From contig NW_024881626.1 in NCBI RefSeq assembly GCF_019059575.1, forward strand, positions 1 through 64,000: DNA of 64,000 bases, read 5' to 3'. Source of the stretch: Amphibalanus amphitrite (Eukaryota; Arthropoda; Thecostraca; Balanomorpha; Balanidae). A program made the translations under genes and the position numbers. The notes under the pieces were generated by a model that was not told the origin of the DNA, searched no databases, and saw only the letters and a program-made list of their open reading frames with translations. Positions 1 through 64,000 of this stretch are shown in pieces. Position 1 is the first letter of the stretch. The number at the start of each line of letters is the position of its first letter.

Positions 1-165
1 GGATGCGAGGGCGGACGCGGCGGCGGAGGTTCCTGCAGTGGGGGCCGAACCCCAGAGTCCTGTCCAGCGTTACGCCGAGTAACTTCAGTTCAGGGCCTCC
101 TTCCACCGTCTGGCCCGCCACACGGATGCGGCAACCGACGGCGTCCCGGTGGCTCTGAGACAGAA

Positions 166-1356
166 CTAGAAGCTGGGTTTTCTGGCCCGCCACCTCCATC
201 TTGTTCTCCCGGGCCCACTTGACCAGGGTATCGGCCGCTCGTTGTGCCCGCTCCCGCGCGACTTCAATCGTGTTACCCGAGCACAGTGTGGAGGTGTCGT
301 CCGCAAACATGTACGGGGTAGTGCCCGCAGGGCTCGGAGGGTTGACGCTAGTGGAGCCGACCACAACAAAAACAAGGTCGGGGACAGAACACTGCCCTGG
401 GGCAGCCCTGCCCTGTAGACGCGCTCGCCGCTCCTTGCTCCGTTGAGCTCGACACAAGCCCGCCGGTCTCTGAGGAAGCTCCACACCCAGGAGTTGAAGC
501 ACGCCGGTACTCCCATCTCAGCGAGCCGGGCACGCAGGAGGCGATGGTCCACCTTATCGTACGCTCGTGCGAAGTCGTACGCAACGAGGACGAATCTCTG
601 CGCCGACTCACCGTCCGGCAGCTGTCTCCGGGATGGGGGGCACGGCTTCAGCTGCCATCCGTCCTGAACTTGTTGGGTTAGACGAGCGATGGCATCCTCC
701 ACACCCCGCTTCTCTCTGAAGCCAACCTGTTCAGGCGGGATCATGCTTCGGGTTGCGATGATGTGGTTTAGTCGAGTCGCGACGAGTCGTTCAGCCAGTT
801 TGGCGATGTGGGATGTCAGGGCAATCGGGCGGTAACTTGCTATGAGCCGTTGGTCCTTCCCGGGCTTGGGAATGGGCACGATGACGGCACGCCGCCATTG
901 CCACGGGACCAGTCCGGTCAGCCACGAGGCGTTGATGAGACGGAGCAGAGCTCTGCGAGCCACCGGACCCAGATGTCTGAGGTGCTCGTTGCACAGGTCA
1001 TCGGGTCCTGGCGACTTCTTCAGTTGGGCGCTGGAGATTTGACGCAGCAGTTCTTCCTCCGTGAACGGTGAGCAGCAACCCGTTCTGTTACCCCTGCACT
1101 CTACGCAGGTGCGGACTTCGGCTTCTTTCAGCTGTTTCTTGGCCCGGCGATCGATGGACTTGGCTCGCACCTGTCTGGAAACGTAGGCGTACGTGCGGTT
1201 GAACGCTGTTGCCTTGTCCCTGTCCGTCACCAGGGTGCGGCCGTTGTCTTCCATGGTTTCTTGTTTTCTGTGGTTGTCATCTGACGCTCCCTCCCACATC
1301 TTCAATATCTTGTGGACCCGCCCGAGGCTCTGGTGTTTGTTGAGGTCCTTCGACAC
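166..1356 (-). pseudogene. LINE ORF2 reverse transcriptase part, frameshifted
   Basis: Reverse transcriptase fingers and palm of the same LINE. Blocks seen are KSPGPDDL, VPIPKPGK, YRPIALTS, VGFREKRG, VLVAYDFARAYDKVDH (first catalytic Asp) and GLPQGSVLSPTLF. After that block the frame breaks. The catalytic FADDTS motif lies in another frame at about 290-315, followed there by a plausible continuation (EVARERAQRAADTLVKW) toward 215. Homologous sequence also extends upstream of the first Met to about 1440 in the same frame. The C-terminal part continues off the window. Confidence 0.8.
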
Positions 1357-1451
1357 GAAGTCTCTGAAGTGTCGTTGAGAGACGCGGCGCTCGATGGAAG
1401 CGGCGCGTCTCTTGGCCTCGATCCAACGTGCCTTGGCCTGGGGGGTCCCTG

Positions 1452-2567
1452 TTACTGTTTTGCATGGCTCTTCTCGCCGCTCTTCTGTCTTCGATTGCCT
1501 CCTCCAGCTCCCGGGTCCAGAGCCCAGGGTTTGGCGTCGGCTCGTGCCCCTCTTGGTACGTGGGCAACACTAGCCTGTTGGAGGATCGAGTGGAACCTGG
1601 TAGCCATCTTCTGAACTGGTTCGTGTTCCGGTTCCGCTCCTTGGAAGGCGGCTTCGCACATCTCTTGGAAGGCCAGCCAGGCGGCTTTCTTGAATGACCA
1701 CTTGGTTTTCCGGATCCTCTTGGGGGCCGACTGTCCAGTCTGCAGCTCCAGGAGCATCGGGAGGTGGTCACTGCCCATGTCTGGGCCTGTGTCCCACTTG
1801 CACCTCCTCGCCAGGGACGGGCTGCAGAAGGCGGCGTCCGGGGCCGACTGCCCGCCAGATCGGTAGCTGGTGAAGGTAGGGCGGCCGTCGTTGAGGGTCA
1901 CCCAGCCGGTCCTGTCCAGCCACGTAGCGATCTTCTCGCCCGTCTCATCCGGGCCTTCGCAGTCCGCGTCCCACAGCGGGTGGTGGGCGTTGATATCGCC
2001 GGCGACGATGGTGTTGTCGCTAGTGGGGAGGTAGTCGGGATCGAAGTTGTCTTGTCTCTCGTCTGCCTCATCTGAGCGGATGGGCGGGCGGTAGATGTTG
2101 ATGATGTCCAGATCGGGATTACCAGGTAGGCGAACGCCACAGATCTCGGTGGTGTCGTCTGCTCCGGGCTTGAAGGGGCCGCTCAGTACTGTGAAGTGAC
2201 GACCGTCACGCATGTAGATGGCGACATCGCCTCCCTTCACAGGGCCACCAGCTCTACGGCCTCTGGAGCGTCGAGTCACGACTGGGGGCTGGAAGCCAGG
2301 TATCCTTGGTGCCGTCTTAGGGAATTGGCCCTCTTGTACCGCGAGTACGTCGACGTTGGCCTCAAGAAGCCAGGGGGACAGCTCCGCAATCTTCGGGCGG
2401 AGGCCCTCCGCGTTCCACACCACAAGGGTGAGGAGACTTCTCCGGGCTCTGTTACGGCGATATCGTCGGTTGCGGGCTCTGCGACGGTGTCGGGTACCCG
2501 GTCTCACAGCTGGCGCCTCCCCGCCGTCGTCGGTCCCGGCGGGGGGCGCTGACCCGTCGTTAATCAT
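1452..2567 (-). pseudogene. LINE ORF2 N-terminal part: APE-type endonuclease
   Basis: The first about 270 residues read as an apurinic-endonuclease-like domain, the enzyme that nicks target DNA for target-primed reverse transcription. Visible landmarks in order are a WNAEGL start motif (about residue 52), an early catalytic Glu in VQEGQ (about 80), IINIYRPP, GDINAHHPLWD (about 190-200) and the closing GSDHLPM histidine motif (about 265-270). The frame is lost near 1550: the conserved stretch after the endonuclease (WTRELEEAIEDRR) is found in a second frame. The sequence from about 1440 onward, leading into the reverse transcriptase, is in a third. The start ATG at 2567 overlaps the stop of a short upstream ORF. 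Confidence 0.8.
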
Positions 2568-2935
2568 TTAGCAGGCCGAGCCGCGCGAGCGCGGCTCCAG
2601 GCCTGCCGATGGGCGTACGCCGCCCCCGGGCGTTGAGTGTCGGTTGCTGAGGTGGCGCAGCAACGCAGCGGTAGCCGGGTGGCCACCGCCAGGGCCCTCG
2701 CTGGAGAGGGCAGGTTGAGCCCGTTTGGCTTCCTCCGCAGGTCGCCCCAGCAGAGGCGGGTCCGGGTGGACCCACACCTCCCACCACTTGAAGGCGGGCT
2801 CGATCGGGAGGCGGAGGCGGGGGTGACGGCTCGTTTGACCCGGCCCGCCGCCCTCTCCGTGCTCTGTCTATCGGTCGCAGCTCATCCCTCGGCGGTGGGC
2901 GCCAGGAGCGGCCGAGCGTGATGACCATGAGGCGG

Positions 2936-5900
2936 CCCCGGTAATAGCACGATGAGAGGAAACTGGCCGCCCGATCCGTCCCGCCCCGTGCGTGTGAAAG
3001 GTGATTCAGTGCCGTCAGTCAGACGTGAATGGCATGAATAGCAGCCGTTTGGACAAATGGGCGACAGTAGATGTCAACAGCATTTAACAGATGTCTATTT
3101 TAGTCCAGTGTTACATCAGATGTCGAATGACAAAGGAGGTCACTTATTTATCATGTAAGCCATTTAACAGTTGAAGCAGGATAATTCAGCTGTGGAGGGA
3201 GATAACAGGCAATGATTTGCTTCAATACCTATGCGTTTACATCTCAGCTCTGTCACGAAGTCTGGCTGGTCAATACAGGCTTCAATTACCAGTTCCAGTT
3301 ACAAGCGTAATCATCGCAAGAACTAAGAAGGATAATGCTTTAGTTGCTAGTGTAGACTTAGAGTACTTTTAAAGTGGTTGGTTATATGGGTAGTCGTGAG
3401 TTATGACGTTCAGAGCCTGTTGCAGATGCCACCACGAGTTTCTAGCTGTTTTAAAAGATCACTCACATAGCACTACCTACTACTTCACTAGCTTCTTTCC
3501 TTCAATCGATATTTTTGGAAAACAGTGTGGCATATTCTCAGACATTCTGTACATTTTTACCTCTCCGATTTCTACTTAACCAAAAGCAAGAGTCATCAAG
3601 TAGCATACGTGGCCTCCTTTGCAGTTGACAAGAAAGCGGCTCGCACGCCAGTTGGGTAAACACATTGCATGTCTATGGCGATAGAAAATGGATGCCGCTG
3701 TTTCAATGGTATAAAGCGAGGCATTGTTTTGCCGGTCCTCCTCGATTGTAACAGAACCCCTCTGCACAGCTGCACGCCTGGTCACCTTCATGGCAGCCCA
3801 AAACTGCACATCCGGCAAATGGCGAGCTCGCAGTGACACGACTGATAGCCTTGTATTGTTGCCAGAGTCCCGTAACACTGTGCAGTGTAGGGCTGCACAG
3901 CCCTACCCAGGCCTTACCGGGGGGCGGACTGGCAAAAACGATATGCCAAACTCAGCATAGAAAGTGCAAGCTCGTCAATAGGTTATGGCCCAATCAGAGC
4001 AAGCCGAATAAAAACACTCTTGACTATTCTTGCCGACAATAGGCTGTCCATGACGGCTTCGGGTTTTCAACACATGATGCTATGTAGGTATGCCTAGTAC
4101 CTACATTATATATTTTCCAATAGAGCATGAAAATGGCAATGCTTGCTAAGCAAGGAAATGGATTGAAAAAAATTAAGTGATTTATTAATCGAGAAATGAA
4201 GCTAGGTGAGTAAAAATTCAAGCTATGCAGTGGCGAAGGAGGGGCAGACTCTTCCCGTCGATGAGGGATAAAAGGGGGCGGAGCTGGGGAGTGGCATACC
4301 TGGGCTGCGTGGCGCTACGATGCATTGACAATATGACGCACGCTCCCATTTTTTTCGCAATACCCAATGATGCATTGTTATCATGAATAGCGCAATGAAG
4401 ATTTTTATAAGTCTGCGACTTTTTCATTAAAGATTCATCTATTATTTATGTTGCGACTTGCGCGTGAAAAGCGCATGGCTTTCCCTGCGATGAGCGTTCG
4501 ATTCAATGCGTTCAGTTTATTTTTAAATCGGTGTAAAGAAAACTTGAAACGTAAATTGATGCGATGTTATGTTAAATGGGAGATATGTGTGATAGCTACG
4601 GACGTAACCGCTAACATGCTGCTTTGAGGGGCGACAGTCGCCCTTCTAATGCGGTGTCAGTTTCTGTTTTTGCCGTCGGACAGTGTGTCCTGACACGGGC
4701 GGCCGAGGTAACGTTTGTGAAGGATGACCGCTTATGGTGCGCGGCTCCCGAGACTCGTGCAGGACACAGGTAAACCACGCCGGTGAGCTGGCACGCGACC
4801 GTCCAGCAGCGCGTCAGGCGGTGGTCGCCTCCAGTTTCTTTTGGGCAGCTCGCCACACCTCAGATCTCGAGAAGTGCAGTTACAAGTTGATAAGTAGGTA
4901 CTGTTTGTGTTTGATAACGGAAACCATGACAATTCGGCGGTGGCATAGACCAGCATACTAACTACGTCCTTTTGTATAAAAAAACGAAGTTATCACAGTC
5001 TTGTAGGGCAAGATATCAGTGGGTCGCGTCCTCTGAGCATGCTTTATAATATTGTAGTTTTTTCTGAACGGTGACACGACCAGCTGAAATATGACAACTA
5101 TTAGAAATGACTGTCATTTTTCATCTTAGGAATGATTGTCATAGTTAGGAATGAGCATGTAACGCAACAAAAAAGGCATTCCCATTTTTCTCTGAACCAA
5201 TAATTGCGTGTGATGCTGTTTATGGAGACGGTTATACCTACTCCCACATCGTGAACATTTCGGTCAGGCAATGTGGCCCACATTGCCTGAACGAAATGTT
5301 CACGACCGAGATGATCGTTATCAAAGCATTCTCACCACCGACTGCAGAGCTGAGCCCCCGGGATGGAGAGGGCGTTTCGTAAGGGCTCTCTTCTCCGGAC
5401 CTCCCATCACGACGGCTCGTCTTCAGACTCCGACACGCTCGGCCGAGCGTGACAGCACACCGCTCTGCACAGTTTTGTTACGTCACCGGCCGGCGCGGCG
5501 AATTGCAAACACGGCAGGGCGCCACAACTGTCTCCACTCTCTGTCTCTGTCTCAGTTTCACGGCTCTTGCGAAAAGTGCTAGTGATCGATCTTGATTTCA
5601 TCTTACTGTAATTGGCATTGGTTTTAGCCACAAGTTTACGATCTGCCGTAGTAAGATCGTCTTCCTTATCAGTAAGTTTCAAATCGCCCGCTTACTCGGT
5701 GCCGCGGTGAAGGCTCACCGATTTCGGCGCGCCGTTTCGGCTGTGACTAAGGACGTAGCTATGCAATATGCATAGCTATAGCATGCCATGGCATGGCTGA
5801 TTTCTTGGTGGGGGGGGGGGGGATAGAAGGGAATGTAATTTGGGCAGTCTGTATCTAGGAGACACTGCCAAATGTTTACACGGCATAATGAGGGAGGTTC

Positions 5901-6582
5901 CAATATGTACAATGAGAAGAAGAGAAAATTCGCTTCGCATTCCATCATCAGACACAATGCTGTCTGTCGCGGCGTTCAGAACGTTTTGTCACACTCAATG
6001 ACGCCCCGCTGCAGATGATATCTTCTCTGTTGCATTCTGCTACTACATGAGTTTTATAGGCTAGCCGTGACTCAGTCGTAAACGTCTTTAGTGACAACAT
6101 CGCAGATGGTCGAACAGCACACAGACAGTTGGGCAACACGCTGTTCGAACTGACCATCGTTTTAGTCCACGTGTCGAGTGTTATTCAACAACAAACGCTA
6201 CCGATAACAATGGTCGGTCTCCGAAGCTGACCCTCCCGTACAGGCCCTGAGACTGGCCGCGGCGCGTACCGCCCGCCGCCGCTCCGGGCAGCCGCTGGCC
6301 AAACATTGGTCACGGCTCAGTGACTCCCGGGTCAGAGAGCCGGCTACTCTCTCCTCAGTCACTTCCGACAGCGTAAATCTATTCCAGGTGGACACCCATA
6401 TCCGTATGCTACTCTGGTAGAGCTAATCACTGGTGCAACTCCGTGCAACCAATCACAAGATGCAAATGAAGAGTACCTACATATAGGTACCTCAAATTAT
6501 CTGAGCAGAATCGATTCAAAGAGAGCTGAAACGGTGTAACTTGTACAAAGCATTGTAATGTTCCACAGCATGCCACGTTCGC
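2936..6582. other. No gene recognised; one short palindrome
   Basis: The open frames here are short, overlap on both strands and match no family I recognise. The only structure I can support is the near-perfect inverted repeat at 5250-5303. Confidence 0.5.
5250..5303. repeat. Near-perfect 27-bp-arm palindrome
   Basis: The arms CGTGAACATTTCGG...CAATGTGG and CCACATTG...GAAATGTTCACG are adjacent with no spacer, and I see one mismatch. It could be a small fold-back element or a two-ended insertion scar. No target duplication is evident. Confidence 0.75.
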
Positions 6583-6831
<249 letters not shown>

Positions 6832-6839
6832 TTTTCGAT

Positions 6840-7660
6840 GTGGAATGTTTGTAGTTATATCCAGGAAGTTATTGATAAATAATCTACCAAAGATTAATCC
6901 CAAAATTAACCAGGCCCAAAGCCTCTCAGTGCAGATGCTTAATGAATTGTGGTTTGTGTAGCCTACTGGCAACATCCCAAATTGCTGAGCTCTCAAATCC
7001 CTCAATTTGTGCTAAATGTCTTGCTTGTTCTGATGAAATCAACTCTGAATATGCTTCATATAATAACAGTATCACAATTCCGAACCAATTATGTATTCGC
7101 TGCCACTTCCCTTACGATAATTGTATTACTCTTCAGGTGAAGAATGCGTACATGTAAGATCACAGATATTGTGTCTGGCTATCCTAACCAATAAACGAGT
7201 ACCTACAATAGCTCCAACGCAACAGCCAGGACCTATGGCCATTGTAGTTGACATGTAGCAAGTTGGAGCATCCACACCACTGTTGCTTAGCTTAATATCA
7301 TACTGCCAGAAATACGACAGGCCAGCTATGACATCCGCCGAGAACGTACGCGTACATCTGTTTGGCGAATTATATAATGAATCCTCGGTTACTCAGCAAT
7401 TCAGTATCGAACATCCATGACATTATTAGACAAATCAGCTTCCCACAAAGATGTTTATGATTGCGCATATCTAATACTTCGCCTTGATAGGACCAGCCCC
7501 AAGACCTAACTATCTGGATAAGATCCGTGAATACCGTATCTCATCCAGTCAGTAAACATTGTCATTGAATGGAAACGTATTGTATGCGAAACCCGTTCTA
7601 CGTCACTACCTTGCTGCATATCAGTAAGAACAAACATGTTTTTGTTCCAATCGACAACCT
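6840..7660. other. No gene recognised, 3' flank of the serpin gene
   Basis: AT-rich sequence with only short open frames and no recognisable repeats or coding similarity. Confidence 0.4.
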
Positions 7661-7666
7661 AGTTAA

Positions 7667-7672
7667 TTTATT
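7667..7672 (-). terminator. Candidate AATAAA polyadenylation signal of the serpin
   Basis: AATAAA on the minus strand (TTTATT on plus), 122 bp past the serpin stop codon. It is the nearest such hexamer in the right orientation. Confidence 0.5.
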
Positions 7673-7793
7673 AATAGTCAATTTAAGATCACCAAAGTAT
7701 TCACTGAAATGCGATACGTTGGAGAACAGGCCATCTCATCACGATTTTAGGAGACATTCGGCCAAATGACGTCTACTTTCAGGCTCTATTCGC

Positions 7794-9641
7794 TCAGTAG
7801 AACCTTGTCGGGTCCCGGATGACGGCGGTGAAGAAGGGTATGTCGAGCTCCGAGTGCACCAGCGAGCAGACGAACGGTCGGTCGAACACGACCTGCACGG
7901 GCGTCGGGTGGTGCCCGCCGTCCCAGACGGCCTCCGGCGCCGGCGTCAGCGAGTCCGTGCCGTCCACGTCTGCCGAGACGATGGCGCGCTGCACGAACAG
8001 CTCCATGCGCAGCCGGTCGCCCAGGCCGAGGCCGCCGCGGAACATCTCCGAGATGCCCATCTGCTGCGCCATGTCGGCGTACGAGTACTTGTTGGACCAG
8101 ACGCTGAAGCGCGGGAAGAAGACGGTGGTGTAGGTGAGCGGCGCGCCGGCCAGCGCGCGGTAGTGCACCGTGCGCAGCCGCTCCACCACGCTGCCGCCGT
8201 CGCTGGTGGTGAACAGCATCATCCGCATGCCCGGCATGCTGTACGGCAGCGAGACGCCGATGACACCGTCCGAGCTGCCGTCCAGCAGCGGTAAGTAGTC
8301 CTGCTGGATGAGCGTCTCGGCGCTCAGGTTGCCGTAGAACGTGGTGAAGGAGCCCGGCTGCCAGTAGAGGCGCTGCCTCCACGTGTCACGGAACACCAGG
8401 ACCGAGGCGAACACCAGCTGGGAGCTGGTCGGCAGCGGCGGGAACATCTGCTGAATCATGTTGCCCGAGGCGTTGTCGATCAGTGAGTTGATGAGCGAGG
8501 TGGTTCCCGGCTGGGTGAAGTCCACCTTGGTGCCGCGTAGATTGATGAACCTCTCGATGGCGTAGCATCGCTCGCTGCGCCGCCAGGCCGGCTGTAACTC
8601 GCACTTGGGCAGCGCGTCCTTCTGGTAGAGCCCGGCGAACGTTCCGCTGAGTGTGGGTGCTCCGCTGACCAGCTGCAGCAGCGCCTCTCCCAGCCGGCCG
8701 GGCTCACGGGACTGCAGCGACGTCTCGATCTCACGGCGCACCAGGTCGTTGCCCATGGTGTGCGCAGCAGCCAGCAGCTGGAGCAGACAGAAGATGCACA
8801 CCACCTCGTTGTCGTCCTCGTAGGCGTAGGCGGCCGAGAGCAGGATGCGTTCGTTGATGACGTGCAGCGCCGGGTTTGTGCTGATCAGATAGGCCACCGT
8901 GGCGGCGTCCAGGGGCGCCGGGGTCGGCGGCGGTGGCGGTGGCGTGGTCGTGGTCGTGGTGGTTGTCGTAGTCGTGGTGGTCGTCGGAGCTGCTGTGGTC
9001 GAGGTCGCTCTTCTCCTCTCGGCTCTCAGTCGTCGCCGGCAGGCCCGATTGCATCTCGTGGTGGATGTCGGTGGAGCTACCGTAGTGGTAGTCTTGTTCC
9101 TTCTGTTCTTGCGCCTCCGCGATGTTGTTGTCGACTCGGGAGGTGCTTCAGTTGTGCGATTCTTTCTATTCCTCTTTCGTTTGGCGGCTTCAGTGGACGT
9201 TTCTGTTGGGGTGGCTTCCGTGGTTCTATTCTTTCTATTTCTTCTAGACTTACGGGTGGAAGCTTGAGTTGAGGTTTCTGTCGGGGTAGCCTCGACACTT
9301 CCTTTATTACGAGACTTTGAGGTGGAAGCTTCAGTAGAAGCCTCCGCAGGAGGCGCTTCGGTTCTGTTCTTGCGAGATTTCCGCCGCCTGGGTCTTGTTG
9401 TTGATGTTTCGGTTCCAGAGCTCCCACTATTTTTGCTTGATTTGCGTCTGGACTTACTTCCGCTAGCCTCAGTGTTTGATGATGTTTCTGCGGCTGTATC
9501 GGTCTTGGATTTGGACCCGGATCCGCTCGATTTTCCGCCGCTGGAGGGCTCAGCTGCCGGCTCGCTGCCGCTCTTGGACTGCGCGTCGGCCAGCGCCACG
9601 AGCAGCAGCGCGACGAGCAGCACGCGGCTCGCCCAGCCCAT
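7794..9641 (-). CDS. Secreted serpin-fold protein with Thr-rich basic N-terminal extension
   Basis: A single-exon reading frame of 615 residues. I chose the ATG at 9641, although the frame stays open to 9815, because it begins a clean signal peptide (MGWASRVLLVALLLVALADA). Residues about 20-215 are low-complexity, alternating Lys/Arg clusters (KSRRNRKNRT-like) with Thr/Ser/Glu/Pro stretches in about four degenerate repeats; several N-R-T sequons are present. A Thr run then a Pro run follow (about 217-240). The rest is a serpin fold: INSLIDNASGNMI matches the serpin helix-F/strand-3A signature, and the C-terminal block RPFVCSLVHSELDIPFFTAVIRDP matches the strand-4B/5B signature. The hinge before the reactive loop reads DGTDSLTPAP, without the small-residue run of inhibitory serpins, so a non-inhibitory role is likely (inference). 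The extension could be O-glycosylated or bind polyanions. Serpin assignment is firm; function is unknown. Confidence 0.85.
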   Translation of the reverse strand: MGWASRVLLVALLLVALADAQSKSGSEPAAEPSSGGKSSGSGSKSKTDTAAETSSNTEASGSKSRRKSSKNSGSSGTETSTTRPRRRKSRKNRTEAPPAEASTEASTSKSRNKGSVEATPTETSTQASTRKSRRNRKNRTTEATPTETSTEAAKRKRNRKNRTTEAPPESTTTSRRRKNRRNKTTTTVAPPTSTTRCNRACRRRLRAERRRATSTTAAPTTTTTTTTTTTTTTPPPPPPTPAPLDAATVAYLISTNPALHVINERILLSAAYAYEDDNEVVCIFCLLQLLAAAHTMGNDLVRREIETSLQSREPGRLGEALLQLVSGAPTLSGTFAGLYQKDALPKCELQPAWRRSERCYAIERFINLRGTKVDFTQPGTTSLINSLIDNASGNMIQQMFPPLPTSSQLVFASVLVFRDTWRQRLYWQPGSFTTFYGNLSAETLIQQDYLPLLDGSSDGVIGVSLPYSMPGMRMMLFTTSDGGSVVERLRTVHYRALAGAPLTYTTVFFPRFSVWSNKYSYADMAQQMGISEMFRGGLGLGDRLRMELFVQRAIVSADVDGTDSLTPAPEAVWDGGHHPTPVQVVFDRPFVCSLVHSELDIPFFTAVIRDPTRFY

Positions 9642-10087
9642 GGTGAAGAGCGCAGAGCGTGTGGCGCGGAGACGGCACAGCCGCTGTCGGGGCACACACA
9701 CGGCCAACTGGCGCTGCCGACGCCGCCGGTGAGCGGCAGAACTTGGTGACCGTGGCGCCAACCAGTCCTGCAACTGCCGGCGCATCCCCAGTTTCCTTGT
9801 CCGGCGGCCGGCCACGACGCCGCTAGTGACGTTTTCCTTGTTGTGTTCGACCGGCGCGTGCAGGTACTCCGGAATTGATCGCGTGCATTCCTAAAAATGG
9901 CACGTCTTCTTTCGTTATTCCCCCATTGTAAGTGCCACACCGTTCGTTAGTTGCATGGCATGAGCACATTTGAAGCGAAGTGCTATAGCGATATAAATGG
10001 CAAGAATGTGGCCACTGTCTTTTTTTCCTGCGCGAATGACGACTTAAGAAGCGCTGCAAAACTCTTCTTCTCTACTGTAGAAAAACC
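9642..10087. other. 5' flank of the serpin gene
   Basis: Part of this stretch (to 9815) is open in the serpin frame but is probably 5' UTR, since the encoded residues precede the signal peptide. I see no convincing TATA box or other promoter element. Confidence 0.4.
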
Positions 10088-11455
10088 ACTCCTACTCCCC
10101 ACTGGGGGGGGGGGGCAGAATCTGCCCCCTCCCGTGTTTCGCAAATTACTTTTAACGCGTTACGCCAGCGACGTCAAACTTTCAGCACCTTATCATGCAT
10201 CAATTTAAGACGTTTCCTGAAAACTTGAGCGAAATCCGTTAACCTGACCTCCTTGACCTGACCTCCACCAGAAAGTGACCTAAACCGTACCTGATGGTCT
10301 TATAACCAACACCATTGAGTTGGAAATGAAAAACTGGTCATAAAACGTGCATCGCACAACCTTAGTAAAGTTGGGTTCATATGGTGACCCTTGGTGACCT
10401 TTGGTGACCTGACCTGTGACCTGACCTGGTATGACCAGTGACCTCTAATAGCAACATATGTACTAGACAACTGACGCCCTATCGCTGATTTTCGACAAAA
10501 TGCGTTTTACTCGGTGTTATAGCGCTTTCCGTAGAAGCCCCGTGAACTCACCGTTCCACATTTTATCTTTGACCTGACCTGTGACGTCATTGGTGACCCC
10601 GAGGTCAATGAAATTTGGTTTCCTTCGACAAATTTGACAGGGCTATCGAACGCCCTTTGAATTTGCCGGATCCGTCCAGTAGTTTCGGAGATACGGGGGG
10701 GGGGGCAAAAAAATGACCCCCCCCCCACCGGGCCGGGAGGCCCACCGCCTGCTGGGTTAAAAAATGTGTAAGTTATTCAAAGTTTTATGACATCACGACA
10801 CACAATTTTTTTGAAAAATAATTTTTTTGGAAGTTCTAGACCTCATACGGAAACAAAAATAACACCATTCGATTCGCCGTGAAAAAACTGCATCAGACAG
10901 ACACCTTTTTAGGCCTTACTAAACAACTTCAAAATTTGACCTCACTTGACCTGATCTTGACCGGACCTCGACCTGAAAATCATCCAGATGTGGTCCATAT
11001 TACTTATTGAGTGTGGCTATTGAATTATATGAATAAAATGACCCATAAAACATGTGTCGCACATACCCTTTTCTATATTTCGTTCTAAGTGACCTGACCT
11101 GACCTTAGACTTCACCTTTGCATGATATTGCATGCAAAGAATATTGTCTTGGTAGCCTAAGAACACGTTTTAGGCAATCAGGCTCAGTCCATTCTTCGGC
11201 AACTACGGTGCAAGGCCGATACTGTAGAAGCCTGCATTTTGTACCCTTGACCTGACCTTGACCTGACCTCTGACCTTCTTAAGCACGAAAATTTTGGCTC
11301 TTAAGATCCGCCTTGTTGAGAAGAGCTTTCGATTGCCGTTTTCCCCGTCTTTCTACGACCATATCGGTTCGGAAGTTAAACAGGGGGGGGCAGAATTGCC
11401 CCCCCCCCCCCAGCAGGGCGCGTATGGCTGAATAGCCCAGCGGGGCGCGGGTTAA
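10088..11455. mobile_element. Mosaic TTAA-family MITE copy
   Basis: The right end is GGGGCGCGGGTTAA (TTAA 11452-11455), preceded by a G-run/C-run hairpin. The left end at about 10090 carries the matching poly-G, CAGAATCTG, poly-C hairpin but has lost its terminal TTAA. Sequence 10757-11455 is the reverse complement of parts of the 28832-31369 copy. The middle (10239-10760, ending GCTGGGTTAA) belongs to a second subfamily that also occurs at 17421-17470 plus 24189-24637. The interior contains many GACCT/AGGTC repeats. It is either a recombinant or a nested insertion that lost flanking sequence. Confidence 0.65.
10239..10760. mobile_element. TTAA-element fragment preserving an uninterrupted insertion site
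   Basis: Bounded by TTAA at 10239 and 10757. Around 10262-10340 it contains, without interruption, the sequence into which both the LTR element (13934-17420) and the CR1-like element (about 17466-24188) inserted elsewhere in this window. It therefore serves as a paralogous empty site for both. Confidence 0.6.
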
Positions 11456-11517
11456 CCCATGCTTGAATGAGGAGCATGGCTGTTCACACCGGCCTGGCGC
11501 GGGCTAACGTCTCATCT

Positions 11518-12290
11518 TTAACCCGCATCCCTTTGGGCTCGTGGCAGACCCTGCCACATGTTGGGGGTGGGGCTTTCGGCTCCCCCTAAGATCTCAGAAA
11601 GTTAACGACCGATTTTCAAAATTCAAACGTTGTTCGATAGCCCCACCGGGGACTTAGCTTTTGACCAAACTTTATTGACTTAGGTAAAACTGATGATGTC
11701 ACAGCTTAGGTCAAAGGTCGGATTTCTCACCGTTCTCACCGTTTACGGAAGGAATGCGTTTTAACATCGAGTAAAAAGCATACTATCAAAAAGCATCGAT
11801 AGAACGTTGGTTGCTACAGCGTTGGTTGTTTGGTTGCGTTGGTAGTCGAGTAAAGGGCTTACTATCAAAAAGCATTGATAGAACGTTGGTTGCTCAATAC
11901 ATAGGTTTGTTGCTAAATGAGGTCACTGACACCAGGTCGGGTCACATAAGTCAGCTTTCTAAGGGTCGGAATATGATGAACCCAACTATACTCATTACTA
12001 GAATCGTGTAATGCATGCCAACGATTTTATTTAGCAATTTTTCACATTTTAAATTCAATGGTGGTTAAGCGAGGCAATGGTGGTTAGGGTTAGGCGACCA
12101 TTGGGGCCGTTTTAGCCCCGCCCCGCTGGGGTCCTGGACTTCTACGTCTTGCTGGGGGGGGGGGGGGGGGTGTTTCAACACCCCTCCCCTTCTATCTCGG
12201 CTCTTGGACCACTTAATGATACAGGAAGGCGGCGTTCAAAAGAGCGTCAAATATAGTGACGAAGTTACATTGGTCAGGTTTTTAATCAGG
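11518..12290. repeat. Fragments of TTAA-family repeats
   Basis: Begins TTTAACCCGCATCC with a nearby GC-rich hairpin. It also contains a tandem piece around 11765-11890 (TACTATCAAAAAGCAT repeated) and a G-run at 12153-12170 followed by a C-run. No complete element boundary can be fixed. No gene seen. Confidence 0.4.
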
Positions 12291-13238
12291 TTAACCCTCG
12301 CCACGCTGGGGGGCCAATTTGGCCCCTTGTGGTTTTTCCTGAATAGCAAGAAAACGGCGGCGCAAAGCGCCAGCAAATTTTCAGCACCTTCCCGGGCATC
12401 AATTTGACAACTTCATACAAAATTTCAAGTCTTAGGTCAGCTTAGGTCAGGAGTTATTGAGGACAAACTGAGGTCATGTTCGAGTAAAAATGAGCGAAAA
12501 AGATGAACTCTTAAAACGCTCACAAAAACTGCAGTTACAAAGCAATTTCAAAGTTCTTTATATGGTCATGTAGACAAAAGACGGCGCTACAAAACTGCTA
12601 TCTCGGATTATCAAAATTTTGGGATTTTGACCAAAAAAAAATCAAACCTTATTTTTTTAAGAAAAACGGAAAAAATCCCCGAATATCGAAAAAACGGAAT
12701 ATATGCGATAGTTCCTGCGCTCTTCTATATACATACCAAGTTTAAGATCGATACCTACTTTTTGACAAAGTTATAGCGAAAATAAAAACTGTTTAAAATT
12801 GATGACGTCAAATTTTTTAGCTCAATTTTTAGCAATTCTAGACGACGTATCGCAAAACAAAGACCACCATTGCACTCCCCGTGACAAGCTGCATCGACTC
12901 GATACTCATTTTATGCAAAGATATCAACTTTGAAATTCGACCTAATTTGGCCTTGACCCGACTTTCACCAGAACATAACCTTAAAAGGACCCTCCCACCT
13001 TCAAGCTGATGAAGTAGCATAAAAATGATGTTCCTTGGTTCGGAAAGATCAAAAATGAATATCTACCAAATTTCACCGAAAAATATTCACTGGTTTTCAA
13101 GATTTTAGGCTTTTACTTTTGTTTACTTTTTGGGATCTCCGCTGTTCCTAGCGACTTATTTGGAAGCAATAATTTGGCAGCTTCGAAGTGCGGCAGACGT
13201 TGCGCGCAAAGCAGTGTATACCACCGCGTGTTAATTAA
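12291..13238 (+). mobile_element. TTAA-family element copy, right end degraded
   Basis: Starts TTAACCCTCGCCACGCTGGG with a short GGCC hairpin. The interior (about 12540-12960) is homologous to the interior of the next element (about 13530-13920), sharing AACTGCTATCTCGGAT, GATGACGTCAAATTTT and CAAAGACCACCATT blocks. The right terminus runs into TTAATTAATTAA and is not clearly preserved. Confidence 0.5.
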
Positions 13239-13933
13239 TTAACCCGCGCACCGTAGGGGGGCCGAAACGGCCCCCCCGTCCTTTTCGGTCGATATCTCCT
13301 AAACGGCTGGAGATATCACCACCAAGCTTTCAGGACCCCTCCGGGCATCAATTTTACACATTGTGACCAAACAATTTTTCAGAGGCTATGATAGGTTGGC
13401 CACAAATTACGTCAGAATGACGTCATGTTCTGTCATTTTCGACCGAAAAAAAGACCTTCGCGAGAAGACCTGTCAGGCCTACAGCTTTGAAGATACAGAA
13501 AAATGATTAGGCATAAAAGGTGTAGAATTAACAGGGCTATAAAACTGCTATCTCGGATTTTTGAAATTTATTAGTTTTAACCCCCAAAAAATCAAAAAAG
13601 CATTTTTTTATATATTAGCCAAAAAATCCAAAAAGTTATTTCAGTTTTCAAAAAACCGGAATATATGTGATAGTGCCTACCGTATTCTATCTACATACCA
13701 AATTTCAGATCGATGACTCGTTTTTTTTTTTTTGGCCAAGTTATAGCGAAAAAACTTCAAAAATGATGACGTCAAATTTTCAAACTCAATTTTTGCCAAT
13801 TCTAGACCTCGTAGAGCAAAACAAAGACCACCATTAGACTCCCCGTGACGAGCTACATCGAATCAATACCCATTTTATGCAAAACTATCAACTTTGAAAT
13901 TTGACCTTTTTTTACCTGACCTTGCCTGACCTC

Positions 13934-14183
13934 TGTGGGACCGATTCCCTTCTTCCATATCATGATAAAGAGAGTACACGTTCAAGCTTTGTTACATAGA
14001 AATAGCCGTCACTTTCCCCACGTGTCGGCACCGTCCACCGACCCGGCGGGTCGGCGGACCGGTCCTTCATTGTGCAACCACCTTGCATATAACGCAGACG
14101 CACTGGCGAATCAGAATCAGAACCACAGTTGGAATACAAGTCTCGGCCCGCTCAGTCGTCTCTCCTTCCGCGCCTCCGCGACA
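13934..14183 (+). repeat. 5' LTR, 250 bp
   Basis: Begins TGTGGGACCGATTCCC, ends CTCCGCGACA. Same sequence as 17171-17420. It contains a spurious open frame whose translation is identical in both copies, which confirms the match over that span. Confidence 0.88.
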
Positions 14184-14184
14184 A

Positions 14185-14196
14185 TGGTGGCAGCGG
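14185..14196 (+). promoter_or_regulatory. Candidate tRNA primer-binding site
   Basis: TGGTGGCAGCGG lies one base after the 5' LTR, the expected position and TGG start for a minus-strand primer site. The matching tRNA cannot be named from this window. Confidence 0.55.
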
Positions 14197-14430
14197 CGGT
14201 CGAGGGGACTTGTGCCCCTCACCACGGACCCCAGCCTCTACATTTGCACTGACATCGCAGACTGGTTAGTCCGTGCTCCGTGACAGTGTATCGCCCCTAC
14301 GTCGCGTCATCGACTACGGAGCTGACCATCCTGGACTCGTCATCGTCCAGCAGCACCGTCTCCAGTGAGTAGCTCTGCCCAGCAAGACTATCTGCCCTGC
14401 GGCAAGGTCATCAGCTACATTTACGCCCTT

Positions 14431-14850
14431 CGTTGCGTTTTCGCAACGCAAGTAAGCATCGACGTGATCGAAGCTTGAGAAGTGTGTAATGGAGGCTAAC
14501 CGGTGAGACAGGTTTCAGTGTGTGTAGCATGGTTGTGCGCATGATGCTACGCAGTTACAAGTCTGTGCGGTCGGTAAGTTACTGCCTAGAGCTCCCTGAA
14601 GGAAGTTGAAGGTCTTGTGAGTGATGACGTCACGAAAAACAACATAAATAGGCTAAGTGCTCAATGATATCGTAATGAAGATTGTGTAAACATATTCTGC
14701 AGAGTCCCTACAATAGCTTAGATATGCATTTTGTTAAGAAATTATGCTGCAAAAAGGGTTTGTGACTATTTTCAAATATGACTACGGTGGCGTTGCGGAA
14801 ACGCAACGAAGGGCACATCGGAAAGACAGCGATGTTGCGAAAACGCAACG
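14431..14850. repeat. Three copies of a CGTTGCG hairpin motif
   Basis: Copies at 14431-14448, 14791-14808 and 14833-14850 each have 7-bp arms CGTTGCG/CGCAACG (the third with a one-base change) around a 3-4-nt centre. The outer context TGCCCTTCG or its complement CGAAGGGCA is also conserved. The first is in the direct orientation, the other two inverted. Confidence 0.75.
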
Positions 14851-14976
14851 AGGGGCACATTGGTAGGGTAGCGGAAGTATGAATATCAACAATAGACTTC
14901 ACTCGTGATACGCTGTGGGTTCTTTCTTTCTCTCCCCCATCTTCCTCCCTCTTTTCTTGGTTCCCCCAACCCTCTT

Positions 14977-15113
<137 letters not shown>

Positions 15114-16619
15114 TCATGAGGGACGTATGTTAAGTGCAAGGTGCGTTTGCACTAAAAATGTTGCGACATATTTCACATTTACTGCCTCAAACAGCTACAA
15201 ACACTCCTTTCTTTTTCTCTTACAGATTATCGGGATGTTCGTTCACTAAGCAATGTGTTCCCTCCCATGCATCTGAAAATCGCATGGTAGGAAGAGGACC
15301 TGTATCAAACGGTCGGCGATGCTGACGGACCTGAGAGATAATTAGGTCCTTTGGAAATTGGATCGACTATGTACATACATTGTGCATATATAATGAATAA
15401 CGGGGATGTAGTCTGGTATCAGACGACAGATAGACATTGCCATTCTCTGGATACAATCTGCTGACTACCAACCTTTACGTTAGAAAAGATAACTCAGGGT
15501 CGGCAAATAGTGGGATAGGCCCCTTCTGTGGGTAGCAGAGAGAGCCCTTCGGCAGGGGTAATGAGGGCATCTGGGAAAATAGTCATTTTTAGGATTCATA
15601 GCTTGCATAGGTTAATAAGCTGCTTGATGTGGAGTATACGCTTGTTTTCTTACTTGGGATAGGCCTTTTATCGAATCAGACCATTTTAGAGCTAGCAGTA
15701 TTATTGGAATTAAGGGAGACATTTGTCTGAGCGGGCACAGCTAATCGTCAAGACTGAGCCCAGCCAGTGGGCAGGCCACCCATGACCCAGCCCCCCTCCC
15801 CCTCCCAAGCACTCACTGCACCCGGCTACAGGCGTGCTCCTTTGTGAGCTGCCCGAATGCTATACTCGTACATATATAGTTGCCCGTCTAGCCCGGAAAA
15901 AGGGGTTGAGGCGTGGAGATGAAGGATTTAACTATCCTGAAGATGGAAAGGACGTATTCAGGGAACAGTTGGAAAGTGTGCCACGGCGTCGAATCACCAT
16001 TCTGCCCTGGCATTGCTTCGAGAAAGAGGTTACACGTGAAGGTCACTGAGAGTGGGGCCATGAAAATTTTGGATCAGGTGTAAACATGGTAAACTGGGAG
16101 GCGATTTGTTATGATGCGCTACGCCTTGCGCGGGTAATTTGTGAAAGCCCGATCGGTTCATTTTTTTCTCTCTTTTTTTTTGCTGAGAGTGGGTGCGACT
16201 AACCTGCAATGGAATTTAACTTTACTCCTAGGAGGGTGGTTAACGATCATTGCGGATACGCGTATACGTGAGGCACTGGTTTACTCCCAACCTCCGTTCA
16301 ATTGTTTTCAGTGTGGGGTCTGATAGGTGGGGATAATGGCTCTGTCTAGCATCCAAAAAGAAAGCGTCACCCTGGGTACGTGTCGACCACAACTTTAAAT
16401 GGACAACTGTTGTTGAAAATGACCGTTTGTTGTCATCTCCCCGTTCGCGAATCCTGAAGTTATGCTCCCCCACTGAGGCTTTTAGGCGGGTTATAGAGCA
16501 TGAGGGATGTGGGTTCCACATTTTCAAGCAATAGTTGTCAACATTTGATTGATGTTTTGTCAAAACAAATTAGCATATACGGCAGTTCAGTGTACTTTAT
16601 GGCCGCCTGATGTGCCCGT

Positions 16620-16678
16620 CGTTGCGTTTTCGCAACGCTGATGGCGCCCGGTGTGCCCTTCGTTGCGATTTCGCAACG
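16620..16678. repeat. Two further copies of the CGTTGCG hairpin motif
   Basis: CGTTGCGTTTTCGCAACG at 16620-16637 and CGTTGCGATTTCGCAACG at 16661-16678, each preceded by a GTGCCC(G/T)T-like context as in the upstream copies. They lie about 500 bp before the polypurine tract. Confidence 0.75.
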
Positions 16679-17154
16679 CACGTTTTTTACGTTTTTCTCG
16701 AAAAACTTTTGCTGCAGGCAAAAATTATTTTCGATTCCGTGCAAGGTCCTGGTAGGAGCATAACATATTTTGATTTCATCGATTTTCATGATGGTCAATA
16801 TTCCTGGGCATAAATGGGTTAATTTTGCCTGCACTTTGCCGTGTCATTTTGACACTAGTAAACATAGAAAGAGCATACTCTGAACGGTATGAACATTCAA
16901 ATACGTTAATCGTCGTCAATTCACTGAATTTATATTGTGTTGATATTCGGCCAGAGATGCCGAGGGCCATGGAGATGCCCAGGGACGGTCCCCGCCAAGA
17001 GTGCGGAGGGATCGCCCGGTAGTAGGTGTAATTGTCACGAAACTTACTTATCTGTTCATACCATTTTGTGATACGCTCATATGGAAATTTCTTTCTCCGT
17101 CAGCTAAACGTTTCCTCTCTTTGTTATGATCGCTTCGGTTCCCTACGCTTCCCT

Positions 17155-17170
17155 GGGGGAGGGAAGATAA
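17155..17170 (+). promoter_or_regulatory. Polypurine tract of the LTR element
   Basis: GGGGGAGGGAAGATAA directly abuts the 3' LTR, the position used to prime plus-strand DNA synthesis. Confidence 0.7.
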
Positions 17171-17420
17171 TGTGGGACCGATTCCCTTCTTCCATATCAT
17201 GATAAAGAGAGTACACGTTCAAGCTTTGTTACATAGAAATAGCCGTCACTTTCCCCACGTGTCGGCACCGTCCACCGACCCGGCGGGTCGGCGGACCGGT
17301 CCTTCATTGTGCAACCACCTTGCATATAACGCAGACGCACTGGCGAATCAGAATCAGAACCACAGTTGGAATACAAGTCTCGGCCCGCTCAGTCGTCTCT
17401 CCTTCCGCGCCTCCGCGACA
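17171..17420 (+). repeat. 3' LTR, 250 bp
   Basis: Same sequence as the 5' LTR. It is followed by CCTC, matching the bases before the 5' LTR. Confidence 0.88.
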
Positions 17421-17574
17421 CCTCCAACAGAAGTTGACCTAAACCGTAGGCCTGATGGTCTTATAACCAATACCATGTATTGGTTATAAGACCAATACAT
17501 GGTCTTATAACCATGTATTAAGCGTTACATGGTTAATGTAACCAATACATGGTATTGGTTACATTACCAATACC

Positions 17575-18903
17575 ATGTATACTCAGGAGGCGGCTGCAGA
17601 GAGGCTGCAGCCGCCTCCTGAGAGGCAGCAGCCGCCACCCGAGAGGCAGCAGCCGCCACCCGAGCAGCAGCAGCCGCCACCTGAGAGGCAGCAGCCGCCA
17701 CCCGAGAGGCAGCAGCCGCCACCCGAGCAGCAGCAGCTGCCACCTGGGAGGCAGCAGCCGCCACCCGAGAGGCAGCAGCCGCCACCTGAGCAGCAGCAGC
17801 CGCCATCTGAGAGGCAGCAGCCGCCACCTGAGAGGCAGCAGCCGCCACCTGAGAGGCAGCAGCAGCCGCCACCCGAGCAGTGGCAGCCGCCACCCGAGCA
17901 GCAGCAGCCGTCACCTGAGAGGCAGCAGCCGCCACCCGAGAGGCGGCAGCTGCCATCCGAGCAGCAGCAGCCGCCGCCACCTGAGAGGCAGCAGCCGCCA
18001 TCAGAGCTGCCACAGCCGCTATCTGTGCCTTCCCAGCCGCCGTCCGAGAAGCCACTGTCACACAATCGGTCGCCGCCGACTGAGCCATCTGAGCCTGTGC
18101 CTGGACCATCATTCCTGGCGGTCACTCTGATGGATGTGATGGAGGCAGTGCGACTGACACAGCTTAAAATGGACAGGATGGCTGAAGACATCAGTCAGGT
18201 GAGGCAGCTGGTTCATTCATTGCAGCAGCAGAACGGCTGTCAACCTGAACGCTCTTCAGCGTGTCATGCCCAGTACCCAGCAGAGGCTGACACACAGCAG
18301 CTACTGACAGCTGAGGACTTATCTCGCCAACACCGGACGACCGCTGGAGAACGGCACGCCGGTCGCCAGCCCGCTAATGCAGGGACGTCTTTGCTGGTGA
18401 TCGGTGACTCCAACGTGAGGCGCCTCGAGGGAATGAGTGAACGCGGCCCCAGTAAACCCGCTTTTCACTCCATCTCAGGTGCCACTACCGAGCACGTGAG
18501 ACAGGACATCAGCCAGGCCATACGCAAATGTGGTGCTAAACGGGTTGTTATACATGCTGGGACTAATGACGTAACTCGCAAAGGATCCGAACTGGTCGCA
18601 AAGGACATATTCAGTTTAGCTGACCAAACTAAGCGTAGGGATGGTGTAAGCGATGTGTTTATATGTAGTATAATCCCAAGAAAGGACACCGGATCCTTCA
18701 TCTACAGCAGATCTGAGAGCGTCAACAATAGGCTGCGCACTCTCTGCTCACAGAGTCCTGACATCAAATTTATTGACTTGCGGCAGGCTCTGCACAGCTG
18801 TAGATTCAGCGGATTAGCGAGAGACGCAGTTCACTACAATAGGGAGAGTGCCACGCAGACCCTCAGATCGATCTTACAGTTGACAGGAAATACTTTTTTA
18901 TAG
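17575..18903 (+). CDS. LINE ORF1: Pro/Gln repeat region plus SGNH hydrolase domain
   Basis: 442 residues. Residues about 5-150 are roughly twenty copies of a 7-residue repeat (PPERQQP), encoded by a 21-bp tandem repeat at about 17600-18010. A linker with MDVMEAVRLTQLKMDRM, possibly a short coiled coil, follows at about 185-215. The C-terminal part (about 272-435) is an SGNH/GDSL-type esterase. Block I is GDSN (about 277), block III is AGTNDV (about 328) and the block V Asp/His pair is in RDAVHYN (about 420). Such domains occur in ORF1p of CR1-like LINEs; their substrate in the retrotransposition cycle is not settled. The first ATG lies in the scrambled 5' junction, so the native N-terminus is probably missing. 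Confidence 0.8.
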   Translation: MYTQEAAAERLQPPPERQQPPPERQQPPPEQQQPPPERQQPPPERQQPPPEQQQLPPGRQQPPPERQQPPPEQQQPPSERQQPPPERQQPPPERQQQPPPEQWQPPPEQQQPSPERQQPPPERRQLPSEQQQPPPPERQQPPSELPQPLSVPSQPPSEKPLSHNRSPPTEPSEPVPGPSFLAVTLMDVMEAVRLTQLKMDRMAEDISQVRQLVHSLQQQNGCQPERSSACHAQYPAEADTQQLLTAEDLSRQHRTTAGERHAGRQPANAGTSLLVIGDSNVRRLEGMSERGPSKPAFHSISGATTEHVRQDISQAIRKCGAKRVVIHAGTNDVTRKGSELVAKDIFSLADQTKRRDGVSDVFICSIIPRKDTGSFIYSRSESVNNRLRTLCSQSPDIKFIDLRQALHSCRFSGLARDAVHYNRESATQTLRSILQLTGNTFL

Positions 18904-18998
18904 GGTCTGAGCACCGAAGACCCAAACATAGTGTAGTTAATGAGCCAGCCAAGGAATCGTCAGGTTCCCCAGTCCCCGCGTCTCGTACCTCGCCTTCC

Positions 18999-21900
18999 TT
19001 GCCATCAGTAGCCGCTGCCTTGGTCTCGAGTCCATGTAGAGTGCTGGGTACCAGCATCAGCCATAGTCGCGTGCCGTCATCAAAATACGTCTTATCAGTA
19101 GGTAACCTGAATGTAAGATCTTTGACACCCTCATCAGATATTGTGTCAGATTATGTTAAGCGTCACCACATTGATGTGTTGTGCCTTACAGAGACTTGGC
19201 TAAGGAGGGGTGAGCCTGATGTACCCATTGCCAGTATGAAGTTGGCCAGTAGAGTCGATAGGTCGAGGAAGAAGGGCGGCGGTGTAGCCATCTACTGCCG
19301 CAATGACCTTACGTTCTCGAAACTCTCTAGCCCGGCTCTTCATGGCTCCAGCCGGCTTGAGTTAACTTGGATAAATGTACAGTGTGGCCATAACCGAGCA
19401 CTGGCCATAGGTTGTGTCTATAGACCGCCAAAGTACGATGGCATTAAATTAGATTTTGAGGCGCTAGAGCTATCGATTCAAAAGCTCTTATCGGCAGGTA
19501 AATGTGTTGTATTGTGTGGCGACTTAAACTGTGATCTGCTTCAACCAAACCTTCCCCACGTTCGATCACTGCTTTCTGTCATCGGCAATACTGGACTGCA
19601 ACAGTGCGTCAGCCACCCGACCCGCATTACAAGCTCTAGTTCCACCCTCATTGACATAGTTCTTGTTAGTGATTCTTCTATTGTGACAGAATGCTCTTCG
19701 CTAGACTGTATTGCATCCGATCATAACTTAGTTATAGCAAAAATTAAAGTAAGGAGAACTAAAGTGAAACCCAAAGCAATAACATTCCGCAACTGGAAAA
19801 ATATCGATTTTGAGTCATTTTCTAGAGATTTACGGACGATTTCCTGGTCACAAATAGGTGATGATACTTCTCTTGATGAGGCATGGAAAGGGTGGACAGA
19901 CTCTGTAACTCCTGTCATCGATCGTCATGCCCCATTCATTACTATTTCACTTAAACATAAATCTGGTTTTGGTATTTCAGCTGAAACAAGACAGCTTATC
20001 CGTTCAGCAACTATTCAGCTGCGTGCAGGGGCGTCGCCGACGGGGGGGTCGGGGGGGTCGTGACCCCCCCACTCTTGAAAACTGGGGGTGTCGACCCCCC
20101 CACTTTTTGCGATGCTGAGTATGCTTTTTTAGCTTTTATGTCAGTGAAGCAGGCGTCAGCAACACCAACAAATACATCAGATTCAAAATCGCTTCAAGAG
20201 CTCCCTAAAGCCAATTAGCCAATTACCTAAAGGTCAATTAGCTGTGGGCGGGGAACACCAGCACAACAATGTTTTTAAGTAGCCCCCATCCTAGTATACC
20301 TTTTTATCCCTCAAAGGATTGGACGCGCCAAAACTGCCCCGAGCGTTCGTCTGATCGTTTAAAAAAAAAATGGTCGCAGTCGATTCGTCGGATCAGTACC
20401 TAACTACAAAACTACAAACTAGCCTCAGCCCCATGGCTACCGTCACAACTAGCTGTACAGTGCACATGTAGGGGAAAGGGAGTTGCAGATGGAACCGTCT
20501 CGGGCTTTCGCAAAGAAGTCGCGCAAAAAGGAGCCGAATGCAACAAAACTTCCGGTGCGCTCGAGTTAATCACCTACTTAAAATAAATCGATATCCCTGA
20601 TTCAAATAAAGATGACCTTAGTTCACTTTTTCATAACGTGCTTTTAATTGATAGTGTAGTTTTTGGAGCTGATTTTGAACTTAGCGCCCATCTGAACATT
20701 TAAGAAGTAGTTGTGTTGCTTATTCATATAACATGCTAGGAAGCAATCGGTGGTGGTCATCCACTATTAGGTACTGGTCGATCTGACCTGACCTGATCTA
20801 CCCCAAATGCATGGAGTCATCATCTTCGTTCAAAACTAAGATAACATTCGTAATCAGAACCTCGAAAAACCATCACAACTTACATTCGTTAAGTTCTAGC
20901 AGGTCCCGAGTTTCTCTACTTATTGGCCATGACCTGAGTCCTGAGATGACCCGAAAACTTGTAAATGGGTATCATCGGCTTTCTCTCGTCACGGGAAGCA
21001 TGCTATTTTTTCCGCAAACCTGTAGATCGATCAGGGGTCGAAAGCATGCCTCAACGTTAGTTTAGTATACGTTATACGTTAGCGACTGGGAAACCACCAA
21101 TAGAAGGGCTACAGTGAAGCAGAAAACTATTCGATAGCTCTTTTAACGCTCTTTCGCTAGCTTCGCGTTAGATTTCATCTCAGGTCTATGTTTGGCCCAT
21201 AAGAAGGCAAACAGCTAACTGGTGAGATTCTGCCGAAACATCTGCTTTGCAATAACTTTCGATTCCGTGAATTTGTATGGTATGTACATATGTTGTCTTG
21301 TCACCACCGTCTTGATCTCTTTGAGACGCGTCACATGAGTTAAAATTTGCCCATTCAGAATTAACGTTAAAACGACCTCAGGTCAACGTTATGTCCTGAT
21401 CGGAAAAGGACCTCCTGCTGCATATGAATGGACCCGTGTTGTTGAGCTGAACAGTGAACACCTTCCAGGTGCTGTCATCGCTCTACCGCGTCTTCGTCAA
21501 AAGTTGTAGAAAAAAAATGCTGGTGGCCATCGATGGACATTTCCACTAATGACCTTTCGAGTCATCACTCGCCATAAGTTGCACCCTGTCCCCGGCAATG
21601 ATGAGCTGATTTGTCATGGCTCCAAAGATATTTTGCGTTTCTGACGAACTTTTTCAAAGCAGGAGGCATTCGTGCTTTTTCTAATTTCTCATTATTTTCT
21701 AATGATGAGGTCACGTATTTGACCTGCCTTCAGATCATAGATGTAAATCCTCAGTTAGAATCATAAATTGCTGACACGTATAACCCCATACATTAGGTAC
21801 ATATACAGTGTACCAAATTTCGAAGTTATGGGAGAAAAGCTACAAGAATGGCGAGAGGGGAAAGTTTTTATAGAGGTATACCGTATAACTGAACTTGACA

Positions 21901-23981
21901 TGGCGACCTGACCTTAAGTGACCAGTGATAATTTTTACGCAAGTGATGTAGGTAGGTATACCTACCTAATAGGTTATACCAAATTTGGCGGCGCTGCGCG
22001 CCGATTTGTTACACACGCACACACACGCATACGCACGCACAAAACTGGGAAGTGTGGCAAAAAAAACACCCCTACCCATCGGGTGAAGACTAGAAACCCG
22101 ACCCCCCCACTCAAAAATCCGTGGCGACGCCCCTGGCTGCGTGTGTCTCGTGTCTCTGGTTCCCCAGCTGACATTGCTCTTTATAAGCGCATGCGCCGGC
22201 AGGTAAGGAGTGCCATCTCCTCAGAGCGACGTTTAAAATTTGAGTCCAGTATCACAACTCATTCATCCAGCAGAGATACGTGGGATCTGATAAATTCGAC
22301 CTTGGGTAGGTCAAAGGCCACTCAGGTCCTAGATAAGCATACAGCACAGTCATTTAATGACTTCTTCTGTTCGTTAGGGTCTAATTCATCCACCAGTGCT
22401 AATGTTGTTGGGAATAGGAATGACACTGACGTTGTTTCTGGTCCAACTAGAGTTTTATCCACCAAATTTGATCTTCGTCCAGCAACGCTGGCCGAACTTC
22501 GTTCTGTAGTGCGTTCGCTCAAAATGCATTCATCAGCTGGTCCCGATAAGCTGCCTACATTTTTATTTAAGTCTTTCTCAGGCAGGCAGCTTCTGCCGCT
22601 TTTGCGTATTTTGAACGCCTCCATCAACAGCGGTACCATACCACTGTGTTGGAAAACTGCAGAAGTTGTCCCTATTTTTAAGGGTAAAGGTGACCCCAGG
22701 GATGCGACTAATTACAGACCGATTTCTCTGTTAAACGTTGTGTCTAAGATTCTTGAAAGAGTTGTTTCACTTCAGCTTAAGACATATTTAGAAGACTGTT
22801 GTCTGTTATCGGACGAGCAGTTTGGATTCCGACCTGGTCATTCCGTAAACCATGCTCTCATTGCGTTGACAGAGTCAATTCGGTCCACCATCGATAGCGG
22901 CAAAATATGTATCTTGGTGTCATTAGATCTGAGCAGAGCCTTTGATTCTGTTGATCACAGTATATTGCTTCAAAAACTTTCTCATTACGGAATTGAACAC
23001 CCCTGGTTTGAGAGCTACCTTGCTGAGAGATGTCAGTATGTTCGAGGCTGTGATGATTTTAGAGGCAAGGTCTCATCAGGTGTTCCGCAAGGCAGTGTCT
23101 TGGGCCCAACGTTGTTCAATTTGTTTGTCAATGATATGACTTCTGTTGCCAATAACTTGGGCTCCATAGTCCAATACGCAGATGATACTCAGATAATTGT
23201 TTCAGGTAAACCTCAAGACATTGATGACATTATAAATCGTCTTCAAACATTGCTGAACAGGCTTCGTGTATGGTTCTCTCGAAATCGCCTGACGATCAAT
23301 GTCAGTAAATCACAAGTAGCTGTTTTTGGCTCTAAAACTATTTTGAGGCGAATCAACTTGCGGAGCATTACTATCTTTGATGCTGTGATACCCGTCAAAA
23401 GTACATTGGTGAGTCTAGGCGTGACAATAGACAGTTGTTTCACCTGGAGCAGTCATATTGACAGCGTCGTAGGCCGATGTATAGGCATGTTAATCCGCCT
23501 AAGTCACCTTCGTCATGTGTTACCTCCCAAAACCATCGTATTATTGATAAATGCTCTAGTTCTTCCTCATCTTCGCTTCTGTGTGTCTCTTTGGGGCACA
23601 TGTGGTCTGGCTCAGAGGAAGAGAATATCAAAAATTGTCAAATTTGCGCGGCGCATCGCAGGTAGAGAACATCAAAATATTGCATGGCGCGGTGACCTCG
23701 AGTTGCAATGCAACATTGCTGTCCTCACCGTTGTTCGCCAGTGCCTACTCTATCCAGAAACCATGTCGCCGTTACTTTCATCCCTCCTTAGGACCAGGAA
23801 ATCGGAACGTAATACGAGACAGGCTTGTAACCTTGATCTTATTGCTCCTAAAACTGACTTTTTAAAACGCTCCTTATCATACCAGGGTTCAAAATTGTGG
23901 AACAGTTTGCCGACACAGATAAGAAGTGCATCTAAAAAGGAATTGATTAAATATCTTCAAACAAAGGAGCACACAGTTTAA
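18999..23981 (+). pseudogene. LINE ORF2 (endonuclease-reverse transcriptase), interrupted
   Basis: ORF2 begins 95 bp after ORF1. The first segment (18999-20025) is an APE-type endonuclease: NLNVRSL, the catalytic Glu in LTETWL, YRPPKYD, GDLNCDLL and SDHNLVI. The second segment (22144-23981) carries the reverse transcriptase: SAGPDKLP, VPIFKGKGD, YRPISLLN, FGFRPGHS, SLDLSRAFDSVDH, GVPQGSVLGP and the catalytic QYADDT. The split is a 2110-bp hAT-like element plus an 8-bp duplication, 2118 bp in all, a multiple of three. The phase matches on both sides, and the uninterrupted frame would be about 954 residues. The coding potential was destroyed only by this insertion. Confidence 0.88.
20026..22135. 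mobile_element. hAT-like non-autonomous DNA transposon, 2110 bp
   Basis: The termini are CAGGGGCGTCGCC and its exact complement GGCGACGCCCCTG (13 bp; the match continues imperfectly with CGG and poly-G/poly-C). Both sides carry the same 8-bp target duplication, GCTGCGTG (20018-20025 and 22136-22143). An 8-bp duplication plus CAGGGGCG-type ends is the hallmark of the hAT superfamily. The interior has no transposase frame, so it would have to be moved in trans. It contains a TCGACCCCCC hairpin near the left end and a few GACCTGACCT stretches. Confidence 0.92.
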
Positions 23982-24167
23982 TTGTCATACATGAGACACA
24001 TGGTTATTTATATCTTCGCGTATGGATTGCTTCACACTGCGCCGAATATTGTGTTAGTCGATTAAGTGTTCATATATGAATATGTGTGAAATTGTATGCA
24101 TGTGTGCGTCTGTTTGTGCTATGCCACCGTAATGCCCACTGTTCTGTGGTTGGTGGATGTTTGACAT

Positions 24168-24188
24168 AATAATAATAATAATAATAAT
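24168..24188 (+). repeat. (ATA)n 3' tail of the LINE
   Basis: About seven ATA/AAT units end the element. A similar tail with similar preceding sequence occurs at 51484-51551. Confidence 0.8.
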
Positions 24189-24879
24189 GTAGTTGGAAAT
24201 GAAAAATTGGCCATAAAACATGTATCGCACAACCTTAGTAAAATTAGGTTCATGTGCTTACCTTTGGTGACCTGACCTGTGACCTGACCTGTTATTATCA
24301 GTGACCTCTATTAGCATCATATGTAGGTACTATGTAGACAACTGACGCCCTATCGCTGATTTTCGACAAAATGCGTTTTACTCGGTGTTATAGTGCATTC
24401 CCTAGAAGACCCGTGAACGGTGAAATATCTTATCTTTGACCTGACCTGTGACGTCATCGGTGACCCCGAGGTCAATGAAATTTGGTTTCTGATTACAAAT
24501 TTGACAGAGGTATCGAACGCCGTTTGAATTTTACGGATCCGTCCAGTACTTTCGGAGATACGGGGGGGGGGGCAAAAAATGCCCCCCCCCCCCCCAGCGC
24601 GGAAAGTGGCCGGTAGGTTCACCGCCTGCCGGGTTAACCCTCGCCCGCACATGCCATTTTCCCATTCTAGAACGCACATGGGGGGGGGTTGCCACCCCCC
24701 CCCCCCCGCGCCATTTCGTTCCTGTTGGAGATAGAGCTGCGCGGTAAAAATCAAAAAGATTCTTTGCGAAGAGACGAATCCAATGATACCCAGTTTTACC
24801 TTCTCAGATCAGTCATTGACCTTCCAGGTCAGGTCAAACTAAAAAATGTTGCTGTTTTGGGTCACCGCCCAGCCAGCCA

Positions 24880-25010
24880 TCCCAAATGGGGCCCATATGG
24901 GCTGGAAGTGGGGCATCTGGGCGAATGTGGGTTGGGCTACATCTGGGTATGTCATGGGCGTCCAACTAGGTCCCAGCTGGGCTAAATGGGCTAACATGGG
25001 GACTTGGCCG
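24880..25010. repeat. CCCANNTGGG palindrome array, left block
   Basis: Several GGGCCCATATGGGC-like units at roughly 15-20 bp spacing. Same array type as 25440-25745. Confidence 0.65.
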
Positions 25011-25236
25011 GCGCCTCCACTGTGCCACTACCTTGCCTGATCTGCGCCGCTACCCTGCCAGACTCCTGATCTGGCGGCCGCGCGCCGGCAGTTGGTGACT
25101 ATAAATAGACGCAATGCGGCGCTGACGGACCGGTCGGGCCTCTACATACACTATCGTTACAAACTCTTCTCCTTTTTCACAATAGGTACGCATCCACGCT
25201 TCCGTTCTCGACCAGCCGCCGGCCGCCAACCTGCTG

Positions 25237-25320
25237 TGGCGGCGTAGTTTAGTGGCTAGGGTCCCCGCGTCATGATCCATAGGTCTTGAGTTTGAACCTC
25301 TGGGGATCTAGTGAGAGGCA
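25237..25320 (+). repeat. tRNA-derived SINE head (or tRNA relic)
   Basis: TAGTTTAGTGGCTAGG resembles a pol III A box. GGTCTTGAGTTTGAACCTC, about 35 bp further on, resembles a B box with T-loop. The first seven bases and the anticodon arm do not form a good cloverleaf, so a functional tRNA is unlikely. Confidence 0.5.
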
Positions 25321-25439
25321 AAGGGTACGCGGTTCTCCCACGTGTGACCACATTGCTTTTTGGGATTCACGCGGAAATAGTGGACGACATAAGCTAGGTA
25401 CCAAATCCCAATTCAAATCCATGTGCGCTTTTTGCATGT

Positions 25440-25745
25440 GTCCGTGTGAGTCCCAACTGGGAAAGCCCGTGTGGGACCCACATATAGGTATACATATATC
25501 CCAGCTGGGTCCCATATGAGCCCCACTTGGGCTGCCCATCTGGGTCCCAACTGGGAAAGCCCATATGCGGGCTCAATACGGGCCCCATATGGGTCCCACA
25601 TGGCCCCGTCTGGGGTGCCCAGATGGGACCCAACTGGACGCCCATGACATTCCCATCTGGGTCCAAGGTGGGCAGCCCAGATGGGTCCCAGTTTGTTGCC
25701 CACTTGGGGCCCATGTGGGCCCCACTTGGGAAGGCTGGCTGGGCG
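25440..25745. repeat. CCCANNTGGG palindrome array, main block
   Basis: About fifteen degenerate units of the form GGGNCCCANNTGGG on either strand, with a period near 15-17 bp. Each unit holds a CANNTG core (CATATG, CAGCTG, CACTTG, CATCTG, CAACTG and others). The Gly/Pro/Trp-rich open frames on both strands are by-products of this repeat. Confidence 0.75.
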
Positions 25746-26430
25746 TTGGATATCAACTGCGCTGCTCATCATACACCGATGACAATGCCGAATTGTGGTG
25801 CCAAGCCAGCTAAAGCCTCTTTGTCACACTACCCGACCAGTTTTTTGCTGCTGATTGCTGAGGTCATTTCAGGTCAAGTTAGGTCAAGGTCAATGATATA
25901 TGTTTGTATGTCTGTGTGTGTCTGTGTGTATACTGATGTGTGCACCGATTGTCTATGTGTCCATATTACATGAGATAATGAAATGAGAAGCTTTTATCAA
26001 ATATCAGTCAAAGAAACTTCACGAAAAGTAAATTCAGCTTGCCTAAAACGCAATGTTTTTAGGTGACCTAGGTTGACCTTGACCCTGACCTTGACATCTG
26101 TACCTACATCGTCGAACAACATGTTCCATGACAGGTGGGAGGTAAGACTGGCAAAAAGGCCGAAATCAAGGTGTCAAAGCTCACAAGACCCATAGCCAAC
26201 GCAAGATATTGGATATTTGTCATTTGGGTCATGACATGACCTGGAACAAGGTCATATCTCCTAAAGCAAAAACCACAGAAACTTTAAAATTTCAGTGAAC
26301 GTCAAGAAAGGATTGAAGAGCTGAGCAGCTATACGAAAAATCAGGCTTCTAGCTCCAAAAATGTTGAGTGCAGGGCAGAAAAACTACCTAGGGGGTGGCA
26401 ACCCCCCCCCCCCCCCCATGTGCGGGCGAA

Positions 26431-26878
26431 GTGCGGGATTCGGGATTCCATGTGCGGGATTCTACCGTATCGGGAAACTTGATTAGTGTCAAGATTACTT
26501 TATAAACTTTATGCGACTGAAATTTTATGAATATGGTAGCGATTTGGTAGCACGTCTTTCGTCGACAGAACCGACGAAAAAAGACATAACAGCACGCGCG
26601 CGTGTGTGTAAAGATACACGGCTTTGACGGCTATATCAATATCAATCAAGGCCGTATAAGAGATATCAGTATACGGCTTTGAGTTTACTGTCACTAGTTC
26701 CACTAGTTCTCTATATACCGTGCTGTCATTCTGCATTATTTGTATTTGAATGCTCGTGGTTTTTTTGCAGTGAAATCCCTTAAATCCCTAACGGCAGGCC
26801 GCGGGGAGCGATTCTCGTAATATCTTCTCTGTAATGGTGTAAGGGTTTTATTTTTCATTTGAGTACTAAAATTAAATC
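26431..26878. other. 5' flank of the PBDC1 homologue
   Basis: Begins with a short GTGCGGGATTC tandem repeat. No TATA box or other core promoter motif is convincing. Confidence 0.4.
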
Positions 26879-29800
26879 ATGGCCCTCCCTGATGAGATTG
26901 CCCAAGCAATTGGGATCCAGGGAATGGGAAATGCTGCATCAGTGTTAAGCAGACCTGCTGAAGAATTCGGAAATGATGTAAGTCTTGTTTTGTTTTTATG
27001 TGATAATATTGAGGAATGTACAAATGAATAATGGTTGCAGTAATTGTCACTGATACAATGATTGGAAACATTTCCAATTTTGACAACTCATCTGTTCCCA
27101 AAATGGAAATGCTAACATCCTCGCACAAATTGTTTGGGAAGGGTGACTGGATTTCATGTATAACCACTTTTGCGCTTTAAACAAGCATGGATACGGGATA
27201 CAACAAAAGCACTTGTCTTTTTGCATGAAAAGCCATCTTACTCTTATGCATTCAAAGTCACCACTTAATATGCTCCTGAATCGTATCCATTTATGGAGAC
27301 TGTTTCCAAAAATGGAGATGCTGATGTTCCAAAAATAGAAACGCAGAAACTAAAATGTGTGGATAACGGAGCTCAAATGTGTTTTTAAAATTTACATTCA
27401 ACTAAACATTTGATGTTTTAGAACTAGTTTAACAATAGGCTCTCGGCATTTACCTTGGATGTCAACATAGTTACTGAAACGTTGACCCTCGCCGGCACAG
27501 GGGGGGGGGGGTTGATGCAACCCCCCTAAGGTTTTTCGCGAATAACTCGCGTAAAAAGCGTCCGATCGCGACGAAACGTTCAGTACCCTCGCATTGATCA
27601 ATTTTACACGTTCCCTGAAAATTTCATGACCCTGACCCCAATGACCTTTGACCTGTGACCTCTTTTCCGTGACCATGTTTGGCCGAAATCGCGATTCGGC
27701 GTATGTCGGCTCGCATTAGCCGCGAGTTTGCAAGCTTTTCGTGGTTTCAAACGTTCAAATAGTGATTTGATGTTGCTCCCATACATTAGGGTGGGTGTCA
27801 AGGTCACCTGAAGGTCAGGTCAGGTCATTGACCTTTGTTGACCTCGGGTGACCTCGGTTCACTTTTTCGAGTTTTACATGTTTCTAGGCTAATTTTTGGA
27901 GCTGAATTCGAATTTAGCAACCATTTGAACATTTACGAAGTAGTTTCGGTACCTTCGTAACATGCTACGAAGCTGTCAGAGGCGGTTGACACGTATTACG
28001 AATACCCGTCACAACCCCTACTGGTTGACCTGACCTGACCTGACCCGACCTGGTCTAAATGCTTAAAAACATCATCTCTGATCAAAACTAACACGATATT
28101 CGTGATCAGCACCCCGGAAAACCACATAGCAGCCACACGTAACGACTTTCTAACAGGTCCCGATTTTCCCGGTTTTCGGGTCATTGACCTGACCTGGAAG
28201 GTCACCTGATGACCTAGGACCTTAAAATTGGGTATCATCGGCTTCCTCTCGTGACGAGCAACACGCTCGTTTTTTCCGCGAAGCTCTAGCTCGATCAGGG
28301 GCCAAACGCGGGGGGGTCGTACCACCCCCCCCCCCCCTTGTGCCGTCGAAGGACGCAAAATGGCCTGTGCCGGCGAGGGTTAAAGGAAATAGTTCACTTT
28401 TAACATGGGGTTTTGAGCTGGAATAGCAGTTTCGTAGCTTGAGCTGAGACTAGCACAAATCAGGAGCTTTTACGGCTCAACGATCATCCTAGACGAAGAT
28501 ATTCCATTTCTCGTTCCGAAAAGAGTGCCTTGTAGAGGAATGCGTGCCTTGCAGAGGAATGCAGCCACGTCATCGTCAGCCAATCAGCGTGCTGCTTACA
28601 GCCAATGCAGTATGCGTAGGTTTGAGCTACGCAATATGATTGGTCAATGCGTAATAAGCTTCCGCGTCAAACATTTTTTTACATAGAATATAGTTCGTCC
28701 TATATTAAAATATAGAAAATAGTTTTTTTTTTACAAAAAGGTTTTATTTTATTTCATGATTATTTTGAGCATAAAAAATCATTAATCAATAGGTAGCAAA
28801 ATACTGATTTCAGGAAAGTGGACTGTTTCCTTTAACCCGCGCCCCGCTGGGCTATTCAGCCATACGCGCCCTGATGGGGGGGGCAGATTCTGCCCCCCTG
28901 TCTAACTTCCGAACCGACGCGATGGTCGTAGAAACACGGGGAAATGGCAATCGAAAGCTCTCAACAAGGGGGATCTTAAGAGCATATTTTTTGCTTAAGT
29001 AGGTCAGAGGTCAGGTCAAGGTCAGGTCAAGGGTACAAATGCAAGTTTCTACAGTATCGGCCTTGCACCGTATTATGTATTTCAGACCCTGTGGAACAGT
29101 CCTTTTCGGCTATTTCTCGTTGTATATGCGTTTGATCTTAACCAAATTTTGGCATTGGTAGTTTGAGAGCCCTACCTAATTTTTATCAATATGGTCTATT
29201 AACAAAAATTAACTAATTAAGGCACTTGTCATTGACTGATAATGTTAAGGTCGTCAGAGCCCTGCTTAGAGGCTGGCACAGGCTGGGCGCTGTCTCCCCT
29301 CTGATTGGTCGTCACTGCGGCTTGGCTCCGCCCACTTGCGGTCCAGCCTCGGGTCATGTCGGCGGCAGTCGCAGTTTGGCCGGCCGGCGTGCGGGCCGCG
29401 CGCCCAGCGCAGCGCAGCGGAGTGGAGCACTTGCTTGAACGTCATGAACTTGTATTATTAAGGTGTTCTACGACAAATAAGGACGGAGGGAGAAAGAAAA
29501 AGGAAGATGAGACAAAGTGACAATCAGACTAACGGTAGACGGTGGCTAGTGGACAGCAAACAATGTGCATAAACGCTAGGGCAGAGAAAGGAGACCCGAG
29601 GCAAAAACGGTAGACGAAAGACATCTTTCTCTGTTTTAATGTTTTTTTTTTTCAGCCATAAGATCTATCAACGATATCCTCAAAGCATTGCGGAACTATT
29701 ATGGAAAATTGAATATTTTTACACCAAAAAATAACAATTTTATTTGAAAAAAAACGAAATGCAAGTACATATGTGTATATCTCAAATAAGACCGTTGAAT

Positions 29801-32800
29801 GTCACATTCCATAGCAAATACGTATCTAAAGACAATCCAGTAGATTCTGTTTCGTTGCTCCTTAAATGCACCATAGCCTGTAGGAAAACAGGGCAGCGGA
29901 GAAGCTCGTTGTAAATTATTGAAAGTAAGATTCTTTTAATTTTGTAGGCAATAACATTATGGAGCTTACTCTGTAGTTGAAGGAGTGCTTATCACTTTAT
30001 ACATGCACCGATCTGCATTGCATTGCATTCTTCATCCTCGTTCTCTCCGCGCGAGATACGACACATTCACGCAAGGACACCTGCGTTAGCGTGCGTCTTG
30101 TTCCAGTCCGCCAGAGCTCCGCACCTCCCCGACCCCGAGAGGCGAATGACCGGTCTCGGTGTCGCGGCGCAGTGGGCGGAGCTTAGCCGCGGCGCAACAG
30201 CTGACGCTGCTACGCCATGCTAGCCTCTACCACGGCGCAGAGTTTTCCGATCATTTTTTACCATTACAAGTCAATGACAAGTGCCTTTCATCTTGACAAT
30301 TTGTTAAAAGACCATATTAGTAAAAATTAGGTAGGCCCTTGAAACTCATTGTGTCAAAGTTTGGTTGAAAGCAAGCGTATAGGTAACGAGAAAGAGCCAA
30401 AAAGGACTGTTCCAGGGGGTCTGAAATGCATAGTAGTTGCTGAAGAATGGATGGAGACTGATTGCCCAAAACGTGTTCATAGGCTTCCAGGACAATATTC
30501 GTTGCATAAAATATCATTCAAAGGTTAAGGTCAAGATCAGGTCAGGTCAGGTCAGGTCACCAAAAACAAAATATAGAAAAGGGCATGTGTGACATGTTTT
30601 ATGGGTCATTTTATTCATAGAATTCAATAGGCACACTCAATAAGTGATATGGACCACATCTGGATGAATTTCAGGTCGAGGTCAGGTCAAGTGAGGTCAA
30701 ATTTTGAAGTTTGTTGTTCAGGCCTATAAAGGTGTCTATCTGATGCAGTGTTTCACGGCGAATCGAATGGTGCTATTTTTCTTTCCGTAGGTACGAGGTG
30801 TAGAACTTCCAAAAAAATTCATTTTTTAAAAATTGTGTGTGTCATGACATCATAAAATTTTGAATCACTCCCACATTTTTTAACCGATTTTTCTAAAAAT
30901 TGGTATGTAGGTGCACATACACCACTTCTCTGACATATTGTTTTTTTTCGATACACTCAAAATTTTGAATTTTATGATTATTTTCTGAAAAAGTCAGTTT
31001 TTTGAAGGAAAAAATTGGGCCAAAATCCAAACTTTTTCAAAAAACCGAGATGCCCATTTGATAGAAAAGTAAAATCACGTATAACCTTTTTTTACGTCTT
31101 GATTCCTTTAAAAATGAAGATGTTAGTGGCGTTTGATATTTTGCCGTTTTTGAGGTGAAAATGGCGAACATGACGTCACTAAAATGGCATTTTCTATAAA
31201 AAAAAATCCGACGGATTTCGCTCAAATTTTCAGGGAACGTGTCAAATTGATATATGATAAGGTACTGAAAGTTTGACGTCGCTGGCTTAACGCGTTTAGA
31301 AGTTATTGGCGTAAAACGGGAGGGGGGGGCAGATTCTGCCCCCCTCCCCCCCAGCGGGGCGCGGGTTAAGCGCCGCACCGCAACTTGGGTACACTGAAAA
31401 GTCAACTAAAACTAAGATTTCCCAGAAATTATTAGAGAAATGTGGTCCAAAGTGTAAGTGGGCAATGCATAAAGAGTAGCTATCATTTCAATACATAAAA
31501 TTGAAATAAATGTTACACGTGAGCAAGAATGATAAAATTCATCCACAGAATATGACGGTATTTGGTGTGACGACGGCGCAGACGTTATTTCCATCCTGCT
31601 TTTTCACGTGTTTGCACTAAGGTTTACATGGATTGCAGCCTACGATTATATTCAGCACATTTGAAATATCATAAAACGCCCACTTAACTCTCGCCGGACC
31701 TATTCGTTTTCTACACCGAGGGGGGGGGGCAGGTACGACCCCCCTGTCGCCGTTTCGCCCCTGGTGCAACTAGCGCGTCGCGGAAAAACGAGCGTGTGCG
31801 CCATTACGAGACGCAGCGATTGGTACCCGATTTTAAGGTCCTAGGTCAACCGGTGACCTCTGAGGTCAGGTCAAGTGTCCCAATGTACGGGTCAGCTTTT
31901 GGTGAATAATTTCGCAAAAAACGGCCACAGAACCGCGATTTTGGCAGCATTGTGTTCGCCTCGCTCAGGCGCATCGAATGATATACTTTTCGTTTGGGTC
32001 AGGTCAACTTGGGGTGTTGACCTCAGGTCACGGTCAGGTCAGCGCCCCCAGGTCACGAAGTTGGTCGAAAGAGGTCATGTCGCATATCATTCGATTCGGT
32101 AGGTCTTCCTGAGTCCATTGGTGGCTTTCCCGACTCGCTAGCACAATTTGATCGGGAGTTATTTTTACGAAAAACTGATATGACCTTGATGACGTCATAA
32201 ATGACGTCACGCAAGGGCAGCATTGCAAAAGTGACGCATCTAACCTTGCAAGGAGTGCATCAAATCACGATTCTCTGTGCTTGAGATAGTTGGAGATCGT
32301 TCCCGGCGCCAGAATAGCAGTTTTTATTTTTCCCCATTGACTTACAATGGTGAGGTCACGAAAATGACCTGACCTCATATGACCTTTAGGAAAAATCCGA
32401 GATATGCAAGTTGTGAGACTCGTAAAAAAACCTATGGGGGGGGGTGGCGGCACCCGCCCCCCCCCTTCTCGGTCGGCGAGGGTTAAGTCTCCACACATGG
32501 CTTTTCAACAACTTACATATGATTAAATTAAAGACTGACGACCACCAGGCGGCTGGTACACCGGAAAATGCAACGTGAAAAAGAATGGAAAACAAAAGTT
32601 CCCGGCGTTCCCGGTGATGCGGTTGTTCAAATCAATGGGCCAATCTTTCAGTAGTCTTTTAAATACGCTATTTTTGTATGTTTTTTTTTTAAGAAAAAAC
32701 GTGCTGACTTTTTATCACATCAACATGTTATAAGCATCGCCTCGTTCGTCAACTTTCGGTTTTCTGATCGGGAAGTCGGAGAACAGGAACATAAACTAGA

Positions 32801-35725
32801 ATGCTGGCTGTCGATTGGTGGCATCCTGCACATGCCAAGTTGCACCAAGCAATATCCAGTTTGCTTCAAAGGTAGCAATGCACGCAACGTCTCGATTTAT
32901 GAAACGGACCGTGTCTATTTTTGGAAACAGCGTATCCATTTTTGGAAACAGCGTATCCATTTTTGGAAGAATGTTCCAAAAATGGAAACGTTTCCATGAA
33001 TGGATCGATCATACCACACTGTGCCCGACAGATATCTCATTTCCTTGACACTTCACCCTAATATACAAATAAAGGAGTGCTTCATATCAAAGGGAGACTC
33101 ATTCCAATTTATAAATCCCTTTTTACTATGACCCATATTACTATGATATGATGTTATTTCTAAGCAAGTTAGCCTGCTTTTAAGATGCTCCAGTAAGTGA
33201 CATTTGGTTGTTGGCACAGTGCACTGCTGGTTAGCTACTATAGATTTGTAAGATGACCTTTCATCCACTGAGCTAAAAGTAATTTATTTGCGGTACCTAT
33301 AACACTTGAGCCTGATTTGCTTACCCATACTGTATGTAACTTTAGTTGTCTGTCTTTTCAGGCATCACTGGAGGCTGCTTGGGCTGTAAAAGCTTCAGAG
33401 CATGCTGATGTTTACTTCAATGTAAGTGTGTCAATGGGGAATATTTTAAGTACCTAATAACTATGCCAGTGCTGGCATTAGGTAGGACCAATTACGTCTA
33501 ATGAATGCATATTTATTTTGTTCAAAACTTAAATAATGAAAACAATTTTAGGCCAGTACTTAATGTCAAGCGAAAAATATTGGGTTGGTTTACCATTCAT
33601 TGGTTTACCATGGGGATGCGATAATTTTTATGCTTGATTGAAGGAATTGATTTTTATTTTGGAAGACTCAACTGACTGGTGTTTGTTCATTCACCCTTCT
33701 ATATGCGGGATCTAATTCAATGTGTATTCTTGGGTGGAGGCTTCCACTGGCGTCCAACTGGCGTCTGACTGAGCAGACGTCCAAGTTGGCGTCTAACTTG
33801 GCGTCTAACTGTTGGACGGAGACTTCCAAGCAAGGCGCGTCTAAAGTTAGCTGTCGCCAGATAGACGCAGCCGCCGTCCAGCTAGACGCGTCTAAGACTT
33901 AGACGCGTCTAGCTAGACTCGAATATACATTCTTGGACGATACCGCGAAAACGAAATATTTCTATCGAGAGTTTTCAAAGGATTTCATGCACGAGGCCTT
34001 GGCCGAGTGCATGAAATTCTTTGAAAACTCGAGATAGAAATATTTCGTCGCGGTAGAGTCCTAGATATTATTTCCTGTATGTTTCTTAATATCGCTCGTT
34101 ATCTGCTTAAAAAAGGCCGAAATATGCATAAATAAAATACAGTAACATTAACTACACGTTAGGTACTGAAATACTGGCAGTTCTTATTACTTAACAGTGC
34201 AGCAAAGCTTACAAATTTTCTTTAAAACAGAAGCCCTCGATGAAATCAAGCTATCCAAGAAAACCATCCAAGAAAACGTCTCGCGCAAAGTTTCTTGGAT
34301 GGCTGGATTGCATTGCAAGACTGCATCAAACATACAGGAAATGGAAGTCTCCACCCCTTATGTGCCATCTTACCATCTCAATCATTATTATGCTAGATTA
34401 TTTTGTACCTACTCATTAGTGTATAACCTATTCTGTTGCTTTGATGCCTGGGCTTTGCTGCTGAGTAATGAACATGGAGCATACCATGTACAATACCATT
34501 TAGTGGCGGCACCCAACCTGCTCTTTTCTGGACTGCAGATAGTGTGTTCTGTGTCACCAAGACTGCTGCGCCTGACTCCTCACGATGAAGAGATATACAC
34601 TCTGTTCAGGAAGCAATTCCCAGACCTCACTGTGCAGCTTCTCACTGAGGATCTCATCAAGAATGAAGAAGCCAAGAAGGTAGGTGATATCTTTGTGTAT
34701 ACAAAAAGTGAATGGCCTCATGCATAATGGATGGGCCCTTGAATTTCAGACAGAACAAAAATTTCATTTTCTAAAATACTTCGCGCCTTCATTTTCTTGA
34801 CTCAGACATTCAAAAAATAATTACGGATATCATATAAAGTCCTGAAATGTGATCTGTATTCTGTCTCTTGATATGGGTTCTTATCTGACAGAGCTGCATA
34901 GGTATCAGCAAGCCACACATGCTGGTGGGGGTGCCATATTATTTTGCACTGGCATTTCCTGATCGGCAGGTTGAATGACCGATCCCACACAGCTGATCAC
35001 CTGCATTTCGTTTAACCGACCTACCGCCTAATCGGGTTTGCTGTTTTTATGCCCATCGTGACTGCTATCATTCCGATACTACGGGCGAGTTTTCGTGTTA
35101 TTATCCATGTTTTCCATGTTTTGAGTCTTACGTTACTCAATCGTGCCAAGCACGATTGAGTAACGGAAGTTTGGAAGCCAGTCAAGTAGCTAGCTCTACG
35201 AGAAATAGTAAACCGCTGGAATGCACGTTTTAGAAACGTCGCTGCTTGGCGTCAATTCAGGATAAACCTTAAGAGCGTTTCTTTTTTAGCAGTGTATCAT
35301 CACAGCTTGGGAGTTCTGACGAAAAGCTCAGTCCAGAAAACCGGAAATTCAACAGACAACCGTACTCACTAACTAAAGAACTGCTTTGGGCCTTGGTTGT
35401 AGTAATGCCCCCCGACCGTACCAGGAAGGTCTTGACTCAGACGTGTCTCAAACAAGAGGCGCGCCTCTTCTCCTTGACACTGATTGGCGCGTCCTCCATT
35501 CGGTAGGAGTGGCGCGAGTTCTGCAACACGTTCGAGGGCAAGGTGGAGGACTTCAGCTTTGCCACGCTGCTCCGGCTGGACAGCGGCGACGAGTACTCGC
35601 AGTCGAACACGGTGGTGGTGCCGCGCGTCCAGTTCTACGCCATCGAGCTGGCGCGCAACCGCGAGGGTCACAACGACCAGCTCAAGGACAAGTTCAAGCC
35701 GCAGCCGCGCACCAAGGCCCGGTAG
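26879..35725 (+). CDS. PBDC1: PBDC1 homologue (YPL225W/CXorf26 family), 4 exons
   Basis: Exons 26879-26977, 33362-33421, 34539-34679 and 35507-35725 have GT-AG borders, all in phase 0, and join to 173 codons (172 residues). Recognised by family order: EFGND near the N-terminus, AWAVKASEHADVYF, the exon-3 block SPRLLRLTPHDEEIYTLFRKQFP, EWREFCNTFEGKVEDFSFATLLRLD, then PRVQFYAIELARNREGHND. It ends in a basic tail, KPQPRTKAR. The mammalian protein is longer (about 233 residues) with an acidic C-terminal tail that is absent here. Yeast Ypl225w is reported to act at the ribosome in folding nascent eEF1A; a cytosolic chaperone role here is inference from the family. Intron 1 (6.4 kb) holds three TTAA elements. 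The gene is convergent with HECTD2. Confidence 0.9.
27482..28383 (-). mobile_element. TTAA-family element in PBDC1 intron 1
   Basis: The termini CCCTCGCCGGCACAGG and the exact complement CCTGTGCCGGCGAGGG give 16-bp inverted repeats, flanked by TTGA (decayed) at 27482 and TTAA at 28380. Each end has a poly-G/poly-C hairpin just inside. The interior contains several GACCTGACC clusters. Confidence 0.8.
28832..31369 (+). mobile_element. TTAA-family element containing a nested insertion
   Basis: 20-bp terminal inverted repeats TTAACCCGCGCCCCGCTGGG include the flanking TTAA (28832-28835 and 31366-31369). Subterminal poly-G, CAGATTCTG, poly-C hairpins are present at both ends. After subtracting the insert at 29073-30432 and its 3-bp duplication the element is about 1.2 kb. 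The interior is rich in AGGTCAGGTC arrays (for example 30536-30560). Confidence 0.85.
29073..30432. mobile_element. Long-inverted-repeat element nested in the TTAA element
   Basis: About 1.36 kb with long imperfect terminal inverted repeats: arms 29079-29248 and 30265-30430, with weaker pairing continuing into the GC-rich parts near 29260-29400 and 30050-30240. It interrupts a sequence that is continuous at about 11185-11225 on the opposite strand. It is flanked by GTA on both sides (29070-29072, 30433-30435), suggesting a 2- or 3-bp target duplication. No transposase frame was found. Confidence 0.65.
31684..32486 (+). mobile_element. TTAA-family element in PBDC1 intron 1, internally deleted
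   Basis: TTAACTCTCGCCGGACC at the left and GGTCGGCGAGGGTTAA at the right, with poly-G/poly-C hairpins inside each end. Nearly colinear with 42659-43688 but lacking about 220 bp that correspond to 43412-43634. Confidence 0.82.
33735..33915. repeat. Low-complexity GACGTC/AGACGCGTCT tract
   Basis: Irregular repetition of GGCGTCTAACTTGG and AGACGCGTCTAG, with self-complementary ACGCGT cores. Lies between PBDC1 exons 2 and 3. Confidence 0.6.
33941..34055. repeat. Palindrome with about 55-bp arms
   Basis: TACCGCG...GAAATATTTCTATCG at the left and the complement ending CGCGGTA at the right, meeting at GAGGCCTTGGCC. A few mismatches. Probably a fold-back element. It abuts the GACGTC tract. Confidence 0.75.
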
Positions 35726-37634
35726 TCCAGTGGTCGGACGCGGGCTGAGGACACGGCTTGACACAGTGCTGGTGGTGCAGTGCTCTGCGGACATTGTGCC
35801 GCGAAAAGTGGGAACGTGACTGAGACTCGATATTGAGGTGTTTATGTGTACGGGAAGGATCGATTCTATCTGTTTGGACACTGGATCTGCTCCGTTGTGG
35901 GCGCAGTCTATTCGGTCTGTTTACATTGTGGTTTCAAGATCGAACTTTGACTTCATTGATCCTTCCGTGGAGGGTTTTGCGAAGAGACATCTGCATTTTG
36001 ACACGCCTCTTTCACAAGAGCATGGGAGCTTGCGAATACCACCGTTCGTAACATAACTATGCATCCAAATGTTGCTCGAGATAAGCCATTTAGTTCAGCT
36101 TTGTGGCATTAAGCTGGTTTACCCCACCCAGGTCAGAGTGGATGAAATTCTACAAAATATACCCATCTTTGCAAACAATTGTGTATTATCTTACACCAGT
36201 ATTTATGTCCACATGACAAGTTTGTCTTTCTCGACAGCGAAAGAGATGCTCACACCGTTAACACTCACAAGGCGCCAACAACTTTTCTTTCTGTGCATTT
36301 AGTTAAACAGCTTTTCATGGCGGGATGACATCTCGGATGGTGGTTCGGGGTCACGGTCAGGCGAACTGACGGATGGGTATTTTGGAACGGACAGAGAGGG
36401 TGGCCATGTGTGTCGTAAGTAAGGGCGGAGGTGACGGAAATATTACGATTATACCGTACAGACTGGTCAGGATTTTGAGACCCAGGAGGTACTGTGTTCG
36501 GTAAAAGAATAGGTACTGAGAAGTTATTTATGTCGGTGGTGTAATGTATTTTGTGCTATTATATTGTTTTTGTGAAAAGTTTTCCCAGTTAATCAACGCC
36601 GATTAACGTCTATTATGCCATAAACGTTTAACCGTGACAAGAGAAAAGCAACAAGCAAAGAGCATCACTATTTTGTTCGTATTTCTTCAGAGTTTTGGAA
36701 TGTTGTAAGAAAAAGGGAAAAAGTATTGTGCAACAGTGTCTCCTGGTTCCCGTTGTATATGAAATAGGAATTCAGCGGTCAGCGGTCATCACCACGTCCA
36801 CACTTGCATACTATACGGCCCAGTCAAAGATAAAGCATGCTGGATGCTTATCGCGCCCACAACAATATCATTATGATAGCCGGTAGCTGCGAGGTTCTGA
36901 AAACGATCACATCCCCGAATGTTAATTAGAACATTTTCTTAACGTATGTAAATATTAGAGATAGGTAGGTACCCTAATTTACAATCGTTTTCGGCACTGA
37001 ATTATTCTAAATAAGCTTTGCTCTATAAGTAACAACCGAAATCTTATTTCCCAATTGATGTTATTGCCCCAAAACCGGCTTTTCTCGCCGCAAAACTCGG
37101 ACGCTCACTGGTAACGCAGTATTGTCACTCCCATCCATAAGCGATAACAGTCATGAAATGGCTCGACCGGAGACATTCTTCGACAACTGGATATGCAATG
37201 CATGGATTCGAACTTAGCTGTCGGGGTTTGCTTGTTACGCTCACGAGGTAAGGCCACGTCAAAGTCAAAAATAAATTGTTATGATATTTAGTGGGAACAT
37301 GGTACAATCCACAGTGCATTAGAGTTCACCATATGGACACGGACGGTGTGCTCTGACCTTGCATACATGAACAGTTGGAGCACCGAAGCGTTACCGGCAT
37401 TAGAAAATAGATTGCATCCACTCAGAACCGGGCCGTGCCGGCACCGCACACGCATCACATATCACAGACGATAACCGGCCGAACCGGCCGGGCCGTGAGA
37501 TAAAGGTAACCCCGACCTTCACACAGGGTAAGGCGGGCGGCATTCGACATCTTCCGGCCTCACGCATGGCCGCATCCGTCTCCATACGACTCGAGTCCCC
37601 AGCGCCGTCCGGGGCGCCAGTCCGCCGCACCACC
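35726..37634. other. Intergenic region between convergent PBDC1 and HECTD2
   Basis: Expected to hold both 3' UTRs. Open frames are short and unconvincing, and I could not choose a clear AATAAA for either gene. Confidence 0.4.
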
Positions 37635-40600
37635 TCACTCCAGGCCGAACCCCTCGGCGTTGCAGATGGCCACGGAGAGTTTCTGTTTGAGCGTGGCGCG
37701 GTCGCGGTAGGCCGGCAGCACCAGCTGGTTGAAGCAGGTGTGTGCCAGCGGCAGCATCTCCTCCTTGTTCGGGTACAGGCTCACCTTGAAGGTCATTTCG
37801 CCCATGCCGCCCACGGGCACACGGTCGCTGCCCGTGACGAACAGCAGGAACCGCTTCTTGTCTTCGGTGCTGAACTCCTCCAGTGTCGCCCACAGGTTCC
37901 TGCAGAGTAGGCAGCCGTAGGTGTCACGGATACTTCACAATTTAGGACGGCAGTTGGGGGGGGGGGGGGATGAACAACACTGTACTAACAAGTTCTTCTT
38001 TAGTGGAGTGTCAATGCACTTATTGCCTATTGCCACCCGCAGCTTCTACCCGTGAGACTGGTATTGTGTCGTCTGGCCATTTTTGTTTTCACTCACTGTA
38101 TGACCACTTGGTTAGGTGTGTGGTCATCGCACATTATACTGTATGACTTGGTTGGGTGTGTAGCCGTCGTATACTCACTGTATGACCTCGTGGTTTGGTG
38201 TGTAGCCGTCGTATACTCACTGTATGACCTCGTGGTTGGGTGTGTAGCCGTCGTACTCGGTGACCTTTTTCAGCTCTGACAGGTTGATGGTGGGACAGCC
38301 GCAGACCACCATCTCCACCTCCTCCGGCCGAAACATCTGCCAAAGTCGATAGGACAGGAGCGGTTGTGACGAAAACGGTGCGATTTGTTTGTGGTCAACC
38401 AACATGACGAGTGAACACCAGAGCTCCTGCCTCCTAATCTTTTCACTAATCTTCCCTCTTTCTATTCAATAGTTTTTCTTTTAGCTCCGATACGTCCGAA
38501 GCCTGACGTCCCGGCGTTTGACGCCCCAATGACGTCTGCTCGCGCGCGCGTTCGTACTCACCAGCAGGGCGTTGGAGGCGCCGAGCGTGTGGAAGCCGAG
38601 GTAGAAGGCGCGCACCTGCTCGTAGATGGCCGTGTTGAGGATCCAGTCCAGGTAGAGACGCACGTACTCGTCCCGGTTCTCGTTGGTCACCGGAACCTCC
38701 TCGCCGTTCTCTCGCAGGTTCACCGTGATCACCTTCCCAAACTCCTCGATCGAGACGTGGAAGTTGAGGCACAGGTCCTCCTCGACGTTACCCTCGTAGG
38801 CCAGCAGCTCCTTCAGCCCTCTTGCTACCTCCTACACGGCCCAGAGATGTGTGAGAGAAACACTTGAAAGGCATGGCATGAATAAATGCGCTGATACCGG
38901 CGGAAGAGGATTTGACAAAAGAATATGATAAGTTCTGTGAGGCCAGACGCATTTTGTCATTACTTGGTACCATTTTCGTCGGTTAATTCGCTTGTTTATA
39001 TTCAACATTCGTTGATCGACACAGTCTCCGTATTAATATGAAGTTGATGGAGAACGTTTTGAGATGTAAAGGGAGCAGTGTTAATTACGAGCATGTTTAC
39101 CAATAAAAGCATGGGGACTGCCGTTCTTTAGAGGTCGACATCAGGTAGCGAAATAGATCCTCAATATTTGAGGATAGCCGATAGGACACCCATAGATACT
39201 TGCATAGGTTTGGAAATATAGGCACGCCGCACGGCCTGGCACAAACCACAGATGGCCGTATTTTTACTAACCGGCATGATCTGGGCCAGGTCTTCTAGTG
39301 TGGGGTGTTTGGCGATGCCCACGGCCACGTGCTCCATGGTGGGCACCACGGGCGGGCTCAGCAGCTTCCTGCCGGCACAGACAACGAACACAAGTCAGAC
39401 GCCACAAATAGGTAGCTGATATGAGACAGCGAACAGGTGGCATAAACAGCTATGTCACAAGAGGCAGACGGCACACACAGCGAGGAAATATGAGACGATA
39501 CAGCTGTGGTAAACCGGCGGGACGTAGTGGGAATCTTTGGAATTGTGGAGTCGACATATGACAAGCGCCAAGATCTCTGAAATGGGTTGTGGCGTATGGA
39601 TTATTATCCATCGACACTCCAATCACAAAGCAGCGAAACAAGTGTAGTAATGTGTATTGGGATTGTACCATATACCTAGTTAGTATATTAGGATTATCAC
39701 AATACTCTTAAGCTTGTTTTTCCTGAAAATTTCCCTTAAAACATCGCTAATCAGAGCTTCCAGGTAGCATCCGTCACGCGGTGTAGCATTCCGCACTCAA
39801 AAGTCAAAATCGTTATACAACGAGGGAAATATAAATTCTGGTACCTACATATCGCTGCGCAACACGGCCTGCCAGCATGTGGCTGGGCTATGCGGCACAG
39901 CATGCATCAGGCGCTCTCGTAAGTGCCATCTTGTGGAGAGAGCGAGAATTAACAAGCATCTGAGCCATGCGGTACAGCATGCGGCAGGCGCTCATGACAG
40001 TGCCATCTAGCGGAGAGAGAGGAAACTAACAAGCGCCCGACTGAGCCATGCGGTACAGCATGCGGCAGGCGCTCTCCTCAGAGCCATCTAGTGGAGAGAG
40101 CGGAAACCAACAGGCTTCGACTGAGCCATGCGATACAGCATGCAGCAGGCACTCTTATCAGAGCCATCTAGTGAAGAGATTGGAAACCAGCATGGATGCA
40201 AGTAAGCTATGCGGCACAGCATGTAGCAGGCGAGGCCAAGCAGCTATTGTGGAAAACGGAAACCTTGTGGGACGGTAGTAGAGATTAAAGGAAAAGGGCC
40301 ACCTTCGTGAAATATGAAGATATCGTTGTTTTTCATTTTGACATTATTATTTTTCATTTTCTTTTTAAAACTGGTGCCAGAAGTGCACAATTCGCGAAAA
40401 AGTATTTAAAACTATTTAACATATTGGTACTATGTTGATACACTCTATATGGCACCTACTGTATGATGGCATAGCGATGACGTCACACTCAAGCCAATCA
40501 GCGTTCAGAAGACAGACTCGTCGGATTGTGTCAGATAAGCTGATTGGTTAAAGCTGAGCTGGTTGGAGCTGAGCTGGTTGGAGCTGATTGGTAGAAAACC

Positions 40601-43600
40601 AAAGCCTCGCCGCGGGTGGCTGTATTGTCGGATAAGAACGCATTCCTGGGATAAGGACGCATTCCTGGCATATGTTCTTTTAAAATTGCCGATAACTACG
40701 AATGGAGGCCGAAATCGGCCGTAAGGAGGTAGACAGATAGGTTTTCGGACACGGGCTACAAGATGGCTATCTCAGTTTCAATCCCCATGTTAAAGGTGGC
40801 CCTTTTCCTTCAATGGTGCAATGCATTTGCGCTTGAAAACGTCCAAAATAGGCGCGATGCTAATTGCTGCCTGCATTTTAACATCCGTGAAAGCGATGCC
40901 CTTTTCATTCTGTCAGCCATATTAAAATCACTAAATTGGATCAGCTGAATCCACGGAATACTTGCGCATCAGTACAGGATATAGTTACATGTCTGAATGC
41001 CTTTCTCGTGTCGCTGACTCCGTCCTGAAACACTGACCAGTATACCCCAGTGACTATGACTCACTTGTAGCAGATGTGCGGGAAGCGCAGGTCGAGGATG
41101 ATGCCGTTGTAGACGGCCAGTCCCATCAGCACCCCGATCAGGTTATACTCTCTCAGCGAGCCCGAGTGGGTCGTCGAGAACCAGTAGCAGCGAGACTTGT
41201 TGTGGTACACGAACATCCCGTAGCTGGACTGACGACAGAAGGGGCACGCACCGTGAGCTTCGACTGCAGGGGAAATCGTTTCCTATCCAGTGGGCATATA
41301 ACCGTTAATTCTCATTTTTAAGATGGTCCGGTCGCCGGCTGCACATCCTATGTGACCCGACAGTCGGCCGGCCGCCGCTAATCAACTGAACAAATATAGG
41401 ACCGTACAAAGATAGTGTACAAAGATAAGACTGACTCCTATCCTGGAGTTTATATTATCTTGATAATCTTCATTTTGGTGTTAATGTTTCAGCCAATCGC
41501 AGCCATCGCCCTACCGTACCGAACACAGACCTCGGACACTGTCGGGGCTATTACAGAACCCTGTTAGTCCCAGGCAGTTGTCCTGGCAGACTGCCAGTGT
41601 CTGGGCCCGTCCCCGCAAGGCGCCGGACCGCGTGACTTGGTGCGGTCCCCAGAGAGACATTCAGTGCCGCGGCGATATCAATGACTCGGTGTGTTAATTT
41701 CCGTAATTTACTGCCATTTCCTCCGGAATATTGCTGAACGTGGGAGTGAAAAATTGAATGGGCATAACTATCGGATGCGCTTTGAGTACATTGGGCAGTA
41801 GGCATAGGTGGCAGAGTGTAGTCAGAACAGAATGCATAAACCTATCAAAGTACGAAAGTTTCAAATATTTCAGTAAATGTTTCTTCATAAGAGATTGTTC
41901 TGATATATGCATATTTTTCCATCACAACAACCGAGGACACTGTTCGATGGCGGACTTTGTCTTTTGGTTTTGTGGCCATGTGTCGACCCATTACAATAAA
42001 GTGAATAGTTTGTATACTCACGTCGAACACCTTACGAATGATGAGCATGAACCACTCCTTGGTGAGGCCGCCCATGTCGAGGCCCGGCTCGCCCGAGAAG
42101 GTCACCTTCAGCTTCTTCTTGAGGTCGCGCTGCTTGTTAGCGATCTGCCCGAGTGGAAACGGGAGGGTGATGGGAACGCTGTACTGATTCGCTTAGTGTT
42201 TGGTGTATATTCTGAACGTGATGTGCACATCGATAACACGATATTCATTCACCGACAAGGTAAAATGTCTCATTGATAACTGAAAACCAGCAATATTTCA
42301 GTAGTGTCCACGATTTCAGATGAAATATTTTTGGCTGCATTGCATTGCCGATGTTAAGACCAAAATCTTACCTTTTCATATAGCTAGCCAGTATAGCACG
42401 GACTGAAGGCATGGGAATGTCAGCGCATCGATAATTTATAAATGGGACGCACTGCCACACCTCTTTGAGCGAGTCCTCCAGGAGCCGCGATCTCCTGACG
42501 TGGATGTTGAGGAAGAAGACGTCGATCTGCGGTGGCTGGTGGCGCGACACCTTGGCCACGAGCGACCGGCGCGCCGTCAGAATCATCTGCTGCTCAGAGT
42601 CCTGCAGGGGATGCGGGCACTCAGATTAGCTCCGCTCTTCGAATTCGTCACACATTCGTTAACCCTCGCCGGACCTATTGGTTTTCTACATACATACGCG
42701 CAGGCCGAGGGGGGGGGGGGCGGGTACGACCCCCCTTGCCGTTTCGCCCCTGAAGGAGCTAGCGCGTCGCGGAAAAAACGAGCGTGTGCGCCGTTACGAG
42801 ACGCAGAGATTGGTACCCGATTTTAAGGTCCTAGGTCAACTGGTGACCTCTGAGGTCAGGTCAAGTGCCCCAAGGTACGGTTCAGTTTTTGGTGAATAAC
42901 TTCGCAAAAAACGGCCGCAGAGCCGCGATTTTGGCAGCATCGTGTTCGCCTCGCTCAGGCGCGTCGAATGATATACTTTTTGTTCGGGTCAGGTCAACTT
43001 TGGGTGTTGACCTCAGGTCAAGGTCAGGTCAGCACCCCCAGGTCACGAAGTTGGTCGAAAGAGGTCATGTCGCATATCATTCGAATCGGCAGGTCTTCCT
43101 GAGTCCATTGGTGGCTTTCCCGACTCGCTAGCTCAATTTGATCAAGAGTTATTGACGAAAAACTAATATGACCTTGATGACGTCATAAATGACGTCACGC
43201 AAGGTCAACATTGCAAAAGTGACGCATCTAACCTTGCAAGGAGTGCATCAAATCACGATTCTGTGTGCTTGAGATAGTTGGAGATCGTTCCCGGCGACAG
43301 AATAGCAGTTTTCATTTTTCCCCATTGACTTATAATGGTGAGGTCACGAAAATGACCTGACCTCATATGACCTTTAGGAAAAATCCGAGATATACAAGTT
43401 GTGAGACTCATAATGGATATTAGATCCTGCAAGTTTCATTTCCCTGTGACATCTCCTCTGGCAGTGAGGGCGTTGCGAAGTTACGACATCTGAATACCGT
43501 GCAGAGGTTCACTTATGACGTCATAGGTCAGTGCCCAAAAATGCGGTTGGTGTCAAAAGATCCGGCTTGAATGAAAGGTCAGGTATGCCAAGTTCCAGCT

Positions 43601-46600
43601 CTCTATCGCCAGCGTGTTCGGAGCTATGGCGAAAAAAAAACCTATGGGGGGCGGCACCGGCCCCCCCCCCTCGGCCGGCGAGGGTTAAGGTAGAAGGCAT
43701 GCCCCCTCTTACTTCTAGTGGCCCAACCGACCTTTCCGGGTCTTCCAATGATCATTCGAAAGAAATGTGAGATGAAAAGGTAGTACATCATCCTGTTTAT
43801 CGCTTGCACGCTGCAAAGCATCTTAAAATATGTTAGAAATGAGCAAACATTTGGAAGCTGTCATAGCTCCGGTTCCCCAGCAATCCGCCTTTTTACGGCT
43901 AAATATAAATATAGTGCACACAGTTCAGTAATAGTGCAAGCGATTTCGACAGTTCGCCATAGACAGACTACATATGCCGTACTGTCGAAATCGCCTGTAC
44001 TATTACTGAAAAGTGTGCACTGCCGCCTAAAGTGGGCGTAAAAAGGTGTAGTTATTTAATCGATGATGGCAATACCTGAACGCACAGCGTAACATGGCCA
44101 TATATTTGGGCTATTATCGCTTCGATTTATTGTTCATTGCGGTCAAGGTGTGACGTCACTCCTCGCGATATGAACTTCAGATGACCCGTCGTTAATTCAC
44201 TGCAGTGCTGCAGCCGATCGGTAAAGCTGACGACCAATGCGTGATTCAATCAGTAGCGATTATTCATTTAGCCACAGCATTACATCGTGAATGTGGATCG
44301 CTTCATCGTATTTTATCATCAGAAATTATTCTCGCCAAGAACCAGTTTTAGGTAGTACAAGTGGTCTATCAACATCGGCATTTGGTAACCGGTATGAACT
44401 GGTGTGGTACGCTCGTGGCAGCAGATTGCATGCATGGTGTTCATGAATAAAATAGGCATCAAGTCATGACCGTGAATAGTCTGGATTTCGATTAAAGTTA
44501 GGTGTGGTTACCTGGCGCGATTGGTTCAACATACGTGTACACGTTCACGGTGGATATTTGTTTGTTTTGTTTGGAGCGAGCTCCTCCAGCTTTAAAGGCC
44601 ATTGCAAAGCTATGGGATATTAGGATAGGGCGTAGACACGAGGCTTTGCGGGACAACGACAGTGAGCCGAGGCGGCAGAGACCGACCCGGTGAGATCGGA
44701 TTGCTCCGATGGGACAGTCCGCCCGTCGCTCATACGGTCACCCCGGAGAGGATGCTAACGTGTCCTGGTGTGGACTCGACCTGAGACCTCAACTACTGGC
44801 TGTCTGGGGGGGGGGGGGGCGCCAGCCCGGAAAGGAAACGTGAGGGAATGCGGATGGCTTTGTCCTGACGATGGTGAGAATGGATGCCCGGAGGATAATT
44901 ATATTGAATAGGTGCTCTTATATAGCTGTCAGCACGGCTGCTGAAACAACAGAAAAGGGTTCATTGTGCTTCATCTTAGGCACGATGCAAGATGCTATAT
45001 GCAGTATGCTATATGCGATAAGAAAGATGCTAGGATTTCTTTACACATAGCAAAGCATTGACCGATATGTTACTGGAAATATGCTCGTCGTGTCTGAATG
45101 AAATTACAAACCGTTAACTATGTATAACGAGAGACCTATGCCTTTATGCATTCATCCTATGAAACAAAGACCAAAAGATGCAGGGTTGAACGCTCCGTTC
45201 TCACCTTTGTGAGGATGGTGCGCTTGGCCACGATGCTGAGTATGAACGGGTACTGGCAGTAAGAGAAGCGGTCGGGCCGGTCGGGCGTCTGCCAGTTGGC
45301 GTACTCCTGCATCAGGTCCACGTGGTCCAGCGCGTGGTTGTAGAACTCGGTGTACGAGATCAGCGCCGGACTGGCAGCGTTGTTGGCCGCGTCTGAGAAC
45401 CGAACGAAGACACACGCTGAGTTTCACCTACCCACTACTGCTGGCAGTCACGCTATGTATCGTAGACGAAAGTTAAATGCTTGGGATGACTTTTCAGGCT
45501 TCAGTTTGTACAATGTGATATTAGTGGAAGATAAAAGGGCATTAATTTTTTTTTACCAGATTTTATTGATGTTCGTACACTGGCAATGTATATTGATTCT
45601 GTTACATCATGCCCATTACCCCATGTTCATGTTCGGACTCCTCTGTCGAGAAAAAAAAAATAACACTAGTCCTGCCTGCACCCAACGCGCCGCCATGCGA
45701 AATAACGATTTACTGGCGTGGTGAACATCGACGATCGCCGCGGAAAAGGTCAGCGTCGTCATTACAAAGACGACTGATCCAGTCGCCCGCCGTCACCGCC
45801 GCGGTCAATACCGGACTTCAGCGCGTAACCTTCAGGGCAATGGACTTAGCTGTGAAGTGACCAACGCGTACCCTCCAGCGCAGTGGCTTTGCTGTGATGT
45901 GACCGCATTCATCGAACGACCAACCCCGCCCCGTTTTTATGCGTCTGCGCGGTGACCTGACCCCGGCCTCCACTCACTGATGAGCGCCAGCACTTTGATG
46001 GCGGTGGGGATCCACCAGCGCGACTTGTTGAGCGGCGGCAGAGACGCGTCCGCCGGCGGGAACTGACGGATCGTGATGAACTGGATGATGTGCGAGACGA
46101 TCATCTTCAGGCGCTTCGCCTCCAGACTGCCGCAGGCGCACAAAGAAGACAGGGTTTAATCTTCTACCGTCACACGGAGATAAATACAATAATATTGAAA
46201 ATGAATTGAATTACATGTCTATTCAAAAATTGTTCGGTAGGTATAATGCGTGAATTATGTGCTAACTATATCACGTATGCCTAGTTATATGAGCCGATTC
46301 GGCTTCAAAAAGCTGGAGGCGGCAGGCCAATATTAATCCTCAGTTGACTGAGCCGGCACTTGTCGGTGTGAGCCGGCACTGAGTCGGCGCTGGGTCGGCA
46401 CTAAGCCTCATCTCACCATCTGAACCAGCGCATCAGGATCTGGTGGTCGCCGTTGGAGAGCGTGGTCAGCTGCCTCAGCAGGTGCGCAAACACCGTGTAC
46501 GAGCTCTGTGGCGCGAACAGCGGCGACTGCACCAGGATGAACAGCGCTCGCACCTCGTCCTTGTGAAACAGCCTGTCGACGGGGGTGGAAAACGTCGGGT

Positions 46601-49600
46601 CAGACAAATTATGAACACACGGTCATAAAAACTGCACGAACAGATCAATGGTATGATCCGAATACATTCCGAATGAGTTTAGAAAAGGATTGCTTATTGC
46701 GATTCACGCCACACCGACACAACCAGGTTGTGAGTGCCTGAATACTGTAGATGCTAGGTAAGTACATAACTTACCTTCTCTTTTCTTGAAGAAGAGAGTT
46801 GATGATTGACTTGAGAACAGATTTCTGCACAATGGACGGCTGCCAGCACAAGAAACGAAAACGCTCGATCATGTGGAAAACTGAGGTGATTGAAATCATA
46901 CCCATAATCAAACTTCAACAGAATCGTCCTTTCCATGTATTCACTCATCATTAACACGCGTTTCTTTTCCGCTTGCACCTGGTCTTAGAATCATCAATGG
47001 TTAACGCCATGAGCGAGACATTTCATTCAGCTCCGGTTACGTGACACCTGCTCAGGCTGTCACACACGGACATTCGGCCCGATGCCTGGTGCCACCTGCC
47101 TCCGCCCAGACAGTATTCGGCGGTTGCGCGGAAACAGCTCCTGTTCGACACTCACCATCGACTGCAGGGCGTCATGGACGGCGTACAGAAACTCCATCTT
47201 CAGTTCGGGGCTGTCCACATTGGCCCCGTCCCGCTCTGGATCCTCCTGAAAACACCGACCGGTCGATGTGACATTCACTAAAGGGCGCCCTGGAGCTCAA
47301 CTTCTGTCAGTTCGTGATGTGCGAAGGTCCACAAGTGGACCGCTCGGTCGCAGAGTGTCCGGGGATATTGGAACGGTGGTGATAGATGAAATGCTTATGT
47401 ACATTGCAAGTACTGTGTCGTACGTACGTACAGCGACAGCCAGGCAAAGACAAACGATGGCTCGTATGTCAACCAGATGTTGACAGCGTAAAAGCGTCTT
47501 CGTGATAAACGCACATGGAAACACTTGTATACACTCAAAGAGGTAGAAGGAACGGTATCGGCTTTCATGTTTCATATCGGGGTTTCAATCCAATAAACCT
47601 TCCTAGAAAAAAAATATGGGAATAGGGATCCAATGCAATAGTTGGTAAGCATATCGAACTGTTCGCAGGCTATCACAGAGCTTGACTCATCCACCCACGC
47701 CTATCCTTCCGTTTCTGTTTGTGTGTATGTTCCGGTTCCGGCCGTGTGTGCGTGCGTGTGCGTCGCCGCGGGCTCTGGCGGCCTTGTCCAGGTGTTGATG
47801 TGTCCGGCGTGGCTCAGGAATGTGAGGTCAGGTGACTGACTGGGGCAGGGAGGGAGGGGTCGCCGGTCGATGGGTGCTATTGTCGGGTGGTGCCGCACTG
47901 CCGACCCTAATCGCCAGCTGACCGGTACTGGCGGCACCAGTCGGCCAACGTGACTCCGGAGCCTTCGATAGCCGTGGCAGTGGCACTGCAGCATTTTTAG
48001 CTAATAATAGTTGATAGAAAGTAAATGCCTTCACATAATTATTTTTCGACATTTTTAAGTCGATCAGAACTACAGGGGATTTAACATAATGTGCAGGATA
48101 AGCATTCGAGTCCAACGCTGCGAGCAGGAACCATTGAGAAACTGCCGCCTCGCGCGGGTCGGCTGTGCCGCAGCTCTCCGGTGTCGTGCGGTGCAGTCTA
48201 CCATTCCCCATCTGAGATACGACGACATGCCGCCCGCACTCGCAGGTCTGACCACCTTGTCTCGTGTACTCGCTGGTCGTACACAAGCGCTCATGCTCAT
48301 CATCCTACACTGAATCACAGTCAGAAACTGAAATGAAATGTTCCTACCAGGATTTTACTTTACTGGTCGGCTTAGGACAGCAGTCGCTTGCTAATGGGTC
48401 AATAGCAAGTAAGGGCATTTCAAATCACAACATAATGCATACAGTACAATTTAAGTGAGGCGAAAAACGAGCCCTGTAAAGGACATACAGCTGACATAAG
48501 TGTTAGCGGAGTGCTGGTGGAGCAGTGAGGTGCCTGTGACCTTATTGAGGTCAGCGACCAGGCCCCGGGACGTCCGGCACACACGTCACACAGAGCAGGT
48601 CGATCGATCAGAGTTGGTCGGTATGTAGCCACTGAACCGTTGCGTAATCGTAATGCAGTTGATAACAGACTGACGAGGTAGTCATCTGAGGATATGTGTA
48701 TCATTGGAGCTCTGGGACAGAGTGCGATTAGGTCCATGAATAGGTATTTCGCCTTTAGATCACCTGCACACCCTTATTGCTAAAAGCCTTCTAACTACAG
48801 CTCCCAAGTCCAGCGCGGCACATGACAAAGGAGCATTGATGCTCTATTTACGCAGCAGATATTCGCATTCGCACTGACCTTGAAAGCGGCACAAATGTCG
48901 GCGAAACTTTCGAAGATGGTCCGCAGGTAGACGGATATGTCGGCGTAATTGTCGCTTTCGCGAGCCTTCTGCACGTCCGTGCTGCAGAGATGCAGTGGGA
49001 AATTGTGAGGGGCATGGGTCATTCGCCACAACGATCATCCTGAGTTACATCCCATGGTGATGGTTCTACACAAGGAAAGACAAAGGAAGAAAGGAAGGAA
49101 GGAAGGAAAGACATAAATGAGAGAAGGATAGAAGAACATAAATGAGAGAAGGAAAGACATAAATGAGAAGGAGAAGAAAAGACAATGATGAGAATCATTC
49201 ACCAGCGACCAGCGTCCATTTACTTTCGTTATAATGTGTCTACTCAATGATTGATAATTTATCGTTATTAATACAAGTTTTAGAACTTTACCATCTATCA
49301 TGCACTCTAAACGCTGTCCCCTACCTATGATATAGCATTGGTCTGGTCATTGTTCAGAGCATTCATGTCCAATGTTTGTGCCTCCAAAAGCATTGTAACG
49401 TCACGCTGGTTCACTTGGCTACGAAACGCCCGCGGTCGATATGCACAAGTATGCACACACAAACAAAAAACAGCAATGGCCATAAGTGCAGGTAACAGCG
49501 GAACATGGCCATGGTCAGACATACTTTTATCGATCATTAGGCAGGAGGCCCTGTCTGAGTGACAGCTCAAAGCGTTAGTCAGCAATGGCTGCTCGGAATG

Positions 49601-52600
49601 CATTACTCAGTTATCTGTAACGCTAGTGCTACTTACAATCTACTTTCGAGATTAAGAGGCCATCCAGATCTTGTATCCAAAATTAAGAAAACCTTAGCTG
49701 AGAATGTAAATTCACAAGTAGTCAGTGGCGGATCCGGGGGGGGGGGGCAAAATGGGCCTTTGCCCCCCCCCCCAAACGGCATAATTTTAACATTACGCCT
49801 ATGGACGAGGCATGGAAAGAGTCGATAAATTGTTATGGTTTGCCCCCCCCCCCAAAAAAAAAAACTCTGAGCTGGATCCGCCTCTGCAAGTAGTTAGCTC
49901 ATTCCTGTCAGCTCAAACATTTGTCATTTGGATTCACGACCCGGCAACAGAGCAGTGAAAGTTCTTTGTCATGTGCTTCATGGGCCGATTCCACGTCATT
50001 ATTCATGTGCGGGTAACAATGAGGCTCGATGGAGCCAGGTGAGAGTCTGTTCAGTGCTGTTACTTCTGTTGCCAGGCCGCTGGGTATGGGCGCGTGGCGC
50101 CGGCTCAGACCTGTCCTTTGTCGGCGTGTGTACCGTCGGCCGGGGGCAGCTGACACTGGTTACACCCGGTTCAACAGGACCCGCGCGAATGGCGGCATGG
50201 GTGACCGCCGGGTGCGCCGGCACCGGCGGTTGGTTCTCGTATCCACCTCGCCTTGAACGGGCAGGCGCGGCACCTGACCTGGCCATTGGCGGCGCCGCCG
50301 CGCCGGGCTGAACCGGGTGGCACCGAAAAGACAGGCCCCACAGCAGCCTGAATGGTGCTACCTCCTCACCTATTACACAGGTGCCGCTGTACCGATCGAC
50401 GGCTTGGTACTGCATCAACGGTGGCGGACAGGGTAAATGCAGCAACGCCTTTGAAGGCAAGACGGAAAGCTTATGGGTCGTGCAAAGGCGAGATATTGAG
50501 TGTTGCTATTCACTTGGATGTGTCAGCATGCCTACACGAGGCTATCGGCAGGGTTAGGTACTAATGTGGCTGACGAAGTGTGGCGGCAATAATGGGGAAA
50601 CGTGATGGGGTTACATGATTAGGATGATGATTAAATGAACCGTTGTTAAGGGGCTGTCATCTATCTTCATTGATGATGCTGATGGGTCGGATAGCTAGAA
50701 ATCTGGAATGCGCAGGCCATGGTCGCTTATCTATTTTCATTCACTATCTATTTACTATTATCTATCTATTCACTATCTGTTTCCATTCTCCACTTATCAC
50801 AAATATTTTAATAAGAATGGTTATAACTATTTTGAAATAGGTGGGCATCTTTTTCATCATATTTGCTGTTTTATCTGTTATTTTTAAATTTCTCGTTTCG
50901 TCTTTCGCTTTCACGCACAAAAACCATTTTCGGATCGTACCTCTGAAAAGTTATTAAAACATGCTCTCCTCCTGGAGGCGCTTGCAGTACCCACTTCCTT
51001 CTTCGGCAGCACTCATACACAGAGACTCCATTCCTTTCCCGGTGGACGCCAGTAAGAGCCCTCCTCTCAAACCCCCAGTAAGGACCCCATCTCCCCCTGC
51101 CCCCCCCCCCCTTCTGAGCGGCACTCACAGGAACTCCTCGCGGCGCTTCTGATGAACCGGGTAGACTGGTCGGCGCAGGCTCTGGCTGCCTGTTGACGAG
51201 CTGAGCAGCGACTCGATGCTGCGGGACGAGCGGATCGAGTTGGCCGTGCTGAGACGGCTGCTGGAGGTGCGCGGCGGGGTGGTCGGCTGAAAACGGGTAC
51301 CATACACTCAGCGGGGCGCCGCTGGGGGCGGCATTAACTCAGCAGGGTGCCGCTGGGGGCGGCACAAACTCAGCAGGGTGCCGCTGGGGGCGGCACAAAC
51401 TCAGCAGGGTGCCGCTGGGGGCAGAAGAGACTCGGCTTGATAGGTATGCTCAGTCTGTAGCCAGACCTGACAAGACAATGGGATGTAATGCCCACCATCT
51501 GGTGGTTAGTGGAAATAAACGAAGTAATAATAATAATAATAATAATAATATTTTGAATACTCCTGCCCGACTTAGATCTTAGTTGCGAATCAAACAGTTC
51601 ACCCTTCGTCTAGAAAGAGTGTATTACAGAGAAGGACTTACAATGGGCGATGATGCGGGGTGTATAACCTTGCAAACATCGAGCGGCAATGCAAGCGTAG
51701 AAACGGACTTGATAATGGACAGCAGTGCGGGTTTCAAGAGCGACTCACAATGGGCGGCAGAGTGGGTTGTAGAAACTTGAATCAGCATATAATGGGCGAC
51801 AGTGTGGGGTCCTAGAGACTTGTAATGGGCAGCGGTGCGGAGTGTGCGGAGCGACTTTGAAGACATGGTGGTAGTGTCAGGAGCGACTTTGACTGGTCGG
51901 TGGTGCAGAGACAACATAACAATGGGCGGCAGCGCCAAAGGAGGTAGAGAGCGACTTACAATGGGCGGCAGTACGGGAATGTAGAGCGCGACTTAGAATG
52001 GGCGGCAGCACAGGACTGTAGAGAGCGACTTTATAATGCGCGGCAGTGCGAGATGTGATGAGCGGCTTACAATGGGCGGCAGTGATGATGCAAAGAGCGA
52101 CTTACAATGGGTGGCAGTGCGGGGATGTAGATGAGCGGCTTACAATGGGCGGCAGTGATGATGCAAAGAGCGACTTAGAACGAATGGCAGTGCGGGGATG
52201 TAGATGAGCGGCTTTTAATGGGCGGCAGTGATGATGCAAAGAGCGACTTACAATGGGTGGCAGTGCGGGGGTGTAGATGACACTGGCCATGGCCAGCGGT
52301 GACAGGTTGACGCCGAGGTGGGAGAGCAGGGCAGCGCTGATGGCCGTGGGGCCGCGCCCCACCTGCGCCTGTTGACAGCCGCACACGCGCACACGCACAC
52401 GCACGTGCAGTCACACGCAGGCAACGTATCTGCTCTATACGTCCTATGGCAGGCGGTCCACGATTAGCTACCATTGACTAATTGGAAAATAAATATTTTT
52501 GCTGCGCTATTTTTGCAATAGCGTAAGGCCATAAACGTTTTAGATTTAAATCACTTTCACAGCGTTTACGTAGAGTCGATTTGGTCTTCACGGAATTAAT

Positions 52601-55600
52601 GAAACCGTTTCGATCTCTCACAGCATCTCAATTTAAAAGGTAAAGGGCTCATTTTTTTCTATATAAAAACAGTAATTTAACCGGAGGATGACCATCACGG
52701 TACTGTTGTTGACTGTGCAAAGCCATTCTTTCATGTCCTTCTTAATTGCGGATCTTATTTGCATCATCAAATGGGCGGATATGTGTATTACAGAACGCTT
52801 ATCTGGACAATGTTACAAAATTCACGGAGGTTGACACTTGACATGAAAGCATGTGGTGAATTGTGAAAAGCTTTCGGTGGCGAAAGCTCCGTTAGAACTC
52901 TCTCAGTTCTCACCGACTGTGTCTACTGTCTAGGCATCAGTTTGATAGCTATCATTCAATTAAGCCGTAAGCTAGGATTAGCATCAAAAGCCGAGACACA
53001 AAATAAACACAGGAGGCGCTAATTCCTGGCTAAGTAAAGCCATTTACAGGCTGACAGTCACATCAAGCACACGGCACACGCTGCAAGTTGTGCCGGTGTG
53101 TTGGGGGCCGTCCCTCAGACCGGCTCGACGCGCGGTCAGACATCCCAGCGGGCACACCAGCGGAGCTACTCACGATGAGGGGGAGCGAGACGCCGCCGTT
53201 CTGGGGCCGTCGGAGAGCGACATTGGTGTTGGCCTCGGCGTTGTAGAAGTTACCGCAGTACTGACAAATCTGGCGCACTCGGGCGCCCGTCACCGGCACC
53301 GTAACTGAAACAGTGGAGGGGCACATGGAGACGGGTGTCACCGGCTCCTCCTGGGACGCACGGAAGATGTCACAATAGCCAATCGTCATGCCTCCGTTGT
53401 TTTACCCAAAGAACATCGGTACTTTCTGCGTATTTATCATGGTGAAAGGTGATGTTGAAGGTAAGTTGAAATAAACGGTAATTATGTGTTGCAAAATCCA
53501 TGACGCCTATAGCATAGAACAATCAAACTAATTCCAGGAACAATCGGACAATAGATATTTGAGTATGCTGCGAAAGAGAGCGACGCTCGACAGTCTGTGC
53601 CGGTCGAGGACAGCTGTGCGCTGGTCCCGGTTTACCTTTGCAGGATGGGCAGGTGAGGCTGTCTGGCAGAGGTCGGGACAGCGGTTCCATTACAGGCTCC
53701 ACCTCCCGCTCCGCTACCTGAAACGGCAGAGTCGACGGCGAGTCATGTGACGCGATCCACTTCCTGAAACGACACCTGAATAAAATGGCACACTCCGCTT
53801 ACCATGGAACTGCAGTCGACGAGTCAACTGACCTAACACGTCTGCAATCGTTTTGCAGCACATTCGCCATCCTTCAAATTTATACACAGTGATTTTCAGC
53901 TGAGTCATCCGATTGTACTGAAAAAGCGAAAGTTTCTTTCCGCATCAATTGCTCAATGCAGAGAGCCAGAGAGCCAGAGAAGGCGTTTTACGCACATTTC
54001 TCGAAAGTGAAACAGCCTCACGGGAAGTTCAGTTTAGTGGCTGATTCACAGATGCAGCGGTCGGTACAGTTTATGCTTCTGATAACATGCCAATCCATGC
54101 GGGTTAAACAGCTATAATTTCGTCACTTGCGCTTGCTGTGGAAGGGACAAATATGGAATATGTCCCTTTCTTTCGATCCGTCAGTGATCAATTGGTCTAA
54201 AACATAATGTTTGGACAACAGTGGTCTTCTCTCCCTATCCATGGGTATTGACCGTAATAAACTCACGAACATCCCAGAACAACACATTTAGACAACCCGA
54301 TATTACAAAAAAAAACTTAAGTTTGTAACTACCGATAGAACAAAACGTCGAGTCAGGTTCAGAAAGCACTGCCAAACTGAACTCCATATTAGGCTCTGCA
54401 CATGTCTGCACGTCACACTTATCGATTGCAATTAGTAAAGTGACCCAGGTCTCATCGAGAAAAGGCGATTGCGTGGAAATGCATGGGCCAGCCACACGAC
54501 ATCTGTTAATTACTACGCCATTTATGCGCACCTTTTGCGTCATTTCGTACGATGATGTAGGTACTCACGCACAGTTCAAAGGCGACACCAGATATAACTG
54601 TGTAGGTGCATACAGTGGTGGGCACTCGTAATTTGACCCGGACTTCGATAGCGATAATTCGATAACCATTTTCGAGTTCAGCGACTTCGATAACGATTAC
54701 TCGGTAATCCAATCGGTCACTTCGACAACGCGATAACGATAACGATAACTTCAAAAAAGAAATAAATCGAAAGGATGAAAAATTTGAAAGGAATAAGTTT
54801 CTAATTAATGTTTAACCCATTCGCTCATACAACACCATTATTACCTACCCAGCTATTTACACAAAAAGGAAGGCTTAGGGCAGTCAAAATGTTAGTATTT
54901 TCTCGTATAAACAAACAAGCAAACGTACAAGCAAAAATTTGAATATATTTGGCGACAGAGCTTGTTGGGTTGAAAGACATGAAAAACACACATTTCTCAG
55001 TGCTCAATCTACGAAACTCCTATCACACTTCAAAACCCCATTCAAAACCCAATGTTGAAGGTGAAATTTGGTACGCTCGTGTCGTATTTAATGAAGTTAT
55101 CATTATCGATTGGCCGAAACGGGGAGTTCGATAGCGCTACTCCGATAACGATAATCAATAACGATAAACTTGAAAAACGTTATCGTCGATAACGACTTTG
55201 ATAGTCGTTATCGATGGGAGTTATCGAAATGCCCTTCACTGGTGCATACCTCCTGAAATTCCATGAAACCTTTATTATAGCAATCCAAAGCCAAACAGTC
55301 GAGACAGTCACTTTGTTACTAGTTAGCGAAAGAACCATGAGTGTCGAACAACTCACAATATGTAAATGGTGAAACTTATGTTGCTTTTTATATGCCACAT
55401 AAGTTATTCACCAAATGTATCGTGTCAGACATTGTGATATTTATTCACTTTCGATGATAACACAAAAGCAAATATTCTAAATAGCCAGACGTTTCGGCCT
55501 CAGGGTGCCTTCGTCAGTGACAATACCGAGATACTAATACATTAATAAATTAATCAATATAATCTTTTACACTTTCAAAATACACATGACCTGGACATTT

Positions 55601-58369
55601 TTCAAAATACACATGACCTGGACGAAAAATGTCCAGGTCATGTGTATTTTGAAAGTGTAAAAGATTATATTGATTAATTTATTAATGTATTAGTATCTCG
55701 GTATTGTCACTGACGAAGGCACCCTGAGGCTGAAACGTCTGGCTATTTAGAATATTTGCTTTTGTGTTATCATCGAAAGTGAATAAATATCTCATTATTC
55801 ACCAAAAACGGAACCGTACCTTAGGGAATTTGACCTGACCTCAGAGGTCACCGGGTGACCTAGGACCTTAAAATTGGGTATCAATCTCTGCGTCTCGTAA
55901 CGGCGCACACGCTCGTTTTTTCCGCGATGCGCTAGCTCCACCAGGAGCGAAACGGCGAGGGGGGTCGTACCCACCCCCCCCATCGGCCGGCGCGTGCCGA
56001 GTACCTAGGTAAAAAACCTATAGTTCCGGCGAGTGTTAGTTCATGATATATGTTACCACTCCAGCACTTTTTTCGCAACAATTTCTTGGGTAAAGACGTG
56101 ACGTTATAGAGCGATAAGAAGCAGGTTCTAGAATGTCGCAACTTCGCAATGCCAGAGGAGCTTTCCACAGGGGGAGATGAACCTTACAGGACCTTTGTAG
56201 CATCATCCAGAGGTAGCACAACTTGTATATCTCCCTTTTTAAGGTCACTTGAGGTTAAGTCACTCTTGTGACCTCACCATTAGGTATGTAGGTATAGGGC
56301 ACTGGGAAAATATGGAAACGGTTATTTTGACGCCGCGAATGACCTAAAACTACCTCCAGCAAGTTGAATCCTGATTTCACGCACTCGTAGCAAGGGACGA
56401 TGCTTCAATTTTGCATCATTGTCCTCGCATGACATCATTTATGATGTCACTAAGGTCATGGGAGTTTTTCTTGAGTAAACCCGAGCAAATTCAGATAGCG
56501 AGTCGGGAAAGCCACCAATGGACTCGGAAGACCTGCCGAATCGAATGATATGAAATATGACCTCCTTTGACAAGCCTCGTGACCTGAGTGGCTCTGACCT
56601 GACCTTGACCGGAGGTTGACACCTTAAGTTGACCTCACCTAAGCAAAAAAATATGCCTTTCGACGCGCCTGAACATGGAGAACACGATAATGCCAAAATC
56701 GCAGCTCTGCGGCCGTCTTTGCGGCGAAGTTATTTACCAAAAACCGAACCCGTGACTTGGGTCACTTAACCCGCGAGTTGCTGGGGGGGGGGGGGGGCGT
56801 TAAACGCCCCCACTTTTTTCGCCGGGCCATAGCATAAAAACGGCGCGCCGCAGGCGCGCCAAATTTTGGGTACCTGTAGGGAATTGATTGAAGTTTATTG
56901 TGACAAAGTTTCGAAAAAATCGGTCGGAAAATTTTTGAGATCGAGGTTTTAGTGACGTCATGATTTTTGAGTTTTCGACCAAAAACGGCATATGTTCAAA
57001 AAATCATATAAAATCACAGAATAGACATACAGACATGCCGTAAACGCCATTAGACTGCCAATACCATGATCAATCAAATGGCTATCTTCGATTATTGATT
57101 ATTGTTCCGCATTTTCCAAAATCTTGAACTGAATCTTGGCAATTTTTCGTGACTACTTCACGACCATGATACATGAATTTCTTAAATTGAAGTTTTTGAG
57201 GCAAACACGTACACATATGATAAAATGAATGTCACCATCGTGTTCTACGCCCCAAATTACCTATAAAACATGTGTCACAGGCTGCGAATATCAGTTTTGA
57301 TTTTCGGGGATATGTGCCTACCCGGTTGACCTGACCTTGACCCTGACCTATGCTTGACAGACCCCTATATCGAGCTGACACTCTTGTAGGCCTTATAGGG
57401 TGGATTGTGCACCGTTTTGACAGAGTTTATGGCGAGAGGCGCCCATTGCGAAGTCCTGAAGCCCATGCTACTGAAAGCCCGATTTCAGGTGTTTGACCTG
57501 ACCTTGACCCGACCTGTGACCTCAAAATTCAACTTTAAAGTACTCATCTGAAGCGTCTGGTCGCGCTCTTTCGTTTGCCGCCTCGTGCGTTTCGCTGTGC
57601 CTATTGGTTCTCGAGTTATCGGCTGGGGGCGTTTAACGCCCCCCCCCCCCCCCCCCAGCAAACGGTGGGTGGCGAAATACCCCAGCAACTGCCGGGTTAA
57701 CCTGACCTCAGAGGTCACCGGTTGACCTGATAGGTACCATAAAGTGGGGTACCAGCCGCGGCGTCTCGTAACGGCGCACAGCTCGTTTTTTTTTTTTTGT
57801 ACGAGCCACTAGCTCAATTAGGGGGCGAAACGGCGAGGGGTCGTGACTCCCCCCCCCCCCCCTCCTTAGCTTCGGTCGGGACGCACGTAGAAAACTAATA
57901 TGCCCGGCGAGGATTTAGTTGCGTAGAATAACTCTTAGGTTCAGAGCGAAAATGACATCAGAGTAATGAGTATAACAACCATCGACAATGCAGTTTCAAT
58001 TTGAAAAGTAAGCGGCAAAGTAGACGCTTGCAGGTTTTCGGTACGCTTGCAGTAGAAAGTACCTATCACCTTTTGGATGCCTTTTCAGATTACGTCCAAA
58101 ATCAACCGATAGTGAATACGGTATGATCAGGGGAAAAGAAAGACGGATAATGGGAAGCTTTACAAAGGATACAAACCAATGCGATCCCAGCAGAGTGCGG
58201 CGCCAAGGGAGCGTTCCATATGGGCCGCCCGCCGGTCCCGGCCCCCGGTGTCTGTTCCTCCACTCACCGGCACTCCCGGACTCGCATCTGGTGCGGCTGG
58301 CGGCGGCGGCTCCAGGCAGACAGTGACGAGCTCCGGACGGCGCCGCAGCCGCTCCCACAGCCGGCTCAT
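37635..58369 (-). CDS. HECTD2: HECTD2-type HECT E3 ubiquitin ligase, 18 exons
   Basis: Exons, 5' to 3': 58369-58268, 53717-53636, 53304-53174, 52368-52252, 51286-51129, 48981-48879, 47245-47156, 46824-46775, 46572-46417, 46126-45978, 45392-45205, 42601-42461, 42144-42022, 41228-41065, 39368-39272, 38831-38562, 38336-38221, 37899-37635. All have GT-AG borders and phases agree. They total 2502 bp (833 residues). The C-terminal half follows vertebrate HECTD2 closely (DSEQQM, GLDMGGLTKEWF, LIGVLMGLAVYNGI, VCGCPTINL, TGSDRVPVGGM, HTCFNQL, terminal EGFGLE). The HECT domain spans about 490-833, with the catalytic thioester Cys about 801. An N-terminal zinc ribbon (CPSC at 57-60, CQYC at 75-78) is predicted. 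Exon 12 has a weak donor (GTGTGG). The frame is open above 58369, so the true start could lie further 5'. Confidence 0.92.
38090..38272 (-). repeat. Minisatellite duplicating the exon 17 end and splice donor
   Basis: About four 38-42-bp units. The last two are nearly identical and 42 bp apart. Each repeats the exon's GGCTACACACC(C/A)AACCACGAGG...ATACA and the donor GTGAGT. Donor-like junctions occur at 38221 (the one that keeps frame), 38179, about 38140 (degenerate) and 38097. Reading past the real donor meets TGA immediately. Confidence 0.85.
39881..40235. repeat. Tandem repeat, 80-83 bp x about 4.5
   Basis: Unit TGAGCCATGCGGTACAGCAT... with GCCATCTAGTGGAGAG and GGAAACCAACA blocks. Units start near 39881, 39961, 40041, 40121 and 40204. 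It lies in the HECTD2 intron between exons 14 and 15 and overlaps no exon. Confidence 0.9.
42659..43688 (+). mobile_element. Complete TTAA-family element in a HECTD2 intron
   Basis: Exact TTAACCCTCGCCGG at 42659 and CCGGCGAGGGTTAA ending 43688 give a 1030-bp unit. Poly-G, GTACGA, poly-C and GG...CCGG...CC hairpins lie just inside the ends. The interior is dense in AGGTCA half-sites (for example 42852-42862, 42988-43045, 43338-43375). This is the best-preserved copy of its subfamily, starting only 57 bp upstream of exon 12 in transcript direction. Confidence 0.88.
43886..44046. repeat. Fold-back element with 41-bp core arms
   Basis: Core arms 43913-43953 and 43981-44021 (AGTGCACAC...TTTCGACAGT and complement), plus outer pairing CCTTTTTACG/CGTAAAAAGG. 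Small MITE-like hairpin in the HECTD2 intron between exons 11 and 12. Confidence 0.75.
49723..49886. mobile_element. hAT-like MITE, 164 bp
   Basis: The ends CAGTGGCGGATCC and GGATCCGCCTCTG (complement CAGAGGCGGATCC) are flanked by an exact 8-bp duplication, CAAGTAGT (49715-49722 and 49887-49894). CAGNGGCGGATCC-type ends and 8-bp duplications are typical of hAT. It also carries a poly-G/poly-C hairpin like the TTAA elements. Confidence 0.9.
51306..51433. repeat. 31-bp minisatellite x 4
   Basis: Unit ACTCAGCAGGGTGCCGCTGG... repeated at 51306, 51337, 51368 and 51399. It begins about 20 bp upstream of the splice acceptor of HECTD2 exon 5. Confidence 0.9.
51484..51551 (+). mobile_element. 3'-end fragment of a CR1/L2-like LINE
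   Basis: GTAATGCCCACCATCTGGTGG followed by (AAT)n resembles GTAATGCCCACTGTTCTGTGG followed by (ATA)n at the 3' end of the LINE near 24131-24188. This suggests a very short 5'-truncated relative. Confidence 0.5.
51600..52262 (-). repeat. Minisatellite built from the HECTD2 exon 4 end and splice donor
   Basis: About fifteen degenerate 35-40-bp units, each containing CTGCC(G/A)CCCATT followed in several units by GTAAG(T/C), exactly the end of exon 4 (52252) and its donor. Intact GT donors recur at exon ends 52144 and 52106 and near 52070, 51959 and 51639. The frame stays open from exon 4 through 52144, 108 bp (36 codons) further on. Confidence 0.85.
54613..55240. mobile_element. hAT-like MITE rich in CGATAACG
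   Basis: The left end is CAGTGGTGGGCACT; the right end complement is AGTGAAGGGCATTTCGATAA. Flanked by the 8-bp duplication GGTGCATA (54605-54612, 55241-55248), with one terminal base ambiguous at the right. Subterminal regions repeat CGATAACGATAA in opposite orientations. No transposase frame. Confidence 0.75.
55436..55791. repeat. Palindrome with 167-bp arms
   Basis: Arms 55436-55602 and 55625-55791 are complementary with one mismatch I can find, around a 22-bp spacer that itself repeats part of the arm (ACACATGACCTGGAC). Each arm contains CTGACGA...GAAAC (or complement), resembling sequence seen at ends of Penelope-like elements. Confidence 0.88.
55792..56039 (-). mobile_element. TTAA-family end fragment
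   Basis: Reverse complement of the left about 240 bp of the 42659-43688 element, ending CCGGCGAGTGTTAG (decayed TTAA). It abuts the palindrome on one side and another family copy on the other. Confidence 0.7.
56040..57918 (-). mobile_element. TTAA-family element interrupted by a second TTAA element
   Basis: In reverse orientation it matches the 42659-43688 element from about 43520 back to its left end, with the order continuing across the insertion at 56766-57700. The distal end is GCCCGGCGAGGATTTAG (decayed). The proximal terminal repeat is missing. Divergence is greater than between the 31684 and 42659 copies, so it is older. Confidence 0.7.
56766..57700. mobile_element. TTAA-family element (second subfamily) nested in another
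   Basis: Ends TTAACCCGCGAGTTGCTGGG and, on the complement, TTAACCCGGCAGTTGCTGGG, with TTAA on both sides. Poly-G, CGTTAAACG, poly-C hairpins are present inside both ends. The host element reads through continuously if it is removed with one TTAA. Confidence 0.85.
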
Positions 58370-59302
58370 GCGGCGCGCGGTGGCGGGCGGCCGGCCCGGC
58401 GCGCGCGACTGGCGCGCCGCCCACCGCCGGCCATCGACCGGCACCCGTCTCTGTGGCAACGGCCGGCACACACCGGACTCACCGCCCGGCACGACTGCAT
58501 TATGAATCGGAGCCACGGCCGACCTACAGCGCGCCGCCGTCTGCGGCCGTCCCCGGCCTGACCCGACTCGGTCAGGACCGGTCACACTGCCCCGTCCGAG
58601 CGACATCCTCCGGTCCCACCCAGATCACAACCCCAACAACCCGGAGACACGGCAGAGTGCGGTGTTGTACTGTATTGAATGCGCTTACAGATGCCCAAAA
58701 CGGCAGAGGCCGCAATCCCCAGAGGTTCCTAAGGACGCCTCTTCCACCAGTGACCCCGCCACCGTCCGGTGCCGGGACGCCCCGACCCTCGCCTCGCCCC
58801 CTACAGTTTACGACCGGTACCAGCGCACAGCCAAACACGGCTGGCACAAACACAGGAATGTTCAGCCGCGCAGGCATACAGTGCTCAACTAACCAGTGCA
58901 GCGGTGCCATTTTTCCAACGCATTCAACAGAAATATCCGCCACTCGAAAAGCCAACAAGCCAGCGACACGTACACAAACAAAAAGTATCAGACACGATTG
59001 AAAATAGCGTTCAGCACTGACCTCAAATTAAACAACAGACCACTCACGCACGAACCAAACCTTGAGCAACGTGATGGAAATAAAAACGACCGTGTCGAGA
59101 TTACGCTACCGCGGAGCCATGTTCGTTACAACGCTGAGGGTGAGACGAGACGAAAGACAACAAGGCTGCGCCCACCCCCCGTCTACCGCCGAAATCCAGC
59201 CGCTGCTGCAGCTCTCGAGTCGCCCGAGATCGCACCCTGTCTTGGCGAGTCGGGACGGACCTCGAGTCGAGCGATGCCACTGCCACCTAGTGAGCGTCGG
59301 CG
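58370..59302. other. Intergenic region between HSD17B12-like 3' end and HECTD2 5' end
   Basis: GC-rich near HECTD2 exon 1, consistent with a CpG-rich 5' UTR/promoter. The frames here are short or are extensions of exon 1. No TATA box stands out. Confidence 0.4.
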
Positions 59303-62300
59303 TTAGTCCTTCTTCTGCGCCTTGCGGCGGAGGGCGCGGCTGCGCACCCCCAGCATCCGCTCGTAGTAGTAGTTGACCATGACAGATTCGGGCAGGTTAC
59401 GGTTGCCGAAGCCAGCCGCCATGCCCTGGAAACAGTGGCACAGGTCAGGGGCCGTCCGTCAACGCAACTTAATGTTCAGCGGGCACAATAATCATACATG
59501 GAAATAAGTCCTGGATCAACTTTCTGAGCCATGCTGGAGTCAACTTGATTGAGGTGACGTGACAGCGAACTATTTATAGGACAAAAAAAAAGTACAGACG
59601 AAAATCAAAATAATGACCAAAACAGCTCCACATTGTTTTAAAAACACATTGGTCTCAGTTGCTCTACTCTAAGACATAAACACTTAAATAAGGAACTAGG
59701 AAGGCAGTGCACCAATCACTGAGCCATTTCACCAGTTCCCGTGCGCACCGCATCCCTGTCTACTCCTCACCTGGATCTTGTGCGATGGGCAGCCGAACGT
59801 CTCCGTCTCCAGGCCGACCGTGCGCAGCTGGGCGCGGACAAACTGCTCGGCCGACGGCACGAACAGGCGTGGAGACGTGTACTTGGACATGTTGGAGCAC
59901 ACGAAGGCCGGCGTGGTGCTCTGCACGATGACGCCGCGGGCGCGTACCTCGGTGGCCAGACCGGAGCTCAGCTGGGCCACGTACGCCTGGCGGAGAGTGG
60001 ACGGACGGTCATACAGCGAACGGCACAGGCAGTGTCGTAGGTGGTGGTGTGGGGGACTCCCGCCTGGGATCTCCGAGGTCAGCAGTGACTCGTAGCTATG
60101 GTGTTATAACACTGTCTCGCCAAAACATACAGAGCCTGCTTTGACGAACACAACACCTGGTTCTATTGAATTGGAAGCCTTGGTATTGCAGCATTGCAAC
60201 AAACATCATGGGTATTTGCTGTGTTTCCTCTGCCTAGCACTCAAGCAGCTCTACTCAACGTGCACATAACATGGTTCTATGAGCGGCGTTGAGAAGCTAC
60301 CCAACAGAGATTACCCAACAGTTATCCCGGCCCGGTTACCTGGGAGCTTACCCTGGTCCAGTTACCCTGGTGGTTACCCTCCCAGCCGGTTACCCTGGTG
60401 GTTACCTTGGTAGCCGAGTACTGGGTGAGAAGCGCGGTCGGTTACCTTGTGCCGGTCCGGTTACCCTAATGGTTACCTTGGTGGGCGAGTACTGGGTGAA
60501 GAGCGCGGTCGGTTACCTTGTGCCGGTCCGGTTACCCTAATGGTTACCTTGGTGGGCGAGTACTGGGTGAAGAGCGCGGTCGGTTACCTTGTGCCGGTCC
60601 GATTACCCTAATGGTTACCTTGGTGGCCGAGTACTGGGTGAGGAGCGCGGTCGGCATCACGGCGGAGAACGACGACAGGTTGATGATGACGCCCTTCTTC
60701 TTTTCCAGCATGTGCGGCAGCACGAACCGCGTCATGGCCGTCACCGAGAGCGCGTTACAGTTGAGGATGTTCTCGGTGAACCTGGGCACGGGGCGGGAGG
60801 GTGTCACCGGAGGGGCGCGAGGGTTCGGAGCTTCGGCCATGTCGACCACCACCACCGGAAAAAAGAATCTTTAATTGATCGAATTGCGTTAAGTACAGCG
60901 ATAACCAACAAAAACCGAGGGGTGATAAAAGACAAGCTCTCTATTCTCCTCGTGGCCTTAAAGACGTTTATTCGTACGAATTGGCCTCCGCTCTCCCTTC
61001 AGTCAAGCCTTTCGCAGTGGACCCAAGAGCCCGGCGCAAGAAAAGCCAGTCACGGATCAGCAGATAAACGACCGGCGAACGCCACTTACTTGTCGTCGGG
61101 AATTTCGGTGAAGTACTCCGGGTGGTCGTAGTTCATGCCCACGTTGTTGACCAGCACGGCGATGTCCAGACCCTCCAGACCTTGTTTGACCGGGCCATAC
61201 GCCGACAGACCCTGGGTGAAGTCCATCGCCACCGTCTTCGTCTTCACACCGTGTTTGGTTTCTGCGGCAAGAGTGGTGAAAAGGCTCAATCCAAATCCAC
61301 ACGACACATTGGATTGGAGAGTACTCTTACGTATCTTCTTGGGCACGCGTTTATTCATATTGGTTTTTGATTCAGTACCATTAAAAATAGCCTCTTTACC
61401 AAAGTTGCGGCAACTGCAATCTATTGTCTGCTCCAAAATGTCACACAAAGATATCGTTACAGCTATTCGTATAAGACCCATTCCATCTGTATAGCACTTC
61501 AAAGTAGGGTGCAGGCACGCAGCCGGCACAGCAACTTACCAATCTCCTTGGCGACCTGGTCGAGCTTGGACTGCGTGCGGCTGATGAGCAGGACGTTCAG
61601 GCCGCGCCGGGCGAACTGAGGGCGGACAGACACACACGGTGAGCCGAGCTGGCAGGCGCAGATCCAGCACGGATCCCGGTAGCTGGCACGGCCATTTTCA
61701 ACACAGCTGACGATGCTAACCATGTTGAAGAATAAGATAACTGACACAGCCCACCGACACACAAGAAGGGAATGCCATGAATATGACGCAAGGCCTAATG
61801 CAATCTTACGCAGTGATTGCAAGGTAAGAAAGTGAATGTTCCAGCAGATCAGTTTCGTTGTGGTTAGAAACACTGCAAAATGAATGTCAAATCATTAAAA
61901 AAAAAAATCAAACCAATTGAGCGAACAAGGATAGGTAAAGAGTGAAAACAAACGAGCAGCAAAACCTTAACACATAATATGAATAGTCAAGTTGTTTGTT
62001 AGAACAAACTCGGCTATGTCCTTCGGCAGTGTTATAAGACAAATCGCTGATCACACCAACCTCCATCGCGTAGGCCTTGCCGATTCCATCGGTGGCACCA
62101 GTGATAACTGAAAAGCAAACGTCAGCTGTTACTAACAAACGATGAACGCTAGGATGATGCTATAATAGGGCGCTTAATACGGTTGAAATTCATTAAAACG
62201 TATTTTTGCATTCATACGTTGCGAGAGAATAGTCGATCAAGTTTAGGTTCTTTCAAGACAACAGCATATTTACTCCTACGAAACGACGCATGTGAACTAC

Positions 62301-62613
62301 TTGATAGCAGCAGTTACTGTGTGCTTCATTTACCGATTGTATTATGAAGAAAATGGTAGCTATCCGATTAAATCTAGCTGGCAGCAATGGAATAATGTTG
62401 GCTGAACAAAATTTACTGCAGGAGTCTAAACTACCAGTTAATGGTGTCCAGCTTCAGCTTACCTGCCCATTCGCCAAGCTTCTTGTAGTTTGGCGTGTGG
62501 CCCAGCATATCTCCCAGGAAAAAGATGTAGACGAATCTATACACCGCGAGGGCTATCTTGGATACCAAGAAGAGGGCGGCAGCATAGCCCAGCAGTTCGA
62601 TAACGCACACCAT
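59303..62613 (-). CDS. HSD17B12: Very-long-chain 3-ketoacyl-CoA reductase / 17-beta-HSD12-like SDR, 7 exons
   Basis: Exons: 62613-62463, 62107-62061, 61615-61540, 61261-61090, 60781-60619, 59986-59771, 59425-59303. GT-AG borders with agreeing phases join to 948 bp, 315 residues (human HSD17B12 is 312). A hydrophobic N-terminal anchor (about 1-32) precedes the Rossmann dinucleotide motif TGATDGIG (53-60). NNVG (130-133), the catalytic Ser in INLSS (about 185-186) and YSATK (Y199, K203) give the classical SDR triad. The C-terminus KAQKKD is a dilysine-like ER signal. The family reduces 3-ketoacyl-CoA in ER fatty-acid elongation; the arthropod/nematode let-767 branch is also implicated in steroid metabolism. 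Substrate here is inference. The start has a strong context (CAGCCATGG). A TTGCAG acceptor 22 bp upstream suggests an untranslated first exon. Confidence 0.93.
60340..60640 (-). repeat. 71-bp minisatellite duplicating the exon 5 end and splice donor
   Basis: Units carry the exon end CGCTCTTCACCCAGTACTCG...CCACCAAG followed by GTAACC. Donor junctions are at 60619 (the one that keeps frame), 60548, 60477 and 60406, exactly 71 bp apart. Less regular GGTTACCCTGG pieces extend to about 60340. Reading through the real donor reaches a stop at 60544. Confidence 0.9.
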
Positions 62614-64000
62614 GGCTGCTCTCTAAATGCTGATTCTGCAACGGACACAATAGGGAATCATGAGCAAATGAGAAAAAGCCGGACCGTTCAAGCAACTCGC
62701 TGAATTCTGCGGGGACAGGCATATTTTTGTCCAATCCAGACGGAGCTCTGGAATAATCCCGATAAAAATCGCGATTCCCAGCACTCCTCGGCCGCGCTGA
62801 ATCAGCACATGTTCGGCAGATTACATGTTAGCGCTGAGCTTAGGACACATGGCCGTCTGACACTGAAGCGGTGTCGCCACACCTTAACAACTCGGCTCGG
62901 ACATGGGTATGAAACGGACCAATGTCAAAAACTGGTCTCGGATGACACAGTTCTAGACCTGGGCCGGGGCGAACGGATGAAGAACCACAGCAGCAGACAC
63001 GGTCGGAACACAAACGCACAGGCAAATGAAGGCATGGACAAGGGACAGGGACGCCCATACGGTGGGAGATACGGACAAAGGATGGGCCAGCAAAACAATG
63101 GCCGATGCGAGGAGGGACGATGGGGTGGACGCAAACGATAGGGATACTGACCAGGACGAGCGGCGAGCACAAACAGGGAAAACAAAGATTCCAGATAACA
63201 CATGATGATGAACTACACCGGTGACAATTAATTAAGATGAGTTTCAAGGCGTTATGACGGGCATATGATCGGGATGGATGAGCGCTGATGCAATGACAAC
63301 CTGTACTTGTACTCTGGTCAAGGGCAACATAGTCGAGACGATAGACACAGACCAGTCCACAAACGAAAGAACACATACGTAAATCTGAAGAGAAAACGTA
63401 CCCTCTTCGCGGCCACTCACCGACAATACCACCCGGAAGCACCCGCCTCAGTAAACACACCCTAAACGTCGTTCGCGCCCGCACCGTCGCACAGTGTGAA
63501 TACTGGACGGACGGGCATGCTAATGCGCCGGGGAACCGGACGCGGCTGACCGTGCGGCGGGCAGTGGGTCGGCGCCGGCCGGTCGGCTCGGCCGCGCACC
63601 GGCACTAGTTGTCCCAGCACCACCACCGGCGGCGCAAAAACCGGACACAAAAACAGACAGCTTCGTGGCCAACTGCGGGCCGTGCAGCGTCCATGAACGG
63701 AGGCAACAAACGCTGAACGGACTGGCCAGAGATATATAAACGGCTCATAATTACAAAGAAACAAATTATTTCGGTAAATCCCAAAGAACTACTTCCAAAC
63801 TCTTGCCTTACAGGAGTTAGTATCAGCTTTCGTCATAAGTTACAGCAAAGGTGACGCACTGCTTAGAAAGTTAATTTGTTCCTCCGTCGAAGGTAACGTA
63901 CCTTAGCTGCGGATGGTCTCGGTCCTCGCGAGAACAGTTATACGATCAACGGGGCTCACTCGGCAGACGATGCGGGCCGGAGGAATGCGGCCGGACGGCT
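62614..64000. other. 5' flank of the HSD17B12-like gene; no gene recognised
   Basis: 62636-62641 holds the TTGCAG acceptor of a probable 5' UTR intron, so untranslated exon(s) may lie in this stretch. 63500-63660 and 63900-64000 are CpG-rich. Open frames are short and show no family similarity. Confidence 0.4.

Follow-up and report, generated by a model that had tools for sequence, protein, structure and literature searches.

Genes and arrays at the locus

The window analysed here is a stretch of 64,000 nucleotides (64 kb) from Amphibalanus amphitrite (contig NW_024881626.1 of assembly GCF_019059575.1). An exon map built within it contains two minus-strand genes, a HECT-ligase gene with 17 exons mapped from 53717 to 37638, and a short-chain dehydrogenase gene with 7 exons mapped from 62613 to 59304. 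The internal junctions of both genes are all AG..GT, and their joined reading frames are open. The product of the HECT gene matches the Pfam HECT family over positions 2-305 of 306 (E=1.7e-95) and aligns with UBE3A (PDB) across residues 360-803; the dehydrogenase product matches Pfam adh_short (E=2.1e-42). The HECT gene was called HECTD2 in an earlier note on this DNA, and the dehydrogenase gene is presumably HSD17B12-like.

The focal array adjoins exon 4 of the HECT gene. The exon ends in ...CTGCCACCCATT/GTAAGTCGC at 52252/52251 and is followed by 17 unbroken units down to 51618; the array described in the earlier note is real, while its count of about fifteen units becomes 17 by unit alignment. 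The units are 24-72 bp long, mostly 33-39 bp, and each starts at the donor position, with TRF reporting periods of 35 and 73 (scores 287 and 464). Among the exon-proximal units, 38- and 35-bp types alternate to give a 73-bp higher-order unit, the copies of which are 95-96% alike. The exonic share of the unit is 29 nt (52280-52252), and the repeat search places 52203-52280 inside the array. The tail of exon 4 differs from unit 4 by one base, and the tail plus unit 1 matches units 4+5 at all but 1 of 64 positions; in the unit alignment, distal units are further diverged than exon-proximal ones. The GT is kept in 7 of the 16 downstream copies, in line with the observation in the earlier note that several copies have intact donor dinucleotides, and is absent from the other 9. 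From the sequence, we infer that the first donor (52250-52251) is the one used in splicing. A separate 31-bp array (51306-51422) stops 20 bp short of the next exon and leaves the acceptor outside. Together, the focal and 31-bp arrays occupy 751 of the 965 bp of the exon-4 intron.

Table 1. Exons, donors and tandem arrays of the two genes in the window
Feature	Position	Strand	Basis
HECT-gene exon 4 (e4), last 29 nt in repeat unit	52252..52368	-	AG/GT boundaries, phase-consistent joins to adjoining exons
Focal array, 17 imperfect units	51618..52251	-	TRF, repeat search, unit alignment
Authentic exon-4 donor GT (ATT/GTAAGT)	52250..52251	-	exon map
In-frame donor-like copy	52142..52143	-	frame test
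Separate 31-bp array in exon-4 intron	51306..51422	-	TRF
HECT-gene exon 17 (e17), evident source of 38-kb array	38221..38336	-	exon map, UBE3A alignment
Second (38-kb) array, 42-bp unit x 4 (exon tail + GTGAGT)	38091..38258	-	TRF, copy alignment
Dehydrogenase exon 5 (h5), evident source of 60-kb array	60619..60781	-	exon map, adh_short match
Third (60-kb) array, 71-bp unit x 3.8 (exon tail + GTAACC + intron spacer)	60332..60654	-	TRF, copy alignment

The same design recurs at two further sites, as had been claimed, at 38091-38258 and 60332-60654. These were thought to lie in two neighbouring genes, but the 38-kb array shares the focal HECT gene, and the three arrays span two genes. In the 38-kb array, the exon tail TACGACGGCTACACACCCAACCACGAGGTCATACA and its donor occur four times, exon included; these copies are not identical, one having GTATAA for GTGAGT. 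Exon e17 is of phase 2, and reading through its donor gives CAG TGA, i.e. an immediate stop. In the 60-kb array, the exon tail ending in ACCAAG and the following GTAACC also occur four times, exon included. The h5 tail encodes QYSATK, which we take to contain the adh_short-domain motif called YxxxK. All mapped window junctions were tested for echoes of the exon tail; z reached 16-18 at 3 of 22 donors and no more than 3.1 at the 22 acceptors. Since the tails of e17 and h5 encode conserved protein (HECT aligned to UBE3A, and adh_short), the exon is clearly the source of the 38-kb and 60-kb arrays. The earlier suggestion that the arrays were seeded by an exon end plus its donor is supported, the evidence for an exon source being clear for these two arrays. 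An Rfam search of the window at the gathering score gave no match to a known RNA element, and such an element was rejected as the identity of the repeats.

Several other repeats are present in the window. An 81-bp intronic array on the minus strand (39883-40232) has units with CACTAGATGGC-type motifs, which presumably resemble the CTCF core. With up to 2 mismatches the motif has 6 window matches where 1.94 are expected, and 4 of the 6 fall within this array, from which the search pattern itself was drawn. Direct half-site repeats like TGACCTTGACCT, e.g. at 11253, 25881, 29013 and 43015, occur 15 times in the window when up to 1 mismatch is allowed, compared with an expected 0.29, and are probably parts of a dispersed repeat family. 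A degenerate 11-bp array without exon sequence lies just past the e9 donor (46347-46402). Retrotransposon-like reading frames, their translations judged by eye, are found at 17599-18000 and 166-2567, and the former contains a 21-bp coding repeat (PPEQQQPPPERQQ) in about 19 copies by TRF.

The locus on a second contig

The assembly (807,550,619 bp in 2644 contigs) contains a collinear copy of the locus on contig C613, in pieces 88-98% identical to the window, most of the length being 93-98% identical. This contig carries all three arrays. On it the 17 units of the focal array follow one another as in the window, with a 1-bp indel and substitutions at scattered places, so that unit number is unchanged between the two copies of the locus; the donor dinucleotides of the copies are identical except in unit 16, where neither locus has GT. 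The 38-kb array on C613 has a 7-bp insertion repeating the donor, and the 60-kb array consists of the exon and 3 tail copies in the window and of the exon and 1 copy on C613, which shows copy-number variation. Many of the kinase, myosin and chaperonin matches likewise fall into near-identical pairs, and the C613 copy therefore probably represents the other haplotype.

Although tandem repeats are prone to assembly error, the identical order of the focal units on C613, differing by substitutions and an indel, leaves an assembly artefact with a negligible probability. The possibility of such an error, raised in the earlier note, was excluded for the focal array by this second contig.

Exon-boundary repeats in other genes

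For the survey of other genes, exons of kinases, myosins and chaperonins were located by Pfam searches of the assembly. The 79 exons (40 + 26 + 13) were hand-picked, not random, with partial matches and with one member per near-identical pair where such pairs were recognised. The 90 nt around each exon end were compared with the next 500 bp and those around each exon start with the previous 500 bp, and exon middles were examined too; an echo was counted at a score of at least 40, printed shuffle maxima being 20-31. An acceptor echo at L074 (score 32) is under this threshold and was not counted. Both members were included for three similar pairs: the sisters L050/L051 (74-85% over the listed aligned pieces), L054/L078 (99.8%) and L043/L044 (84-93%, in longer pieces).

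Among all 79 exons, echoes were found at 8 ends, 3 starts and 1 middle. Without L051 and L078, which nearly duplicate L050 and L054, but with L043 and L044 both retained, ends echoed in 6/77 and starts in 2/77 (middles 1/79). Recurrence beyond the focal locus, proposed in the earlier note, is therefore borne out at 6 of 77 exon ends, all in kinase exons: by family, positive ends were 6/44 for kinases, 0/20 for myosins and 0/13 for chaperonins. Since all six belong to kinases, the genome-wide frequency is uncertain. Nonetheless, duplications of this sort seem to arise readily at a number of genes in this genome.

Checked by eye, the positive exon ends repeat the focal design (L050/L051, L054/L078, L085, L094, L044 and, in degenerate form, L092), and the kinase exons concerned end within the kinase domain match. 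In L050/L051, the exon end ...ATCAGTCCAGAGATCCTCCGC/GTGAGT is followed by 19 and 13 further copies. L044 (1495-1660) has a single perfect 39-nt copy of the kinase-exon tail and donor, 119 bp downstream, and its sister L043 is without this extra copy; by this comparison L044 is likely to be a nascent case. Acceptor-side cases are L092, L098 and L051.

Three observations from the searches may be added. The kinase exon of L092 (1066-1540) has copies on its acceptor and donor sides alike. In L042 (1871-2098), a 45-bp array takes in the end of an open frame and CCTGTGAGAG, and may be either a donor-side repeat of the present kind or a repeat of the stop-codon region; its exon end being ambiguous, it was left out of the counts. 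In the myosin search, relay-region exons were repeated within single myosin genes, an arrangement that presumably resembles the alternative exon clusters of arthropod muscle myosin.

Fate of the extra donors

A donor matrix was made from 19 non-array donors, and downstream GT sites of the three window arrays scoring at least 3 bits were counted. Sixteen donor-like sites passed. The reading frame would be kept and open at only one, which adds 108 nt or 36 residues; an extension of 36 residues had been noted before for a donor at 52144, and its frame is indeed open, with the GT at 52143-52142. The other 15 of 16 lead to a premature stop.

The change of each column in the focal array was counted as parsimony steps on the all-unit alignment, using trees that omit the tested column and its neighbours. 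In this post hoc test of a single array with related copies, donor positions +1 and +2 took 8 and 6 steps, the first and second of 35 columns, against a mean of 2.48 for the others. They remained first and second (once tied second) when poorly aligned units were dropped, whereas with the six nearest units alone +1 merely ties for first with two other columns. Position +1 is also the least conserved position of the junction across the focal units. Units 2+3 and 4+5 have 6 differences in 73 bp, 3 of which fall on the 4 GT bases (P 0.0012). Because the donor dinucleotide of the focal copies changed more than any other position, it is suggested, though not proved, that competing donors were disadvantageous in this array and that nearby decoys were silenced there.

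In other arrays the GT is mostly retained. It is kept in 18/19 and 11/13 copies of the arrays in two sister copies of one GEK/MRCK-like kinase gene, and in 15/16 copies of the arrays other than these and that of e4, i.e. 6/6 in a CaMK-like array and 2/3, 1/1, 1/1, 2/2 and 3/3 in the other five non-e4 arrays. General selection against decoy donors was thus rejected, the focal array alone supporting it and the other arrays keeping GT. General selection for in-frame donors was rejected as well, not being seen in the window arrays with 1 of 16 in frame.

Position of the duplications relative to the donor

An echo profile was constructed with 40-mers around 82 placed donors. Exon tails echoed in 7/82 (8.5%), or 4/60 without the window's own donors; frequencies along the intron were about 6-10%, and exon sequence 41-160 nt upstream echoed in 1/246. 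The profile therefore has no exon-tail peak above the intron level over these 82 donors, and the exon tail is intron-like in repeat frequency, as would be the case if duplications across the junction carried little cost. Repeats are dense here, and echoes are seen for random non-coding 90-mers as well, in 15/522 cases in the window and 61/741 in the survey flanks, these tests being mutually non-independent.

Array starts were also considered. Of the TRF arrays with a period of at least 20 that start from -60 to +240 of the 82 donors, 5/8 start in the exon tail, compared with a uniform expectation of 17.6% (P 0.006); for a period of at least 10 the figure is 5/10 (P 0.02). Three of the five are the window arrays that prompted the question, and without them 2/5 remain (P about 0.21). 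In the window taken by itself, arrays contain 3 donors where 1.2-1.5 are expected (P 0.09-0.16 by circular shift and random placement). Echoes at exon ends were compared with those at exon starts, giving 7/82 vs 2/86 (P 0.09), or 4/60 vs 2/63 without the window.

Donor placement was changed once, as the first rule left L050 out of the positives; in the revised placement the search range was widened, the score limit lowered, the array donors left out of the matrix and the exon-proximal site chosen. Under the first rule, tails echoed in 6/74 and starts in the exon tail were 4/7 (period at least 20, P 0.021) and 4/9 (period at least 10, P 0.057). Seventeen survey donors are unplaced in the profile, among them those of the first exon of L094 and the second exon of L092, which have donor echoes in the survey.

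Discussion

The earlier note knew of no named class for such repeats, but one exists. Tandem repeats across exon-intron boundaries were described in amphioxus globin and Adh3 genes and named mirages (PMC3087553), the genes being Adh3 and the globins BflGb6 and BflGb9 (PMC3087553), with PGBD5 and TnC added later (PMC3902484). Mirage units are 10-160 bp long, many though not all contain splice signals, and clusters are homogenised (PMC3087553, PMC3902484). Haplotypes differ in length with splicing apparently undisturbed, and intron gain from mirages has been proposed (PMC3087553). A relative is the exon-end minisatellite of human IFI6 (6-16), the units of which supply donors used in transcripts and so create isoforms (PMC4526556). 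In human segmental duplications, internal tandem repeats, minisatellites of about 30 bp on average, alter splice boundaries (PMC2812944).

The window arrays share the following features with mirages. The unit spans the exon-intron boundary in all three, unit lengths are within the range (35-73, 42 and 71 bp), splice signals are found in many but not all units (7/16 in the focal array, most elsewhere), and homogenisation is evident (73-bp units 95-96% alike, 1 difference in 64 positions). Length instability between haplotypes is seen in the 60-kb array (3 vs 1) and the 7-bp insertion of the 38-kb array, if C613 is, as inferred, the other haplotype. The arrays are thus a genuine, well-preserved example of exon-boundary minisatellites of the mirage kind, which is known but little studied. 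Mirages were reported from cephalochordates, whereas the present arrays are in Amphibalanus amphitrite, and no mirages by that name were recognised outside lancelets among the open-licence papers listed in literature searches. The present arrays also differ in that sampled donor-side cases outnumber acceptor-side ones, though not significantly, and in that the focal donor dinucleotide has decayed. While the repeat donors of IFI6 function in transcripts, here a single one of the 16 copies could leave the frame intact. The repeats of segmental duplications were compared across recent paralogs and tied to novel introns, and intron gain by tandem genomic duplication likewise yields new introns; here existing introns grow.

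We hold with good confidence that the arrays are mirages, arising by junction-crossing duplication that is tolerated as the authentic donor survives, followed by intronic expansion and decay. The first unit of each array is the exon end itself, and the later units consist of the tail, the donor and some intron in tandem. A founding tandem duplication would have crossed the 5' splice junction; with the upstream exon and donor intact, the extra copies would become intron and be tolerated; slippage or unequal exchange may then expand and homogenise the copies, and old copies would decay. Nearly every copy in the window would disrupt the reading frame, which makes it most likely that the copies are by-products and do not work as donors.

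Other explanations may be considered. In the earlier note, three cases in a short stretch were taken to argue for a mechanism, and the recurrence stands (6/77 exon ends), but donor anchoring does not reach significance in the window. A donor-targeted process, such as donor-anchored slippage, R-loops or RNA-templated repair, or gene conversion, that seeds duplications at 5' splice sites would account for the excess of array starts in exon tails and for exon ends echoing more than exon starts; however, both signals shrink without the ascertained window, the circular-shift and random-placement tests give P 0.09-0.16, exon tails echo no more than the intron plateau, random non-coding sequence echoes often, and exon starts echo as well (L092, L098). 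We regard such a process as unlikely. Selection on redundant donors was also proposed; copies retained in this way would serve as spare or alternative donors, on the pattern described in human IFI6, and the open frame of the +108 donor and the GT retained in the GEK/MRCK-like and CaMK-like arrays are consistent with this. Yet 15 of 16 donor-like window copies give a premature stop, and in the focal array it is the donor positions that change fastest, with half of the differences between neighbouring 73-bp units hitting the GT bases; this proposal is not upheld and appears very improbable.

For exon 4 only, the order of events might be reversed, the array being older and the exon having gained its last 29 nt via a donor inside it. 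No Pfam family covers exon 4, which gives no date for the tail, and the tail is only one base away from unit 4. Against this, conserved exons are clearly the source of the two sister arrays and also of the kinase cases, where exons end inside the kinase domain match; we consider the reversed order rather improbable. A broader form of the mirage explanation is that exon-end duplication is pervasive, affecting several per cent of donors and refilling introns with decoys, and that the decoy GTs of old arrays are disabled by splicing selection. This is put forward tentatively, as a possibility that is somewhat doubtful at present.

If that is so, the arrays would amount to natural mutagenesis that records how 5' splice sites compete. 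By placing many donors next to the authentic one, the arrays provide a natural experiment on spliceosome choice among near-identical sites. If common, such arrays would steadily lengthen introns and give rise to alternative exon ends and to errors of annotation, and mirages would be shown to be no peculiarity of cephalochordates.
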